Position numbers and translations under genes: made by a program
Source: Thermodesulfobacteriota bacterium
GTDB lineage: Bacteria; Desulfobacterota_D; UBA1144; Nemesobacterales; CSP1-2
Direction: 5' to 3'
Length of the DNA stretch: 64,000 nt
Assembly: GCA_035559815.1 (NCBI GenBank)
Contig: DATMAT010000023.1
Location: forward strand, 1 to 64,000
In this document: piece by piece, positions 1 to 64,000 of the stretch
How the letters are laid out: each line of letters opens with the position of its first letter
Position numbering within the stretch: the stretch's first letter is position 1
The notes under the pieces: generated by a model
Told to the model about the DNA's origin: nothing
The model's database searches: none
What the model saw: the letters and a program-made list of their open reading frames with translations, nothing else

Positions 1-369
1 AGGTATCACGCCAGAGTAATACTTACCGGACTTCCATCTTTAATCTCAACTTCAGGAATAGTAGAAGCCCCGGCCAGGCCAAAGGACTATTACTGGCTGA
101 AGGCCGGTTTCATACGAGCGGGGAAGGATGTAAGGGAGCTCGACCAGATTTATAAAGGAAGATTTATTGAGTACGACGACGAAAGAATCACGCCTGTTTT
201 AAAATCTTATACCCTTCAGGCTATTTTCTACGAGCTTACCGGGAGTCCTTTCTGCGATAACCCGTCGTGTTGCCTTTTTAATTCCCACTGGCAGGAGGAG
301 GTCTTAAAGACCCAGCTTGATGGAAAACTGTGTGCGGAGCATAGGAACCTTCTTTTGCGATCAGGATGA
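1..369 (+). CDS. C-terminal part of an uncharacterised protein with a Cys/His cluster (DUF6775-like)
   Basis: The frame is open from base 1 to a TGA at 367-369, so the 5' end lies outside the window. The visible 122 residues contain RPKDYYWLKAG near the start and a C-terminal cluster, FCDNPSCCLFNSHWQEE followed by LCAEH, which supplies several Cys and one His that could bind a metal. From memory this cluster resembles a family of putative metallopeptidases of unknown function (DUF6775). No catalytic motif is visible in the part present. An imperfect hairpin with a T-run follows the stop. That the frame is coding is fairly sure; the family is a guess. Confidence 0.6.
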   Translation, partial: RYHARVILTGLPSLISTSGIVEAPARPKDYYWLKAGFIRAGKDVRELDQIYKGRFIEYDDERITPVLKSYTLQAIFYELTGSPFCDNPSCCLFNSHWQEEVLKTQLDGKLCAEHRNLLLRSG

Positions 370-393
370 ACTAGACAATACTATTTTCTTCAT

Positions 394-439
394 ACAAACC
401 GAGTCGGAGACCTTCGTGTTGAGTCTCGTATTTGTTTTT
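394..439 (+). terminator. possible intrinsic terminator
   Basis: An imperfect inverted repeat (ACAAACCGAG ... CTCGTATTTGT, with inner arms GAGAC/GTCTC) ends in TTTGTTTTT, about 25 bases after the stop of the first gene. Position and T-run fit a Rho-independent terminator, but the stem has mismatches. Confidence 0.35.
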
Positions 440-514
440 AAGATATAAGTATCTAGGATTAAGTCGTGAACGAACTAACTGGATTAAGGTCAGGAAACGG
501 GTTTGTGATTCTCG

Positions 515-534
515 CCCCCCGGTTAAACCGGAGG
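515..534. repeat. copy of the CCCCGGTTAAACCGGGG palindrome
   Basis: The core CCGGTTAAACCGG occurs again inside longer palindromic elements at 14081-14130 and 33671-33720. Here only the inner arms are present. Confidence 0.55.
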
Positions 535-557
535 ATCAATCTGGAATCCGCCCTTTC

Positions 558-627
558 TGTCATCCCCGAATTCTTTTATCGGGGGTCCATAATTAAAGAC
601 TGGATTCCCGCTTACTCGGGAATGACA
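558..627. repeat. paired inverted palindromic elements
   Basis: Two related palindromes, 558-589 (TGTCATCCCCG ... CGGGGGTCCA) and 601-627 (TGGATTCCCG ... CGGGAATGACA), face each other with 11 bases between them. Their outer ends are complementary (TGTCAT/ATGACA, TCCA/TGGA), so the whole stretch could form one larger cruciform. This is a REP-like arrangement common in environmental bacterial genomes. Confidence 0.6.
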
Positions 628-718
628 ACCGGGGTGAACCCTCGCTTAAGCTTATCTGCCCACGTTTTCAGCGTGGGAGGTGAACTAACAGGGATTGCCA
701 TTTGCCCATACAGGAATA

Positions 719-757
719 ATGTAGGGAACGCATATCCTTCCTAAGGACAGGTATGCG
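719..757. repeat. degenerate copy of the GGAACGCATA palindrome family
   Basis: GTAGGGAACGCATAT and GTATGCGTTT flank an inner CCTTCCTAAGG segment. The perfect copy is at 28839-28868 and another partial copy at 9800-9824. Confidence 0.5.
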
Positions 758-777
758 TTTCTTATCAATTTGTTGTT

Positions 778-1587
778 TTAAGCCCGGGCTTGCTCCTGAA
801 GTATGCTTACTGCCACCTCCGCCGCTTTCTTCCCGGAGAGAAGCATTCCGCCGAAGGTCGGCCCCATTCTGGGCAGTCCGTATGTGCTGTTTACGGCCAT
901 TCCGCAGGCAATCAAGCCGGGATGAACCTCACCGGTATATTCAACAAGCGCGTCCTCGGATTTTTCCACCCACATGGAACCATGCCCCGGTAATTTCTTG
1001 AAAAGGCCTTGCTTTGCCAGTCTAGATACCAGGTAGGCATCATGGCCGGTAGCGTCTATAACCAGTTTTGCCTCAAGCGCTATTGGGTCGAGGCAGGTAA
1101 TCTCCTTTGGCATGTTGGAAATCGGGGTCCAGTTTACGACCACGCCGGCTACCCGGCCGTTTTCCCGGTAAACCAGGTCGTCAAACATGGTCATGTTGGC
1201 GACCTTCATCCCTGCTTCGCATGCCGTAGCGATTAACTTCGAGCAGGCATAGGGGCCGTCAGCCACGTAAAGGCCGTCGGAGACCTCTTTGTAGGGCACC
1301 TCTATCTCATCCAAAACCTTCTGTCCAGGGTCCCTTACCGTGATTTTATTCATCAGATATCCGCCTATCCAGAAACCGCCGCCGAGGTAATTCATTCTCT
1401 CTACCAGGAGGACTTTATATCTCTTTTTGGCGATGTCCTTAGCTGCAACCAAGCCGCTGGGGCCTCCGCCTACAATTATCACGTCGCTGGTTACGTAATC
1501 TGAGAACTCCTTTGAAAATTCATCTACAATGGCTCTGGTAATCTCTTTTTCCCCGACCGGAGCAAAAAGCCCTTGTTTCTCAGCCAT
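778..1587 (-). CDS. thi4: thiamine thiazole synthase, Thi4 family
   Basis: Thi4 enzymes build the thiazole moiety of thiamine (ADP-thiazole) from NAD and glycine. The 269-residue protein has the dinucleotide-binding Gly-rich loop VGGGPSG (residues 39-45) and an acidic end to the second strand ([10 protein letters not shown]). It also has NWTPISN, DATGHDA (178-184) and [20 protein letters not shown] near the C-terminus, all typical of the family. In yeast Thi4 a Cys in a CMDP context donates the sulfur and is used up; methanogen enzymes have His there and use sulfide. This protein reads TCLDP with Cys165 at that place, so it looks like the single-turnover type. The start is supported by GGGAGG about 8 bases upstream. 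No neighbouring thi genes and no TPP riboswitch are visible. Confidence 0.93.
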
Positions 1588-2037
1588 ATCTTAAACTACC
1601 TCCCTTTAAATTTATAATCCCCCGTAATTTGTCATGGGGTTGCACCGTACTGTCAATTGCTTCCTGCTGTCATTTCGACTCCTTCGCTATGCTCAGAGTC
1701 TGTCCCGAGCGAAGCGTAGGAATAAACTCCGGGAGAAATCTTATCATAGGGTCATTTCAAGATTCCTCGCCATTACTCAACCTCTAACCAGGATAAGGTT
1801 TAGTATGGCACCTTCTATCCGATTGTCCCGTCTATTTGTTTCTTGCAATGACAGTAGAAACGGTATAACTACAAGAGCGTTAACTCGCTCTATTGTGTTA
1901 ATCTATCATAAATGGGGTGTCCGTCAATAGTTATGGTCATACCAAACAACCCACCTCAGTTCTAAGGACCCTAGTCAGTTTCCGATTTATAGGTTAACTT
2001 TATCGGACTTCAAAAAACAAGGTGCCAGGAGGTTGAG
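1588..2037. other. intergenic region with degenerate repeat fragments
   Basis: Contains the ribosome-binding region of thi4 and a stretch at about 1670-1720 (CTTCGCTATGCTCAGAGTC...GAGCGAAGCGTAGG) that resembles a fragment near 11934-11982. I see no gene. The frame at 1634-1930 crosses these repeat fragments and has no protein-like composition. Confidence 0.5.
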
Positions 2038-2871
2038 ATGAAGGAGTATTGGAAAGTATTTTTAGTTTTTCTTTTAGTTATTACGTTAGGCCGGTTAGGG
2101 GAGGCGCACGCCGGGTTTATCATGGAGCAGGTGGCCTACAAAAAGGGTGATTCGGCCAGGAAAAAGGGCAAGATTTTTATTAATGACAATAAAATCAAGT
2201 TCGTCGAGGAGCAGAACGGACAAGCTGTGGCCATATTCGACTTGAACACCGGGGAGATGATTCAGATAGATAATCAAGGAAAAAGATACATAGTCACCAC
2301 TCCCAAGGAATATTTTAATTTCATTCAAGAGATGACCAATCGGATGAAGAGCGAATTGGAGAAGCAGCTTTCCCAGCTTCCACCTGAGGATAGGGCCAGG
2401 GCCGAGGAGATGATGAAAGCCCAGGGGATGACTCTTCCCGGAGAAACAAACACGCCCAAGAAGATAACCTTGAAGAAAACGGATGCGACGGAGACGATAG
2501 CGGGCTATAAATCTAAGAAGTACGAAATTTACGAAGACGGCAAGCTTAGCGAAGAGATCTGGATAAGCAATGACATTAAGTTCGAAGAAGAGCTGGATAT
2601 GAAGAAGATGGCCAGTTATATGAGTGAGATAAAAAAGATAAGCGAACGGGCTGGCCTACAATATTCCGGCTTGGATGAACGAGAAAGGATATTCAAAGAA
2701 ATATATGAATCCGGTTTCCCCACCAGGTCGGTGGATTATTCCTCTGACAACACCCTCTATATAGAGGAGATAGTCAAGATCAACGAAGCGGAGCTGTCGG
2801 ATAGCGAGTTCCAGCCCCCGGCCGGTTATAAAAAGATCACCCTTCAGGAGATGATACAAACGGGTAGATGA
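2038..2871 (+). CDS. exported protein with DUF4412-like domain
   Basis: The N-terminus is a signal peptide: KEYWKVF, then a hydrophobic run VFLLVITLG, then GEAHAG as the likely cleavage region. The mature part starts with a stretch like the DUF4412 family: a reporter-like beta structure with GKIFINDNKIKF, IFDLNTGEMIQID and YIVTTPKEYF. This is followed by a charged helical segment (about residues 100-130) and ETIAGYKSKKYEIYEDGK, a phrase usual in this family. No catalytic motif is visible. It is probably periplasmic, function unknown. GGAGG lies seven bases before the ATG. A hairpin element (2877-2904) separates it from the convergent rplI. Confidence 0.75.
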   Translation: MKEYWKVFLVFLLVITLGRLGEAHAGFIMEQVAYKKGDSARKKGKIFINDNKIKFVEEQNGQAVAIFDLNTGEMIQIDNQGKRYIVTTPKEYFNFIQEMTNRMKSELEKQLSQLPPEDRARAEEMMKAQGMTLPGETNTPKKITLKKTDATETIAGYKSKKYEIYEDGKLSEEIWISNDIKFEEELDMKKMASYMSEIKKISERAGLQYSGLDERERIFKEIYESGFPTRSVDYSSDNTLYIEEIVKINEAELSDSEFQPPAGYKKITLQEMIQTGR

Positions 2872-2876
2872 ATAAT

Positions 2877-2904
2877 GTAGGGGTTCAAATTTTTGAGCCC
2901 CTAC
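2877..2904. repeat. hairpin element of the GTAGGGG...CCCCTAC family
   Basis: Arms GTAGGGGTTCAAA and TTGAGCCCCTAC close over a short AT loop between two convergent genes. Related elements with the same ends lie at 3393-3421, 10363-10391 and 26290-26316. It may stop transcription from both sides, though no clear T-run follows. Confidence 0.55.
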
Positions 2905-2924
2905 CAGAAAGCAAATTTACGAAT

Positions 2925-3374
2925 TTAATCTTCTTCTCTCACTACCTCAACCTTGATACTCGCGCCCACATTTGAATGAAGTTTTATACGGACATCATAG
3001 GTCCCGAGTGTTTTAATCGGTGCGTCGAGCTCTATGTCCTTCCTGGAGATTTCGAATCCTAGTTTAGCCAGGGCATCGGATATGTTCTGAGAAGTCACCG
3101 AGCCGAATAATCTATCTTCCTCTCCTACCTTAGCCGGGATTGTACAGGTGACACCCTGGAGCTTGGAAGCCAGGCTTTCCGCCTCAGCTTTGGCTTTCTC
3201 CTCTTTTTTCTTCAGAACCTGTCTCTGCTGTTCCCAGAGTTTTAGGTTTCCCGGTGTTGCTTCGACCGCTAGTTTTCTAGGAAGAAGGTAGTTTCTGGCC
3301 AGTCCCTTTTTAACCTCCTTTACTTCTCCCTTTTTACCAAAGGGCTCGACGTCGTCTATAAGGATTACTTTCAT
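2925..3374 (-). CDS. rplI: 50S ribosomal protein bL9
   Basis: A component of the large ribosomal subunit that binds 23S rRNA. The 149-residue length is standard. The N-terminal domain shows MKVILIDDVEPFGKKGEVKEVKKGLARNY with the usual NYLLPRKLA, then a long charged connecting helix (about residues 40-75), then the C-terminal domain with GEEDRLFGSVTSQNI. GGAGG precedes the ATG. Last gene of the rpsF-rpsR-rplI run, with a palindromic element in the 69-base gap before it. Confidence 0.97.
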   Translation of the reverse strand: MKVILIDDVEPFGKKGEVKEVKKGLARNYLLPRKLAVEATPGNLKLWEQQRQVLKKKEEKAKAEAESLASKLQGVTCTIPAKVGEEDRLFGSVTSQNISDALAKLGFEISRKDIELDAPIKTLGTYDVRIKLHSNVGASIKVEVVREED

Positions 3375-3392
3375 TGTTGCCTCCTGAACGTA

Positions 3393-3421
3393 GTAGGGGC
3401 GACTCGCCGGGTCACCCCTAC
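3393..3421. repeat. palindromic repeat, GTAGGGGCG...CACCCCTAC
   Basis: An imperfect palindrome with a GCCGGG centre lies between rpsR and rplI. The same type, with compensating base changes in the arms, occurs at 10363-10391 (GTAGAGACGACCC / GGGTCGTCTCTAC). Confidence 0.65.
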
Positions 3422-3443
3422 AATTGTTGTTAATAACGGGAAA

Positions 3444-3680
3444 TCAATGAAGAACCGTGAACGGAAGTAGAGCCATAACCCGGGCTCGCTTTATGGCCGA
3501 CGCTAGCTCTCTTTGATGATATGCACAGAGTCCGGTGGTTCTTCTGGGTAATATCTTCTTTCTCTCGGTTATAAATTGGGAAAGCAGGTCGGTGTTCTTA
3601 TAATCTATCTCCGCTGTCTCCGTGCAGAATTTGCATACCTTCTTTCGGGTGAAAAATTTTTTTTCTTTGGTAGTTTCCAT
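3444..3680 (-). CDS. rpsR: 30S ribosomal protein bS18
   Basis: A small-subunit protein that pairs with bS6. The 78 residues contain the family core: [34 protein letters not shown] and [13 protein letters not shown]. It keeps a possible zinc site, C16-x2-C19 with C52-x2-H55, so it is a metal-binding (C+) version of S18. AAGGAGG lies upstream of the ATG. It sits 16 bases after rpsF; no ssb lies between them, unlike in many bacteria. Confidence 0.96.
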
Positions 3681-3696
3681 GGTTTTGTAGGCCTCC

Positions 3697-4041
3697 TTAA
3701 ACGGACTGTGTTTCCGAAACTGGTTTGTCTTTTAAAGCCGCTTCCTCTTTTATCCTCAGAGTGACGAACCTGAGCACATCGGTGTTAAGGAACTTGAAGT
3801 TCTTTTCAAGCTCGGCCACCACGCCCGGAAGCGCCTTGTAAACCAAGATGTAGTAGATGCCCTTGGAGTAATTATTGACCCTGTAAGCAAGGTTTCTTTC
3901 GGCCCATTTATCCGACTTGAAAACCTCTCCTTCATGGTTAGAGATTACATCATTTATCCTTGCCTGCACCTTAGCCAGTTCATCATCGGTAAGGTCAGGC
4001 CGGGTAAGATAGAGCGTTTCGTAATAATTTAGCTTTGACAT
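3697..4041 (-). CDS. rpsF: 30S ribosomal protein bS6
   Basis: Small-subunit protein, partner of bS18. The sequence from [18 protein letters not shown] through [21 protein letters not shown] and LKFL-type helix is standard. I start it at 4041 because CGGAGG stands eight bases before that ATG and because the usual family N-terminus begins there; an in-frame start at 4077 would add 12 untypical residues. First gene of the S6-S18-L9 run, 53 bases downstream of ychF on the same strand. Confidence 0.96.
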
Positions 4042-4094
4042 TACTTGCCTCCGTTTTGGACTTCCGACCCGGAGCAAAGGCGCCGTGTAACGGA

Positions 4095-5183
4095 TTAATT
4101 TTTGAACCTAAAATATACCATATCTTTATCCTGAATTTGATATTCTTTGCCCTCTATTCTTAAAAGCCCTAGTTCTCTTACTTTGGCGTCCGAGCCGCAT
4201 CTTATAAAATCCTGGTAAGATACCACCTCCGCTTTGATAAACCCCTTTTCAAAATCGCTATGGATTTTACCGGCAGCCTGGGGGGCTTTGGTCCCGCGTT
4301 TTACGCTCCAGGCCCTGAGTTCCACCCCGTTTGTGGTGTAGAAAGTGACCAGGTCAAGCAGCTTGTAGGCCGCTTTAACCAGCCTTTTGAGCCCGGATTC
4401 GTCTAAACCCATCTCCCTCAGGAACTCTCGGGCCTCTTCCTCAGGAAGCTCGGCTATCTCAGCCTCTAATTTGCCGTAGATTGCAACCGGCTCTGTATTG
4501 TCTTCTTCTGCTATCTTCCTCAGGGCTTCTATGTGTGCTTCATTCCCGTCCTTTTCCTGAAGATTAGCCACATAAAGAACGGGCTTGGCTGTGAGCAGGT
4601 TAAGCTCGTTCAGCATCCTTTCCTCCGCCTCGTTTTGTGCCGGGAAGAGCCTCGCCGCTTTTCCCCTGGCGATTTGTTCCTTCATCCGTTCGAGAAAACC
4701 GTATTCCGCCTGCGCCTCCTTGCTTCCTGATTTAGCTACCTTTTCTACCTTCTCTATCCTTCTCTCCAGGGTTTCCAGGTCAGCCAGCAAAAGCTCGAGA
4801 TTTATTACTTCCACATCACGTCTTGGGTCTATATTCTCGAAAACATGGGCTATGCCCGATTCAAAACACCTTACCACATGTACGATAGCATCTACTTCTC
4901 TGATCTGCCCTAGGAACCTATTTCCAAGCCCTTCTCCCTGACTCGCTCCTTTGACCAGCCCGGCGATATCGATGAACTTAAGGGTGCTGGGTACCAACTT
5001 CTCCGGCTTTATAATCTCGGAAAGACGGAGAAGCACCTCATCCGGAATATTTACTATGCCCACGTTTGGCTCTATGGTGGTAAATGGGTAATTTGCTACA
5101 AGAGCCTTGGCCGAGGTTAAGGCGTTAAATATGGTTGATTTCCCGGCGTTGGGGAGACCTACAATGCCACAGCTAAGACCCAT
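4095..5183 (-). CDS. ychF: redox-regulated ATPase/GTPase YchF (Obg family)
   Basis: YchF binds ATP rather than GTP, associates with ribosomes and is linked to stress responses. The 362-residue protein has the P-loop GLPNAGKST (about residues 8-16), the switch region YPFTTIEPNVG, the DIAGLVKGASQGEGLGN motif and a C-terminal TGS domain (VELRAWSVKRGTKAPQAAGKIHSDFEKGFIKAEV). The family's NxxE-type specificity region NLQEKDG is present (about 212-218). It lies between hppA and rpsF; pth is usually its direct neighbour, but here hppA intervenes. Confidence 0.96.
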   Translation of the reverse strand: MGLSCGIVGLPNAGKSTIFNALTSAKALVANYPFTTIEPNVGIVNIPDEVLLRLSEIIKPEKLVPSTLKFIDIAGLVKGASQGEGLGNRFLGQIREVDAIVHVVRCFESGIAHVFENIDPRRDVEVINLELLLADLETLERRIEKVEKVAKSGSKEAQAEYGFLERMKEQIARGKAARLFPAQNEAEERMLNELNLLTAKPVLYVANLQEKDGNEAHIEALRKIAEEDNTEPVAIYGKLEAEIAELPEEEAREFLREMGLDESGLKRLVKAAYKLLDLVTFYTTNGVELRAWSVKRGTKAPQAAGKIHSDFEKGFIKAEVVSYQDFIRCGSDAKVRELGLLRIEGKEYQIQDKDMVYFRFKN

Positions 5184-5363
5184 TTCTATCCGACCTTGTG
5201 GCTAACCAGTTGGCCACGAATTTACACGGTAATAATGATGCACGATGCATGATTTATGGCACATGGAAGTTATACCCATCTTCTATCGTGTATCCTGCAT
5301 CTTGTTTATTTTCACTGGCATCAATTTGCGTTGGCTTGGGGCCGGATAATTACGCCCTACTTG

Positions 5364-7415
5364 CTAGATCAAAAGAGGCGCGACTACCAGTGACACGATG
5401 GACATGAGCTTTATGAGAATATTCATCGCCGGTCCCGAAGTATCCTTAAACGGGTCTCCGACGGTGTCTCCGACTACCGCCGCCTTATGAGGGTCCGATC
5501 CTTTCCCCCCCAGATTCCCTTCTTCGATGTATTTCTTGGCATTATCCCACGCCCCGCCTGAATTTGCCATCATCAGCGCCAACATGACGCCGGTCACGAC
5601 CGCTCCGGCCAGGAATCCACCCAAGGCTTCCCTCCCCAAGATAAAGCCGATTATGAGAGGGCTGATTATCGCGATAACCCCCGGGATTATCATTTCCCTG
5701 AGCGCCGCGTCTGTGCTAATTGCCACGCAGGATGCGTAGTCCGGTTTGGCATCCCCGGAGCCTTCGAGAAGACCGGTTATCTCTTTGAACTGCCTTCTTA
5801 CCTCTGCCACCATCTTCTGCGCTGTCCTTCCCACTGCTCCCATGGTCAGCGCTCCGAGGAGGAAAGGAACCGTGCCGCCGAGCAGCATTCCGGCTACGAC
5901 CTTGCTGTTCGTAAGGTCTATAACGTTCAGTCCGACTGCCTTTGTGTAAGCGGCGAATAGAGCCAGTGCGGCAAGGGCGGCAGAACCGATGGCAAAGCCC
6001 TTTCCGATGGCGGCTGTGGTGTTTCCAAGGGAGTCCAGTTTATCCGTGATTTTCCTGACATCATGCCCGAGCCCGGACATCTCTGAAATCCCTCCGGCGT
6101 TATCGGCCACCGGCCCGTATGCATCCACGGACATGGTAATTCCTATCGTTGCCAACATGCTCACCGAGGCGATGCCTATTCCGTAAAGACCGGCAAAGGC
6201 ATAGGAGAGCCCGATAGCAATGGCTATGGTAATTACCGGAAGCGTTGTGCTAATCATTCCCACGGATAATCCTTCGATTATGTTGGTAGCCACACCGGTC
6301 TTGGATGCTTCGGCTATCTTCTTTATGGGAGAACCGGACGTGTAATACTCCGTGAAAAGGCCGATGGCGATCCCGGCGACCAGCCCGAGCACTGCTGCGC
6401 CATAGATTCCCAGAGCCTGTCCGAATGGAATTCCATCGACCAATGCCGCTATAAGTATGATTATGAGAGAGGCGGCAAGATAGATTCCGCCGGTATAAAA
6501 GGTGGCCCGCCTCAGGACGAGTTGAGGGTCCAGGTCCTTGAACCACTCGACGCTCTTTCCACCGATAGCCGAGGCGGCGGTTCCAATAACAATAAGGACT
6601 ATGGGCAGAGACATGAGGGCTATTTGGTGGCTCTCCATCCCGGCGGCAATCACGATTGTGGCTATAACGCCGGCAACGTAGGATTCAAACAGGTCCGCCC
6701 CCATTCCGGCTACGTCGCCCACGTTGTCACCGACGTTATCGGCTATCGTGGCCGGGTTTCTGGGGTCGTCCTCCGGGATTCCAGCCTCTACCTTTCCGAC
6801 AAGGTCTGCTCCTACATCCGCGCCCTTGGTATAGATTCCTCCTCCTACCCTGGCAAAAAGCGCAACCGAGCTAGCGCCCATTCCGAACCCTCCGATTATG
6901 CCGGCAAAGTTCTGGACAAAGGTCATGAGAGCAGTAGATTCGGTGGGGTTGTCCGGGAGTCCTATCCCAATGGCATAAGCTACAGCCAGGCCCAGAAGGC
7001 CGAGGCCGGCGACGGATAAACCCATGACGCTTCCGCCTTTGAATGCGACGGTGAGCGCTCTTCCCTGGCCCTCTGTTGCCGCGGCCTGAGAGGTTCTTAC
7101 ATTGGCTTTTGTAGCCGCTTTCATACCGAAAAAGCCCGCGGCCATGGAACAAACTGCCCCCCCTAGGTAGGCTACTCCAGCCCAAATACCTATGAAGATA
7201 GAAAGTAGAATAAACAAAACAAGCACGAAAATTGCTATTATTCTGTACTCCCTCCTCAGGAACACCATGGCTCCCTCGTGTATAGCTGAGGAAATCTCCC
7301 TCATCTTATCGGTGCCGTCCGGCAGCGACCTAATCTCCCTGTATGTGAGGTAGGCATATCCCAGTACTACCAAAGCGACAATGGGCCCAAGAAGGGCAGC
7401 AATTACCTCGTTCAT
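5364..7415 (-). CDS. hppA: membrane-bound ion-pumping pyrophosphatase (K+-dependent type)
   Basis: Splits cytoplasmic pyrophosphate and pumps H+ or Na+ across the inner membrane. 683 residues, about 16 membrane segments. The PPi-binding motif [11 protein letters not shown] and the following [19 protein letters not shown] are intact, as is the C-terminal [17 protein letters not shown]. At the place that tells the two subfamilies apart it reads [14 protein letters not shown]: Ala (not Lys) and Gly match the K+-dependent group. Whether it moves Na+ or H+ cannot be read safely. AAGGAGG precedes the ATG. It is inserted between pth and ychF in an otherwise conserved block, 25 bases after pth, and may use pyrophosphate released by the biosynthetic genes. 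Confidence 0.96.
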
Positions 7416-7440
7416 GATTTATCTATCCTCCTTTTGATTT

Positions 7441-8043
7441 TTATTCGGAACTTGCCCGGTCGAGTAAATGCGGACTATCATTTTTTTTATTAAACTTATT
7501 CATGGCACTCTCCACTCCCCTGGTGATTATCTCCAAGACGGCGTCGGCCGCTCTATTGACCATAACTTCTAATATGCTGGTTTCCTCTTTCGTAAAGTGC
7601 GATAGAACATGGCTTACCGTTTTGGATTTCTCTTCGGGCTTGCCAATTCCCACTCTCACCCTCACAAAGTTATCATCTCCGAGATGAGCTATTATGGATT
7701 CAATTCCTTTATGCCCGGCGCTACCCCCGCCCAACCTGATCTTTAAATTCCCGAGCGGCAGATCCATCTCATCGTAGACCACTATAATGTCCTGTGCCGC
7801 TAATTTAAAAAACTCTGCTGCCTGGGAGACCGACTGACCGCTCCTGTTCATGTATGTCTGGGGCTTGAGAAGTAGGAGTTTTTTCTCTCCATGCACTACT
7901 TCACCGTAAAGGGCGGTAAAGCCCTTCTTGTTGAGGGTTGCCCCAATCCTGGCAGCAACCTCGTCAACCACCATAAAGCCAAGATTGTGTTTTGAGCGGG
8001 AATACGCTTTTCCGGGGTTGCCTAAGCCTACGACTAAAATCAT
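7441..8043 (-). CDS. pth: peptidyl-tRNA hydrolase
   Basis: Releases tRNA from peptidyl-tRNAs that fall off the ribosome. 200 residues, the usual length. It starts MILVVGLGNPGKAYSRSKHNLGFMVVD, which contains the substrate-binding Asn and the catalytic His20 of the family. Further signatures are LLLKPQTYMNRSGQSV and VVYDEMDLPLGNLKIRLGGGSAGHKG. It begins six bases after the ctc stop, so translation is probably coupled. Confidence 0.97.
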   Translation of the reverse strand: MILVVGLGNPGKAYSRSKHNLGFMVVDEVAARIGATLNKKGFTALYGEVVHGEKKLLLLKPQTYMNRSGQSVSQAAEFFKLAAQDIIVVYDEMDLPLGNLKIRLGGGSAGHKGIESIIAHLGDDNFVRVRVGIGKPEEKSKTVSHVLSHFTKEETSILEVMVNRAADAVLEIITRGVESAMNKFNKKNDSPHLLDRASSE

Positions 8044-8049
8044 CCTTAT

Positions 8050-8703
8050 TTATTCCTCTTCCCCCTCCTTGGCCTCTGCTTCGGCTCCAGCCTGGGCGGC
8101 AGCCTCTTCGGTCGGGGCTGGTGCCACTACCTCTTCCACAGTAGGTGAGAGGATTGTCACTATGGTTTCATCCGGCTCGTGCAGCACGGTGACATTTTCG
8201 GATATGGTTAAATCGCCGATATGTATAGAGTCACCGATTCCCAGGTTTGATACGTCAACCTCTATATAGTTGGGGATGTCCGCCGGCAGACACTCAATTT
8301 CTATCTCCCTGAGTATTTCCTCAAGTATTCCTCCTGACTTAACCCCTTCTGCCTTGCCCATGATCCTCACCGGCACCTTCACCGTCAATTTTTCCTTCAT
8401 GAGGACCTCTTGAAAATCGAAGTGGAGGGGACGGCTGGTAAGGTAGTCGAACTGGATATCGCGAAGAAGGGCTAGCTTGGTAATTTCTTCACCGTCGTCC
8501 TTTATATGAAGCTCAAGCAGGGTGTTCTCCCCGGCCTCTGTGGAGAGGGCTTTTTTAAACTCTGTCAGGTTAACTACTATGGGGATGGGTTCCGTTTCTC
8601 TTCCGTAAACTATGGCCGGAACGGCTCCTTCCTTTCTCACCTTTCTCGCCGCGCTCTTTCCCACTCCCTCCCTTTTTTTAACGACCAAGGTACTCTGTGC
8701 CAT
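8050..8703 (-). CDS. ctc: ribosomal protein bL25 with TL5/Ctc C-terminal domain
   Basis: 5S-rRNA-binding protein of the large subunit. The first ~95 residues are the L25 domain (GAVPAIVYGRETEPIPIVV, LRDIQFDYLTSRPLHFDFQEV). Residues ~100-190 are the Ctc/TL5 C-terminal domain (KVPVRIMGKAEGVKSGGILEEILREIEIECLPADIPNYIEVDVS). An acidic Ala/Glu-rich tail ends it. GGAG lies before the ATG. Order prs-ctc-pth is the classic bacterial arrangement. Confidence 0.96.
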   Translation of the reverse strand: MAQSTLVVKKREGVGKSAARKVRKEGAVPAIVYGRETEPIPIVVNLTEFKKALSTEAGENTLLELHIKDDGEEITKLALLRDIQFDYLTSRPLHFDFQEVLMKEKLTVKVPVRIMGKAEGVKSGGILEEILREIEIECLPADIPNYIEVDVSNLGIGDSIHIGDLTISENVTVLHEPDETIVTILSPTVEEVVAPAPTEEAAAQAGAEAEAKEGEEE

Positions 8704-8740
8704 GTCTAAACTCCTGGATGTTTATAGTTTTTTGGTTGAA

Positions 8741-9682
8741 CTAGCTAAATAAAGTGCTTATGGATTCTCCTACGGCTATTCTTCTTATCGCTTCGCCGAG
8801 CAGGTCGGCAATGCTCAGGATCTTTATTTTCTTGCTGTTCTTGGTATCTTCCCCGTGAGGAATCGTATCGGTTATAACCACTTCCTCGAGAAGCGACTCT
8901 TCAATCCTTTGGACTGCGTTGCTGGAGAGTACTCCATGGGTGCAACAGAGGGCAACGCGTCTTGCCCCCTCTTTTGCCAGGGCTTTAGCGGCCTGCGCCG
9001 CTGTGCCGGCGGTGTCGACCAGGTCATCTACTATAATCGCAGTCTTACCCCGGACATCACCGATAACGTAGGTTATCTCGGCGACGTTTGGGGCAGGGCG
9101 TCTTTTATCGGTCATGGCCAGCCCGGCGTCGAGTCGCTTTGCATATGCCCTAGCCCTTTCCATCCCCCCGGCGTCGGGTGAGACTATGACTATATCATCT
9201 TCGATGAACTTCTTTCTTAAATAGTTTATGAAGATCGGCGTGGCGTAAATATGGTCGACTGGGACGTCGAAGAAACCCTGTATCTGGCCGGCATGGAGGT
9301 CCACGGTAACCACCCTGCTTATACCCGATTTAACTATGATGTCTGCGACCAGTTTTGCCGATATCGGGGCCCTTGGCTGGACCTTGCGGTCCTGCCGGGC
9401 ATAGCCGTAGTATGGAATGACCGCGGTGACGGCTCTGGCCGAAGCCCTCTTCAGGGCATCGGTAATAATCAATAGTTCCATGATATTTTCATTCACCGGG
9501 GGACAAGTGGATTGAATCACGAAGACATGGGCCCCGCGGACGCTTTCCGATATCTCGGCGAATATCTCGCCGTCGCTAAACCTCCTGATCTCGGATTTGC
9601 CCGGAGGAACTCCAAGGAATCTGCACACCGCTTCGGACAGGGGAACGTTTGAAGTTCCACTAAAAATTTTAATGGCTTCCAT
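8741..9682 (-). CDS. prs: ribose-phosphate pyrophosphokinase
   Basis: Makes PRPP from ribose 5-phosphate and ATP, feeding nucleotide, histidine and tryptophan synthesis. 313 residues (class I length). Visible: the N-terminal FSGTSNVPLSEAV, RFSDGEIFAEISESVRG, the ATP-binding region YYGYARQDRK, VTVDLHAGQIQGFFDVPVD, and the PRPP loop IIVDDLVDTAGTA. No Shine-Dalgarno is seen at the ATG, but a good promoter lies about 50 bases further up (9735-9762). Confidence 0.97.
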   Translation of the reverse strand: MEAIKIFSGTSNVPLSEAVCRFLGVPPGKSEIRRFSDGEIFAEISESVRGAHVFVIQSTCPPVNENIMELLIITDALKRASARAVTAVIPYYGYARQDRKVQPRAPISAKLVADIIVKSGISRVVTVDLHAGQIQGFFDVPVDHIYATPIFINYLRKKFIEDDIVIVSPDAGGMERARAYAKRLDAGLAMTDKRRPAPNVAEITYVIGDVRGKTAIIVDDLVDTAGTAAQAAKALAKEGARRVALCCTHGVLSSNAVQRIEESLLEEVVITDTIPHGEDTKNSKKIKILSIADLLGEAIRRIAVGESISTLFS

Positions 9683-9734
9683 TTGGTTTCACTGAGAAGA
9701 AAAACGTTATCAGCCTTTATGTTAAAAACAAGTT

Positions 9735-9762
9735 ATTATAAAATAAAGGGGCAATAATTCAA
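9735..9762 (-). promoter_or_regulatory. probable sigma70-type promoter for prs-ctc-pth
   Basis: On the minus strand TTGAAT, 16 bases, then TATAAT. It would give a 5' leader of about 45 bases before prs. Confidence 0.55.
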
Positions 9763-9799
9763 GTTTACCAATTGCCTTCCCCGGGTTATGAGGTTGAAC

Positions 9800-9824
9800 G
9801 TAGGGAACTCATACATGCGTTCCT
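9800..9824. repeat. copy of the GGAACGCATA palindrome family
   Basis: GTAGGGAACTCATACATGCGTTCCT: one arm differs from the perfect copy at 28839-28868 at a few bases. It lies between the prs promoter and the next gene. Confidence 0.5.
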
Positions 9825-9896
9825 AAAACCTTTGCTAATCTGAAGGATGCTATTGTTGTCCAGGCTGGGTACGAATGGACAGGAAATCTTTTCACC

Positions 9897-10328
9897 ATGA
9901 TTATGCTTACGGACGGAGAAAATCAATTTATACTCTCTCATAGGGTGGCCCGGTTGGCCACCGTGGATAGATTTGGGAAGCCGCTGGTTGTTCCTATTTG
10001 CTATGCCTACGACGGCATGAACATTTATACTCCGATCGACAAAAAACCCAAACGGGTATCGGTTAGAGGGTTAAAGAGGATTAAAAATATCATGGAAAAC
10101 CCGTATGTTTCCCTGGTTATCGACGAATATCATGAGGACTGGGATAAGCTCTCCTATATTATCATTCACGGTAAGGCGGAGCTAATTGAAAGCGGCCAGG
10201 AGTATCAGGAATCCCTTAGGCTTTTAACCCAAAAATATGTCCAATATGAGCGGATGAATCTCACCGGCCTGAACCTTCCGGTTATTAAAATCATTCCGGA
10301 GAGAATCATATCCTGGAGAGTTGTGTGA
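9897..10328 (+). CDS. PPOX-class (F420/flavin-dependent) oxidoreductase, Rv0121-like
   Basis: A small split-barrel protein of the pyridoxamine-phosphate-oxidase superfamily. 143 residues with RVARLATVDRFGKPLVVPICYAYDGMNIYTPIDKKPKR, then ENPYVSLVIDEYHEDWDKLSYIIIHGKAELIE and the C-terminal IIPERIISWRVV. This order matches the Rv0121-like group, often annotated as F420-dependent. Whether the cofactor is F420 or a flavin cannot be decided from the sequence, and no F420 genes are in the window. An ATG two codons downstream is an alternative start. Confidence 0.8.
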   Translation: MIMLTDGENQFILSHRVARLATVDRFGKPLVVPICYAYDGMNIYTPIDKKPKRVSVRGLKRIKNIMENPYVSLVIDEYHEDWDKLSYIIIHGKAELIESGQEYQESLRLLTQKYVQYERMNLTGLNLPVIKIIPERIISWRVV

Positions 10329-10362
10329 TCTGCTACCGGATGGGTCAAATGATTATTATAAG

Positions 10363-10391
10363 GTAGAGACGACCCGCCGGGTCGTCTCTAC
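10363..10391. repeat. perfect palindromic repeat GTAGAGACGACCC...
   Basis: GTAGAGACGACCC, GCC centre, GGGTCGTCTCTAC: the arms match perfectly. Compare 3393-3421, where several arm bases have changed in pairs. It follows the stop of the preceding gene by about 35 bases. Confidence 0.7.
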
Positions 10392-10493
10392 AGCAGGCGT
10401 GGTTTTCAGGTCTCATCCCGGTATCCATATGTTATACTTTTTTTTTAAGAGGCTATTATCCTCTTTCAAGCTATTTTTCTATCAAACTGAAAA

Positions 10494-11807
10494 ATGACGA
10501 AAATCGTGGTCTTAGGATCGGGTTTTGGGGGTATGGAAGCGGTACTCAACCTAGAGGAACATTTCCACAAGAATAGCGGTGTGGAGATTTTTCTCATAAG
10601 TAATCAGAACTACACACTATTTACCCCTCTCCTCCCTCAGATCGTCTCATCTTACATAGAGCCCAGGCATATCATCCAGACGACTAGAGACATCCGCAGG
10701 GATAGAAAATTCAGGTTCATACGCGATTCAGTGGTTGGGATTGACCTTCATGAAAAGCGGGTAAGTCTTTTAGAGAGTGAGGTACCTTATGATTATCTGG
10801 TAATGGCTCTAGGGAGCATCACCAATTATTTCAATATCCCTGGGGCGGAGAAAAATACATTTGCCCTTAAAACCCTGGAGGATTCCGCTGAATTAAGAGA
10901 CCATATCATAGACATTCTTGAGCACGCCGACCACGAAGACGACCCGGATTTAAAGAGAGAAATGCTCACCTTCGTAATAGTGGGAGGGGGCTACACCGGG
11001 GTTGAGCTTACGGCAGAGTTAAGGGATTTCATACACAGGCAGGCAGTGGGACAGTACCGAGGGATCGATTTCAAGGACGTAAAGATAGTGCTCCTGGAAG
11101 CTGCGGATGAAATCATGGAGGGCGTTGACCAGTACTTAGCCAAGAGGTCTAAGAGAAAATTGGTCAGGGATGGAATCGAGGTAAGGACCAAGTCTAAGGT
11201 TACCAGGTGCTTTGAAGGGGGCGTTGAAATCAACAGTCAAGAGGTAATAAGGTCTCGGGTTGTAATTTGGACAGCAGGGGTTAAAGCAAATCCGGTCTTA
11301 GATTCGCTTCCGGTTAAAAAAGGAAAGTTCGGAAGGGTATTGGTCAATAATTATCTACAGATTCCCGGCTTCCCCGAGGTTTATGCGGTTGGGGATAACG
11401 CTATGGTAGAGGGGTCGAGTCCTAGAAAATCCTCACAGCCGGTAGCTCCTGTAGCCATCGAGCAAGCCCGGGTCGCGGCCCGGAACATCATAAATTCCAT
11501 CGAGAATAAACCTTTAGAGGAATACTCTTTTACCCCGTCCGGAATGTTGGTCTCCCTGGGTATGAATGATGCGTTGATTAGCATAAAGGGAATTAGAATA
11601 GGTGGCTTCATCGCCTGGCTTTTCTGGAACGCCATACATCTCCTCAAGTTGGTAGGCCTTAAGAAACAAATCCAGGTCGCACTGGATTGGACCTTTGCCT
11701 GCATCTTCCCGCGGGATTCCGCCATAATAAGGTTTCCAAAGAGATGCAAAATATGCACAGATAAAGTGGAGTCTAAAATCAAAAAGTCGATGGGACAGGG
11801 TTTATGA
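10494..11807 (+). CDS. ndh: type II NADH dehydrogenase (NDH-2)-like FAD/NAD(P) oxidoreductase
   Basis: Membrane-associated flavoprotein that would pass electrons from NADH to quinone without pumping ions. 437 residues. First Rossmann motif VVLGSGFGG (Gly8, Gly10, Gly13) for FAD, second VIVGGGYTGVELTAEL (about residue 162) for NAD(P)H. Also LMVMALGS-type YLVMALGSITNYF and the second FAD site PEVYAVGDNAMV. The C-terminal part, with LFWNAIHLLKLVGLKKQIQVALDW, is amphipathic and could attach to the membrane as in NDH-2. Two Cys (KRCKICTD) near the end are unusual but not conserved catalytic residues. No Shine-Dalgarno is clear. The quinone-reductase role is inferred from family. Confidence 0.85.
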   Translation: MTKIVVLGSGFGGMEAVLNLEEHFHKNSGVEIFLISNQNYTLFTPLLPQIVSSYIEPRHIIQTTRDIRRDRKFRFIRDSVVGIDLHEKRVSLLESEVPYDYLVMALGSITNYFNIPGAEKNTFALKTLEDSAELRDHIIDILEHADHEDDPDLKREMLTFVIVGGGYTGVELTAELRDFIHRQAVGQYRGIDFKDVKIVLLEAADEIMEGVDQYLAKRSKRKLVRDGIEVRTKSKVTRCFEGGVEINSQEVIRSRVVIWTAGVKANPVLDSLPVKKGKFGRVLVNNYLQIPGFPEVYAVGDNAMVEGSSPRKSSQPVAPVAIEQARVAARNIINSIENKPLEEYSFTPSGMLVSLGMNDALISIKGIRIGGFIAWLFWNAIHLLKLVGLKKQIQVALDWTFACIFPRDSAIIRFPKRCKICTDKVESKIKKSMGQGL

Positions 11808-12094
11808 ATTTAGGTTTATAGACGGTCTTACACAGCTTGAAGAGTGAGTTAATCAATGCGGTCAGAATAAACCGTTCCTTATGAGCCTCTCGGTCTTACT
11901 CCGGGCGGGCTTATCGAGGAATATTTTATCAATTCTCACTCTTCGATAAATTCAGAGTCTGTCCTTGTGCAACGAAGGAATGTGCAGATATTAATCCGCT
12001 GGGCTTTCCAAGGGATTAAAAGGAAGTGAGCTGATTTTAATTTGAGTAAAGAAAATAATGTCTTTATTATGTTTAATGAAGAGGAAATAAGCCG

Positions 12095-13276
12095 GTGATA
12101 AAAGCAGGGGCAGGATGCTCGACTAACCAGGACAGCGTTCAAGCAGCAATAGAGGCTGCTTCTCAAGCAATGGAGCTGGGAGGGTTGAATAAGGCCGATT
12201 GGGCTCTGGTGTTCTCAACCTTTCCTCATCGCGCCAGGTACCGGGAGATTTTGACAAAGGTATCCGAGGTCGCCCAAACGGTAAGCATAGCTGGGTGCAG
12301 TGCCGTAGGTGTTCTCTCTAATTCTTCGGAGATAGAAGGAGACCCGGGGGTGGTGGTCCTGGCCGTGTCCTCGGATACGATGCAGGGTACTCCATTACTA
12401 GTGCGCCATTCCGGAGACGGTGGTCTTAAAACCGGAATAGAAATCGGAGAGCAATTGCTTTCTATCCAGGGCGGGAACAGACTTCTTACCCTTTTTCCCG
12501 ACCCTTTTAACATACACCCGGAGCTTCTTCTTAGAGGGGTCGAGTCTAGATTGGGAGAGATACCGGTGGTAGGTGCTGCTGCTTCTGAGCATCCGGCTAT
12601 GGGTGAGACCTATGAATTCTGCGGGGACCTAGTTTCACCGGGGGCGGTTTCCGGGCTTTTTCTCCGGGGGAACTTCGGGCATAGGATCGGAATCACCCAG
12701 GGCTGTCAACCGGTGGGATTGCCATGCACTATTACCAAGGCGGAGACAAACATTATTTTTGAGCTCGACGGTCGCCCTGCCTTCGAAGTCTTGAAAGAGT
12801 CTATTCCGGCAAGCATACGTGAGAATCCAAGAGAGATCATGCGTCTTGTTTTTGCCGCATTCCCTCTAGACCCGGAAGAAAAAGAGATAAAAGGCGGGGA
12901 TTATCTGGTGAGAAACCTGCTCGGGTTTAATCCGGATACCGGGATTATCGGGGTTGCCGAGAATGTAAGGGAGGGACAGGTTATGAGCTTCACTCTCCGC
13001 CATCCTACCATGGCTCGCGAGGACTTGAAGCAGATGCTCGAGCGTTTGCTGTCTTCGAGCCAGCCCGATAAGCGATTTAAGTTTGGTTTCTACTTCAACT
13101 GCTGTGCTAGGGGCTCGTCCCTCTACGGCTATCAGGGGATCGACACCGCTTACATCACACAGGCATTAGGGGAGGTGCCGATAGTAGGCTTTTTCGGGAA
13201 TTCCGAGTTGGCCCCGCTCAGGCAAACGAATTATCTGTTTACCTATACCGGCGTGCTGGTATTAATTTCGGAATAG
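12095..13276 (+). CDS. FIST domain protein
   Basis: 393 residues made of a FIST N domain (about 30-220; VSIAGCSAVGVLS, LLTLFPDPFN, PVVGAAASEHPAMGETYEF) and a FIST C domain (about 225-370; GRPAFEVLKESI, GYLVRN-type GGDYLVRNLLGF, FNCCARGSSLYG, PIVGFFGNSELAP). FIST domains are thought to sense small molecules, possibly amino acids, and are often fused to signalling modules; here no output domain is attached. It starts at GTG with GAGG eleven bases upstream. The following lipoprotein gene begins 20 bases after its stop, so they may be co-transcribed. Confidence 0.88.
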   Translation: MIKAGAGCSTNQDSVQAAIEAASQAMELGGLNKADWALVFSTFPHRARYREILTKVSEVAQTVSIAGCSAVGVLSNSSEIEGDPGVVVLAVSSDTMQGTPLLVRHSGDGGLKTGIEIGEQLLSIQGGNRLLTLFPDPFNIHPELLLRGVESRLGEIPVVGAAASEHPAMGETYEFCGDLVSPGAVSGLFLRGNFGHRIGITQGCQPVGLPCTITKAETNIIFELDGRPAFEVLKESIPASIRENPREIMRLVFAAFPLDPEEKEIKGGDYLVRNLLGFNPDTGIIGVAENVREGQVMSFTLRHPTMAREDLKQMLERLLSSSQPDKRFKFGFYFNCCARGSSLYGYQGIDTAYITQALGEVPIVGFFGNSELAPLRQTNYLFTYTGVLVLISE

Positions 13277-13296
13277 AACTGGACAGGAGTTAGGAG

Positions 13297-13794
13297 ATGA
13301 AAAAATCGAAACTGATAATTCTTTTACTTCTACCGATGACTATCTCCTGTGCCAACGTAGGCAGGGTGTCGACGGTAATTGACCCCAAGGAGGTGGAGAA
13401 AGAGGATTTAAAAAGCCTACCCAGCGAGACCACACCGGTGTACAAACTTAAAGTAACCGCGGTCAAGGGTCTCTCTGACAAAAGAGGAAAAATAATGGCC
13501 GAGGTGGACGAGCAGTTCAAAGAATTCAGCGGATGTATGGGCATTAAGGACAGAGGAGAAAAGGCCAGACGGTATCTGATATCCGTGGTAAACGGAACCT
13601 TTGAATGCAAGTACCACGGAGGAAGGTGTAACGGCGAGTACGATTCGAGGAATGAGCTTATAATAGTCAATTACAAAGCTTTTAACCGGGAAGGAATATT
13701 GCCTCTTCTCAAGCACGAGTGGGCGCATGCTTATGGATTTCTTGAATCGGATGATTCGAATTTAAACGAGGTAAAAAAGTGTACTAGGTATTGA
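13297..13794 (+). CDS. lipoprotein with HExxH metalloprotease motif
   Basis: 165 residues. The N-terminus is a lipoprotein signal (KKSKLIILLLLPMTISC, lipid-accepting Cys18). The mature part has ETTPVYKLKVTAVKGLS, four further cysteines (80, 104, 111, 162) and LLKHEWAHAYGF, in which H140-E141-x2-H144 matches the zinc-binding HExxH motif. A candidate third ligand is among E150/E158. I know no named family for it. It could be a small membrane-anchored zinc peptidase, or the motif may serve only as a metal site. The gene is 20 bases after the FIST gene, with GGAGTTAGGAG before the ATG. Confidence 0.7.
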   Translation: MKKSKLIILLLLPMTISCANVGRVSTVIDPKEVEKEDLKSLPSETTPVYKLKVTAVKGLSDKRGKIMAEVDEQFKEFSGCMGIKDRGEKARRYLISVVNGTFECKYHGGRCNGEYDSRNELIIVNYKAFNREGILPLLKHEWAHAYGFLESDDSNLNEVKKCTRY

Positions 13795-13844
13795 TGGAAA
13801 GAGTTTGGCTGGAAATACTGCTGGCTCGACCGATTTTAAGTTTT

Positions 13845-14085
13845 TTACTCCGAGAGGATGTGTAGAAGTATATGAATTGGCTCTATTCCCGAAAGTAGTT
13901 TCTCATCGGGTCCAAGCTTGATGTTGAGGTTTATTTGTTGCCTCACTGCCGTCCAAAAAATCAGAAATCAAATAATCCATCTCTTCGACTATCTGGACAG
14001 GGTTCGGAATAACAACATCAGCATCAGGCTCAGGATGAGCGTATTTTTCATCCGCTAAAAATGTTTTAAGAAATAAGAAAACCGT
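13845..14085 (-). pseudogene. open C-terminal gene remnant without a start codon
   Basis: On the minus strand 79 codons stay open and read like protein (HPEPDADVVIPNPVQIVEEM, FWTAVRQQINLNIKLGPDEK, IHILLHILSE), ending in TAA. No ATG, GTG or TTG lies in the open frame. Upstream it is cut by a TGA in the palindromic element at 14081-14130. It may be the end of a gene broken by that repeat. I do not recognise the family, and chance cannot be excluded. Confidence 0.35.
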
Positions 14086-14130
14086 TCATTCTGAGCGGGG
14101 TCCCCTGGTTAAACCGGGGGAATAATGAAC
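14081..14130. repeat. composite palindromic element (outer GTTCATTCT/AATGAAC, inner GGTTAAACC)
   Basis: Outer arms GTTCATT and AATGAAC enclose inner arms CCCCTGGTT and AACCGGGGG. A second element at 33671-33720 has the same plan, but its outer arms read GTTCGTCCT/AGGACGAAC, so both arms changed together. The start of the gene remnant on the minus strand is lost in it. Confidence 0.65.
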
Positions 14131-14274
14131 CCCTATTGTTTATGGAGTTTATTGCTTCACATTGGGTTATCCGGCACATTGGATACACTTAGTATAAACT
14201 TAACTAAAGGACTCAAAACAGGTGATGACACTTTCTTTCGGCTGCCAAGAAATGTCTTATTTGGGACAAGTTTG

Positions 14275-14901
14275 TTATTGCTTGTACTGACTGGGCACGC
14301 TGTAATTGCCGTCAAGAAACATCTCCTTGGCCGGCTCAGAAACTTTTCCTCTATGCCGCTCCAGGATTTCTTTTCTTACCCTGCTTTCATTAAGGGGTTC
14401 ATGAATATACTGCACTTTTGCCGTGTAATTTTTAGGGTTAGTGCTCAATATCACTTTAAGGTCGGGAACGTGCCAGGTCCAGGCCTTTAAGCCCAGCACA
14501 TCCTCTTTCTCCCCGGGCTCTCCGTATGTATCGGTGAGAAACTTGGAGAGTTCCGTCTCTAATTCCTGATATTCAGATGAGTCGGCGGGCTTAAATAGAA
14601 GCGAGGAAGCCATGAGTTTATCGTCGAAGAATTCTAGGCTTGTTTGAAAACTGTCACTATTTAACGGCAGTTCTACGATTGCACCGTCTATGACGATTGT
14701 TCTTATTTTTTTTGAGTCGGTTGTTTTATCCAGGATTTTTTTGCCACGCGATTCTATAATCTTAATTGCGTCTTTCCTGGAGATCCCAAACTCGAACCCT
14801 AAAGGAGCGGAGTTATCTTTACCATTTAATTCCTCTCCGTGAGCGGGGGCAATAAGAAGAATTAGAATTAAGAATGATGATAGAATACCCAGTATGTTCA
14901 T
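14275..14901 (-). CDS. exported protein of unknown function
   Basis: I start it at 14901 because GGAGGG stands nine bases before that ATG and the protein then begins with a clean signal peptide (MNILGILSSFLILILLIAPAHGEE). An in-frame ATG at 14943 would only add 14 residues. The mature part, about 185 residues, has LGFEFGISRKDAIKIIESRGKK, which resembles short exported proteins with a repeated helix-strand unit, then SLEFFDDKLMASSLLF and a polar C-terminus. No motif suggests catalysis. Probably periplasmic. Confidence 0.65.
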   Translation of the reverse strand: MNILGILSSFLILILLIAPAHGEELNGKDNSAPLGFEFGISRKDAIKIIESRGKKILDKTTDSKKIRTIVIDGAIVELPLNSDSFQTSLEFFDDKLMASSLLFKPADSSEYQELETELSKFLTDTYGEPGEKEDVLGLKAWTWHVPDLKVILSTNPKNYTAKVQYIHEPLNESRVRKEILERHRGKVSEPAKEMFLDGNYSVPSQYKQ

Positions 14902-15180
14902 TTCTAGACCCTCCGAAGGGGAATAAAAGGTTTTGATTAACAAGTTAGCAAATTATTGAAGGAAATCAAGTGATGATAAATCCTGCTAAAATAATCGGAA
15001 TTATTACTATCGGAGAAAATCAAGGTAGAATACCTTACTTTGAAAATATAAATCGAATGAGCGAAGAGAGTGGTGGCAGTTAGCGGGTAAAGTTAATGGT
15101 CAAATTTGAGTGAGACCCTCAATACAAAGATTATTTCAGGATTATGAAAGGTGTTTTTCTTTTAAGAAGAGGAGCTCGTT

Positions 15181-16158
15181 ATGTCGAATGAAGTCTTATT
15201 TTGGGTTGGTTTTAATGCATTCATAGCACTCATACTCATTTTAGATCTGGGTGTATTCCATCGAAAGGCCCATGTTATCAAGATCAAAGAGGCGCTTCTC
15301 TGGTGTGCCGTTTTGATCAGCCTGGCCCTTCTTTTCAACCTGGGAGTCTATTTCTGGAAGGGGCCTAAGGTGGCCCTGGAATTCCTCACCGGATATCTGA
15401 TAGAACAGTCGCTGAGCGTCGATAACCTGTTCGTTTTTTTGCTGATCTTTTCCTACTTTAACGTGCCCTCCACCTACCAGCATAGGGTGCTCTTTTGGGG
15501 CATTCTGGGAGCGGTCGTCATGCGCATCATATTTATTCTTGCCGGTATAACCCTGATCGAGAGGTTTCACTGGATTATATACATATTTGGCGGCTTTCTC
15601 GTCCTGAGCGGGGTTAAGCTGGCTTTTCAAAAAGACAAGGAGATTCACCCAGAGAAAAACCCGGTACTCCGGGTTTTCCGCAGGTTCGTGCCGGTCACCC
15701 GGGATTACCATAACGGGCATTTTTTCGTGTACATAAACAAGAAATACTTAGCCACCCCTCTATTCGTCGTCCTCCTGGTGGTAGAGACAACGGACGTTAT
15801 GTTTGCACTGGATTCAATACCGGCGGTACTAGCCATAACCACCGACCCGTTCATAGTATACACCTCCAATGTATTTGCCATACTGGGATTAAGGGCAATT
15901 TATTTTGCGTTAGCTGGGGTTATGAGGCTATTTCACTATCTTCATTACGGACTTTCTTTTATCCTGGTATTTGTTGGGGTTAAGATGCTCATATCCGGCT
16001 TTTATAAAATGCCGGTGGAATTGGCTCTCGGGGTGATTGCCGGGGTGCTGTCCTTTTCCGTCATTGCCTCTGTGGTTAAACCGCGCGAAGTGGAAGAAAG
16101 CGGTGTTGGAGAAAACCGGGCAGAGCACGAATCGAAGGGACAACAGGCGGCAAAGTAG
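15181..16158 (+). CDS. TerC family integral membrane protein
   Basis: TerC/Alx proteins are membrane proteins tied to metal (manganese) homeostasis and tellurite resistance. 325 residues with about nine membrane segments. Family motifs with acidic membrane residues are clear: EQSLSVDNLFVFLLIFSYF (about residue 79) and VETTDVMFALDSIPAVLAIT (about 201), plus SNVFAILGLRAIYF. A short charged tail ends it. GAGGAG lies seven bases before the ATG. I looked for a manganese (yybP-ykoY) riboswitch upstream and did not see its conserved parts. Confidence 0.92.
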   Translation: MSNEVLFWVGFNAFIALILILDLGVFHRKAHVIKIKEALLWCAVLISLALLFNLGVYFWKGPKVALEFLTGYLIEQSLSVDNLFVFLLIFSYFNVPSTYQHRVLFWGILGAVVMRIIFILAGITLIERFHWIIYIFGGFLVLSGVKLAFQKDKEIHPEKNPVLRVFRRFVPVTRDYHNGHFFVYINKKYLATPLFVVLLVVETTDVMFALDSIPAVLAITTDPFIVYTSNVFAILGLRAIYFALAGVMRLFHYLHYGLSFILVFVGVKMLISGFYKMPVELALGVIAGVLSFSVIASVVKPREVEESGVGENRAEHESKGQQAAK

Positions 16159-16200
16159 CAATAGCTCAATATCGATGAACAAGTACATCTAATGTTATTT

Positions 16201-16228
16201 TTGATTCTTCTCCCCTCCTGTGTATAAT
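16201..16228 (+). promoter_or_regulatory. promoter next to the hisD start
   Basis: TTGATT, 16 bases, TATAAT. The -10 box ends 11 bases before the TTG start of hisD, so the transcript would have at most a few leader bases. Confidence 0.5.
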
Positions 16229-16239
16229 CCTTCTCCATA

Positions 16240-17535
16240 TTGAGAATAATCCGATTAAAAAAAAATAACCTGGCCCAGAAATTAAAAGGGCTGAGAGGAG
16301 AGTCAAAGCTCTTTGATCCCGGTGTTGAGTCAGCGGTAAAAAAAATAGTCGAAGCTGTCAGGAAGGACGGCGATAGAGCCCTATTTAAATTCACTAAAAA
16401 GTTTGACAAGGTCGAGCTATCCACCAAAACGGTCAAGGTTTCCACTAGGGAAGTTGAAGAGGCGAAAGCAAAGGTCTCCCCGGAGATAAAATCCTCTCTT
16501 ACTGTTGCCGCTAGCAGAATACATTTCTACCAGCAGATGAAACTCCCGCAGGAAAAAACGTTTACCGATTCCCTGGGGAACGAACTGGGATGGCTGCTAA
16601 GGCCTCTGGAAAGGGTAGGTGTTTATATTCCTGGGGGTAAGGCTGCTTATCCTTCCACCGTTCTCATGACGGCCATTCCGGCAAAGGTAGCCGGCGTAGA
16701 AGAGGTAGTATTGGTTTCCCCTTGTCCCCGTGGGGAGGTTAATCCGGTGGTTCTGGTCGCTGCGTCCATGGCTGGGGTGGATGTGATTTATAAGGTCGGC
16801 GGAGCACAGGCGATTTCCGCCCTGGCTTACGGAACAGAATCCATTCCGAAGGTGGACAAGATAGTGGGCCCGGGAAACATCTATGTCACCATTGCCAAGA
16901 AATTGGTCTTTGGAGAGGTGGACATCGACATGATTGCCGGACCCAGCGAGGTCTTGATAGTCTCCGATGGAAGCACTCCGCCCGGGTGGATAGCGGCCGA
17001 TCTTCTGGCTCAGGCAGAGCACGATGAGATGGCTGTTCCCATCCTGGTCACCGATTCGTCCGAATTTGCAGACGAGGTGAAGAAAGAGATATCAAAGAGA
17101 TTAAAGACCTTGGAAAGAAGGGAGATCGCCAAAGAAGCGGTGAGGAATCAAGGGAAGATTTTCGTGGTTGATAGCATGGAGGATGCCGTTTCTGCTGTTA
17201 ACGCTATAGCTCCCGAACACCTGGAGTTATGTGTAGAGAATCCTAAGTCTATTCTTCCCGGGATAAAACATGCCGGGGCGATTTTCCTGGGAGGGATGTC
17301 CACAGAGGCTTTCGGCGACTATGTTGCCGGCCCTAGTCACGTGCTTCCGACCGGCGGGGCGGCCCGGTTCTCCTCGCCCTTGAGCGTTTATGATTTTCTC
17401 AGGATGCCCAGCGTCATTTCGGTCTCAGAGAGCGGATTCAAGGAACTAGAGCAATCTGTCACCAGGCTTGCATATAGCGAGGGGCTTGAGGCTCATGCCT
17501 TATCGGTTAAAGCAAGGTTTGAGAATCGCTCATGA
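16240..17535 (+). CDS. hisD: histidinol dehydrogenase
   Basis: Catalyses the last two steps of histidine synthesis, histidinol to histidine, with NAD and zinc. 431 residues, the usual length. Signatures: PLERVGVYIPGGKAAYPSTVLM, KVGGAQAISALAYGT, KIVGPGNIYVTIAKK, DMIAGPSEVLI, LLAQAEHDE (zinc and catalytic region) and NAIAPEHLEL. I keep the TTG start at 16240 since MRIIRL is a usual beginning and no better start exists. There is no Shine-Dalgarno, but a promoter lies directly upstream. hisC follows about 0.8 kb downstream, with vapBC between. Confidence 0.95.
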   Translation: MRIIRLKKNNLAQKLKGLRGESKLFDPGVESAVKKIVEAVRKDGDRALFKFTKKFDKVELSTKTVKVSTREVEEAKAKVSPEIKSSLTVAASRIHFYQQMKLPQEKTFTDSLGNELGWLLRPLERVGVYIPGGKAAYPSTVLMTAIPAKVAGVEEVVLVSPCPRGEVNPVVLVAASMAGVDVIYKVGGAQAISALAYGTESIPKVDKIVGPGNIYVTIAKKLVFGEVDIDMIAGPSEVLIVSDGSTPPGWIAADLLAQAEHDEMAVPILVTDSSEFADEVKKEISKRLKTLERREIAKEAVRNQGKIFVVDSMEDAVSAVNAIAPEHLELCVENPKSILPGIKHAGAIFLGGMSTEAFGDYVAGPSHVLPTGGAARFSSPLSVYDFLRMPSVISVSESGFKELEQSVTRLAYSEGLEAHALSVKARFENRS

Positions 17536-17583
17536 ATCGATTTAACCTTATAATTCTCTTTGGTTTATCGTGACATAGCTAAC

Positions 17584-17612
17584 TTGACATATATATGTCA
17601 GTATGTCATATT
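17584..17612 (+). promoter_or_regulatory. vapBC promoter with overlapping palindromic operator
   Basis: TTGACA (17584-17589), 17 bases, CATATT (17607-17612). A perfect palindrome, TGACATATATATGTCA (17585-17600), overlaps the -35 box, and another TATGTCA half-site follows at 17602-17608. This is a fitting site for autoregulation by a ribbon-helix-helix antitoxin. The -10 box ends six bases before the ATG at 17619. Confidence 0.55.
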
Positions 17613-17618
17613 TGCAAT

Positions 17619-17900
17619 ATGGAGAAAACCACTATATATCTCAGCGAAGAGATAAAAGAACACCTACTGGATTTGGCTGCTAAGATGAGCAAAAGGGAGA
17701 GAAAACGAGTTACCATGACCGATATAATAAGGGAAGCTCTCAAAGAATACTTGAGAAAAAGAGGGGTAAAGATAGATAGCAAGAAGGAAATCACTAGGAG
17801 AATGCTTTCCACCAGGGGAGCGCTGGACAGCGAAGATTTTGAAAAAAGGGTTCGTGAGGTGAAGGAATCATTCTCGGGATGGAAAATCCGGTCTGCATAG
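17619..17900 (+). CDS. vapB: VapB-like ribbon-helix-helix antitoxin
   Basis: 93 residues from the ATG at 17619. The N-terminal MEKTTIYLSEEIKEHLLDLAAKM is the beta strand and first helix of a ribbon-helix-helix DNA-binding fold. VTMTDIIREALKEYLRKRG forms the second helix. The charged C-terminal half (ITRRMLSTRGALDSEDFEKRVREVK) would wrap the toxin. I prefer this start to the ATG at 17595, since that one lies in the operator palindrome and upstream of the predicted transcript start. The gene overlaps vapC by 22 bases. Confidence 0.8.
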   Translation: MEKTTIYLSEEIKEHLLDLAAKMSKRERKRVTMTDIIREALKEYLRKRGVKIDSKKEITRRMLSTRGALDSEDFEKRVREVKESFSGWKIRSA

Positions 17901-18268
17901 ATACCGACATAATAATAGACCACCTGAGGGGACGATTACCCGGGGCTCAGCTCTTCGCCGATATCGTTACGCGACAGGTCCCATACACCACCTGCATTTC
18001 CCAGTTTGAGCTTTTCTGCGGTGCAAACACACCTAAGGAAAGAGAAATAATAACCGAATGTCTCCTGGGGTTTAAAGTTCTTCCTTTTGACCAGTCAAGT
18101 AGCGATGAGGCGGCAAGAATTTATGTAGAGCTGAAAAGGAAGGGGCAATTGATCGGAGTAAGGGATATCTTGATTGCCGGGATAGCTAAGGTGAATAATC
18201 TAAGAATCGCTACCGGGAACCGGAAAGACTTTGGCAGGATAAAGGGACTCTCAATGTGGAGCGAATGA
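17879..18268 (+). CDS. vapC: VapC-like PIN-domain ribonuclease toxin
   Basis: 129 residues, a single PIN domain, usual for VapC toxins that cleave RNA. The acidic metal-binding residues are in place: Asp8 in CIDTDIIIDHLRG, Glu44 in SQFELFCGA, Asp96 in GVRDILIAGIA, and Asp117 in NRKDFGRIKGL. It overlaps the antitoxin gene, so the two are translated together. The pair sits between hisD and hisC, where no toxin-antitoxin is needed for the pathway, and is probably acquired. Confidence 0.88.
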   Translation: MENPVCIDTDIIIDHLRGRLPGAQLFADIVTRQVPYTTCISQFELFCGANTPKEREIITECLLGFKVLPFDQSSSDEAARIYVELKRKGQLIGVRDILIAGIAKVNNLRIATGNRKDFGRIKGLSMWSE

Positions 18269-18319
18269 TTTTCCTAGGGGCTGGGTTTATAAAATTAAAT
18301 ACATCAAGGATAAATAACT

Positions 18320-19696
18320 GTGGAATTAAGATGTTCATTCTGCAATATTCTATCTGAAGAAACGGAAGCAATTGTCCAGAAAGAAGAATCTTCAATCTGT
18401 GCGGATTGTCTTAACCTGGTCAAGGAGATAGTGGATGAATTCAGCATGGGCCAGGTATTTGAGGGGAGAGGAAGGTGCTCTTTTTGTAAAAAGGAGCACG
18501 GCGGAGAAAGGATGGTTTTCCAGGGAGAGAAAGCGCGGATTTGTAATCAGTGCATAGTGGAGATCGAGCAGGAAATGAAGAATGTAAAAAGGGATATTGC
18601 CAAGATCCCGGCGAAAACAAAAAATCAGGGTCCAGTTTCCGCGAAATCTAGGGTTAGGGAGGGTGTAAGGGAGCTTTCGCCGTATTCAGTGCCTCTTTTT
18701 CATTGCCGGGTCAAGCTTGACGGAAACGAGAGCCCTTTCCGGCTGCCTGACGTGGTATTGAAGAGGGTCCTAAGAGAGATAGGTGAAATACCGGTCAACA
18801 GATATCCGGACCCGGATGCCACCGTCCTCCGGGAAAGGATTTCCAGCATGGCTGGTTTTCCCTCCGATGGTATTCTCGTGGGGAATGGCTCGGATGAGCT
18901 TATAGAAATGCTCATGAGGACTTTTTCCGGCCACACCGGGAGGGTGCTCTATCCGGTCCCCACCTTTTCCATGTTCAGGATAATCGGTATTTCTCTTGGT
19001 CTAGATCAAATTCCGGTCGACCTGGACAGCCGGTTTGACATAGATATCAAGGCAACGCTCCGGGAGATAAGGAGGAAAAATCCGGATTTGATTTTTCTGG
19101 CCACGCCTAATAATCCCACCGGAAACTCATTTTCCGATGACCGGATTCTGGAGATTCTAAAGAACTCCGCGGGCATAGTGGTCGTGGACGAGGCTTATAG
19201 CGATTTCTCCGGGAAAACCTTTCTTCCGTTTATAAGGGAATACGAGAACCTCATGATCCTGAGGACGATGTCCAAAGTCGGTTTTGCCGGAATAAGGGTG
19301 GGAATACTGTTCGGTAGGAGCGACCTGGTAGGCGAGGTCAATAAAGTGCGTCTTCCCTATAACGTGAACTCTCTCAGCCAAAGAATAGCAGAGGTGGTAT
19401 TGGAGAACTCTGCTTTTGTGAAGGAGAATGTCCAGTTGATAATAAGGGAAAGAGAGAGGGTGTATAGAGGACTAAAAGTCATACCTGGAATAGAGGCTTT
19501 CCCCAGCGATGCTAATTTCATTCTATTCCGGGTGAAGGATGCGGATAAGGTTTTTGGCGAATTGATAAAAAGGGGAGTGCTCATTAGGAATTTCAATTCT
19601 CCGGGGAGGCTGGAGAATTGCCTTCGGGTTACCATCGGAACGCCCGAAGAGAATGACGAGTTTCTAGAGGCATTAGCTAAAGTCGTTTCTTCTTAA
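18320..19696 (+). CDS. hisC: histidinol-phosphate aminotransferase with two N-terminal ClpX-type zinc fingers
   Basis: 458 residues, about 100 longer than normal HisC. Residues ~120-458 are a complete class I/II PLP aminotransferase: KLDGNESPF, RYPDPDATVLRERIS, GILVGNGSDELIEML, ATPNNPTGN, VVDEAYSDF, and RTMSKVGFAGIRVG with the PLP-binding Lys319. Residues 1-90 hold two C4 zinc fingers like that of ClpX: C5-x2-C8 with C27-x2-C30, and C53-x2-C56 with C75-x2-C78, both in the CSFC...ICxxC style. A Lys-rich linker (about 88-112) joins them. AAGGA lies ten bases before the GTG start, and no in-frame start is visible at the HisC boundary, so the fusion seems real. The zinc-finger role is unknown; protein contacts or dimerisation are possible. 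Confidence 0.9.
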   Translation: MELRCSFCNILSEETEAIVQKEESSICADCLNLVKEIVDEFSMGQVFEGRGRCSFCKKEHGGERMVFQGEKARICNQCIVEIEQEMKNVKRDIAKIPAKTKNQGPVSAKSRVREGVRELSPYSVPLFHCRVKLDGNESPFRLPDVVLKRVLREIGEIPVNRYPDPDATVLRERISSMAGFPSDGILVGNGSDELIEMLMRTFSGHTGRVLYPVPTFSMFRIIGISLGLDQIPVDLDSRFDIDIKATLREIRRKNPDLIFLATPNNPTGNSFSDDRILEILKNSAGIVVVDEAYSDFSGKTFLPFIREYENLMILRTMSKVGFAGIRVGILFGRSDLVGEVNKVRLPYNVNSLSQRIAEVVLENSAFVKENVQLIIRERERVYRGLKVIPGIEAFPSDANFILFRVKDADKVFGELIKRGVLIRNFNSPGRLENCLRVTIGTPEENDEFLEALAKVVSS

Positions 19697-19700
19697 TTCT

Positions 19701-19875
19701 AACCACAAAGACACTAAGGCACGAATGGAGTTGTTAACGGGTTTGCAACTTAATGTGTTCACTCGTTTATTTTTCAACCCGCTAACCCGTAAACACACTA
19801 ACATAGTAATAGGTTTGCGCGAACCCGTTAACCTGTAAACATTTTTTCTTTGTGTCTTCGTGTCTTGGTGGCAGA
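19701..19875. repeat. inverted ACCACAAAGACAC / GTGTCTTGGTGG repeat pair
   Basis: AACCACAAAGACACTAAGGC begins at about 19701, and CTTTGTGTCTTCGTGTCTTG lies at about 19850-19869 in the opposite sense. Between them are AACGGGTTTGC / GAACCCGTTAAC segments that are also inverted copies. The right end codes for the last residues of lnt. Confidence 0.6.
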
Positions 19876-21417
19876 AAATTTTGTTATCACAGCAAAACCT
19901 ACCCAAAAAACCAAGCATCCCCAGGAAAAGATATCCCCGGTTCTTGTGTAGAGCGTTTTTTCTCCATCCATAATTCCAACCTCCTCTTCGAGTGTGGCCT
20001 GCTCGAATATCCCCGTATCTGCGACGATTCTCCCCACCGGGTCGATTACCGCGCTTATACCGGTGTTCGTCGACCGGATAAGGTATCGCCTTGTTTCCAC
20101 GGCTCGGGGTATGGAAAGAAGAAGATGCTGGTATGGAGCGGTTGACCGGCCGAACCAGGCATCGTTGGTAAGGTTTACGATTAGATTGGCTCCCTGGTTG
20201 ACGAACCTTCTGCTGAAAGAGGGGATGATGTCCTCGTAGCAGATTAGCGGGGCAATTTTTACGTCCTTTTCTTTAATCTCGAATAGATTGAGTTCACTTC
20301 CGGGAATGAAATCCCCGGTGGCCGGGCTTAGTTTTTTGAGAGAAGGAATATATTTGGAAAACGGTAAGTACTCGCCGAATAGAAGGAGTTTTATCTTGTG
20401 GTATCTTCCCAGAATCTTTCCCTGGGGGTCGGTGAGGAAGGCGGTATTGAATTGGTTTATGTCTTCATCGGATATAGTGCCGTCGGGACTGACTTTATTG
20501 ATGCTGTAGGATAACCCTCCCACCATAAAATAGGTGCCATCAACCTGGGGAACGATACTTTTGCCGTCGTCTGACAGAGAGTCCGAGGACAGAGGAATCC
20601 AGGCCTGAACGGCGGTTTCCGGCCAGATAACCAGGTCGGGCGAATCAAGCGATTGTGACATTGACCTATGTCTCTCCGATATGGCGTCTTCGTTATCCTC
20701 GTTCTTCTCGAAGAAGTCAAAGTTGGCCTGGACTATTCCCACCTTGATTCTTGGAGCATCCGCTATTTTCTTATCTTCGATGCCTATTTTCCAGAACCCG
20801 TATGCTATGGTAAGGGCGAGAAGCGCTAAGCATGTTACTATTTCTAAACTCGGTTTTGGACTGGCTTCTCTAAAACTCTTTATTAGCCTGGTCAAGGTTA
20901 CATTTACCAGGACGATTAGGAAGCTGAGAGAGTACATTCCGAATAAATCGTATATTTGAATTATGGGAATGAAGCTAGCCTGGGAATTGGTGATTCCGTA
21001 AGGGAAAAGGTAGGGAAAGAGAAACTCTATCGAGGTCCAGACGGAGGCGATGAGAAGTGCCGAGAGTAATCCCGGTTTTTGGAAGAGGCGGAGCTTGGCT
21101 GATATATAGGCAAATAGTGCAAACGAAAGACCCGAATACATACTAAGGATGATATGAAATAAAGCGCTGATTACATAAGGAAATCCGCCAAACCGGACCA
21201 GCGTTCCGATAATCCAGTAGGTGCCGAGGACATTGGTGACGGTTCCGACCAAGAGTCCCAGTCGAAAGGCGTTCACCGGGGATTTATTTTCCAATGAAAT
21301 AAAAAGAGGAACCAGCAGAAACCAGGCAAGGATCCATCCGTATGGGACGATGAATGCGATGGGAAAGAGAACTCCGGAGATGGCGGAAAGGAGTAAGTCA
21401 ATCTTGGTGATTTTCAT
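19828..21417 (-). CDS. lnt: apolipoprotein N-acyltransferase
   Basis: Adds the third acyl chain to lipoproteins in the inner membrane. 529 residues: six to seven membrane segments (1-220), then the nitrilase-like domain (about 220-490) with the Glu-Lys-Cys triad in VIWPETAVQAW, HKIKLLLFGEYLPF and IAPLICYEDIIPSFSR. The last ~15 residues (SATKTRRHKEKMF...) are read from a dispersed repeat and are not part of the enzyme. No Shine-Dalgarno is visible. lgt lies 0.7 kb upstream on the same strand. Confidence 0.95.
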   Translation of the reverse strand: MKITKIDLLLSAISGVLFPIAFIVPYGWILAWFLLVPLFISLENKSPVNAFRLGLLVGTVTNVLGTYWIIGTLVRFGGFPYVISALFHIILSMYSGLSFALFAYISAKLRLFQKPGLLSALLIASVWTSIEFLFPYLFPYGITNSQASFIPIIQIYDLFGMYSLSFLIVLVNVTLTRLIKSFREASPKPSLEIVTCLALLALTIAYGFWKIGIEDKKIADAPRIKVGIVQANFDFFEKNEDNEDAISERHRSMSQSLDSPDLVIWPETAVQAWIPLSSDSLSDDGKSIVPQVDGTYFMVGGLSYSINKVSPDGTISDEDINQFNTAFLTDPQGKILGRYHKIKLLLFGEYLPFSKYIPSLKKLSPATGDFIPGSELNLFEIKEKDVKIAPLICYEDIIPSFSRRFVNQGANLIVNLTNDAWFGRSTAPYQHLLLSIPRAVETRRYLIRSTNTGISAVIDPVGRIVADTGIFEQATLEEEVGIMDGEKTLYTRTGDIFSWGCLVFWVGFAVITKFSATKTRRHKEKMFTG

Positions 21418-21523
21418 TATTTTGATTAAATAAGATACCTGAGTTTTGACCTGTTGAGATTAAGATGTTTCTGTGATACTAGCAACTTAATAGACTCTGA
21501 TTGTTTATCATTTGGCAGGGATA

Positions 21524-21760
21524 ATGAATACAAATTTATTTGCAAGTTTATTCGGGTATAGACCTAGACCTGATAAAAAACCACTGGAAAATTTTGTCAC
21601 AGAGTGTATAGGCTACTTTATTCGGAATGACAAAGCATTTCTTGAAAAATATTTAGGGCTTTTACTGAATGAAGACAATTTTCAAATTAGCAATTATAAA
21701 ATAGAAACACAATTTCCTATTGATACGGGGCTAAGACACAGTGCTGTCCAAAATAATTAA
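21524..21760 (+). pseudogene. N-terminal fragment of a possible PD-(D/E)XK nuclease family protein
   Basis: 78 residues: MNTNLFASLFGYRPRPDKKP, LENFVTECIGYFIRND, then IETQFPIDTGLRH and a stop. The start resembles the N-terminus of larger nuclease-like proteins of defence regions (LFASLF.YRPR..LENFLTE), in which the catalytic domain would follow. Here it ends directly after the first strand, and the next 350 bases are repeats. I take it as a truncated gene. A TTG at 21512 could be an alternative start. Family assignment is from memory and weak. Confidence 0.4.
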
Positions 21761-22117
21761 AAACCAAAGGTTCATACTAGTAAAACAAGGTCTTTAGATA
21801 GATAAAAACGTCTATTTAAAATCGGATTACCCTCTTTTATGTTTGCTATGCGAGCGCCATCCTAATCCTATTTGTTGAAATGGATTTTTAGTCCTGCTCA
21901 CCCTTCGTCTCCGCTCAGGGTGAAGGGCATAGTATTGCTACGAGTTTTATATCTGCCTTCATGGTGAGCCTTTCGACTGTGCTCAAGATAAACTCGGTCG
22001 AAACATGGACCCTTAGACAAGATCAGGACAGGTTTTCCCCAAGGAGCGGAGGGATAATTGCTGTCATTGGAGCCGTTTTGTTTTGGCGATGAAGTAATCT
22101 CTTATTTTGGACAAGTT
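21761..22117. other. intergenic region with palindromic repeat fragments
   Basis: Contains one palindrome of the CTTCG...CTC type (21899-21922, arms CACCCT/AGGGTG) and a looser inverted repeat at about 21970-22003 (TTTCGAC ... GTCGAAA). No gene is visible. Confidence 0.5.
21899..21922. repeat. short palindromic repeat, CACCCT TCG...CTC AGGGTG
   Basis: It has the same inner bases (TTCG...CTCAG) as the elements near 33738-33763 and 33803-33840, but its arms are different and still complementary. Confidence 0.5.
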
Positions 22118-22912
22118 TTACCTCAGACTTTTCTTGCTTCTTTTGACTTCACTTGTTGTAGTAGGTTTCAAAGTACGAATCTGAATCAATTTAACGACTC
22201 CCACAACAATCACTCCCAGCGCCATTAACTGAGCCAGGGAGAGGCCGGGGATGGGGCTCGGCGTCGTCGCCCTTATGAATTCTATAAGAAACCTTTCGGT
22301 TCCGGCAAGTATTAGAAATAGGGAAAACAACCATCCATCCGGTTTCTCTTTCTTTCTGACTCTCCACAGGATAACGAAAATAATTGTTAATAGGACGGTT
22401 TCATAAATTTGGGTGGGATGCACCTTTTCTCTCGTCGGAGGAAGTCCCTCTGGGAAAGCCATACCCCAGGGCAGGTTTGTGGGAACGCCATAATCATCCC
22501 CTACTAGAAGGCATCCTATGCGTCCGATGGCGTGACCAATGGCAATAGAGGGGGCTATCGCATCCAAGATCTTCCAAGTGTTTATATTGTTCAGGCGACA
22601 GATGACCCATATCAGAAATGCTGCCAAGAAAAATCCCCCATAGAAGGTAAGACCTCCCCGGGAGAATATATATTCGACCGGGTTTCTGGCTATTTCGGAG
22701 GGAGAAACGTTCTCGATAAGGAAAAGGATCTTCGCCCCGACAATTCCCCCGACCATGGAGGCTATGAAGAGATTGCTCAGTAGCTTTTCATCCAGTTCTT
22801 TCCTCTTAAATTCGAGTGATGAAACCCAATAGGCGGCCAGGAAAGCGATTGCCACCATGACGCCGAAGGATGAAATTGTAAAATCTCCGACCCTGATGAT
22901 CTCCGGGTACAT
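22118..22912 (-). CDS. lgt: prolipoprotein diacylglyceryl transferase
   Basis: First enzyme of lipoprotein maturation; moves a diacylglyceryl group from phosphatidylglycerol to the lipobox Cys in the inner membrane. 264 residues, seven membrane segments. Signatures: SRGGLTFYGGF, the Lgt motif AIGHAIGRIGCLLVGDDYG, HPTQIYE and GTERFLIEFIR. The start codon overlaps the stop of the small upstream gene by one base, so both are probably translated together. Confidence 0.96.
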   Translation of the reverse strand: MYPEIIRVGDFTISSFGVMVAIAFLAAYWVSSLEFKRKELDEKLLSNLFIASMVGGIVGAKILFLIENVSPSEIARNPVEYIFSRGGLTFYGGFFLAAFLIWVICRLNNINTWKILDAIAPSIAIGHAIGRIGCLLVGDDYGVPTNLPWGMAFPEGLPPTREKVHPTQIYETVLLTIIFVILWRVRKKEKPDGWLFSLFLILAGTERFLIEFIRATTPSPIPGLSLAQLMALGVIVVGVVKLIQIRTLKPTTTSEVKRSKKSLR

Positions 22913-23064
22913 TAACTTCCGCTCCTCTTTTTCTCCCAGGCGTCCTTCAACGTTTCTAGCTCTTTTTTGGTCTCGTTACTTTTTTTTCTGAGGTAATAAA
23001 TAAAGAAAAACAGAATAACCCAAAGAATCACTTGGATAATAAGCATGGTGTGAAGATTGTCCAT
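22912..23064 (-). CDS. small single-pass membrane protein, CcmD-like topology
   Basis: 50 residues: MDNLHTM, a hydrophobic segment LIIQVILWVILFFFIYYL, then a charged helix RKKSNETKKELETLKDAWEK. CGGAG stands eight bases before the ATG, and the stop TAA shares its last base with the lgt ATG. Size and topology resemble CcmD (cytochrome c maturation), but no ccm genes are near. The coupling to lgt makes it likely to be a real gene; its role is unknown. Confidence 0.7.
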   Translation of the reverse strand: MDNLHTMLIIQVILWVILFFFIYYLRKKSNETKKELETLKDAWEKKRSGS

Positions 23065-23247
23065 AGTTTTTCTCCGTGACGTTGAGTATAATAATCTAAC
23101 TGAAGCTTACACATAATAAAAATTTGGCTGAGACCAAAAACTCCGCTAACAAAGATTTAACAGATTCTTAATGTGTTTGTAATAGAATGGGCAATAAATC
23201 GAGGGGGAATTCGTGCATAACTCTATGAACATAGTAGGAATTTTAGC

Positions 23248-23276
23248 TTGAACCGTAGATTAAAAATAGGTAGATT
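23248..23276 (+). promoter_or_regulatory. promoter directly before the HNH gene
   Basis: TTGAAC, 17 bases, TAGATT. The -10 box ends 11 bases before the ATG and no Shine-Dalgarno is present. Confidence 0.4.
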
Positions 23277-23287
23277 TTTAACTTAAC

Positions 23288-23884
23288 ATGCTGACATCAC
23301 CCGTTTTGGTCCTGAATCGTTATTTTGTACCGGTCACGGTAACAAATGTGAAGAGGGCCTTTATTATGCTCTATGGAGGAGTGGCCAAGGCGGTCGGAGG
23401 GGATTATAAAACCTTTGACTTTGAATCGTGGGCAGACATTTCATCGGTGAGAGATGAGGACGCAATTAAGACGGTCAGCCGGGTGATCAGAATTCCAAGG
23501 GTCATAATGCTCATAAGATATGACCGTATGCCCAGGAAAGAGGCGAAATTCAACCGCATCAACATCTTCAGGAGGGATGGGGGGATATGCCAGTATTGCG
23601 GTGAAAGGTTCCCCCGCTCAGAGCTGACTATAGACCATGTAATCCCCCGGTCTATCGGCGGCAAGAGCATATGGGAAAATGTAGTTTGTTGCTGTGTTGA
23701 TTGTAACCGGCGTAAGGGCGGGAGGACTCCCGACGAAGCCCGGATGAAGCTCATAACCAGGCCCAAAAAGCCCAATTGGGACCCGTTCTCTAATATTTAC
23801 ATAAAAGCGGTAAGGTATAAGGAGTGGGAGCCGTTTCTCAGTTTTGTCGACGTTTCTTACTGGAACGTCGAGCTTGAGGAGTAG
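23288..23884 (+). CDS. HNH endonuclease
   Basis: 198 residues. The N-terminal ~80 residues (VLVLNRYFVPVTVTNVKRAFIMLYGGVAKAV) are a conserved part of a widespread group of stand-alone HNH proteins. The nuclease domain reads ICQYCGERFPRSELTIDHVIPRS, then GGKSIWENVVCCCVDCNRRKG: two CxxC pairs for zinc and the DH...N...H core for the metal-dependent cut. This group is common as a chromosomal gene outside phages, with unknown physiological role. Confidence 0.9.
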   Translation: MLTSPVLVLNRYFVPVTVTNVKRAFIMLYGGVAKAVGGDYKTFDFESWADISSVRDEDAIKTVSRVIRIPRVIMLIRYDRMPRKEAKFNRINIFRRDGGICQYCGERFPRSELTIDHVIPRSIGGKSIWENVVCCCVDCNRRKGGRTPDEARMKLITRPKKPNWDPFSNIYIKAVRYKEWEPFLSFVDVSYWNVELEE

Positions 23885-23975
23885 TAACCCTAGAAAGTTC
23901 TCGGTGCACTATAAACCATCAAAAGTATATCAGTCCATTGCCTAAAATAAATTCATCACCTATCTGGAGAAGATT

Positions 23976-25244
23976 ATGAGATATAAAGGAATAATTCTTT
24001 CCCTTGTCATTGTCTTTATTTGTTCTAATACCCTTTTTGCCAGGATTATCGTCCCTCCAATTCAAGGTCCGATTATAGAAAAGATTTCTATATTTGTCCC
24101 GGATTTGACCGGCCCGACCGCGTTTAGCGTGGACCGAAACGCCCGGGAATTTATTCAGGTAGTTAGGAACGACCTCAAAAACGCCGGGCTTTTTGACGTG
24201 AGTGAAGCCGGAATGCCGCCAGACCCGTTCGGGGGCATAAACTTTCAGGCCTACTTTGATGCCGGCGGCGATGCGCTTGTAAAAGGGGAATACGAGTCAG
24301 CGAGTAACAGAATAGATATAGCGGTCAGGCTCTTCGATGTAGCCCGAGAGAATGCACTTTTGGGCAGGACTTATGAAGCAACTTCCGGAAAGGTAAGAGA
24401 GGCCGCCCATCGGTTTGCCGACCTAGTCATGAAGGAGCTCACCGGCATAGATGGATTTTTTACCTCTAGAATCGCATACGTTTCCGGCTCCGGACAGAAT
24501 CGAGACCTCTACATCATGGACTATGATGGCGAGAACGTGAGGAAGCTCACCAATCACCGCGCCCTCCTTCTCTCTCCGCATTGTTCCCGCGATGGGGGAA
24601 AGATAGTTTTTAACTCGGATAAGGTATGGGACCAGGATTTGTACGTGATCGATTTAATCCCCAATGTGACGGAAAAAAGGCTCACCCGCGGCTTTCGGCT
24701 AGACCAGAGCGCCGAATGGTCTCCCGACGGTAGCAAATTAGCCTTTAGCGCCAATGGAGATATTTACATATCGAGCGCCAGCGGAGCCGGGCTCAAGAAC
24801 ATTACCGGCACGCGCTCGATCGAGGTTTCTCCAACCTGGTCTCCCGACGGCAGCCAAATTGCTTTCGTCTCGGATAGAACCGGGTCTCCCCAGGTCTATG
24901 TGATGAATTCAGATGGCACCAACTTAAGGAAAATATCGTCGGGAAGCTACAACACCGACCCGGCGTGGTCTCCCAATCCCAGTGTGAATAGGATAGCTTA
25001 CGTCAGGGTAGAGGGCAGTGAGGCCAATATCTTTACCGTGAACCCGGACGGGTCGAACGAGCAGAGGCTCACCTGGGCTTCGAGGAGAAATGAAAACCCG
25101 GCCTGGTCTCCGGATGGCCACTACATCGCTTTTTCTTCCTCCAGAGGCGGGTCAAACGATATTTATATAATGTATCTTAACGGACAGAATCAAATCCAGC
25201 TTACCAAGGGAGGGGGCAAAACATTCCCTACCTGGTGTAAGTGA
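23976..25244 (+). CDS. tolB: Tol-Pal system protein TolB
   Basis: Periplasmic protein that links Pal and the Tol complex and helps keep the outer membrane attached during division. 422 residues: a signal peptide (YKGIILSLVIVFICSNTLFA), an N-terminal alpha/beta domain (about 35-170, VPDLTGPT...), and a six-bladed beta-propeller with repeated WSPDG blades (AEWSPDGSKLAFSA, PTWSPDGSQIAFVS, PAWSPDGHYIAFSS). GGAG lies nine bases upstream. tolQRA and pal are not in the window. Confidence 0.95.
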   Translation: MRYKGIILSLVIVFICSNTLFARIIVPPIQGPIIEKISIFVPDLTGPTAFSVDRNAREFIQVVRNDLKNAGLFDVSEAGMPPDPFGGINFQAYFDAGGDALVKGEYESASNRIDIAVRLFDVARENALLGRTYEATSGKVREAAHRFADLVMKELTGIDGFFTSRIAYVSGSGQNRDLYIMDYDGENVRKLTNHRALLLSPHCSRDGGKIVFNSDKVWDQDLYVIDLIPNVTEKRLTRGFRLDQSAEWSPDGSKLAFSANGDIYISSASGAGLKNITGTRSIEVSPTWSPDGSQIAFVSDRTGSPQVYVMNSDGTNLRKISSGSYNTDPAWSPNPSVNRIAYVRVEGSEANIFTVNPDGSNEQRLTWASRRNENPAWSPDGHYIAFSSSRGGSNDIYIMYLNGQNQIQLTKGGGKTFPTWCK

Positions 25245-25642
25245 GTTGGATTCCGTTTAAATCAACAATCAATCAAGCTCCAACTCAAATTCCGATTAAA
25301 GGTAATTTAATCTGACCGCTCTCGCATCTTATATAACAAAGTTAATTTAAATCCAAATTTGAAACTAGCAAAAACTTAGGTTAAAAAGACTATCGAGCTA
25401 AGATAAAATTAGCCCTCAGAAACTGGTTATTCCTAGCTACTTTTTGTCTTTTAATCATTAAAATAGTTAATGATATATGATAGTTATATTTATTGCCGCT
25501 ATTGCGTTCTCCATTTTTACCTATTTTCTTGATAATCCCGGAAAAAGCCTTTAAAATTTTGTCAGATTTTTTCTTCGGGTAGTGGTACTAACAGACAGAC
25601 TTCAACCTATTCCTGGTTATATTTGATTATAGGAGCTTTATC
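25245..25642. other. AT-rich intergenic region
   Basis: No convincing gene or repeat. A 25-codon hydrophobic frame (25477-25554, MIVIFIAAIAFSIF...) is too short to call. The stretch should contain the promoter of the JAMM gene. Confidence 0.4.
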
Positions 25643-26152
25643 ATGAAGGTATTTCTCTCCGAATCTGCGTTCATGGGGCTTGTTTTAAGTTCTATAGAAG
25701 TCTATAAAAAGGAATGCCTCGGTCTTTTACTTGGATATAAATTGGAAGATAGGTTCATAGTTGAGCACAGTCTTGCTTATCAAAGCGCAAAGAGGACGAG
25801 AAACGGTGTGTCCTCAAACAACCACCGACATAGCCGGATTGAGGATGTTCTCCCCAAATTTGATAAGATGGAAATTGTGGGTGATTTTCATTCCCATCCG
25901 CAGTACGGAAACCTTAAAGGGATCCCCAAACCAAGCCGCCTGGACATACATGATATGGAGAATGGAAAGCTCTATATGATTATAGCGATCAACGACAACG
26001 AGCGATCGGTGCGTTGGGGAGAGAACCTGGACGGTACGATATCGGGGACGCTCAACAGGTTCCATTTCAAAATCTCCGCCTATCATTTTGACGGGAAAAA
26101 GATAAAAAGAAGCATTATCAAATGTCCATTCTGCCTGGCACTGGAGAACTGA
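25643..26152 (+). CDS. JAMM/MPN-domain metalloprotease-like protein
   Basis: 169 residues with a JAB1/MPN/Mov34 fold. The zinc motif is present: Glu24 in KKECLGLLLGY, H83-S-H85-P and S98-x2-D101 in PSRLDIHD. The gap between the second His and Ser is 12 residues, longer than the usual 7-10. Such proteins cut isopeptide or C-terminal bonds of ubiquitin-like proteins or cofactors. No ubiquitin-like or E1 gene is beside it, so the target is unknown. A CPFC pair near the C-terminus is unusual. AGGAG precedes the ATG. Confidence 0.8.
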   Translation: MKVFLSESAFMGLVLSSIEVYKKECLGLLLGYKLEDRFIVEHSLAYQSAKRTRNGVSSNNHRHSRIEDVLPKFDKMEIVGDFHSHPQYGNLKGIPKPSRLDIHDMENGKLYMIIAINDNERSVRWGENLDGTISGTLNRFHFKISAYHFDGKKIKRSIIKCPFCLALEN

Positions 26153-26289
26153 AGAAGCCGAAAGGGGATTTCGGTCTATCTCCCTTTGCACTTGATTTGA
26201 GTTCGGTATGCATGGGCGTTCGATAATTATCGAGGAAACCTTAGGTTCCAATTAACCATTTCGTTCTACAAGGTTTAAGTTGGGAACGC

Positions 26290-26316
26290 GTAGAGACGCG
26301 AAATTTGCGTCTCTAC
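26290..26316. repeat. palindromic repeat GTAGAGACGCG...CGTCTCTAC
   Basis: GTAGAGACGC GAAATTT GCGTCTCTAC: perfect 10-base arms. The same ends as at 10363-10391, with a different centre. The surrounding 26153-26438 gap holds nothing else I can name. Confidence 0.65.
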
Positions 26317-26438
26317 AAACAATAGATACCCGATTCTCAAACATAGGTGCTGGAAGAGATTTTGAGAAAATATTATTCGTGCTTTGAATCGATTATAGCT
26401 CAAATTACTTTTCTAGTTTTATACGCAGGGAGACAAAA

Positions 26439-26984
26439 TTGAGGGTTTTTATCGCCGCACTTATTCCGCAAGAGATAAAGTATGAGATAAAAAAGTATGT
26501 GGATGAGATAAAACCCTACTGGGAAGGAGTAAAGTGGGAAAACCAGGAAAAATTGCATGTCACGCTCAAGTTCTTGGGGGAGATTGAAGAGTCCAAGGTG
26601 GAAGAAGTAGGGACTGCCCTCAGAGTCCTGATTGGAAATTATTCTCCGTTTGAGATGGAGATTTCTAGTTTTGGCGGCTTTCCCAATCTCAGAAATCCGC
26701 GAGTGCTTTTTATCGCCTTGTCCGAGAACAAGGAGCTTTCCAGGCTTTATAATGAGATAGAAGAGGGCCTTGAACGGGTCGGTTTTAGCGCGGAAACACG
26801 CCCCTTTGTACCCCACATAACTGTGGGTAGGATCAAATCAAGGGCGCGTATTAAGGGGACCCTGCCATTTCCCAAGCCTCATTCTTTTCTAATATCCGAG
26901 GTTGCCGTTATGAGAAGCGTTTTGGGGCCGGAGGGCTCTAAGTATAGCACCATCTCGCTTTTTCGATTGGATAAGAAAATGTAA
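26439..26984 (+). CDS. thpR: RNA 2',3'-cyclic phosphodiesterase
   Basis: A 2H-family enzyme that opens 2',3'-cyclic phosphate ends (old name LigT). 181 residues with the two HxTx motifs: HVTLKFLGE (about residue 44) and HITVGRIK (about 127). GGGAG lies before the TTG start at 26439, which gives the usual N-terminus RVFIAALIP. Confidence 0.93.
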   Translation: MRVFIAALIPQEIKYEIKKYVDEIKPYWEGVKWENQEKLHVTLKFLGEIEESKVEEVGTALRVLIGNYSPFEMEISSFGGFPNLRNPRVLFIALSENKELSRLYNEIEEGLERVGFSAETRPFVPHITVGRIKSRARIKGTLPFPKPHSFLISEVAVMRSVLGPEGSKYSTISLFRLDKKM

Positions 26985-27081
26985 GATAGTTGCCATATTC
27001 CTTGAATTAACATATTGAATCTTTTTATTTTGCCTCCGGATTGAAACTTAACTTCTAAAAGTCCAAGGGGGGTGTAAACTA

Positions 27082-27558
27082 ATGCAGCGTTTAGAGAAGG
27101 AATCAGTCGAGGTGATAAATACCGAGCTTGTTTTTCCCTCTCACACCAATCACTACGGGACGATTTTTGGCGGAAGACTCCTTGAGCTTATGGACATGAC
27201 CGGAGGGCTTGCAGCGATGCGCTTCGCCTGTGAGGAGGTGGTGACGGCATCGGTTGAAGCACTCGATTTTAAAATGCCGGTTAAGCTTGGTGATATCGTG
27301 GAGTTGAGGGCAAACGTCATTTACACGGCCAGAACGTCGATGGTAGTGAAAGTAGATGTATTTAGAATAGGGAAATTCAACAGCAAAAGGGACTTTTGTT
27401 GCCGGGGATTCTTCATATTTGTGGCCGTGGATGCAAACGGATACCCTAAGGCTATACCGTCACTTAAGCTCGTCTCGGATGAGGATAGAAGGTTTTGGAA
27501 TATAGGGGAGGCAATAAGGAATAGGGCAATAGAAAGGCAGAAGTCTAAAGAGGATTAG
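27082..27558 (+). CDS. acyl-CoA thioesterase (hotdog fold, YciA/BACH type)
   Basis: Hydrolyses acyl-CoA to free acid and CoA. 158 residues: VFPSHTNHYGTIFGGRLLELMD with the catalytic Asp/Asn region of the family, then SVEALDFKMPVKLGDIVELRANVIYTARTSMVVKVDV and FIFVAVDANGYPKAIP. GGGGGG lies before the ATG. Chain-length preference cannot be read. Confidence 0.92.
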   Translation: MQRLEKESVEVINTELVFPSHTNHYGTIFGGRLLELMDMTGGLAAMRFACEEVVTASVEALDFKMPVKLGDIVELRANVIYTARTSMVVKVDVFRIGKFNSKRDFCCRGFFIFVAVDANGYPKAIPSLKLVSDEDRRFWNIGEAIRNRAIERQKSKED

Positions 27559-27607
27559 TTTTATTGGATAAATTTTGAAATTCTTTCATTCAGGTAAAGT
27601 AACCGGT

Positions 27608-27636
27608 TTGCCTGTTGTAAAGTCAGGTGCTATTCT
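27608..27636 (+). promoter_or_regulatory. promoter directly before the ald-like gene
   Basis: TTGCCT, 17 bases, TATTCT. The -10 box ends eight bases before the ATG at 27645 and no Shine-Dalgarno is present, so the mRNA may begin at the start codon. Confidence 0.45.
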
Positions 27637-27644
27637 AACTTCCG

Positions 27645-28700
27645 ATGATCATTGGCGTTCCGAAAGAGAGAAAGGTTCATGAATACAGGGTCGCCCTTAC
27701 TCCACAGGCGGTAAAGATTTTGGTCCAAAAAGGACATAGGGTTATAGTGGAGAGGGGGGCCGGGCTTGGAGTAGGAATTGGCGATGAGGAATTTGGTCAA
27801 GCGGGAGCGGAGATTGCCTCGAACGAGGAAGAGATATTCAAAAAATGCGAGCTAGTCGTAAAAGTTAAAGAGCTGCTGCCACACGAGTTTACCCTGGTCA
27901 GAAAAGACCAAATCCTTTTCTCCTATCTTCATCTAGCTGCAAATATGGAACTGATAGAAGCGCTCAAAAAGAGTGGAGTAACTGCTGTAGCATTCGAGAC
28001 GGTGGAACTTCCAGATGGCTCTCTTCCCCTTCTTTCGCCGATGAGCAGAATTGCCGGGAGGCTTTCCATACAGGTCGGTATTCATTTTCTTGAAAAAACG
28101 GTAGGGGGTAAGGGGGTTCTGATGAGCGGTGCTCCCGGTGTTAGGCCGGGTAGGGTCACAGTCATCGGAGGGGGAACTGTGGGATATAACGCTGTCCTTT
28201 CAGCGTTGGGGCTTGGCGCGGATGTTGTTTTGATAGATATCAATCCAAAGAAGCTAGAATACTTTCACGAAAAGTTTGGTGGACGAGTAAGAACCCGGCC
28301 ATCGTACCCGGAATTGATAAAAGATGAGCTTAAAGAATCAGACCTAGTGATAGGTGCTGTTCTCGTTACCGGGGCTAAAGCTCCCAAAGTGGTTAATCGG
28401 GAGATGATTGCGGAAATGCAGAGAGGGAGCGTTTTTGTGGACGTGGCAATCGACCAGGGCGGATGCTCGGAAACCAGCCGTCCTACCAGCCTGGATTCTC
28501 CGGTTTTTGAGGTTAATGGGGTTATTCACTACTGTGTGACCAATATTCCTTCCCTTGTTTCTCTGACCGCCAGTTATTCACTCTCGAACAGCATATTGCC
28601 CTATGTTCTGAAGATAGCCGATGGCAAGATGGAGGAGGATGGTGCTCTCAAGAAAGGTATAAATGTGCATGGAGGCAGGTTGCTTTTGAAGTTGGATTAG
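27645..28700 (+). CDS. ald: alanine dehydrogenase-like protein
   Basis: Family of alanine dehydrogenase and the transhydrogenase alpha subunit; Ald interconverts alanine and pyruvate with NAD. 351 residues, about 20 shorter than usual. Present: [17 protein letters not shown] (substrate Arg), [17 protein letters not shown] (catalytic His), RMSxxAGRL-like [24 protein letters not shown], the NAD loop [11 protein letters not shown] and VDVAIDQGG (catalytic Asp). Divergent: where Ald usually has PGAVPRTST, this protein reads PSLVSLTAS, so substrate choice may differ. Confidence 0.82.
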
Positions 28701-28838
28701 GGGAGATTGATATAAGATTAACAATCATGTGAAATTCCATGTTCTTAAAATTGGATGGACAAAGTTGATTAACTTTCTAAACCATTTGAGAAGCAGCATG
28801 TTACTATTAATAAGAGAAACTTCATCATACAGCATGAA

Positions 28839-28868
28839 TGTAAGGAACGCATATATGCGTTCCTTACA
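28839..28868. repeat. perfect 30-base palindrome of the GGAACGCATA family
   Basis: TGTAAGGAACGCATA followed by its exact reverse complement TATGCGTTCCTTACA. Degenerate copies lie at 719-757 and 9800-9824. No T-run follows, so it is more like a REP element than a terminator. Confidence 0.7.
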
Positions 28869-28920
28869 ATTGTGGTCGGACTGATTTTGAGAAGATAGCC
28901 TACATTTAAGGGAAAAGTAG

Positions 28921-29469
28921 ATGAGAAAATTTTTCGCAATAACCTCAATCGGCAAAGACCGTCCCGGTATCGTAGCCGGCGTCTCGAAGGTTCTATTTGA
29001 CCTGGGAATAAATATAGAGGATTCAAGCATGACTATTCTAAGGAGCGAATTCTCCATGATTCTAATAGTTTCGACCGGCGAAGAGCTCGAAGCTTCCGAC
29101 TTGGAAATCCATTTTAAAGAGTTAGCCGCCAAACTCGGGCTTTCCATATCGGTGAAGGAGATCGACGAGGATGAAGTATATTCGAAAAAACCTTACTCCG
29201 GCACCCCTTATATCATCTCGGTAATCGGCACAGACAAACCGGGAATTGTTCATCGGGTATCGGAACTTCTCTTCTCCAAAGGTATAAACATCACCGACCT
29301 CAATACAAAGGTCGTGCCCGGCGAAGAAACCCCGGTTTATACCATGATACTGGAGGTGGACGTCCCTCATAGCGTAGATGTGGATGCACTGGAGGAGGAA
29401 TTCTCTCTTCTCCAGAGAGAGATGGCAATCGATGTTGATATAAAGGAAATAGAGGTCCTCGAACTTTAA
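28921..29469 (+). CDS. double-ACT-domain protein, GcvR-like
   Basis: 182 residues with two ACT domains (about 1-85 and 95-175). The first has FFAITSIGKDRPGIVAGVSKVLFDLGINIED, the second YIISVIGTDKPGIVHRVSELLFSKGINITDL. ACT domains bind amino acids. GcvR of E. coli controls the glycine cleavage operon through GcvA, but GcvA and gcv genes are not visible here. Name it by domain only. AAGGGAAAA precedes the ATG; def follows 37 bases after the stop. Confidence 0.88.
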   Translation: MRKFFAITSIGKDRPGIVAGVSKVLFDLGINIEDSSMTILRSEFSMILIVSTGEELEASDLEIHFKELAAKLGLSISVKEIDEDEVYSKKPYSGTPYIISVIGTDKPGIVHRVSELLFSKGINITDLNTKVVPGEETPVYTMILEVDVPHSVDVDALEEEFSLLQREMAIDVDIKEIEVLEL

Positions 29470-29506
29470 GCTCCGCTTCTCCAAGCTGAAAAGGGATCGC
29501 ATGTAG

Positions 29507-30022
29507 ATGGCCATTCTCCATACACTTAAATATCCCCACCCGATACTCAGGGAAAAATCTAAGCCGGTGTCAGAGATAACCGAGGAAATAAGGACCATGA
29601 TATCGGACATGGTTGAGACGATGTATGCCTCTCCTAACTGTGTGGGGGTTGCCGCTCCGCAGGTGGGGTATCCACTCAGGATGTTTGTCATGGACGTGTC
29701 CAGAAAGATCGGGCCAAAAAAGAATCACGGACTCCTCAGTCTGATAAACCCGGTGCTTGTTTATAGTGAGGGGGAGAAGGTCACTCGGGAAGGATGCCTG
29801 AGCATCCCCGACTTTTTGGGTAATGTGAAAAGGGCAAGAGGGGTTATCGTGAGGGGATTTAATCCGGATGGGCGAGAGGTAGAGGTGGTATCCAAGGGAC
29901 TCGAGGCAATTGCCCTGCAACATGAAATAGACCATCTGGACGGAATTCTCTTCATCCACCGGGTCAGTTCGCTCAGCACCGACCTGATTAGACGGAAAAA
30001 ACCACTAAAGGATCTACCATAG
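29507..30022 (+). CDS. def: peptide deformylase
   Basis: Removes the formyl group from new proteins. 171 residues with the three PDF motifs: CVGVAAPQVG (usually GxGLAAPQ; the first Gly is Cys here), EGCLSIP (metal Cys) and ALQHEIDHLDGIL (metal His pair with catalytic Glu). Last gene before the accessory block. Confidence 0.96.
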   Translation: MAILHTLKYPHPILREKSKPVSEITEEIRTMISDMVETMYASPNCVGVAAPQVGYPLRMFVMDVSRKIGPKKNHGLLSLINPVLVYSEGEKVTREGCLSIPDFLGNVKRARGVIVRGFNPDGREVEVVSKGLEAIALQHEIDHLDGILFIHRVSSLSTDLIRRKKPLKDLP

Positions 30023-30098
30023 TTTTGTAGATAAGCCGTTATATGCTGTGAATTGTCCCCCTGGAATTATGAGTAAATTTAATAAATTTCAGTTGAGC

Positions 30099-30127
30099 AA
30101 TGTAGGTCTTTTACAAAGACCAACATT
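30099..30127. repeat. hairpin between the convergent genes def and res
   Basis: AATGT-A-GGTCTTT, TAC, AAAGACC-A-ACATT: 12-base arms with one A/A mismatch, at the border of the accessory block. No T-run on either strand. Confidence 0.5.
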
Positions 30128-30153
30128 TCAGGAAACGCCTAACTACCTTTCAT

Positions 30154-33100
30154 TTAAGCGGCGAAGCCATGTATTACGCTCAATCCTTTAATCCACTTTT
30201 TAAGCTCTAACTCGGCAAGATTCTTATCAGTTAGTTCTTTCTCATGGTGGGCTATATAGGTATTGCGGAAATCATTAATCGAACTAACCCGAGCGTGTAA
30301 ATCACGCGCACCGGCAACTTTAAACTCAGCTCGAATCGCTTTAAAGACACCACTTAAATTCTCTCTTTCATTCAAGGCATAATCCAGACAAGAACGAAGG
30401 AGTCCTACCGGCGAAAGCCCGTTTTTGAATACTAGAGTGCGTTTCAGGTTCTGAGCCATGCTTTGGTAATGTTTCACCATCCTACGGTCAACATCATCCA
30501 AGTATGGGTCAAACCAGGCCTTCTGCTCCGGCAAAGTTTGAGGCACATGAGCAAGCAACCGGCGTGTGATAAGACCCCTCGCTGCTTCATCTAAAGACCC
30601 AAGCAAAGCTGTAAAAACGGGCGCATAGTTCATATCCTTTTTGTTCTCGAAGAACTTGAATAACATTACCGCTTGCTTGACCGCATCCTGATAACGAGGC
30701 GGCAACTTTTGTAATAATTTTTCATCTACAAACTCCGTGGCTGCTGTCGCCTGCTCCTCTCCCTTTTCCATAACAGCCAGCAAGGGCAACTGTTGTTCCG
30801 TCTCTTCCGTTCTGATTAGGTTCTGTAAAGCTGGGGCACAGGCTCTGGCAAGCTCTTCTATGGTATCCCCCCTATGACGTTCAAAGATACCTTCAGGGAC
30901 ATAAAGATATTCCCACATGCAATCCTTAGTCGAAGCGGCTTCACACCAGGCCATTGCCACGCGCGCTTTCTTCGGAACATCTACATCCTCACGCCCCTTT
31001 GTTTCCATCAGGTAATAGTTTCCCGCTTTTGTGCGGACGAAGAAATCGGGCGTGTAAAAAGCCAATCTTCCACCGCTTGCCAAGTAGTCAATCCTCAAGC
31101 ACTGTGGTCCCCCGTTCTTGGCAAATGCGGCTACATCCCTTGCTTTCTCAGCAAAATTAGTGAGAGCAACCTCAAGGCTGCGATTGCAGGGAACCAGGTT
31201 GAAGAGCGTCCTTTGTGCTTCCAAGGCAGGACGTCTTTCGCTGTGAGTCACCTGATAGGGTTTCCACCCCGACATATATTGCGGTTTCTCACCGGCTATC
31301 CTTTCCTCAACTTTGGTAATCCTTTGTCTTATGAGAGGCACGAAAACCGCACGAATATGCTCGGCTACATCGGAATCGCCTAACCGGCTAACCAACGAAG
31401 GATCGAACAGATTAGACTTTTCGGTGAATAGTACCTCTTCGATAAACGTCTGTAAGAGCGGGGCTAACACCGGGTGTAGGCCACGTATCTTGCAAATTTG
31501 TTCCAACTGTTTAACGTAATAGGAAACGGCACCTATACCGAACTCTAAAAGCGGGAGATGTATTTTCATCTGCTCTACAACTTCGCCCGTAAAAAGGTGG
31601 CGTCCCTCGTACTCTATGTCTTCAATTCCCCTACTTCCCAATGGAAGCGGTTTATACTTCCCGAATTCCTTTTTTACATCCTCGATAGTCAAGCCTTCCA
31701 GTTTTGGCAAAGTTTTATAACCTGCCGTAAGAACGGGAATCTCGATTTCTAGGGCTTTAACGTCCTTTCTAGCATGGTCTGGGTAGATGGAAATCGTGGT
31801 TGACGGAATACGCTCGACATCTATAATCTCAATCGGAAGCCCTTCCTGAGCCAGCTCCTGACGATAGAGGCTGGCAAAAGCTGGGTGTTCAATTACAGCA
31901 ACGATTTCGTTAGCCCCTTGTGTTCCCGGCGGAGTCATCCGTCTAAGCCCCCTGCCTAATGTTTGCTCCGGAAGAATGTTTGCTTTGGAAGTGTAAGGGC
32001 GGAGCGGGACGATGGAAGTGACGTTACGGATGTCCCATCCTTCTCGCAGCATCAGAACGGAAACAATGCAATAATACTGACTCGTATTTCCGTCTAATTC
32101 TCGGCTTAACTTACGCAATTCTTTCAGGTCTTCATCGCTTATTTCGCTTTCACTCTCCACAAATTCAACCCTGGCATTAGCTCCGCGACCCACCTTTTTG
32201 AGTTTTCCCTTTAAATTTGTATGCAGGTTTATAGTTCTTTCATTGAGCTCCTTGAACGTGTCGTCTGTATTCAATCGATTAGCTATCTCGTCGGCGGCTT
32301 TGGTATCTTCGCACATCACAAAAAGAAGGGCTTTTTTCCCGCTTTTCTCCCACTCCTCCTTGCTCCTGAGCCATCTTAAATATCCCATGCGAAGGTGACG
32401 GTCATAGCGATATGCTGCATTATCGCTTGGTTCTTCCGATAGTGATTTATCGCCTTTTCCAATGACCGGAGTCTTGACAATACCCCCATCTACAGCCTCG
32501 CCGAGTGGTGTATCGCAAATAATATGCTTAAAAAGCCGTCCGCTATTGTCTTTGGGAGTCGCCGTGAAATCGAGTTGGGCAATAACCTCGCCTCCAGTAC
32601 GGGATTTAATAGTGTCATGCAAATAGCGTATGGCTTCGTTCCAGGCTGAGTCAGGGTCCCAGAGATGATGAGCCTCGTCATTGAGCACCATGATTCTTTT
32701 GTGACTTGTGATTCGGTCCCTTAGCGCTGCTCCCGTGTCAAGCGCCCTTGCTTTTGAGACCGGAGGTCCCATGAATGGGTAAGTTTCCTCCTCTTTTTTG
32801 CTTTTGCGCTTGGACATATCGTAAAGCCTGTGGATATTAGTCAGATATAGAACACCACCCGTGGCAGCGCCGCTTGCCTCATCTTGGAGAATCACACTCA
32901 TGTTCCAATCGCCGCTCCACTCAGGAGGAATCAATGGATCAGTACGAAAGATTTTTTCGTCTGCAAAATCCTCTTTAAGTCGTTCATAAACGGTGAGATT
33001 TGGTGCTATGACCACGAAGTGACGGGCCATCGGAGAATCCGATTCTCTGAGTGCATGGAAATAGCTCCATACGATTGCAAGGCTCATAACCTTTGTCTTA

Positions 33101-33582
33101 CCTGTTCCGGTTGCAAGCTTGAAAGCGTAACGGCTCCATGCGTCTTCTTCTTCGGTGATACCCAAAGCGGCAATCTCTGCTCCCTCCCCACCAAAGTCAT
33201 TGACTATTTGAGAAAGGCAATCTATACGTCGGACTTCTTTCAGATAAATCAAAGTTTCAATTGCTTCTCGCTGACAAAAGTAATACCTGAATTCGAACTC
33301 TTCTCCCTCGGAGGTTTTTGAACGATGGGGTCTTTCAAACCAATGTGTCAGAAGTACTCTTGTAGTATCACTCGCACCAACGTAATATGCCTCTCGCCAA
33401 TCACGAACAGCGCTGCGCAGGTTGTTGGCGATAATGATGGGAGAGGGTCTTCTCCCTTTGACTACCTTTGCTACTTCTCCGGGGTGGTCTGCCCTCACCC
33501 GATGTGCGTTCGGCTCCTCCCATGGAGCAAAAAGAGGTTCAAGAGCCTGTAGGTTTATTACTGGACTTTCTTCAGCACTCAT
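30154..33582 (-). CDS. type III-like restriction enzyme helicase/nuclease subunit (BPTD_3080-like)
   Basis: 1142 residues. An SF2 helicase with Walker A ATGTGKT (157-163), DEAH (302-305), motif VI QTLGRGLRR, and a PD-ExK nuclease segment P845-D846 ... E860-T-K862 (TPDFF ... YLMETKG), as in Res subunits of type III restriction enzymes. Layout and wording (FYYFCQREAIETLIYL-like region, AFKLATGTGKTKVM) recall the group named BPTD_3080. After the nuclease comes an extra ~250-residue helical part that ends in INDFRNTYIAHHEKEL (R1106 ... H1112), which looks like the RN-x(4)-H signature of HEPN domains. The methyltransferase gene lies directly upstream on the same strand. Expected job: cut DNA lacking the partner's methylation. 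Confidence 0.88.
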   Translation of the reverse strand: MSAEESPVINLQALEPLFAPWEEPNAHRVRADHPGEVAKVVKGRRPSPIIIANNLRSAVRDWREAYYVGASDTTRVLLTHWFERPHRSKTSEGEEFEFRYYFCQREAIETLIYLKEVRRIDCLSQIVNDFGGEGAEIAALGITEEEDAWSRYAFKLATGTGKTKVMSLAIVWSYFHALRESDSPMARHFVVIAPNLTVYERLKEDFADEKIFRTDPLIPPEWSGDWNMSVILQDEASGAATGGVLYLTNIHRLYDMSKRKSKKEEETYPFMGPPVSKARALDTGAALRDRITSHKRIMVLNDEAHHLWDPDSAWNEAIRYLHDTIKSRTGGEVIAQLDFTATPKDNSGRLFKHIICDTPLGEAVDGGIVKTPVIGKGDKSLSEEPSDNAAYRYDRHLRMGYLRWLRSKEEWEKSGKKALLFVMCEDTKAADEIANRLNTDDTFKELNERTINLHTNLKGKLKKVGRGANARVEFVESESEISDEDLKELRKLSRELDGNTSQYYCIVSVLMLREGWDIRNVTSIVPLRPYTSKANILPEQTLGRGLRRMTPPGTQGANEIVAVIEHPAFASLYRQELAQEGLPIEIIDVERIPSTTISIYPDHARKDVKALEIEIPVLTAGYKTLPKLEGLTIEDVKKEFGKYKPLPLGSRGIEDIEYEGRHLFTGEVVEQMKIHLPLLEFGIGAVSYYVKQLEQICKIRGLHPVLAPLLQTFIEEVLFTEKSNLFDPSLVSRLGDSDVAEHIRAVFVPLIRQRITKVEERIAGEKPQYMSGWKPYQVTHSERRPALEAQRTLFNLVPCNRSLEVALTNFAEKARDVAAFAKNGGPQCLRIDYLASGGRLAFYTPDFFVRTKAGNYYLMETKGREDVDVPKKARVAMAWCEAASTKDCMWEYLYVPEGIFERHRGDTIEELARACAPALQNLIRTEETEQQLPLLAVMEKGEEQATAATEFVDEKLLQKLPPRYQDAVKQAVMLFKFFENKKDMNYAPVFTALLGSLDEAARGLITRRLLAHVPQTLPEQKAWFDPYLDDVDRRMVKHYQSMAQNLKRTLVFKNGLSPVGLLRSCLDYALNERENLSGVFKAIRAEFKVAGARDLHARVSSINDFRNTYIAHHEKELTDKNLAELELKKWIKGLSVIHGFAA

Positions 33583-33670
33583 GCTAAACCCAGTTAATCA
33601 GTGTTACCACATTATATCAAGAAGAAGGCGTTAAAAATAGCCGTGCTAAAACTATTAAGAAATAAAAAAC

Positions 33671-33720
33671 CCGTTCGTCCTGAGCCAGGTCCCCCGGTTA
33701 AACCGGGGGAAGGACGAACA
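33671..33720. repeat. composite palindromic element (outer GTTCGTCCT/AGGACGAAC, inner GGTTAAACC)
   Basis: Nested arms: CGTTCGTCCT ... AGGACGAAC outside and CCCCCGGTT/AACCGGGGG inside. Matches 14081-14130 in plan, with covarying outer arms. Confidence 0.7.
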
Positions 33721-33802
33721 CCTTATGTTTTAAATTCATCCTTCGATCGAACTCAGGATGATCGGATGTGCATCCGCTGGAAAAAATTTATGAAATATAA
33801 TT

Positions 33803-33840
33803 AGCCGTTCATTCTGAGCACAGTCGAAGAATGAACGGCT
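33803..33840. repeat. palindromic element AGCCGTTCATTCT ... AGAATGAACGGCT
   Basis: Perfect 13-base arms with a loop of GAGCACAGTCGA. The same outer arm sequence as at 14081-14130, without the GGTTAAACC centre. A smaller relative, TCATCCT ... AGGATGA, is at 33738-33763. Confidence 0.7.
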
Positions 33841-33881
33841 TAAAAAACCACTCCTCAGAACGCATTAACCCGAATTTCATA

Positions 33882-35855
33882 TCACACCTCCACCTCTACC
33901 GTAATGCTCGTATCACACCCGAAGGTATCAACAACCTTAACACAAACGGTATGTTTACCTGGCTTGTTATACTGATAACCAGCATCGCTTATGGTTTTAA
34001 GGCTGCGGTCTTTCCGAGTTCTGTAGTCCTGCCAATAGTGGTTAAATGGTTTTCCCGGTTCCCAGTCAAAATCAATTGCCCAAAAATCAATGAAGTCAAA
34101 ACCGCTTCTAATAGCACGTTCTTTAAGAGCGTCGAGTTCCTTGGTTGGAACCTCAGCAAGAGATGGCATAAACTTGGTGAGTTTAACATCCACTGTACGA
34201 TCCTTGCCGTTCTTGCGATAAACAGGCTCCACCTCAAGAACCGCCATTTCCAAGAATGGCGGCGGACTCTTTCGGTTCTTTTCCATGATTTCACGCGGTA
34301 TCTGAATCAGCATTAGTTTGACCCCAAACTCCTTCTCCAAAGCGGCAGTTGTAAGACGCAAATCCATTTCAAATTCCCATGCTAAGCAGTAACACTCTCT
34401 TCCTCCAGCCTGTGCTACAGCTTTGGCAACCGCTGTCGCCTCATCCCTGGTAAAAATTGAGTCAATACCATCTACATGACAAAATGCACCCGCTTTTCGT
34501 CCATGTATCAAAGGAGAAGGTGCACCATTTAAAACTTCTGCTCTAAAGAACTCCAGCACTACTCGGCGATGTTCTTCATCAGCTCCTTTAAGGCTTTCCT
34601 TCTGCCACCATTGCCTTTCATAACGACCAAGGTTATAAACGTCAAATGCTCGATACGGCTTGCCCTCACTATGAAGTCTGCGCTGAAGCTCAATTAAACG
34701 CTTTCGACTGGTATGTATAGCAAACCTCCCCAAATCCGCCATAATCCACCTCCGACCAAGCTGTTCAGCCACAGCACCTGTTGTGCCAGAACCACAGAAG
34801 AAATCCGCAACCAATTCACCCTCGTTAGATGAGGCTTTGATGATACGTTCGAGTAGTGCTTCGGGTTTTTGGGTGTCATAACCAGTATCCTCTAAAGCTT
34901 GTGAGTTGATTTGAATAATGTCATTCCAAACATTATCGGGCTGAACACCTTTCCCTTCATGCAAATAATGCTTAATTCTTGGATGCGCCTTGGGGTCATC
35001 TGGAAATCGAACACGACCTTCAGCCTTTAGCCTTTCAAGTCGTTCCTCTGAATAAGTCCCTATATCTATCCAATAGTAGTAGCCGTGCTCATCTTTTTGG
35101 TTGAATCGTTTTTTGTATTCTTCCGAGTAAGGAATGTAGATTGTATTGAAAGTATAGTTTGGGGATTTAGTAGCTACAAGAATTATGTCATCTACAGACA
35201 ACCATTTTTTTGAGGTCGCTTTGCGGATGCTGGAACGTTTCCAAATAATCTGACACATAAAGTTCTCTCTACCAAATATATCGTCAAGAACTGCCCGAAG
35301 ATATGAACTTACTCGCCAGTCTACGTGAACATAAATACTCCCCCTCTCACTCAGCAACTCTTTCATCAGAGCGAGTCGTTCGTACATCATCTGCAGGTAA
35401 GAGTCAGACCCTTTTCCCCACATATCACGATAGGCAACCATTTCGAGGGTAGACTGGTCCTTTCCAACACTTTCTTTTTCGTCACCAATAGGAACATCCA
35501 TCGTGAAATCTGCTCCGACATCAAATGGTGGGTCTATGTAGATAAGATCAATCTTGCCTTTGAAATCCTTTAGCAGACTTGCCATTACAAGTTTGTTATC
35601 ACCCCAAATCAGCATGTTGCGGAAATCATCAAGCCGTTTGCTAGTCTTCTCGAATAATGCAATTTGTCCTTTTGCCGTCGCCTCGCTACGAGGCTGGTCA
35701 ATTGTTTCTATCTTCTGCATAGGCATGGTACATCCGGCAATATCCACCTCACGCCGATTGCCGAACTCATCGTATTTCCCTTCCCATACCAGTTCCGTTT
35801 TCATCTGTGAAAGAGGATGCGGATTCTGCGGACTCCATTTTGGTGTTTGGGACAT
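33882..35855 (-). CDS. site-specific DNA methyltransferase, beta class (type III Mod-like)
   Basis: 657 residues. Amino-methyltransferase with motif IV DPPF (108-111, YIDPPFDVGADF) before motif I FFCGSGTT (about 345-352), the order of beta-class N6-adenine/N4-cytosine enzymes and of type III Mod subunits. Also GSIYVHVDWRVSSYLRAVLDDIFG and DTQKPEALLERIIKASS. After ~450 come non-catalytic parts; the last ~30 residues (YNKPGKHTVCVKVVDTFGCDTSITVEVEV) look like a PKD/Ig-type strand set, odd for a methyltransferase. AAGGAAGG stands upstream of the ATG. Partner of the helicase gene; the OLD gene lies 61 bases upstream. Modified base and target site are unknown. Confidence 0.9.
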   Translation of the reverse strand: MSQTPKWSPQNPHPLSQMKTELVWEGKYDEFGNRREVDIAGCTMPMQKIETIDQPRSEATAKGQIALFEKTSKRLDDFRNMLIWGDNKLVMASLLKDFKGKIDLIYIDPPFDVGADFTMDVPIGDEKESVGKDQSTLEMVAYRDMWGKGSDSYLQMMYERLALMKELLSERGSIYVHVDWRVSSYLRAVLDDIFGRENFMCQIIWKRSSIRKATSKKWLSVDDIILVATKSPNYTFNTIYIPYSEEYKKRFNQKDEHGYYYWIDIGTYSEERLERLKAEGRVRFPDDPKAHPRIKHYLHEGKGVQPDNVWNDIIQINSQALEDTGYDTQKPEALLERIIKASSNEGELVADFFCGSGTTGAVAEQLGRRWIMADLGRFAIHTSRKRLIELQRRLHSEGKPYRAFDVYNLGRYERQWWQKESLKGADEEHRRVVLEFFRAEVLNGAPSPLIHGRKAGAFCHVDGIDSIFTRDEATAVAKAVAQAGGRECYCLAWEFEMDLRLTTAALEKEFGVKLMLIQIPREIMEKNRKSPPPFLEMAVLEVEPVYRKNGKDRTVDVKLTKFMPSLAEVPTKELDALKERAIRSGFDFIDFWAIDFDWEPGKPFNHYWQDYRTRKDRSLKTISDAGYQYNKPGKHTVCVKVVDTFGCDTSITVEVEV

Positions 35856-35916
35856 TGGCCATCCTTCCTTGTAAATAATTTCAAATATAAGGTATAACCT
35901 TTCTTCTCGTCACTAA

Positions 35917-37614
35917 TTAGAATGGAGGCTCATCGTCTTCATCTGCTCGAACGTCAGTTTGAGGGTTTAGAATATTAATAAGGAAGTTTTTCAATTCTCC
36001 TATCTTTGTCCAGCCCACAGAATCATCAATTTGCAGTTTCTCGGCTACATATCGAGCAACCAAGGGTTTTGAATCTCCGATTTGGTCTTTGGCTTGTCTT
36101 TCAAGCTGCCGGTAACCTTGAAAAGAACACCTTAAAGTAGTTTCGAAATCTTTCCCAAAAACGCAAAACTTGTCATTTACATTCCAATCCTCAACTTGGA
36201 TAATACTCTCTATTTCGTCCTCATCTATTTCAATAGAATTCAAAGCATCTTTTCGTTTGTTTTCATCTTGATCGTCTTCGTTATCATTATCAAAAGTTAG
36301 ATAAGTTGGTATCTCATATGCCTGGAAGAATCGCCACCATTTTGCAAGATTCCCTTTTCCCATCACGGGGATGATTGCTATACCCTCTTTAGATACATCT
36401 AACTCAACCCTTGAAAAGTAAATTGGCAAAGATAAAGCCTCGGTAGGTCCCTCAACCAGAACAACCATCTTAGAAAACAAACCAGCTAATATCTCTTTAG
36501 TAGCGCTACCCGCATAAAAAGGCAAGATTGTTTGTTGATTGGTGCGACTACTCAAAGCACCATGCTCAAGACAAAATTCAGTTAAGTCCTCAGCAGTTAA
36601 TTGCTTTATGAAGGTGGTATTATTCCGTTTTCGCACAAGCACCAATCCTGGAATCCCCAAAACATCTACAAATGATGGGCTGTGAGTTGTGAGAAGGATC
36701 TGTAGACCGTCATTAGCCATCTGTCTAATTTTTTTAGCTAACCACTCTTGAGCTAGAGGATGCAGATGCGCCTCTGGCTCTTCAATGACAAGTATGATTC
36801 CACCAAAAAAAGCCTTTGCATAAGCATGTGCAAAAGCTAGTGCTAAAATCTGCTCCTGACCAGTCCCTAACTCTTCAAATGTACGAGTGATGTTATTTTC
36901 ATGGGGAAAAACTCTAAGGGAACGAAAATAATTGCTTGGATCATAAGCTGAAAAATCAACTTGCAGACCATAGCTCATAGTTTTCAAAAGAGTACTAAAT
37001 TCTTCTTTCAGACTAATCTGAAAATTTGAAAATTCATCTACTCCTTGGAAAATATTGATAAGCTCTTCAAATTTCTCCTTTAAATACTCAACTCGGGTAT
37101 CATCACTTACTAGTCTATTATGGAATTTACGCATAAGCTTTGAAAGTAGTGTGTTTTTCGATGTATAGCTTAGTTGGTAGTTCAAACGCCGATCAGCACC
37201 GATTACAACACATATGCAACGGTCCCTCATTTCATTAGAAACATATCTATGTCCTGAGCTAGTAATGGCTCTAAATAGAGGTTTTCCGTCTTCACTAGCT
37301 GGTTCACATTTCCAGTAAAAGGACTCTAGATTTATTTCATTTCCATAATTGTCTCTAATCGTAAAGTCACTCATTTCAGCTTTGATTTCGATACATCCAT
37401 TATTACAATCTCTATTCCAAAAATCATGATCTTCGGGCTCACGTGAGCCAGGCCATAGTTCGCCAAGAACTAGGTCCAAGGCTCTCACGATATTGGATTT
37501 ACCAGAGTTATTTTCGCCTACAAGAACAACCGGGGAATTCTCAGGAAAAGTTATCTCAATTTCATCTTTAATGGATCGGTATCCAGAAATCGTTAGTTTA
37601 TTTATACGAGCCAT
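35917..37614 (-). CDS. OLD-family ATPase with TOPRIM nuclease domain
   Basis: 565 residues. The N-terminal ABC-type ATPase has Walker A GENNSGKS (33-40), signature LGTGQEQILALAFA and Walker B IILVIEEPEAHLHP with TTHSPSF following. The C-terminal TOPRIM part has VVLVEGPTEALSLPI (catalytic Glu) and LTFDNDNEDD (acidic metal site). This is the layout of class 1 OLD proteins, which act in phage defence (for example GajA). No UvrD-like GajB gene is adjacent, so it is not a plain Gabija system. Its position, same strand and just before mod and res, suggests one defence unit. Confidence 0.9.
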   Translation of the reverse strand: MARINKLTISGYRSIKDEIEITFPENSPVVLVGENNSGKSNIVRALDLVLGELWPGSREPEDHDFWNRDCNNGCIEIKAEMSDFTIRDNYGNEINLESFYWKCEPASEDGKPLFRAITSSGHRYVSNEMRDRCICVVIGADRRLNYQLSYTSKNTLLSKLMRKFHNRLVSDDTRVEYLKEKFEELINIFQGVDEFSNFQISLKEEFSTLLKTMSYGLQVDFSAYDPSNYFRSLRVFPHENNITRTFEELGTGQEQILALAFAHAYAKAFFGGIILVIEEPEAHLHPLAQEWLAKKIRQMANDGLQILLTTHSPSFVDVLGIPGLVLVRKRNNTTFIKQLTAEDLTEFCLEHGALSSRTNQQTILPFYAGSATKEILAGLFSKMVVLVEGPTEALSLPIYFSRVELDVSKEGIAIIPVMGKGNLAKWWRFFQAYEIPTYLTFDNDNEDDQDENKRKDALNSIEIDEDEIESIIQVEDWNVNDKFCVFGKDFETTLRCSFQGYRQLERQAKDQIGDSKPLVARYVAEKLQIDDSVGWTKIGELKNFLINILNPQTDVRADEDDEPPF

Positions 37615-37658
37615 TATCTTGATCTTATGACAATATTTTTTAAAAGTTGTATGCTCGT

Positions 37659-37687
37659 ATTATATTTCAGAGTTAATTTAAGCTCAA
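37659..37687 (-). promoter_or_regulatory. promoter of the OLD-mod-res run
   Basis: On the minus strand TTGAGC, 17 bases, TATAAT, giving a leader of about 40 bases before the OLD gene. Confidence 0.5.
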
Positions 37688-37890
37688 TGGTAACTCTTCA
37701 ACGGACGGTCAGCTTGCATCGATAGATAGTTGATATTTCTAGATGAAACCCGCTCGGGAAAATCTATACTGCAACCCATTGTAGTTGTTTATCCAGCACG
37801 TTGACGAAAATATTCATCAACCCTAAGTACTAGATAGGCTAGTATACATAGGGAAGTACAACTTATTTACAAGGAAACATATCATAATAC

Positions 37891-37917
37891 TTAAAGTATT
37901 AGTTTAATACTTTAAGC
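37891..37917. promoter_or_regulatory. perfect inverted repeat, possible regulator site
   Basis: CTTAAAGTATTA, GTT, TAATACTTTAAG: 12-base arms with a three-base centre, no T-run. Placed in the middle of the divergent control region. Confidence 0.45.
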
Positions 37918-38005
37918 TAATCTCCCTTAAAAAATAAATGTTCGATCTCTTTACAATTATTGGCTCTTCTAACCTATCGTATTTATTTGATTTTCTCCAA
38001 CCCTA

Positions 38006-38056
38006 TTGACAACCACTATATATTGTGTTTTAATGAAGCCTTAATACAATATATAT
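38006..38056 (+). promoter_or_regulatory. promoter and operator-like inverted repeat of the first DUF2188 gene
   Basis: TTGACA (38006-38011), 17 bases, TTTAAT (38029-38034). Perfect arms TATATATTGT (38017-38026) and ACAATATATA (38047-38056) straddle the -10 box and the transcript start, a placement suited to a repressor. Confidence 0.5.
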
Positions 38057-38086
38057 ACGAAATTCTTGACTAAAGAGGTGATTAAA

Positions 38087-38326
38087 ATGGCAAAAAGAAA
38101 TTATCACGTTGTTCCTCGTAAGGACGAGGGTAAATGGGCGGTTATAGGCGAGAATAAAGGGAAAGCTGAATCGCTTCATGATACTCAAAGAGAGGCAATT
38201 GAGAGGGGGAGAAAATTAGCGATAGACAATCAAAGCGAACTCGTCATACATGGTAGGAATGGGAAAATAAGGGACAAGGACAGTTACGGAAATGATCCAT
38301 TTCCACCTAAGGACAAAAAACATTGA
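38087..38326 (+). CDS. DUF2188 family protein
   Basis: 79 residues from the ATG at 38087, chosen because GAGGTG lies seven bases upstream; a TTG at 38066 is less likely. Sequence: AKRNYHVVPRKDEGKWAVIGENKGKAESLHDTQREAIERGRKLAI and SELVIHGRNGKIRDKDSYGND. The fold is unknown to me, but HVVP...GW.V...A...H.T...A...G...A......L.IHG.DGKI is the family pattern. The function is not known. The GIY-YIG-like gene starts 30 bases downstream, so the two form one unit. Confidence 0.85.
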   Translation: MAKRNYHVVPRKDEGKWAVIGENKGKAESLHDTQREAIERGRKLAIDNQSELVIHGRNGKIRDKDSYGNDPFPPKDKKH

Positions 38327-38356
38327 GTGGTCATTACCACTTAAGGGGAAAGAGTA

Positions 38357-38665
38357 ATGAGTATAAATATTGGGAATTATAGATTTGAAGGGCCATATAC
38401 AGATACCAACAAACTTCAAGACAAATCTGGTATATACGCGATTCTCTGCCACAGAGATCAAAAATATCTTCTAATTGATGTCGGTGAATCTGCTAACATT
38501 AAAACGAGAATTGAAAACCATGACAGGGAAAATTGCTGGTCAAAAAACTGCTTAGGAACTTTGACCGTTTCAGTTCTATATACACCAAATCTTCATCGGA
38601 CCGCAAGGCTAGAGATAGAGCAAGAAATCCGTAACAAATTCAACACACCCTGTGGTTATAGGTAG
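38357..38665 (+). CDS. small GIY-YIG-like nuclease
   Basis: 102 residues. GIYAI (about residues 27-31) matches the GIY motif, VGES takes the place of YIG, then IKTRIENH supplies the conserved Arg and His. EIEQEIRNKFNTPCG provides the catalytic Glu and a usual ending. It is almost only the nuclease core, without DNA-binding extension. AAGGGGAAAGAG precedes the ATG. With the DUF2188 gene before it, it could be a toxin/effector with its partner, or a small defence nuclease. Activity is inferred from motifs only. Confidence 0.65.
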   Translation: MSINIGNYRFEGPYTDTNKLQDKSGIYAILCHRDQKYLLIDVGESANIKTRIENHDRENCWSKNCLGTLTVSVLYTPNLHRTARLEIEQEIRNKFNTPCGYR

Positions 38666-38720
38666 GACTTCGCAATCCAACAAAACCATCTCAAGGTCAT
38701 CATCATATTTAGATACATGA

Positions 38721-39425
38721 TTAAGCTTTAGAAGACTTCTTCCATTCTTTTATGAAATCTATGAATTCAACTACAGGCATTTCCTCTATATCTTTTTCGG
38801 CGTAGTCCGATTTCTTTAAAGCAGCTACAAAATCCTTATAGAAAACATTAAAACGATGCCATATATGGGTGCCGCTCGAAGCGTTGCTCCTAGCAGTTTC
38901 GACTATCCAATCTCTCACTCTTCTTATCAATGTTTCTGGATCCGAATTGTGTGCTTTTATATCATTTCCGGATATGTCGGATAGACTTTTACGATATCTA
39001 TACTGTTCTTTCTCTAAAATCAAACATTTTTTCTTTGATAGTCGGCCAGGCCCGAAGTCTCTACAGCCCAGATCTAAACCCAGCTCAAAGGGCATATTAA
39101 ATCTCGGAATTTCACCTTTCCTTGATGCTTCCATCCTGGAAATGTCATGAATACTATATCGTGATTTCTTTATAAAATTTTTTATTTTTTCTACCCTTAT
39201 TTCCCCAGAATCTGAACTTTCAGAAGCTATCCGTGGCACAAAACCACATTCCACTACCGTAAAAAGTAAAGCACGTAACATTGGCTTGTATTCCTCGTCA
39301 AATGGACAATTTATAAATATATTTTTATTGAAATTTGTCTTGTTTGGCTGGGGACTTAAAGCTGAAGTACGGTTTTTATTTTGCAGCTTTATTTGACGCT
39401 TCTTCCCATTTCTCAATTGTACCAT
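38721..39425 (-). CDS. TIR/deoxyribosyltransferase-like protein of unknown function
   Basis: 234 residues. The core FINCPFDEEYKPMLRALLFTVVECGF, VPRIASESSDSGEIRVEKI, SRYSIHDISRMEA and RFNMPFELGLDLGC belongs to a widespread uncharacterised family. The plan (strand, acidic loop, IHDISR, then a conserved Glu in MPFELG) recalls the Rossmann-like fold of nucleoside deoxyribosyltransferases and TIR domains, where a Glu cleaves a glycosidic bond. The C-terminal ~100 residues are helical. It begins within the preceding DUF2188 gene (50-base overlap); TTG at 39416 is an alternative start with a better-spaced GGAGAG. Enzyme activity is a guess. Confidence 0.7.
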   Translation of the reverse strand: MVQLRNGKKRQIKLQNKNRTSALSPQPNKTNFNKNIFINCPFDEEYKPMLRALLFTVVECGFVPRIASESSDSGEIRVEKIKNFIKKSRYSIHDISRMEASRKGEIPRFNMPFELGLDLGCRDFGPGRLSKKKCLILEKEQYRYRKSLSDISGNDIKAHNSDPETLIRRVRDWIVETARSNASSGTHIWHRFNVFYKDFVAALKKSDYAEKDIEEMPVVEFIDFIKEWKKSSKA

Positions 39426-39663
39426 CTCTCCTATGGACTATTACGGCTTTTCTATCTCCCCTTCGGGCAATGTCTCTTGCATGAGTTATTGCATCTTGTT
39501 TACTGCTAAAAATTCCATAGGCTTTAAGAGTTTCCCCTTCCTTTACAACCCCCCAACGGCCTTTCTGTGGGATCACATGAACACTTCTTCTTTCTGACGC
39601 AACGGATTTCATCTCTTCTTTAATTTTAGAAATAGCATTTTTGTTAAAGTTCTTCTTGGTCAT
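39376..39663 (-). CDS. second DUF2188 family protein
   Basis: 95 residues. After a ~25-residue basic, helical start, the domain reads RRSVHVIPQKGRWGVVKEGETLKAYGIFSSKQDAITHARDIARRGDRKAVIVHRRDGTIEKWEE, the same pattern as the protein at 38087. AAGGGG lies ten bases before the ATG. It overlaps the start of the next gene by 50 bases. The two DUF2188 modules are arranged tail to tail, each with a different partner. Confidence 0.85.
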   Translation of the reverse strand: MTKKNFNKNAISKIKEEMKSVASERRSVHVIPQKGRWGVVKEGETLKAYGIFSSKQDAITHARDIARRGDRKAVIVHRRDGTIEKWEEASNKAAK

Positions 39664-40078
39664 TTGGAAACACCCCTTAATTAAAACTTATAAGTAATAT
39701 TAGCATGATCTTATTTATAATACCAAATAGGCTATTCTATCGTGTCTATGTAAGATTTCCTTAATAATTTCTCCTCGTAGCTCCTCTATAAACTGATCTG
39801 TGCTCTTTTGAATTTCCCGGATAGCCTATACATTTTTTTATTTTATTCTCTTCAACTTCCTTTTCCAAACACAGTTTTCCTCAAGCCAGATGAAATAAAA
39901 CCCAAGGGGTCTTGGATCGTGAATTCAAGCTCAAAGAAGAAAAGGTGCAGCATGCAATTTTCGTTACAGAATGCTTTCCAAGGGTAGCTTCACACATGAG
40001 GCAATAATTTTCTTTACTTGGGCTACTTTTCCCATTTCCTCTTCACCTTGACATCTACTCTATTATCCAAATAAAATA
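39664..40078. other. intergenic region at the end of the accessory block
   Basis: No gene or clear repeat. AT-rich near the DUF2188 gene; the far end contains the bamD promoter. Confidence 0.45.
40048..40077 (+). promoter_or_regulatory. promoter directly before bamD
   Basis: TTGACA (40048-40053), 18 bases, TAAAAT (40072-40077). The predicted transcript start falls at about 40084-40085, at an ATG. Confidence 0.5.
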
Positions 40079-40084
40079 ATGCCC

Positions 40085-40888
40085 ATGTTAAAAACCGGCT
40101 TCATAATCTTGTTTTTTCTGGTTATTGGGTGTTATGCCTGTGGCGGGAAAAAAATCGAAGGAACTGAAAGTGCTGAGGATCTCTACCAGGATGCTATGGA
40201 GGAGCTGGCCAAGGAGGGGGGGTTCCCTTATATCTTCAGGGGTACGGATTATGAGCAGGTTTTCAAACTCTTGAAGGAGATTCAGCTCAGATATACATAC
40301 AGTCCCTACGCTACCCTCGCTCAACTAAGGACCGCAGACACCTATTTTAAGAGAGGGGAATACGAGCAGGCGGCGGTCGATTACGAGGAGTTTATAAAAA
40401 ACCATCCTAGTCACCCGGAGACACCTTATGCTACGTTTCGATTGGCACTCTCTCATTACAAGCAAAGACGAAGCCCGGACAGGGACCCTACTAATACCAG
40501 GGAAGCCCTCCGTTGGTTCAACCTGTTTGTCGATAATTACCCAAGCTCTCCGTTAGTCCCCGAAGCCCAAAAAAAGATAGCCAAGTGCCACAAAATACTC
40601 GCGGAAAGGGAAATATATATAGGAAAGTTCTACGCCAAGCGTAAAAACTATAAGGCCGCTGCAGAGAGATACAAGCATGTGGTAGTTCAGTATAGCGGCA
40701 CTAAAAAACTGGAAGAGGCCCTTTTTCTCATGGGAGAATCGTACTTTAAGGCTGGTGATACAGAGCAGGCTAAAGAAGCCCTAAGACGGGTCGTGGAGGA
40801 GTTCCCAGATGCAAAATACCACCACAAGGCCTCAGAGCTTCTTTCCGAGATTGATAGAAAGGAAAAGAAACAGGCTAAGAAAATATGA
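40085..40888 (+). CDS. bamD: outer membrane protein assembly factor BamD (lipoprotein)
   Basis: Lipoprotein of the BAM complex that folds beta-barrel proteins. I start it at the ATG 40085, because the predicted transcript begins there; ATG 40079 would add two residues. The signal peptide LKTGFIILFFLVIGCYACGG contains the lipobox Cys. Then follow five tetratricopeptide-like repeats: AQLRTADTYFKRGEYEQAAVDYEEFIKNHP, ATFRLALSHYKQ, EALRWFNLFVDNYPSS, and the last FLMGESYFKAGDTEQAKEALRRVVEEFPD. Its basic C-terminal tail is followed by a coupled small lipoprotein gene. Confidence 0.9.
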   Translation: MLKTGFIILFFLVIGCYACGGKKIEGTESAEDLYQDAMEELAKEGGFPYIFRGTDYEQVFKLLKEIQLRYTYSPYATLAQLRTADTYFKRGEYEQAAVDYEEFIKNHPSHPETPYATFRLALSHYKQRRSPDRDPTNTREALRWFNLFVDNYPSSPLVPEAQKKIAKCHKILAEREIYIGKFYAKRKNYKAAAERYKHVVVQYSGTKKLEEALFLMGESYFKAGDTEQAKEALRRVVEEFPDAKYHHKASELLSEIDRKEKKQAKKI

Positions 40889-40889
40889 T

Positions 40890-41366
40890 ATGAAGAAAAG
40901 GCTCACATTCCCCTCTTTTGCCGCTTTTTTTCTCTTGATACTTCTTTTCTCCTGCGGTAGCTCCGATAAGAAGCAGATCGAAGAGTTGCTTTCCAAGAGA
41001 AAGGAAGCTTTTGAGACAAAAAACACCGAGCTTTATCTCTCCTGTATATCTCCAAGCTACAGCGAGGAAAAAAACAGCCAGTATATCGGTATCGAGGAGA
41101 TAACGAATAGATTTATGCAGAACGTCACCCCTTTTGACCGGATTGAAATCTCTTATTCTGACAGGAGCATATACCAAAAGGGTAATAAAGCGGAAGTGGC
41201 ACAGAAAGCGGCAGTAGAGGTTAGTATAGAGAAGGATAAAAGTCGCTTTCGAGTAGACGAGCGGTTGGGGCTGGAAAAGGTGGGGGGCAAATGGTTAATA
41301 GTTAAAGAGTCCGAGGCCGATTTTCTTACCGGTTTTGTGTTTGGTGGAAAGGTAAAGAGCTTATAA
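40890..41366 (+). CDS. lipoprotein with NTF2/SnoaL-like domain
   Basis: 158 residues from ATG 40890, one base after the bamD stop, so it is probably coupled to it. Lipobox LLFSCGSS (Cys22). The mature part IEELLSKRKEAFETKNTELYLSCISPSYS, then YSDRSIYQKGNKAEVAQKAAVEVS and LEKVGGKWLIVKESEADF follows the cone-shaped NTF2-like pattern (helices, then strands). Function unknown. Its end overlaps the convergent DksA-like gene by six bases. Confidence 0.75.
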   Translation: MKKRLTFPSFAAFFLLILLFSCGSSDKKQIEELLSKRKEAFETKNTELYLSCISPSYSEEKNSQYIGIEEITNRFMQNVTPFDRIEISYSDRSIYQKGNKAEVAQKAAVEVSIEKDKSRFRVDERLGLEKVGGKWLIVKESEADFLTGFVFGGKVKSL

Positions 41367-41723
41367 CCCGAACTGTTTTTCGATTTTCTCTTCTTCTTCT
41401 TTGCAGTTTATGCAAAGGGTGGCTTCAGGTCTTACCGTTAACCGGCTGTCGGAGATTTCATCCCCGCATTCTTCACATATACCGTAGGTTCCATCATTAA
41501 TTTTCTGGATGGCTTTTAAAATCTTTTGCAGAAGCTTTCTCTCCCGGTCCCGTGTTCGGAGCTCTATGCTCCTATTAGATTCAGACATGGCCCGGTCTAT
41601 AGGGTCGGGAAAGGTTCCGTCACCCTGGCTCATCTGGCTCATTGTTTGCTCCGCGGTGCCCAGGAGCTTGTTCTTCTTTTCCTCTAAAATTTCCCGGAAG
41701 TACTCAAGTCTCTGGGGGTCCAT
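41361..41723 (-). CDS. DksA/TraR family C4 zinc-finger protein
   Basis: 120 residues: a coiled-coil (LEYFREILEEKKNKLL ... LRTRDRERKLLQKILKAIQKI) and the C4 zinc finger YGICEECGDEISDSRL ... ATLCINCKEEEE. DksA-type proteins enter the secondary channel of RNA polymerase and modulate promoters, often with ppGpp. The tip has DPIDRAMSES, near the conserved DxxDxA of DksA. A second paralogue is at 43877-44446. Confidence 0.9.
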   Translation of the reverse strand: MDPQRLEYFREILEEKKNKLLGTAEQTMSQMSQGDGTFPDPIDRAMSESNRSIELRTRDRERKLLQKILKAIQKINDGTYGICEECGDEISDSRLTVRPEATLCINCKEEEEKIEKQFGL

Positions 41724-41911
41724 AATCCTGAAATTATATCATTGAGCATCCTAACTGTAAACGAAAAGTTAGCTTATAAAGCATGGGAAATATCCGGGAA
41801 ATGGCACCTTGCTTACAATTTTAAATGTGTTTCTCTATTGGTTAGGGTAAACTAGAACCACTCCATCAGGTTCAGGTCCTTTATGTCATGTATTTCATGA
41901 GGGAATAGGCG

Positions 41912-42799
41912 ATGTTTATTTGTAGGAAATTGACCTTTAAAATTTCGGAAGACGCAAAATCCCTCGTCTCCGATTTTCTCCTGGGGTTTGATTCTATGGG
42001 TGTGGCTGAAGATATTGTGGAGGATAAAGGCATGGTGGAGATTTCTGCCTATTTCCCGGTGGAGGCCGACTTGAACATGGTCAAAGAAAGCTTGAGAAAT
42101 TATTGCAGCTTCTTGGGGAAGTATTTGCCTGCTTTTAGCCTGGGTGATATCGACGAAGAGGAGATAGACCGTTCCGGTTGGGAAGGATGGAGGCAGTTCT
42201 TAAAAACGGTGAGGGTTAGTGAAAGGGTTATCGTAAGACCTCCTTGGGAGGAGTACCTGCCTCACCGGGATGAAATAATTATTGAAATCAATCCATCCAT
42301 GGCCTTCGGGACGGGGCATCATGAAACCACCAGACTCTGTATACGGGCTATGGAAAAAATAATTCATGATAAAAAGGTGAGGAGTGTTCTTGATGTGGGT
42401 TGCGGTAGCGGAATTCTGGCTGTTTCCGCCGTAAAACTGGGGGCGGACTGGGCACTTGGTTTGGATGATGATCCTATAGCGGTGAAAGAAGCAAAGGAAA
42501 ACCTAAGAAGAAACTCCGTTTCGGACAGGGTTAGGCTTTTCTGTGGACAAATAGAAAACGTAAATGGTAAATTTGACTTAATAGTGATGAATATTTCAGC
42601 GGAGGCGGCACTTCACTATGGGGGGTTCATAAGATCTAGACTGGATAGTAAGGGCATACTCATAGTATCCGGAATTACTAACGCGAGAAGTGATGAAGTA
42701 GTTTCCACACTGGAGGGCATGGGGTTTAATCTCGACGCTAAGATGGCTGGTGGCGAGTGGGTGGCCCTGGTATTCGGTGTTGATAAAAGCGACGTGTAA
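41912..42799 (+). CDS. prmA: ribosomal protein L11 methyltransferase
   Basis: Trimethylates ribosomal protein uL11 with SAM. 295 residues. An N-terminal domain (1-~120) for substrate, then IIIEINPSMAFGTGHHETTRLC, the SAM-binding motif LDVGCGSGILAVSAVKLGA, DDDPIAVKEAKENL and LIVMNISAEA. GAGGGA lies before the ATG. Confidence 0.94.
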   Translation: MFICRKLTFKISEDAKSLVSDFLLGFDSMGVAEDIVEDKGMVEISAYFPVEADLNMVKESLRNYCSFLGKYLPAFSLGDIDEEEIDRSGWEGWRQFLKTVRVSERVIVRPPWEEYLPHRDEIIIEINPSMAFGTGHHETTRLCIRAMEKIIHDKKVRSVLDVGCGSGILAVSAVKLGADWALGLDDDPIAVKEAKENLRRNSVSDRVRLFCGQIENVNGKFDLIVMNISAEAALHYGGFIRSRLDSKGILIVSGITNARSDEVVSTLEGMGFNLDAKMAGGEWVALVFGVDKSDV

Positions 42800-42842
42800 A
42801 GTACACTTTAGATGAATTTCAGGCATGCAAGGGGGGAAAGAA

Positions 42843-43880
42843 ATGTCATCTTTTAAAACTATAGAATGGAAAGATGATAGGGTTTTAATGATAGACCAAA
42901 GAAAGCTACCGAATGAAGAGGTCTATTTTGAGTGTTTTTCTTTCGAGGATGTGGCCTGGGCGATAAAAAATATGGTTATTCGTGGGGCACCGGCGATCGG
43001 CGTGGCCGCGGCTATGGGTATAGCCCTTGGAGCGGTTAAAAGCAAAAGAAAGGAAAGGGTGGAGTTTCTGGCCGAGCTAAAAGAGGTCTCCACGATAATC
43101 TATAAAGCCAGGCCTACGGCGGTGAACCTTTTTTGGGCGGCAAGAAGGATGATGGAAGTAGTGGACCGGAATAAGGATATGGACATTGACTGGATCAGAG
43201 ACAGGCTGGTTGACGAAGCAAAGAAAATTTACCAGCAGGATATTGAGACCTGTCGGCGAATTGGAAAGGTGGGAGCCCAATTGATAAGGGATGGGGCTTC
43301 GATCCTCACCCACTGTAATGCCGGTGCGCTGGCCACAGCCGGTTTCGGCACTGCGCTTGGAGTAATCCGGGCCGCATTCCAGGAAGGAAAGAGCATAAGC
43401 GTTATTGCCACTGAAACCAGGCCGTTCTTACAAGGGGCCAGGCTTACCGCCTGGGAGTTGGATAAAGATGGAATTCCGGTCACGCTTATAACCGACAACA
43501 TGGCCGGGTATGTGATGAGTAGGGGAATGGTTGACCTGGTGATCGTCGGTGCGGATAGGATTGCTTCGAACGGAGATGTGGCCAATAAGATTGGAACCTA
43601 TTCGTTATCCGTCCTGGCAAAGCATCATAACATCCCCTTTTATGTTGCCGCTCCTGTTTCCACTATCGACTATGAATGCCCATCCGGAGAATTAATACCC
43701 ATAGAAGAAAGGGATGCCAGCGAGGTAACTCATATGCTAGGAATGAGGATAGCACCGGCGGTTAAGGTTTTAAATCCGGCATTTGATATAACGCCAAACT
43801 CCCACGTAACTTCTATCATTACCGAGAATGGAATCGCCAGAGAACCCTTTACGGAGGGTTTGAAGGCATTCCTCGATTAG
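42843..43880 (+). CDS. mtnA: S-methyl-5-thioribose-1-phosphate isomerase
   Basis: Methionine salvage: turns methylthioribose 1-phosphate into methylthioribulose 1-phosphate. 345 residues from ATG 42843, chosen because AAGGGGGG stands right before it; the ATG at 42825 is too early. Signatures: [59 protein letters not shown] and [21 protein letters not shown] (catalytic Cys and Asp). No other mtn gene is near. The stop overlaps the next convergent gene by four bases. Confidence 0.94.
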
Positions 43881-44446
43881 AGGTTTCCTTGTCTTTCCAG
43901 GTCAATCTTGCAGGAAAGGCAAAGCTTGGCAAAAGGCATGGCTTTTAACCGGTCTTGGTCTATCTCATCCCCGCAACTCTCACATATCCCGTAGGAGCCG
44001 TCTTCGATATTCCTGAGAGCCTCGTCTATTTGTACCAGTTTATCCCTTTCCCTATCGGTTATCATCAGAGCCAGCTCTCTGTCTCTATCGCTTGAAGCAT
44101 GGTCATAGAAGTCACCTACATCAAACTTGAGATGGTCTGACTCGGTTTTGAAAGTCCTGGAGACATCTCTCAGGAGTTCCTTTCTCATCTGGGTCAACAT
44201 CCCACGTATCTCGTCTTTCCAGTCCGTTTTATGGGCCGTGGGTTTTTTTGCGGCTTTCTCCGTCACATCTCTTTTTTTACCCTGTGTTTTCAACGAGCTT
44301 TCTCCTTTTTTCTTCTTCTTGTCTGAAGCCTTCTTAGGATAAGTTTTGGGCGCTTTAGTCTTGGCCTGTTTAACCCGTTTCAGTTTTTCCTTCTTCTGAA
44401 CCTTTTTGTTCTTTTTCTCGGGCTTTTTGACTTTTGCTTTTGCCAA
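43877..44446 (-). CDS. DksA-like zinc-finger protein with Lys-rich N-terminal tail
   Basis: 189 residues. The first ~70 are almost only Lys, Ala, Thr and Pro ([15 protein letters not shown] ... [15 protein letters not shown]), disordered and able to bind nucleic acid. Residues ~75-189 are a DksA/TraR module: the coiled coil [37 protein letters not shown], and the zinc finger [16 protein letters not shown] ... [12 protein letters not shown]. The Lys-rich extension is seen in some deltaproteobacterial homologues. Confidence 0.88.
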
Positions 44447-44657
44447 CTAGGTTGTCCTCAGTCTTAATGTTGGAGGATATTTAAGATAAGGATATTGAAT
44501 AGTTTGTCAAGAGTGGATTTCCTCTGTTTATTTTTTACACATTCGCTCCATAAAGTGTATTGGATTTTGAGGCAGTATGATATCAAAAAGAAGGAGGGGG
44601 CCGGCCAGAGAGAAATAAGGTGGCAAAATTAGGTCTTCTTTTAGCTATGCCCCCTCA

Positions 44658-45410
44658 TTATCCTCTCTTGTAGAACTTTTTTTCCCATTTCTCGTGTCTT
44701 TCCTGGGCCTCTCGAATAGCCGGTGTGAAGATAGCAGCGTTGAGTATGAATTGATTCAATAGATTAAACGGAAACTTGACCGGCCTCACAAAATCTACGA
44801 ATAGGACAGCCCTGAACCCGGAGGTATCATTCCAAACCTCGTGCTCATAGGTATCGTCGAAGATGAGGCTTTCGCCCTCATCCCAGTGCTTTATCTCATT
44901 GCCAACCCGAATACGGCATTTTTCCCTCGGTTCGGGCACGATCAAGCCTAGATGATAGCGAAGTACTCCGTTATAAGGGCCGCGGTGAGGGGGGATGTAC
45001 TTCCCCGGTGATAGAATGGAAAAGAAGGCGGTTTTCATGCCGGGGATCTTTCTCAATATCCGTGTGGTCTCAGGACATCTTCTGGAGTTTTCCTCGGCTT
45101 CTACCCCGTAACCGGCCAGGAAAAAGGTTTTCCAATTTTCATCCTTGGTGATTGTCTTTACTTCGCTCATTATCTCATGAAAGCTCGGCAGCTCCTCTCT
45201 TCTTTCCATGACCTGTTCCAGTTCAGCCCGAATGGTGGTCCACTCTTTTTCCACCTCTCTGACCCAGGGAAAAAGCCCGTTATCATAGACCGGCGGGTTA
45301 CCTACAGCAGAGTGCCTGGCAATTTGTGTTTCCGCCCAGTTGATGAAAGCGGAGATGGGTTTGGCTACATATTCCTTTGGCGGAATCTGGTGATTTACTT
45401 CGTCTGGCAT
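44658..45410 (-). CDS. aspartyl/asparaginyl beta-hydroxylase family protein (LpxO-like)
   Basis: 250 residues. Fe(II)/2-oxoglutarate dioxygenase: GKYIPPHRGPYNGVLRYHLGLIVP (first metal His), GESLIFDDTYEHEVWN (second metal His) and FRAVLFVDFVRP (2-oxoglutarate Arg). The family includes LpxO, which hydroxylates a lipid A acyl chain. The membrane segments of LpxO are not clear, so the substrate is open. Its partner on the same strand is the CDP-alcohol transferase gene upstream. Confidence 0.8.
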   Translation of the reverse strand: MPDEVNHQIPPKEYVAKPISAFINWAETQIARHSAVGNPPVYDNGLFPWVREVEKEWTTIRAELEQVMERREELPSFHEIMSEVKTITKDENWKTFFLAGYGVEAEENSRRCPETTRILRKIPGMKTAFFSILSPGKYIPPHRGPYNGVLRYHLGLIVPEPREKCRIRVGNEIKHWDEGESLIFDDTYEHEVWNDTSGFRAVLFVDFVRPVKFPFNLLNQFILNAAIFTPAIREAQERHEKWEKKFYKRG

Positions 45411-45476
45411 CTTAGTTCAACCTTCCCCTTTAACTTCGAATGATGTTTGCTTCCACGCTTACTTTGGGTCAAAGAT

Positions 45477-46799
45477 TTAACTAAGCTGGCTTATCGGTGG
45501 CCTAAGTTTTCTTAATTTTATTATATCCTCAATCTGGTGTATTAGAAAAAGGACCAAGGCTAGACTGGTAATTCCTAATACCCAAGGATATCCGCCGATT
45601 ATGGCTAAGATTAGAAAGCCCAGAGAATAAAAATTCCTCCTGGACATCGGACGAACTATACCTATTAGCTTGTGCACGAATGACCTATTCTTATCCCCTA
45701 TCATTTTATCGACGTTAAAATACGATACCAAACTCCCGGAATCAGTGTATCTAAGCAGGAAATAAAAGGACCAGACCAAAAAGAATAAAAAGATTCCTAT
45801 GTTTAGGCCTCCCAGTGCTATGGCCATGGGGTTTTTAGTAATTGAATAATAGCCCAGGGGAACACCGATTAGGAAAGATAGGACGGTTACCTGGTCGGAA
45901 ATCGTGTCCACCCATTGCCCCCGCTTGGTTTCCATAAGCTTGACCCGGGCCACTTCTCCATCGCAACGGTCAAGCACTGTGGCAATCTGAAGAAAGAGAG
46001 CGCCTAGGACCGGATGCCCCGCAGCATAGAAGGGGCCCGAAAGCATGCCGATGATGTTTATCATAACGCTTATCATGTTGGGAGTAAGGGGGGTACGTAC
46101 AAGAAGCCTGCTGGTGGGTAGAGATATCTTGCTGTTGATGTTCCTGGAGATCCATCCGGTTTGCGTTTTCCCCACATGGGAGAAGAGTAGATCCTCCGCT
46201 TTCTTGACCGAATCTTCACTCGATGATAGGCGGGTCCAATATCCATCAGAAAATTTAACGAATTTTACGCTCTCTCTTCCCACTAGTTCTTTAGTCCAGC
46301 TCTTTAGGGACATGGAGTTCATGATTGATTTTTCCAGTAGGCTGCCATAGGCCACGAATGCTCCTACTGCTTTTCCGCCCTCGGAGAATAGGTCCTCGAT
46401 AATTTCCCCGTCTATTTTTACCCAGGCGTCCTTACTTCCATCCACCAGGATGGCTATTTCATCCTCGGTGACGTCACAATTCATCAAGCAGGAAAGACCA
46501 GTTGGATTTATTACCAGATTGGATTGAAGAATAAGGGAGGGACTGGGCTCGAAGTTTATGGGAGAGCCAATAGTGTGCCAGGTGATCTGGCTCTTTATGC
46601 GCTTGTCACTCTTTAACAGGTTTTTTAGAGGGGAATCGTCTTTTTCTATGATGACGGTGAATTTCTTTATTCCCGCCCTTTCCGCCGTTATTATCAGCCG
46701 ATTAAGCTGTGGAATTCCACCAAAGACGGCGTTTCCATGAGAATCCAGCCTTTCTCCCTCTATTCCAGTGCCAGCTGCTACCAGTATTGCATGATCCAT
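45477..46799 (-). CDS. CDP-alcohol phosphatidyltransferase with degenerate N-terminal nucleotidyltransferase domain (DIPP-synthase-like)
   Basis: 440 residues. Residues 1-~200 have a nucleotidyltransferase fold but have lost the G-x-G-x-R loop (LVAAGTGIEGERL). From ~212 the membrane part begins with GWISRNINSKIS, the transition seen in archaeal bifunctional IPCT/DIPP synthases. The CDP-alcohol motif is intact: D280-G281-x2-A284-R285-x8-G294-x3-D298-x3-D302. About six membrane segments follow. The active nucleotidyltransferase lies one base upstream as a separate gene. Likely product: an inositol- or related polar-headed phosphodiester or lipid. Substrate unproven. Confidence 0.82.
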   Translation of the reverse strand: MDHAILVAAGTGIEGERLDSHGNAVFGGIPQLNRLIITAERAGIKKFTVIIEKDDSPLKNLLKSDKRIKSQITWHTIGSPINFEPSPSLILQSNLVINPTGLSCLMNCDVTEDEIAILVDGSKDAWVKIDGEIIEDLFSEGGKAVGAFVAYGSLLEKSIMNSMSLKSWTKELVGRESVKFVKFSDGYWTRLSSSEDSVKKAEDLLFSHVGKTQTGWISRNINSKISLPTSRLLVRTPLTPNMISVMINIIGMLSGPFYAAGHPVLGALFLQIATVLDRCDGEVARVKLMETKRGQWVDTISDQVTVLSFLIGVPLGYYSITKNPMAIALGGLNIGIFLFFLVWSFYFLLRYTDSGSLVSYFNVDKMIGDKNRSFVHKLIGIVRPMSRRNFYSLGFLILAIIGGYPWVLGITSLALVLFLIHQIEDIIKLRKLRPPISQLS

Positions 46800-46800
46800 T

Positions 46801-47580
46801 TTAACGGCTTGTTTCTACTACACGCAGGATCCTTTCTTCTTCATACGGTCTCTTGACAAGCTTGTCGGCGTTAATCCTGGCTCGAAAAAGGTCGCTCGGA
46901 TAGTCCACGTCCATCCAGAACAGGTCCTTTATGTCTAGGGACTTTACCTTGTATCCCTTTTTTATAAGCCGGTGGATTGCGGAAACGTACCATTTTTTCT
47001 CCGCCCCTTCTGTCCTCATTTCCTCTTCAATCGCCCTCTTTATCAGTTCAACCCCAGTGTCCCTGAACACCCTTATCCCGACTGATTCGGCAAAAGGGCG
47101 GTTGGTCAGGGTTTTTCCAATCTCTACGATCTTGCCGTATTGAGTAACTACCTTCATATCCTCTTCTTCATAACTGGATTTCCTCTTTATAGGAAGGCAT
47201 ATCTTTTCATCGCGATTACGTAGTATCAGCTCGAGCACGTCATTCTCGAATACGTCATCCCCGTTCATGACCACTATATCGCTATCCATCTCACCCCGGG
47301 CTATCCATAGAGAAATCAGACTGTTGGTCGTCTGATAAAATGGATTATAAAGGGTTTTTATCTTCATTCCTAACCCGTCGTAGTTTCGCAGGAAATTCTC
47401 TACTTTCTCAAAACCAAATCCCACTACTATTACCACTTCGTCAATTCCACAGTCCCGGATGTGGTTGATTTGGTGTTCGAGTATTGTTTCTCCGCCTATG
47501 TCCAAGAGACACTTGGGGATGTATTTAGTGTATGGATAAAGTCTTTTCCCTCTACCCGCTGCGAGTATCACTGCTTTCAT
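46801..47580 (-). CDS. sugar-phosphate nucleotidyltransferase (inositol-1-P cytidylyltransferase-like)
   Basis: 259 residues. LAAGRGKRLYPYTKYIPKCLLDIGG has the signature loop G9-x-G11-x-R13 and the conserved Lys23. Also VVIVVGFGFEKVENFL, VVMNGDDVFEND (metal Asp), and WMDVDYPSDL at the end. It overlaps functionally the degenerate domain of the next gene, one base downstream. Together they would first activate a phosphorylated alcohol with CTP, then transfer it in the membrane. Confidence 0.85.
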   Translation of the reverse strand: MKAVILAAGRGKRLYPYTKYIPKCLLDIGGETILEHQINHIRDCGIDEVVIVVGFGFEKVENFLRNYDGLGMKIKTLYNPFYQTTNSLISLWIARGEMDSDIVVMNGDDVFENDVLELILRNRDEKICLPIKRKSSYEEEDMKVVTQYGKIVEIGKTLTNRPFAESVGIRVFRDTGVELIKRAIEEEMRTEGAEKKWYVSAIHRLIKKGYKVKSLDIKDLFWMDVDYPSDLFRARINADKLVKRPYEEERILRVVETSR

Positions 47581-47707
47581 ATCGTTTTCTACTCCATTTT
47601 TGAAGGGTTATAATAAACCCCTTTGTGATAATACAAGATCTTGGTGGCTATTAAGAAGGCAATAAACCTAGGCCTACCTTCTCATCCTGCCTCCTCCTTA
47701 GCAATAG

Positions 47708-47896
47708 CTAACATTTATAACCTCCCAGAATGATTCTGTCAATATTTTTGACGTATTTTGTTGCAATTAGGATGCAAATAAAGTAGTCACGAAATAATGT
47801 TTCCTCTTCCGGAGGGAAATATTGTATAAAATCATCCAAGGCATAATGGCTCTGGTTAAATTTTTGCAGTATACAGATAGGCTTCAATTCATCCAC
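47708..47896 (-). CDS. doubtful small ORF
   Basis: 62 residues (GTG start), MDELKPICILQKFNQSHYAL, DDFIQYFPPEEETLF, IATKYVKNIDRIILGG. No family recognised and no good Shine-Dalgarno. It follows panD by about 30 bases on the same strand and might be a small gene or a remnant. Confidence 0.25.
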   Translation of the reverse strand: MDELKPICILQKFNQSHYALDDFIQYFPPEEETLFRDYFICILIATKYVKNIDRIILGGYKC

Positions 47897-47929
47897 GAAC
47901 GCAACTTTTTCTAATTCCTGTTCTCAGGC

Positions 47930-48319
47930 CTATGTCTTTGCGATGCCTAGTTTCTTCCGCTCTGGTTTAATTTTGGTTATTTTATTGTCTTCATCGACGT
48001 AAACCAGCCGGGGCTCGTGCCCGCTGACCTCGCTCTGGTCATAGCTAGAGAAGCTGGCGATTATCAGGGTGTCTCCTTCTCTTGCCAGATGGGCGGCGGC
48101 GCCGTTTATGCAAATTACCCCGGAGCCGCGTTTGCCCTCGATCGCATAGGTATAGAACCTATGGCCATTAGTCACGTTGAATATATGTACCTGCTCGTAG
48201 GGGATTAAGTCGGCGGCCTCCATCAATTCTTTGTCTATGGTGATGCTACCCTCGTAATCTACATTGGCTCGTGTAACAGTGGCCCGGTGTATTTTAGACT
48301 TAAGAAGCGTTCTCTCCAT
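47930..48319 (-). CDS. panD: aspartate 1-decarboxylase
   Basis: Makes beta-alanine for pantothenate. 129 residues from ATG 48319, chosen because AAAGGAG lies upstream; ATG 48352 would add 11 untypical residues. Proenzyme with the self-cleavage site G24-S25 (DYEGSITID), which yields the pyruvoyl group. Also [11 protein letters not shown] and [18 protein letters not shown]. Last gene of panB-panC-panD. Confidence 0.96.
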
Positions 48320-48338
48320 AGTTCTCTCCTTTGGTGCC

Positions 48339-49178
48339 TTAAAGTCTGGCATTATCGATAAGCCTTGTCCCTCCCAGTCTTACCGCTACCGCCACTAGGT
48401 CTCCAACCTCTGCGGACGCTTTGGGTTCAAGGGTTTCTGGGTCGCAAATTTCCAAGTAGTCAATATCAGTTATACCTACTTCTTTCAATATCTTCTCGCC
48501 GGTTTCGGTTATTTTCTTTGAGTCTCTGACGCCCATTTGGAATTCCCTTCTTATTTCAAGGAGGGCTCTGTGGAGGGAAAGCGCTCTTCTTCTTTCCCCG
48601 GGTGAAAGATACGAATTTCTAGAACTCAGTGCCAGCCCGTCCTTATCCCTCACCGTCGGAAATCCCACTATTTTAACCTCCAGGTTTAAGTCCTCTACCA
48701 TTTTCCTAATGATTTTTAGCTGTTGATAGTCCTTCTCGCCGAAAAGAGCGAAATCAGGTTTTACTATGTTGAACAGTTTTAGGACGACCGTGGCCACACC
48801 CCTGAAGTGTCCGGGACGAAATCGCCCGCAGAGCTGTCCTTCCAACTCTTCGACTTCTACATAGGTCTGAAAACCGGCGGGATAAATTTCCTCTACTCTT
48901 GGATTGAATACTATGTCCACTCCTATAGGTGTCATCTTTTCTAAATCACGTTCCAGGTTTCTCGGGTACTTATTAAAATCTTCGTTAGGCCCAAACTGCA
49001 CGGGATTAACGAAAATACTGACAACTAGGAAGTCGGCCATTTTTCTGCCCTCGGAAATTAACCTAAGGTGTCCATCGTGAAGCGCTCCCATGGTGGGGAC
49101 AAAAGAGATTGTCCTTCCTCGTTCTCGAACCTCGTTGGCCAGTGTCTGCATTTCTTTTACCGTATTTATAACCTTCAA
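48339..49178 (-). CDS. panC: pantothenate synthetase
   Basis: Joins pantoate and beta-alanine with ATP. 279 residues if started at TTG 49178; GAGGGAG stands directly before it and overlaps the panB stop, so translation is coupled. ATG 49223 would place 15 residues in the end of panB. Signatures: [16 protein letters not shown] (HIGH-like), [38 protein letters not shown] and [11 protein letters not shown] (KMSKS-like). Confidence 0.94.
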
Positions 49179-49188
49179 TTGTTCTCCC

Positions 49189-49989
49189 TCAGTTGAATGA
49201 ATGCTCGGTGTCCGGAAATTCACCTTCTTTCACCTCGACTATAAAATCTCTGACTGCTTTTGTCATTATCTCTCTTATTCTTGCGTATCTTTTTACAAAT
49301 CTGGGGATTGGCTCAGGTGATAGTCCAACCAGGTCATTTATGACCAGCACCTGGCCGTCGCAAAACGGCCCGGCGCCGATGCCTATGGTGGGTATATTTA
49401 TGGATTCTGTAATTTTGTTTGCCAGGTCTTGAGGAATACTCTCCAAGACCAAAGAAAAGGCACCGGCTTCCTCGGTAGCCTTGGCCAACTGTAAAAGCCT
49501 CTCGGCTCCGTCGAAGTCCCGGCCCTGGATTTTGTATCCACCTAGTAAGTGGATTGACTGAGGACATAGGCCAATATGACCCATGACCGGTATGCCCGCT
49601 CTAGAAATAGCGTATATTGTATCTAGATAGCATTCACTCGTTTCCAGTTTCACCGATTCCGCTCCCGCCTCCTTGATGAATCTTCCGGCATTTCTTAAGG
49701 CTTCATCTTTAGATGCCTGGTAAGACATGAAGGGCATGTCCCCGCATAGGTGTGCATTTTTGACACCTCGGGAGACGATCCTGGTATGGTAAATCATCTC
49801 ATCCATAGTTACTGGAAGCGTATTGGGGAGACCTTGAACCACGTTTCCCAGTGAATCGCCTACGAGCACGATATCCACGCCGGCTTCGTCGATTATGTTG
49901 GCTATTGCGGCATCATAGGCAGTTACCATGGCGATTTTCTCGCCCTGCCTTTTCATTCCTCTTAGCTTTGGAACTGTGATTTTTTTCAT
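49189..49989 (-). CDS. panB: 3-methyl-2-oxobutanoate hydroxymethyltransferase
   Basis: First step of pantoate synthesis. 266 residues from ATG 49989 (MKKITVPKLRGMKRQG). A longer frame from TTG 50022 would begin inside the terminator hairpin, so I reject it. Signatures: MVTAYDAAIANIIDEAGVDIVLVGDSLG, MPFMSYQ, VMGHIGLCPQSIHLLGG, LVLESIP and GIGAGPFCDGQVLVINDLVGL. The first gene of panBCD; a terminator lies 19 bases upstream. Confidence 0.96.
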   Translation of the reverse strand: MKKITVPKLRGMKRQGEKIAMVTAYDAAIANIIDEAGVDIVLVGDSLGNVVQGLPNTLPVTMDEMIYHTRIVSRGVKNAHLCGDMPFMSYQASKDEALRNAGRFIKEAGAESVKLETSECYLDTIYAISRAGIPVMGHIGLCPQSIHLLGGYKIQGRDFDGAERLLQLAKATEEAGAFSLVLESIPQDLANKITESINIPTIGIGAGPFCDGQVLVINDLVGLSPEPIPRFVKRYARIREIMTKAVRDFIVEVKEGEFPDTEHSFN

Positions 49990-50007
49990 AACTATTGCCC
50001 ATAAAAT

Positions 50008-50043
50008 AAAAAAACCAGCCAAGAGGCAAACCCTCTTGCTGGG
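50008..50043 (-). terminator. intrinsic terminator in the panB leader
   Basis: On the minus strand CCAGCAAGAGG, GTTT, CCTCTTGGCTGG, then seven Ts, 19 bases before the panB ATG. It could end an upstream small RNA or act as an attenuator for panBCD. Confidence 0.75.
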
Positions 50044-50577
50044 CTTTTATTACACTCAAGCTTGCAGGTACGGCTCTGGTTCCGTCCCCATGTTATGCTC
50101 AAATCAACCTCCGTCTCGGTCTCATTATAGAGATCCAAGCGGTATAATCGCCCTCAAGAATCTTAGGTGCTCAAAAAACGTTTATTAAAATAAAGAAAGC
50201 TATCCCAAATGTCAAATTGAATTGATTAGAGAGGGTTTTTATACAAGGGACAATCAATTTCTTATCTTCGGCTAATGACTAAAATCGCGTGTAATAATCA
50301 AGACTTAATTTGTCCGAAGGCGTTGGGAGAGGCTACACTTTTTTGATAAATTGCTACTACCGTAATCATTCATGGAACAGCGAAGCGGCGAAGAATCTAG
50401 AGCCTTCGCTGCTGCTCCAGGAAGACGGAGAAACGTAAACAGACTACTTGCGGAGTATACGTCGAGTTTATCGAACGTGCTTGAAGGGTGACACCTGAAC
50501 AATTTGGGTCGTTCTGTTGGATGCGACTCGCTAAGACAGCGTCTCTTTGGTTAGATATTGACTATTATAGACTTATG
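50044..50577. other. long leader or intergenic region before panB
   Basis: On the minus strand a TATAAT (about 50125-50130) stands roughly 120 bases before the terminator. From there a transcript would contain a small stem, GGGACGG/CCGTACC with loop AACCAGAG (about 50069-50090), and then the terminator. It may be a regulatory leader. The part at 50180-50577 shows no gene or clear repeat. Confidence 0.4.
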
Positions 50578-51018
50578 CTAAGATCCTTGTATCCATTCTT
50601 CTCCGCCTTCCCAAACCTCTTTCTTCCATATAGGAACCGTCTTTTTCAGTTCCTCGATGATGTACCTGGAGGCTTGGTAGGCATCCTCCCGGTGTGGGGC
50701 GGAAACGGCAATGACTAGAGTCACCTCTCCTGGTTCTAATTTGCCGATGCGGTGGGCTATGCCCACTCTGGTAATACTCCACTTTTCTTTTACTTCATCT
50801 GCTATCTTGCTAAATTCTCGAAGAGCCATCTCTTCATAGGCTTCGTATTCCAGGTTTTCTATTTCTCTTCCCCTGGACAGTTTTCTAACCGTACCTATAA
50901 ACACTACCGATGCCCCGCTTTCGATACTTAAGACCTTTCGAATTATGGGTTGAACCTTTATTTTTTTGGCGGTTATTTTGAAGAAGGTGTTTTCGGATTT
51001 ATACCTATTTTTGGTCAT
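50578..51018 (-). CDS. moaE: molybdopterin synthase catalytic subunit
   Basis: Transfers sulfur from MoaD to precursor Z in molybdenum cofactor synthesis. 146 residues: VVFIGTVRKLSRGREIENLEYEAYEEMA, RVGIAHRIGKLEPGEVTLVIAVSAPHREDAYQA and PIWKKEVWEGGEEW with the active Lys residues. No moaD or other moa gene is in the window. Six bases after the upstream RlpA-like gene. Confidence 0.94.
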   Translation of the reverse strand: MTKNRYKSENTFFKITAKKIKVQPIIRKVLSIESGASVVFIGTVRKLSRGREIENLEYEAYEEMALREFSKIADEVKEKWSITRVGIAHRIGKLEPGEVTLVIAVSAPHREDAYQASRYIIEELKKTVPIWKKEVWEGGEEWIQGS

Positions 51019-51024
51019 GGGGGT

Positions 51025-51678
51025 TTATTCCAATATGACATTTCCTCTATAGCCGAATCTTTTACGGAGTTTTGAGGCAACTTTTTCCGCTTCGCCTCTA
51101 TTGGGAAAGCGGCCGACCCTCACCCGGTAGTAAGTCCCATAGTCCAGCTCGATGGGTTCAACCCTCACATCATCTAAATTTCTGCTGAGCTCATCTTTCA
51201 AGCTGAATGCATTTTGCCGATCGTTGAATGAGGCGACCTGAACGGTGTAAACGGCATCGAAATAATTGTTCTTTCTTCCCGGAACAGAAATTACCTCCAC
51301 CTTTACCCTCGCCGTGCCCTTGGCTATCATATCGATTGATTTAGCCGCGGTGTAAGAAAGGTCTATAATGCGTCCTCCTACGAACGGTCCCCGGTCATTT
51401 ATTCTGACTATTACGTCCTTACCGTTTTCCAGGTTGGTAACTCTGGCCATGGTGCCTAGGGGGAGGCTTTTATGAGCAGCCGTATAACCGTACATGCTGA
51501 AACGCTCACCGCTTGCCGCTTTTTTGCCGTGTTCCTCGACGCCGTACCATGAGGCAATCCCGGTTTGGGTATAACCCTCGGCCGGGTAGATTATAGCCTC
51601 AGTACCTCTTTTTGAAGTGTAAGAACAGGAGAATATGAATGGCATCATAAGTAAGCTTATTAATGTTCCAGTTCTCAT
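51025..51678 (-). CDS. rlpA: RlpA-like lytic transglycosylase lipoprotein with SPOR domain
   Basis: RlpA cuts peptidoglycan strands lacking stem peptides and aids daughter-cell separation. 217 residues: lipobox FIFSCSY (Cys18), a double-psi barrel (about 38-125) with ASWYGVEEHGKKAASGERFSMYGYTAAHKSLPLGT and VRINDRGPFVGGRIIDLS containing the catalytic Glu, His and Asp of the family, and a C-terminal SPOR domain (about 140-217, YTVQVASF ... YRVRVGRFPNRGEAE) that binds denuded septal glycan. A shorter relative lies 61 bases upstream. Confidence 0.92.
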   Translation of the reverse strand: MRTGTLISLLMMPFIFSCSYTSKRGTEAIIYPAEGYTQTGIASWYGVEEHGKKAASGERFSMYGYTAAHKSLPLGTMARVTNLENGKDVIVRINDRGPFVGGRIIDLSYTAAKSIDMIAKGTARVKVEVISVPGRKNNYFDAVYTVQVASFNDRQNAFSLKDELSRNLDDVRVEPIELDYGTYYRVRVGRFPNRGEAEKVASKLRKRFGYRGNVILE

Positions 51679-51739
51679 ATGGTGTCGCGTCTTATTTATT
51701 ATGAATGATTCTAATTTTAGTAAAGGTGTTAGTCTTTGC

Positions 51740-52114
51740 TCAATGTTCCGAGATCACTTCCAGCTTGACTTTAGCTACCCCGCTTGTGATCAAACCTATG
51801 GCTTTGGCTGCCGCACGGGAAAGGTCGATAATCCTCCTCCGGTTAAAGGGTCCCCGGTCATTTATCCTGACTATGACGTGCTTACCGTTTTTTAAGTTTA
51901 TGATCCTGACCATTGCTCCAATGGGCAGGCTCCTGTGGGCGGCTGTGTAGCCATTCATATCGAAACGCTCGCCACTTGCTGTTTTTCCACCATGGAGTTT
52001 AGAGCCGTACCAAGAGGCGAGACCAACTTGAGAGTGCGCATTGGAAGCGTGGCTTTTAACACTGAAAAAAAGGAATGGGATAAACCAGATAAACAAAACC
52101 AGCTTTATTCTCAT
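51740..52114 (-). CDS. short RlpA-like protein without SPOR domain
   Basis: 124 residues from ATG 52114: signal peptide RIKLVLFIWFIPFLFFSVKSHA, then the double-psi barrel ASWYGSKLHGGKTASGERFDMNGYTAAHRSLPIGA and VRINDRGPFNRRRIIDLS. The frame runs on upstream to 52369, but that part overlaps the divergent alaC and reads unlike protein, so I cut it. The lipobox Cys is missing, so it should be a soluble periplasmic protein. Tandem paralogue of the gene downstream. Confidence 0.85.
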   Translation of the reverse strand: MRIKLVLFIWFIPFLFFSVKSHASNAHSQVGLASWYGSKLHGGKTASGERFDMNGYTAAHRSLPIGAMVRIINLKNGKHVIVRINDRGPFNRRRIIDLSRAAAKAIGLITSGVAKVKLEVISEH

Positions 52115-52226
52115 AATCCATCCGCATTTTACCATAAAATGCCCACTTCTTTCCAGGACTGACTTGAGATTGCCGATGTTTGGAATAAAATTATAAAACG
52201 CTTTGGTTGCCTGGAGATAAAGGAAA

Positions 52227-53414
52227 ATGCAAAATTTTTTAGAAGAGTTCTCGCTCATAAAAAGGCTCCCTCCATACATCTTTGCCATAGTGAACGACCT
52301 CAAGACAAAGGCCCGGGCGAGGGGAGAGGACATCATAGATTTGGGAATGGGTAACCCGGACCTGCCCACTCCAAAACATATCGTGGATAAACTGGTGGAA
52401 GCGGCGAGGAACCCTAGGAATCACCGGTACTCCGCTTCAGCGGGGATTCCCAAGCTGAGGCTGGCGGTTTGTGATTGGTATAAGAGAAATTATGGGGTAG
52501 AACTAGACCCGGATACCGAAGCTATAGTTACGATCGGTTCTAAAGAGGGAATTTCCCATCTCATGCTATCCATTCTCGCTCCGGGCGATGTAGTTATAGT
52601 CCCGAATCCGACTTATCCCATACATAGCTACTCGGTGATTATTGCTCGGGCAGACGTGAAAAGCGTGCCCCTTACCAAAGATATAAATTTCATAGAGGCT
52701 GTGGAAAAGGCGGTGAAAGAGATATGGCCTAGGCCGAAGGTGTTGATAATTTCTTTCCCCCACAACCCTACCACCAGCGTCGTGGACCTGAATTTCTTCA
52801 ACGAGATTTACGAGTTGGCCAGGAATTACGGACTGATCGTAGTGCACGATTTTGCTTATGCCGACCTCTGCTTTGATGGATACAAAGCCCCCAGCTTTCT
52901 GGAGGTTCCGGGGGCTAAGGAATTGGGGGTGGAGTTTTTCACCCTCTCCAAAAGTTACAATATGCCCGGATGGCGTGTCGGTTTCATGGTCGGAAACGCC
53001 AAGATTATAAATGCGCTAAAAAGAATTAAGAGCTATCTTGATTATGGGATATTCCAACCGGTACAAATAGCGGCCATATTGGCCCTAAACGGCCCTCAGG
53101 ATTGCCTCACGGATATAAGGGACAAGTATTGTTTGCGAAGGGACAAGCTCGTAGACGGGCTTTCCCGTGCTGGCTGGAAGATTACCAAGCCGAAGGGGAC
53201 CATGTTTGTGTGGGCGGAAATACCGGAGGGTTTAAGGGAAATGGGTTCTCTGGAATTTTCGAAGATGCTGATCGAGAAAGCAAAAGTGGCGGTATCTCCG
53301 GGGGTAGGGTTTGGAAACCACGGCGAAGGCTATGTAAGGTTTGCGCTCGTCGAGAACGAGAAGAGAATAATGCAGGCGGTAAGAGGCATCAGAAGGGCTT
53401 TGAACAATTACTAG
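52227..53414 (+). CDS. alaC: alanine aminotransferase AlaC-like
   Basis: PLP enzyme that makes alanine from pyruvate and glutamate. 395 residues. [19 protein letters not shown] and the following [69 protein letters not shown] (PLP Lys) and [11 protein letters not shown] closely follow E. coli AlaC. LL-diaminopimelate aminotransferase is a near relative and a possible alternative. AAGGAAA before the ATG. Confidence 0.9.
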
Positions 53415-53464
53415 AAGGGGAGTTAAGAATTAAGAGTGGTGAACAGTTATTTCTCTAGTTTCTT

Positions 53465-53512
53465 CAACTCTTAACTTTTCACTTTTCACTCTTCACTCTT
53501 CACTCTTTGAAA
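53465..53512. repeat. short tandem repeat (TTCACTC units)
   Basis: Repeated TTTTCAC/TTCACTC units between alaC and tamB; the end of tamB runs into it. Simple low-complexity sequence. Confidence 0.6.
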
Positions 53513-56500
53513 CAAGGGGCAGGAGTAATCGAATTGAAAGAATACATCACCTCCTGCCTCTTCTCCACCAACCTCGCTGCTCAGGGTTAAAAAATCAAAA
53601 ACTCTATATTCGACAAGAACACTATTTGTGGGAACCGGGGCGGCAGTGGAAGCTTGTGAAGTACCTCGCTCGTAGGCCACATAAAGGTTATCGGTAAGGT
53701 ATTTCCCGACTTCGAGCTCGGGCCCGCTTTCTCCCCCCCTCACGCTAATAACATCCAATGCGAACTTATCTCCCACTATCCCTTTAAGTTCACCTGCGGC
53801 TATTCCCCCTAGTACCTCCCCAGCTTGCTGCTGAAGCGATATTCTTTGTCCAGCCCCCAGCCTATCCGAAGACGTTCCGAATACCAGATAAGAAATGATA
53901 TCCGTTTCCTCCATAGTTGGATTGCTGGATAGCTTTATTTCCGGCTTCTTAGCCGTACCTCCTATGTTCACGAATATGTCTACGTCGGAGACTCTATAGT
54001 GTGCCTTAATGTTAAGGAACGGGTTAATTTCCGGCGTGCCCTGGAAGCTCACCAGGCCTTCATCGATCCTGAAGAGTTTACCTAGGACTTCATAAGTTCC
54101 CCTTACCGTGTTTATATTCCCGGTGAGTATGAGCGGGTCGCCGTATCTCTTGATGATTCCGACATTCCCCCTAAGCTCCACGTTTGCACCTCTACCCCGT
54201 ACCCAGACATTACCGCGCATCGATGCTTTTATATCCATTGCCACGTTATCCCGGAAATAGTCAGTCGGTTTGGAGGTTTCTATGGTAAATTCCTCCTCCT
54301 CTTCGTCCACGAATTTTATATCCTCTACCTCTTTATCCGGTAGATCGGGTATGCGGATACGGGCCCTCCGGACCCTGGCGTTTCCAGTAATGTTGAGCCT
54401 TCCTTCGTTGCCTTCGACGTTAACGTTGCCGTCCAATCTGGCGCTGATACCCTGGGGCTCTATACGGAAGTTATCCATCTTGCCGTTCAGACTATAAGAC
54501 AATTCCCGGAAATCGAAATCTCCTTGCAATGTTGCTTTTCCCTCACCGGTTTTAATCTCCAGGGTTCTGAGGAATCCTCTCTGTCCCTGCATCTCGATAA
54601 TACCGGCTGTTATTCTTAGTTCGTTCCTCAGTAGTCCGAGCTTCAAGGAAACCTCTTGTAGCCTCAACTGACCGTTTATAATCGGACTCCTCAGGTTTCC
54701 GGAAGCCCTCAAGTCGATGACGCCTATCCCGTTTATCTCTTTTATCTCATTGCTGACCATAGAGATCGGACTCAAATCTACGCCGCTTGATTTTAGTGTT
54801 AAGTCGAATTCTGCAGTCTTCAGGCCTTCTTTCATCTCCTTGAGATTAAGGCTTATATCGGCATATCCGTCTGCCTGAAAGATTTGTTTTGCGTCCTTAG
54901 TAATAAAGAGCTCGAAGTCTAATCTATTGTTCGAATAATTAAGGTTAATGTTGGTTCGGTCGCTTTTGAATTCTCTAAACTCTAAATTTGTGGCGTCAAT
55001 GTTGGCATTTATCTCGGGAGCTTCCAGCGTGCCCCTCAAGCTTAAATATCCTGAGCTTGTTCCTCTAAGCGGATACTCAAAATCGAATACCTCCGAAATA
55101 TCCGAAAAATTAATCGTGCTTAGCCTCAGGTCCGCGTTTACAGCCCCGGTAAAGTTAATATCGGCGTCGCCCAGCATCGAGTTTTGTTTATGGTATAGGT
55201 TGAAGGCTTTTACGGTCAATCGATTAGGGGAGATGGTCACATTCATAGGGTCACGGTTCTCAATTACACTGTCTTGGAGACTTAGTTTGATTTTTTCTAT
55301 CAGAAGATTCTTTTCTTCACCTTTGAAATCGGTCAGTTTTAATCGTGCTTCGTAGATTTTTTTGGGGTCTTCTAGAATGGAAATATTTCCGGTTATCTCC
55401 TTGCCTGTGCTTCTGGCCTGTAGTTGAGCACTCTTTATTTCTCTATCCTTGAATCTTATTTCCTCCAGGATTCCGTCTAGCTGGACTCGGGGATTCTCTG
55501 GGTCTAAAGTGGCTTCTCCGCTTATCTTGATTGATTCGATGTCCATATCCTTCTTATATCCGAAATCGGATGCTGTCGCCGAAGTGGTAATTCGGGGGTT
55601 TCTAATCTTTCCCTGGACTATTCCTTCCGCCTTCAGCTTGCCTTCCAATTGAAGCTCCGGCTTGAATTTGGATATGAAATTTAAATCGTCAACCAGAACA
55701 TTGTAGTTGAAATTTATACTGGTTAGCTTTGTTCCCTTTCCCTTGGCTTCAAGCCTGAAGGCATCGGAAGTTAACGAGAGGGTGCTTACGTTTAATATCC
55801 GCCTATCGTAAGAAGTATCGATTCGACCCCGGCTTATTTTTAAATCGGAAAAGGTTGACGGAAGAACCTCCGCCCGCACGTTTGCATTCAAGCTTTCTGC
55901 CAGGTCCCCATTAAGGGGTAACGAGCCCTTGAGGCTTAGGTTGGAATTTATATCACTTTTGTATCTCTGGTTATTCAGAATCAAGGCCAGGTTAACCTTG
56001 TTTAATCTTGAGACCAGGTCGAATTTTAGGTTAGACCTGGCCATTTCCAGGGTTCCCTGGAGGTCGATGTCGCCGAGTTCATGTCCTTTTTGTCGAAATT
56101 CCATTATGCTTAGCCGGGCTTCTAATTTATCCCTTATATCCCCACTCAGGGGTAAGGCTCCCTTCAGTTCGAGATTAGAGTTTAGGTTGGTGGAGTACCT
56201 TTCACCGTTAAGCACCGAAGCCAGGTTAAAGTCAATTAGCTTTGAGGCCAGGTCGAAGCTTAGGTCAGATTTTGAGGCCTGTATCCGCCCGGTTAAATCG
56301 ACCTCTCCAAGCTCCTTTCCCTGTAGCCCGAGTTTATCTATAATTATCTTTGTTCTCAGGTCTTTTAACTCTTGCCATTTTCCATCGGCTTCAAAATTCG
56401 CATTTATCCTTCCATCTATATTCTTGTTCATAATTTCGGGCAACTTGTCTTCTGGTATAAATTTATAAATTTCGGAGGCTTGTAAATCTTCGAGTGAAAC

Positions 56501-57580
56501 TTTAAGGTCAAATTGGTTTGTTTCCTTCTTTGTGAGAATCCGCTCCAGGTCTAAATGGCCGCTGAATGATGTTTGTCCGAAATCCGTTTTTACCACCCCA
56601 TCATTTATTTCTACCCTGGTTCCGTCCATTTTGATTTTCTCAACCAGGGCTGACACTTTTCTCCCTTTTATTTGTGATTCGGGCATCCTTACTCTTATAT
56701 CGGCCTCGATGTCGCCCCGGCTAATATACTTACCGGAACCCTCAATCTCTGCGTTAATAGTGCCTAATTCCTTTACTTGATATCCGTAAGCGGAGGCTTT
56801 GAGCTTGAATTCCGGTTGTTTGAAATCATTGACTTCCCCATCCAGTTTGATCTCCGCTCCATTCAAGCTTAATTTTAGATTTTTAACCTCTGCCCTATTT
56901 GTCGTATATAAGGCTGCCGTAGATAGTTCCGCTATGTTGATGTCGTGGGGTGATATCTTTAGTGACGCACTATTCAGGTAGAGTTCGATTTTTTTGCTGA
57001 TGTTGTATAAGGAAAGTGAGAAGTCTAATTTGTCTATATCAATCTCAGATGTTTTACTCTTCCCCTTCTCTATCACTTTGATCTGGGCATTATGGACAAG
57101 GACTTTTTTTAGGATGACGCTCCAAGGAGGAAATGATTTAATTCGTTCGGGTTCCTTCTTGTCTTTTTCTTTTTTTTCTCCGCCGATCTTATCAAAGTTC
57201 CAGTTCCCGTCACTGTCCTGGATAAGATTTAATCTCAATCCGGCAACTGAGACATTTTCTATGGGTATAGTTTTACTGTAAAGAGTCGAGCTATTTAGCA
57301 GGAGGGAAAGGGAATAGCGCAGGGAAGCCTGTTCGATATAGGCAAAGGGTTCTTCGTCTATTCTAAGTAAAACTTCTTTTAGCTTGATTCCGCGGATGAA
57401 GTCAATATCGATTTCTCCGATGGAAAAGGTTTGTTTCGTGGCGCCGCTTATTGCTTTTTCTAGAAGATTCTTTATCGCTTTCCTTGAGTACTCCGTCTGT
57501 AAAAAGACCGAGACAGCCGTGATCAGGACTGCAATTATAGCGAAAAGAAGCACAATTGTTTTCAGGAACTTAGAATTCAT
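53486..57580 (-). CDS. tamB: TamB-like translocation/assembly protein
   Basis: 1364 residues. One N-terminal membrane anchor (FLKTIVLLFAIIAVLITAVSVF), then a very long beta-rich chain spanning the periplasm, and a C-terminal TamB domain (about 1000-1360: LRITAGIIEMQGQRGFL, IIKRYGDPLILTGNINTVRGTYEVLG, DIISYLVFGTSSDRLGAGQ). TamB-type proteins help insert outer-membrane proteins and move phospholipids between membranes. About residues 385-580 contain two ~100-residue direct repeats (ELGEVDLTGRIQASKSDLSFDLASK and ELGDIDLQGTLEMARSNLKFDLVSR). tamA lies upstream on the same strand, with the small ORF at 57785 between. Confidence 0.92.
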   Translation of the reverse strand: MNSKFLKTIVLLFAIIAVLITAVSVFLQTEYSRKAIKNLLEKAISGATKQTFSIGEIDIDFIRGIKLKEVLLRIDEEPFAYIEQASLRYSLSLLLNSSTLYSKTIPIENVSVAGLRLNLIQDSDGNWNFDKIGGEKKEKDKKEPERIKSFPPWSVILKKVLVHNAQIKVIEKGKSKTSEIDIDKLDFSLSLYNISKKIELYLNSASLKISPHDINIAELSTAALYTTNRAEVKNLKLSLNGAEIKLDGEVNDFKQPEFKLKASAYGYQVKELGTINAEIEGSGKYISRGDIEADIRVRMPESQIKGRKVSALVEKIKMDGTRVEINDGVVKTDFGQTSFSGHLDLERILTKKETNQFDLKVSLEDLQASEIYKFIPEDKLPEIMNKNIDGRINANFEADGKWQELKDLRTKIIIDKLGLQGKELGEVDLTGRIQASKSDLSFDLASKLIDFNLASVLNGERYSTNLNSNLELKGALPLSGDIRDKLEARLSIMEFRQKGHELGDIDLQGTLEMARSNLKFDLVSRLNKVNLALILNNQRYKSDINSNLSLKGSLPLNGDLAESLNANVRAEVLPSTFSDLKISRGRIDTSYDRRILNVSTLSLTSDAFRLEAKGKGTKLTSINFNYNVLVDDLNFISKFKPELQLEGKLKAEGIVQGKIRNPRITTSATASDFGYKKDMDIESIKISGEATLDPENPRVQLDGILEEIRFKDREIKSAQLQARSTGKEITGNISILEDPKKIYEARLKLTDFKGEEKNLLIEKIKLSLQDSVIENRDPMNVTISPNRLTVKAFNLYHKQNSMLGDADINFTGAVNADLRLSTINFSDISEVFDFEYPLRGTSSGYLSLRGTLEAPEINANIDATNLEFREFKSDRTNINLNYSNNRLDFELFITKDAKQIFQADGYADISLNLKEMKEGLKTAEFDLTLKSSGVDLSPISMVSNEIKEINGIGVIDLRASGNLRSPIINGQLRLQEVSLKLGLLRNELRITAGIIEMQGQRGFLRTLEIKTGEGKATLQGDFDFRELSYSLNGKMDNFRIEPQGISARLDGNVNVEGNEGRLNITGNARVRRARIRIPDLPDKEVEDIKFVDEEEEEFTIETSKPTDYFRDNVAMDIKASMRGNVWVRGRGANVELRGNVGIIKRYGDPLILTGNINTVRGTYEVLGKLFRIDEGLVSFQGTPEINPFLNIKAHYRVSDVDIFVNIGGTAKKPEIKLSSNPTMEETDIISYLVFGTSSDRLGAGQRISLQQQAGEVLGGIAAGELKGIVGDKFALDVISVRGGESGPELEVGKYLTDNLYVAYERGTSQASTAAPVPTNSVLVEYRVFDFLTLSSEVGGEEAGGDVFFQFDYSCPLFQRVKSEE

Positions 57581-57784
57581 AGTTTATTATGAATTCATAT
57601 TATAACACGAAGACGCTCGGTTATATGATTCTTGAAGTAAAGTAGGTCGTATGATGGGTTACTCTGATTGAGAAATAATCGTTGGGACTTTTTAGCGAGA
57701 GGCTACGCTGCCGTCTCTGAATGGATGTTATTTAGCGAGACAAGATCCGTCCCCAATTACCTTTTTTATGAATTAATCTACAAT

Positions 57785-57970
57785 TTAGTACCGGCGGTGC
57801 CTCCTTGGTAAATACCTTTGCCAGTAGCAGGCCAGTAACGGTATCAATAGTACTAAGCTACCGTTGCCATCCTCTGGATCGTCGTTGTCGCTGGCCTCTA
57901 AAGCTAGCACGGGGTTCTCATACTTAATCAACTCCGGCTCTATGTATTCTCCCTTTTCCATCTCGTTCAT
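57785..57970 (-). CDS. small protein with peptide-precursor-like start, between tamA and tamB
   Basis: 61 residues. MNEMEKGEYIEPELIKYENP recalls the leader of ribosomally made modified peptides (YxxPxLxxY), followed by an acidic stretch ALEASDNDDPEDGNGS, a hydrophobic run LVLLIPLLACYW and a basic end QRYLPRRHRRY. The last three parts also resemble a C-terminal sorting signal (motif, membrane helix, Arg tail). AAGGAG lies upstream. No modifying enzyme is in the window. Real gene likely; role unknown. Confidence 0.55.
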   Translation of the reverse strand: MNEMEKGEYIEPELIKYENPVLALEASDNDDPEDGNGSLVLLIPLLACYWQRYLPRRHRRY

Positions 57971-58148
57971 GTTCTGCTCGTCTCCTTCTTTACCTGGGCT
58001 GGTGGGACTATGAAATCATTTTGCCTAGGCCGAGTCAACTGGACTTTAGGCGCATTTTGAGACGATAAAAGTTTACTAGTTTAGACCTGCTCTTACTTTG
58101 GTTCTATGCGGCAATAAAACTTTTTTCCAAGGCCTATTGATAAAAGTT

Positions 58149-59972
58149 TTAAAATGCCTGTCCAATGCTCAGGAAGAACTGAAATCTCCCGATACCGGGC
58201 TCTGGGTTAAGAGCATATCCAAAATCAACCCGGAGCGGGCCGATTAGTGTATTGTATCTCAATCCGGTCCCGACGGCATATTTGATTTCATCCAATTTAA
58301 AGTCGAATTCTTTGGAGTACACGTTCCCATAATCGAGGAATGCCACTCCGCCGAAGCTCCTGTAGATGGGGAACCTTATCTCAAAGCTCCCTAAGAGGAG
58401 TGAGTTGCCCCCGATGGGGTCATCATTAGCGGCAAGTGGCCCGAGTTTCTGGAATGGAAATCCTCTCATGGTTGTGCTTCCGCCGGCAAAGAACCTCTTA
58501 AAAATCGGAATTCCTAAAGTATCCGTATCACCAAATGGCTGTATAACTCCCAGTGTTAATCTTTTCGCAAAAACAACATCATGAAACAGCTCTCTGTAGC
58601 CTTTGAGTTCGATTGTTCCAAGCAGGTAGTCGACATCCGAGCCCAGTGCCTCGAAGGAGGACTCAAGGCTGGCTGTGGCTACCGTGCCGCGGGTGGGATT
58701 GAATATGCTATCGGTGGTATTGCGTTCCAGGGTAAATCTAAAGAAGGTCAAAAAAAATTCCTCTCCTTTGATGAACTCCTCTACCGCATTTGATATATTG
58801 GACAATTGAGAGTGCTGGACGTTGAAGGAACCATATGCGTTAAAGACTCCGGCGAATCTTTTTCTCATTCCTACCGTACCGATAGCATTTTTAGAGGTAA
58901 AACTGGGAAAGTCATCCCGGAAGAGACTGAATATCCCGGTAAGTTCGGAGTCGCCCCCAATTATATAGGGTTGAGTAAACTTTGCCCCTGCTATTTGGGT
59001 CAGAAACGAAAACCGACCCGCTAATTCCACTCTCCTCCCTCCTCCGAAAAAATTCCGCTGAGTCCATATTATTTGACCCCTGAACAGGTCCTCTGTGCCG
59101 TATCCCACACCAACTCTCACGCTTCCTGATTTTCTCTCTCTTACCCTGATGACTATATTGGCGATTTTTTCATCTTCATCAAAATCTACATCGGTCAAGA
59201 CGGAGCTGAAAAGGTCGAGTCTAAATATTCTGGCCCTGGTGTCGTTCAGCTTTTTTGTGGAATATATTTCTCCCTCTTTGAACGTGGCTTCTCTGGTGAT
59301 CACGTAGGTTTCTACTTCTTCATTACCTTCTACCTCGGTCGAGCCAAACCGGTAAAGAGAGCCTGGATTTATATGGAAATTTACCTTAGCCCATTTTTCC
59401 TTTCTGTTTACTAATGCTTCTCCCTCCACCACGGACTTAGGATAGCCTATATCCGAAAGAGTGTTTGAGATCAATCCCTTAGTTTCCTGGTATTTTATCG
59501 GTGAAAACGGCTTGTCCGTCTTGAGTGGTACGGAATCGAGTATGGTCTTTCTTTCCTCCTCGCTTAATTCCCCTTCTATGTTCATATTCAGTTCTGTCAG
59601 AATAACCGGCTTACCTTCTTCGATATTTATAGTAATCTCTACCCTATCCTTTCTTTCGTTGTACTTGAGCTTGTATTCCGCTTTAGCATCATAGTATCCA
59701 TGGTTGCCATAAAGTCTTTTTATTCTTAGCATATCATCTCTCAAGATTTCCTCATCAAATTCCGGGTCTTTTACCCAAGGTTTTATGGATGGGAATTCCG
59801 TACCTATCTTTTCTTTTATTTCCTTTTTGCTTACGGACTTGGCACCGTTAATTCGAATTTTGGATATTCTCACCCTGGTTTCATTATTCTGACTGGAAAC
59901 AGGGTTGACGTGACTAAAAAGGATTAGGATAACGATAATGAAACGAAAGCGGTTACTTCTTGTTCTTTCCAT
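58149..59972 (-). CDS. tamA: Omp85-family outer membrane assembly protein (TamA/BamA-like)
   Basis: 607 residues: signal peptide (RFIIVILILFSHVNPVSSQ), about three POTRA domains (~30-270: VRISKIRINGAKSVSKKEIK, KDRVEITINIEEGKPVILTELNM, YRFGSTEVEGNEEVETYVIT), and a 16-strand barrel ending in FFLSIGQAF with the C-terminal Phe needed for BAM recognition. Barrel features include RGFPFQKLGP (the RGF loop-6 motif). It stands upstream of tamB, the TamA-TamB arrangement; bamD is elsewhere. Confidence 0.92.
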   Translation of the reverse strand: MERTRSNRFRFIIVILILFSHVNPVSSQNNETRVRISKIRINGAKSVSKKEIKEKIGTEFPSIKPWVKDPEFDEEILRDDMLRIKRLYGNHGYYDAKAEYKLKYNERKDRVEITINIEEGKPVILTELNMNIEGELSEEERKTILDSVPLKTDKPFSPIKYQETKGLISNTLSDIGYPKSVVEGEALVNRKEKWAKVNFHINPGSLYRFGSTEVEGNEEVETYVITREATFKEGEIYSTKKLNDTRARIFRLDLFSSVLTDVDFDEDEKIANIVIRVRERKSGSVRVGVGYGTEDLFRGQIIWTQRNFFGGGRRVELAGRFSFLTQIAGAKFTQPYIIGGDSELTGIFSLFRDDFPSFTSKNAIGTVGMRKRFAGVFNAYGSFNVQHSQLSNISNAVEEFIKGEEFFLTFFRFTLERNTTDSIFNPTRGTVATASLESSFEALGSDVDYLLGTIELKGYRELFHDVVFAKRLTLGVIQPFGDTDTLGIPIFKRFFAGGSTTMRGFPFQKLGPLAANDDPIGGNSLLLGSFEIRFPIYRSFGGVAFLDYGNVYSKEFDFKLDEIKYAVGTGLRYNTLIGPLRVDFGYALNPEPGIGRFQFFLSIGQAF

Positions 59973-60067
59973 TCAAAGGCAATGAGGCGCAATCAAATTT
60001 TTAATCGAGAGTCTTTATTATGCATACCCACTTGTAGGATTCAAGTGTAGTTTGTCCTAATTTTCCG

Positions 60068-60292
60068 TTGGTTGCAATTTTATACGATTGCTCTGGTATT
60101 CTCGTGACATTCGCCTTTTGTAAATCAATAGCGGTTTATGGATTAATTATGTGTATACTTTGGGGAGCTGAGAGTGATTTCTATATATTGATGGCTATCT
60201 CAATGATTTCGTTTGTTCTCAATTATCCTAGATTCGATTTCTGGCAGGAAACTTACAGAAAAGCCTTGCTGTATAGGGACGGTCGGATCTAG
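60068..60292 (+). CDS. small membrane ORF, possible gene remnant
   Basis: 74 residues from a TTG: hydrophobic YGLIMCILWGAESDFYILMA and the end FVLNYPRFDFWQETYRKAL. The last part looks protein-like, but no Shine-Dalgarno or family is recognised. It may be the end of a decayed gene. The surrounding 59973-60368 stretch holds no other feature except the mltD promoter. Confidence 0.3.
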   Translation: MVAILYDCSGILVTFAFCKSIAVYGLIMCILWGAESDFYILMAISMISFVLNYPRFDFWQETYRKALLYRDGRI

Positions 60293-60330
60293 CCGGATTG
60301 TGCCTAGGTTAAAAATCTACATAAATTTCG

Positions 60331-60359
60331 TTGACATCCAATTTGATTTGTGATAAAAA
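60331..60359 (+). promoter_or_regulatory. promoter directly before the mltD-like gene
   Basis: TTGACA, 17 bases, TAAAAA; the -10 box ends nine bases before the ATG. A weak AGAAG may still serve for ribosome binding. Confidence 0.4.
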
Positions 60360-60368
60360 AAGAAGCCA

Positions 60369-62015
60369 ATGAATTCACGCCACTTACTACTCCTGCTGGT
60401 CGTCCTCTTCTCCTTGATAGGATGCTCATCAAAATCACGTTCCCCCCTTTCAAAGGGCATAAGTTTTTATGATGCCGATAAAAGGGCTCAGCTAGAAAGA
60501 AGCTTTGATGAAAATGCCTCCGGGAGTAAGGTTGGCTTGGTTTCTACAAACAGCCTATTTGCCAAAGAGGAAGAATCTGGTTTTTTCCTCCTCCAGCCTA
60601 ATTCGGATACCTGGACCACCTACTATTATTTTTTTGACCTGCGTAGAAGAATCCTCCAGGACTTTCCTCATATCATACCGGAGAGTGAAAACGATATTCC
60701 GGTTGTGTTAAACGATAAAGTACATCGGTTCCTGGATTACTTTCAAACATCGGGACGTGGCTTTTTCAGCGTCTGGCTCTCCCGTTCCGGGAAATACATA
60801 CCGATGATGAGAGAGATCCTAGAGGCTAAAGGATTACCGATAGACTTAGTCTATCTGGCCATGATAGAGAGCGGATTCAACACCAAAGCCAAATCGCACA
60901 AAGGTGCGGTAGGCCCGTGGCAGTTTATTAGCTCCACGGCCTTGAGATACGGACTAAGGGTTGATGCCTGGGTCGATGAAAGAATGGACCCGGAAAAATC
61001 CACCATAGCCGCCGCGAATTACCTTCGCGATCTTTATGATATGTTTCAGTCATGGGAGCTTGCCGCTGCCGGTTATAATTGCGGCGAAGAAAGGGTACAA
61101 GCGGCGATAAACAGGTTTAATGTTTACGACTTTTGGGAGATCTCTGAATACACTCTGCCGCAAGAAACTAAGGATTATGTGCCCAAGCTCATGGCCGCCT
61201 TAATTATTGCTAAAAATCCAGAGAAATATGGGTTTAGCGGAATCGAGTACCAGGAACCGGAATCTTTTGAAAAGGTAGCAGTTCCTCCTCAGAGAAGCCT
61301 GGCGGATATAGGGAGAATAATCGGGGTGAGCGATAAAAGGCTTAAGGACCTGAATCCAAGTTTAATAAGAGGTTCAACCCCGTCGGGCAGCTCTTATGAA
61401 ATCAGGGTTCCCTCGGGATATGGGAAAATTGTAGCCGCAAAACAAAGCGAGATCTCCGCTCTTAGAATGGTGGCTATAGCCAGTAGTCCGGTCAGATACA
61501 GGGTCAGACCGGGGGATAACCTTGGAAAAATCGCCTCACGCTATGGCGTGAGTGTTTCATCACTCAAGCGGGCTAATAGAATTAAGGGGTCAATCATCAG
61601 GATTGGCCAGATGTTGACCATACCAGGTAAATCAACCGACATATATGTAAGTTCTGGAACGAGCCACGGGAAAACCAACACAAGGACCGGCAGTCCTTCC
61701 CAATACCGGGTAAAAAATGGCGATACGCTAGGGGGCATCGCCGCCCGTTACGGTACGAGCGTATCATCAATCCAAAGGGCTAATGGAATTAAAGGGTCGA
61801 CTATAAGAGCAGGGCAGGTACTGACCATACCGGGTGGAGATACAGTTTCCAGAGGTGGTGCTATGAATGTCGTTAAATACCGCGTGAAGAACGGTGATAC
61901 GCTTTGGAATATTGCCAACAGGTATAAAGTGACTGTATCTGACCTAAAGAATTGGAACAACCTTAAGTCCAGCCGGCTGGCTTCGGGCGATCGACTTACG
62001 ATCTATACTAACTAA
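60369..62015 (+). CDS. mltD: membrane-bound lytic transglycosylase, MltD-like, with three LysM domains
   Basis: 548 residues. Lipobox LIGCSSKS (Cys19). The SLT domain (about 150-270) has the catalytic Glu in YLAMIESGFNTKAKSHKGAVGPWQFISSTAL and AAAGYNCGEERVQ. Three LysM peptidoglycan-binding domains end it (about 378-420, 440-485, 500-546), each YRVxxGDxLxxIAxRYxxxVxxLxxxN. It cuts glycan strands in the periplasm from the outer membrane. The first two LysM units and their linkers are nearly identical in DNA. Confidence 0.92.
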   Translation: MNSRHLLLLLVVLFSLIGCSSKSRSPLSKGISFYDADKRAQLERSFDENASGSKVGLVSTNSLFAKEEESGFFLLQPNSDTWTTYYYFFDLRRRILQDFPHIIPESENDIPVVLNDKVHRFLDYFQTSGRGFFSVWLSRSGKYIPMMREILEAKGLPIDLVYLAMIESGFNTKAKSHKGAVGPWQFISSTALRYGLRVDAWVDERMDPEKSTIAAANYLRDLYDMFQSWELAAAGYNCGEERVQAAINRFNVYDFWEISEYTLPQETKDYVPKLMAALIIAKNPEKYGFSGIEYQEPESFEKVAVPPQRSLADIGRIIGVSDKRLKDLNPSLIRGSTPSGSSYEIRVPSGYGKIVAAKQSEISALRMVAIASSPVRYRVRPGDNLGKIASRYGVSVSSLKRANRIKGSIIRIGQMLTIPGKSTDIYVSSGTSHGKTNTRTGSPSQYRVKNGDTLGGIAARYGTSVSSIQRANGIKGSTIRAGQVLTIPGGDTVSRGGAMNVVKYRVKNGDTLWNIANRYKVTVSDLKNWNNLKSSRLASGDRLTIYTN

Positions 62016-62071
62016 TTTTTTTCTTTTGTTGTCTTGCTAAGTACAATCTATCACTTAAATTTATTTGTCAC

Positions 62072-62719
62072 ATGGATAGGGCTGTTTATAGAAAGCTCTG
62101 GTCGAGTTACGAGGAAAAGCAGGGGATGATCGAAACTCGGCTGGGTGAATTCAGCGGTATATTGGAGAAGGGTGATGACTTAAAAATTTTTGAGGAGCTA
62201 GTTTTTTGTATCTTTACGGCGGGAGCAAGCGCTAAGATGGGACTTAGGTCAGTAGAAGCGGTAAGAGATATTCTTGCGCATGCAAATAGAAAACAGCTAT
62301 CCAGAAGGCTCCTGCACGTGCACCGGTTCCCAAATTCTAGGTCGAGGTACGTTGTACAAACCAGGGAGTATCTCAAGAGAGAATTCGATTTTAAATTGAA
62401 GGACTTGATACTTTCTTTTGATGATCCTTTGGCGAGGAGGGATTTCTTTGCCTCCAAAGACATAATGGGTCTGGGCTACAAGGAGTCGAGTCATTTTCTC
62501 AGGAACATTGGCCTTAGGGGATATGCCATATTGGATAAACACATATTGCGGTCGCTACACGAATTTGGGGTTATAGATAACCCTAAACCCCCAACAACCA
62601 GGAATAAGTACCTGGACGTAGAGATTAAATTCAAGAGGTTCGCGGCTAAGCTGGGGATTGATTTTGATGAGATAGACCTCCTTCTCTGGAGTGAAAAAAC
62701 CGGGGAGATACTGAAATAG
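62072..62719 (+). CDS. ogg: 8-oxoguanine DNA glycosylase/AP lyase, Ogg2 family
   Basis: 215 residues. HhH-GPD glycosylase of the archaeal Ogg2 type. The helix-hairpin-helix reads IMGLGYKESSHFLRNIG with catalytic Lys137, and AILDKHILRSL with catalytic Asp155, 18 residues apart, as in MJ0724 (Lys129/Asp147). C-terminal LDLLLWSEKTG as usual, supplying the base pocket. It removes 8-oxoguanine from DNA and nicks the strand. A second, changed copy follows at 62889. Confidence 0.88.
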   Translation: MDRAVYRKLWSSYEEKQGMIETRLGEFSGILEKGDDLKIFEELVFCIFTAGASAKMGLRSVEAVRDILAHANRKQLSRRLLHVHRFPNSRSRYVVQTREYLKREFDFKLKDLILSFDDPLARRDFFASKDIMGLGYKESSHFLRNIGLRGYAILDKHILRSLHEFGVIDNPKPPTTRNKYLDVEIKFKRFAAKLGIDFDEIDLLLWSEKTGEILK

Positions 62720-62888
62720 CTATATGCTTATACTACTAGTGTTTCTGGTCTTAGCGGAACGGTTTTATCATCAGTAACGCCAACCCCACCTAAACACTTT
62801 TGTTTAAGGCAATTAGCTGAAGAAATAACCGGGTAAGTCAAAAGGATGTGGGGAAAGCCGTTAGTTCAGCTTGTTTGGGCCATGAGCT

Positions 62889-63554
62889 GTGCTAAAATCA
62901 TTTGAAATGAAGAACGGGGATTACGAGAGGCTGAGGTCAAGTTATTTAAAGAGGAAAGACCTAATCGGTGCACGGCTCGGGGAGTTTAAAGAGGTTTTTG
63001 AAAAAGGCGATGATAACAGAATATTCGAGGAGCTCGCATTTTGTTTGTTGACTTCGGCGGTTGGTCCTAAGATGGGTCAGAAATCGATAGATGCCATAAA
63101 GGATGTTTTGATCGAAGGCAGCGAGGAAGATATATATGAGAAGCTCATGAACGTGCACAAGTATCCGGAAAAGGCTAGCTTCGTAGTGCTGGCTCGAGAT
63201 TATTTAAAGAAAGAATTCGATTTCAAGCTAAAGGACCTGATACTTTCCATTGAAGATCCATTAGAGAGAAGGGATTTCTTCGCCTTGAATAAAAATATTA
63301 AGGGTATAGGCTTGGTTCAGGCAAGCCATTTCCTTAGAAATATCGGTTTTACCGAATACGCCATTCTGGATAAAAACATAGTGCTATCTCTTTACCAATT
63401 TGGGGTGATAGATAGTCCAAAGCCGCCCACCACCCGGAAAAAATATCTAGAGATAGAAGCTAAGCTAAAGGAGTTCGCCGAAGAATTAGAAATTGGAGTT
63501 GACGAGCTCGACCTCCTTCTCTGGAGCGAGAAGACCGGGCATATTCCTAGGTGA
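62889..63554 (+). CDS. Ogg2-family paralogue lacking the catalytic lysine
   Basis: 221 residues (GTG 62889; ATG 62907 is a possible start). Aligns along its full length with the protein before it (LGEF, FEKGDD, FEELAFC, KLKDLILS, DPLERRDFF, PKPPTTRKKYL, LDLLLWSEKTGHI). In the helix-hairpin-helix it reads IKGIGLVQASHFLRNIG, so Val143 stands where the first copy has the Schiff-base Lys, while Asp161 of AILDKNI is kept. It may have lost lyase activity, become a monofunctional glycosylase, or serve to bind DNA only. Confidence 0.85.
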   Translation: MLKSFEMKNGDYERLRSSYLKRKDLIGARLGEFKEVFEKGDDNRIFEELAFCLLTSAVGPKMGQKSIDAIKDVLIEGSEEDIYEKLMNVHKYPEKASFVVLARDYLKKEFDFKLKDLILSIEDPLERRDFFALNKNIKGIGLVQASHFLRNIGFTEYAILDKNIVLSLYQFGVIDSPKPPTTRKKYLEIEAKLKEFAEELEIGVDELDLLLWSEKTGHIPR

Positions 63555-63565
63555 TGGAGGATAGC

Positions 63566-64000
63566 TTAAAGGGCTCTCGAAGATAACTCTAAAAATACCT
63601 CTGCATATTTCATCTCGGTAACGCCGCTCGTATTATTGAATACGGCCCTATATCTATTCAATCCAAGGATGCCTTCACTGTAGTCTTTATACTCAAGCTG
63701 GCTTTTATGGGCATTGATGGCCGCCTTTTTCTTGTCGATATAATCGGAAATGTCTTCGACCCGGTCATATCTCTCAAATGGTGTCCAGACCTCATAGCAC
63801 CACATTTTTTTCGGAATGAGGGATTGTTCCCTACCCATTTTATGCAGTACGTCTAGTAGGAGTTTCGATACGGTTTGATGGGTAGGGTGTTTGTCTATTG
63901 TCGGGTGTGTGGCGAATATCTCGGCTGGTTTGAAATAGCTAATAACCTCCTCTAGCTTTTCTCTCATCTCTTTTAGGTTGCCTGTGCTTTTTAGGTGAGG
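63566..64000 (-). CDS. PIG-L/LmbE-type deacetylase, C-terminal part
   Basis: The frame stays open to the window edge, so the 5' end is missing. The visible 144 residues include FATHPTIDKHPTHQTVSKLLLDVL, where HPxxDxHPxH matches the metal and substrate loop of PIG-L deacetylases, and YEVWTPFERYDRVEDISDYIDKKKAAINAHKSQL, typical for the C-terminal helix. These enzymes remove acetyl groups from GlcNAc-type sugars (LPS, glycolipid or bacillithiol/mycothiol-like). Substrate cannot be told. Confidence 0.85.
   Translation of the reverse strand, partial: PHLKSTGNLKEMREKLEEVISYFKPAEIFATHPTIDKHPTHQTVSKLLLDVLHKMGREQSLIPKKMWCYEVWTPFERYDRVEDISDYIDKKKAAINAHKSQLEYKDYSEGILGLNRYRAVFNNTSGVTEMKYAEVFLELSSRAL

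Follow-up and report, generated by a model that had tools for sequence, protein, structure and literature searches.

A histidinol-phosphate aminotransferase fused to tandem ClpX-type zinc fingers in one bacterial family

The window analyzed here, a stretch of 64,000 nucleotides from a Thermodesulfobacteriota bacterium, contains a hisC gene that encodes two ClpX-type zinc fingers ahead of histidinol-phosphate aminotransferase (HisC) (Table 1). The frame runs without interruption from a GTG to a TAA, with an AAGGA 9 nt upstream of the GTG. The upstream neighbor is hisD, and this adjacency is kept in relatives. A VapBC-like toxin–antitoxin pair lies between the two genes and outside the fusion; it is also present in one relative (G005) and absent from the other members of the family of uncultured bacteria to which the window's genome belongs (hereafter the host family). 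In these two genomes the hisDC operon is split by the inserted pair.

Table 1. Coordinates of the fusion gene, its parts and its upstream neighbors in the window, and of the module remnant in one relative.
Feature	Position	Strand	Basis or remark
hisD, histidinol dehydrogenase	16240..17535	+	TIGR00069, 542 bits
RHH antitoxin and PIN toxin pair (VapBC-like)	17595..18268	+	Pfam
Ribosome-binding site region, AAGGATAAATAACT, preceding the GTG	18302..18319	+	Sequence
hisC fusion gene, encoding two ClpX-type fingers in tandem and then HisC	18320..19696	+	458 aa, GTG start
Finger 1, residues 5-30 (C5, C8, C27, C30), then helix to residue 41	18332..18409	+	Pfam PF06689; AlphaFold hairpin and helix 28-41
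Finger 2, residues 53-78 (C53, C56, C75, C78), then helix 76-92	18476..18553	+	Pfam PF06689; Foldseek
Variable low-confidence linker, about residues 87-112	18578..18655	+	pLDDT, pN/pS, length variation
HisC domain, residues 113-458	18656..19693	+	TIGR01141; Foldseek
Finger-module relic in G003, between hisC and hisD	L070 7394-7604 (G003:C586)	-	

An earlier note on this DNA had placed a complete PLP-dependent aminotransferase of the HisC type behind the fingers, and the HisC model TIGR01141 bears this out: it matches residues 113-454 with 341.4 bits against a cut-off of 276.55, covers model positions 1-348 of 349, and scores 334-348 bits in relatives. Lys-319 (in the motif SKxGFA), which we take to be the PLP-binding lysine, and Asp-290, Tyr-293, Arg-326 and Arg-436, presumably further active-site residues, are invariant across 16 sequences. 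Unfused HisC genes at the equivalent syntenic position encode orthologs of this domain, and AlphaFold predicts a typical HisC for which the best solved Foldseek matches are 4r8d, 3cq5 and 3euc (E about 1e-35). Score, active-site residues and histidine-pathway context together identify the fusion protein, at the level of sequence, as a HisC. It shares with HisC proteins the complete domain, the solved fold and the operon with hisD, and differs from an ordinary HisC in about 110 additional N-terminal residues that carry the two fingers. Another HisC-like gene of this genome also passes the TIGR01141 cut-off and is flanked by genes that we recognize as pheA-like and tyrA-like; judging by gene position, this copy probably belongs to the aromatic pathway and the fused gene to the histidine pathway.

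The N-terminal segment contains two CxxC-x18-CxxC motifs, whose eight cysteines are exactly those named in the earlier note. Pfam assigns them to zf-C4_ClpX (PF06689; E=4.6e-11, 42.9 bits in two stretches), and each finger individually exceeds the gathering cut-off of 27 bits (28.7 and 30.3 bits); the fused relatives score 44-51 bits. Two non-overlapping finger motifs arose in 0 of 100,000 shuffles of the segment, and a profile search of the PDB with the fingers retrieved ClpX zinc-binding domains (ZBDs). In the AlphaFold models each finger is a hairpin followed by a helix. A two-finger model built on six sequences (mean pLDDT 76, pTM 0.63) was matched by Foldseek to the ClpX ZBD structures 2ds5, 2ds6 and 2ds8 at 0.7-0.8 Å over about 40 residues with a probability of 1.0; the short length of the domain limits the E values to about 0.02-0.1. 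The fingers are thus predicted to adopt the ClpX ZBD fold, and their C4 sites would be expected to bind zinc.

The fusion protein is nevertheless not a ClpX, since no match to an AAA+ unfoldase module with Walker motifs was found in it and the remainder is HisC; the ClpX-type finger ORF of the same genome sits elsewhere (G000:C8). Compared with the N-terminal domain of ClpX (PF06689; 1ovx, 2ds5-2ds8), the fused fingers have the same cysteine spacing and hairpin-helix fold, but they occur in tandem, without the AAA+ module, joined to a metabolic enzyme and strongly diverged in sequence. Nearly all comparisons between fused and ClpX fingers gave 6-17 identical residues out of 32, the one exception (20/32) being finger 2 of G004 against a ClpX finger from a distant genome, whereas the finger of ClpX itself is nearly invariant across the phylum.

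We compared the window's genome with six further genomes of the host family, five of which carry the fusion; the sixth is G003. The fusion is full-length and in frame in all five, at 60-68% identity, and the architecture spans the divergence of five genera. The proposal that HisC and two ClpX-type fingers form one protein is therefore fully supported, as a conserved fusion, and the suspicion that a frameshift or two separate genes lay behind it found no support: among relatives the segment is fused in frame, absent or, in G003, degenerate. All eight finger cysteines are invariant among the six fused genomes, as are about 20 other finger residues, including Arg-4, Ser-6, Phe-7, Leu-31, Leu-33, Glu-36, Ile-37, Glu-40 and Phe-41 around finger 1 and Gly-51, Ser-54, Phe-55, Glu-59, Arg-64, Val-66 and Phe-67 around finger 2. 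In most pairs pN/pS is about 0.2-0.5 in the fingers, which is near the 0.17-0.31 of the HisC domain, and about 0.5-1.2 in the linker; the closest pair, G006 and G002, has too few finger differences for a rate test. The finger module is under purifying selection. The linker varies in length between relatives and has a pLDDT below 50 at residues 91-103, a very low confidence that is expected of a flexible segment.

The fused relatives start at a TTG immediately before the first cysteine, with a Shine–Dalgarno-like stretch ahead of it. G001 lacks any ATG, GTG or TTG from residue 60 up to the KLDGNESPF motif; from a standard start, this genome can make its HisC only as a fusion with the fingers. 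The window gene is different from what had been stated for it, namely that no internal start is visible at the domain border: in-frame ATG or GTG codons occur at residues 65, 80, 86 and 124, and a shorter second product is therefore possible. These codons are not kept across all relatives.

In G003 the finger segment is recognizable but wrecked, with a TGA within finger 1, finger 2 deleted and the frame lost. The hisC frame reopens at an ATG inside the finger remnant, in another frame and with an AAGGAAG ahead of it, and the product still scores as a complete enzyme, which indicates that the module is dispensable for the enzyme. In a HisC tree, G003 pairs with the fused G004 (94/86), and the two fall inside the host-family group (82/97), a placement that is tentative because the tree is midpoint-rooted. 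The simplest account is a single gain of the finger segment, at the 5′ end of hisC, followed by a single loss, and the distribution makes this course of events probable.

Outside the host family the module was not found in the genomes searched. In other families of the order HisC begins where the linker ends, and in other families of the phylum HisC is unfused; in their oriented loci, no small gene ahead of hisC encodes a finger on its own. A double-finger profile searched against 58 genomes of the phylum found the fusion only in the host family and no double-finger module elsewhere. Among the matches listed for 387 genomes spread over bacteria, the same profile found no fusion outside the host family, and almost all finger matches were ClpX; the module was not found in plasmids either. 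A HisC search of the 387 genomes agreed, in that among the matches listed only those of the host family continue with high identity into the fingers, and a scan of a contig database returned the G005 record as the only close fused relative. Among the papers searched, none joins HisC, a zinc finger, ClpX and fusion; zf-C4_ClpX is mentioned in a single one, which deals with cyanobacterial sigma factors. The fusion is a new domain architecture made of known parts and kept by one family.

The searches also turned up other proteins. Longer or odd open frames with a finger were ClpX in those checked, except L076; another, L075, ends at a contig end. L076 (G242:C36) is a non-ClpX protein, about 182 aa long when counted from its ATG, with one N-terminal ClpX-type finger; unlike the fusion it has a single finger, its remainder is unrelated to HisC (a weak TPR match below the cut-off) and its genome is distant. 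Separately, HisC matches in open frames of 780-980 aa in G232, G286, G342, G121 and G132 are possibly other HisC fusions.

What the fingers might do is suggested by ClpX, whose ZBDs dimerize, hang on flexible linkers and serve as a platform for substrates and adaptors (PMC9035409, PMC7226468); the latter paper describes RssB docking and cross-linking of the ZBD dimer. Two ZBD-like fingers on a flexible linker fit a docking or dimerization handle best, and with moderate confidence we regard the module as a tethered, duplicated ClpX-ZBD-like unit of this kind on an otherwise ordinary HisC dimer, gained once in the family ancestor. Under this proposal, the complete HisC of a hisD-hisC operon in that ancestor would have acquired an N-terminal two-finger module in a single event, joined to the enzyme by a short flexible linker. 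The two fingers of one chain would probably pack as, or replace, the ZBD pair that two ClpX subunits form, and through the module the HisC dimer may be kept bound to a partner protein or a further HisC. A bolder version, possible but doubtful, is that a captured and duplicated ClpX docking domain physically couples histidine synthesis to ClpXP or to another pathway enzyme, with the ZBD pseudo-dimer acting as a general docking module outside ClpX. Of the functions put forward in the earlier note, the partner-binding tether stands as the best remaining explanation; ClpP-type proteolysis and a zinc supply shared with HisD have nothing beyond homology in their favor, and the divergence of the fingers and the loss in G003 stand against them.

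HisC is a dimer, and a dimer of the fusion protein would therefore carry four fingers. This number and the conserved C4 sites could point to a zinc module with a structural or regulatory role inside the enzyme, by stabilizing the dimer or by zinc or redox control through cysteine oxidation. Such a role seems unlikely, as a flexible, low-confidence linker separates the module from the enzyme and the HisC of G003 scores as complete without it.

Membership of the fingers in the ClpX ZBD family, by Pfam, PDB profile search and Foldseek, together with the dimerizing, adaptor-binding nature of that domain, raises a tether specific for ClpX, in which the fingers pair with the ClpX ZBD or compete for its adaptors and thereby deliver HisC to ClpXP or let it recruit ClpX. 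A ClpX finger is indeed present in the window's genome and in four of the five other fused genomes, the fifth, G005, having a possibly incomplete assembly. We still consider this quite unlikely. The divergence of the fused fingers from the near-invariant ClpX finger implies that the ClpX surface is not preserved, which weakens a link to ClpX or ClpP, and ClpX does not depend on the module, since the G003 lineage has lost the module but still has ClpX.

The confinement of the fusion to one family and its decay in G003 would also suit a tolerated passenger, a chance fusion that persists with weak or no function, but eight invariant cysteines and a low pN/pS over six divergent genomes make this distinctly improbable. 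Draft assemblies and a non-ATG start might suggest an assembly error, a false gene call or a frameshift joining two genes, which we reject as next to impossible because the identical in-frame fusion recurs in six separate genomes, one of them lacking an internal start.

The fusion shows that a metabolic enzyme unrelated to ClpX can carry the ClpX zinc-binding domain, and that the domain can persist there in duplicate under selection and be lost again. The fused HisC proteins, G003 with its decayed module and the unfused sister families form a natural comparison for the role of the ZBD outside ClpX, and this set bears on whether the ZBD is a general docking unit.

Two other genes of the window deserve mention. 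At 12095-13276 lies a gene for a sensory-domain protein with FIST N and FIST C domains and no visible output domain within the ORF. The gene order around hisC is conserved, and in the six further genomes, where it was read fully or partly, hisC keeps its place in the series hisD - hisC - lnt - lgt - HNH gene - tolB. The HNH gene of the window (23288-23884), which adjoins tolB, encodes a stand-alone HNH endonuclease-like protein of 198 aa; it is 64-79% identical in the relatives compared and has an HNH region similar to the one in Cas9d/IscB.
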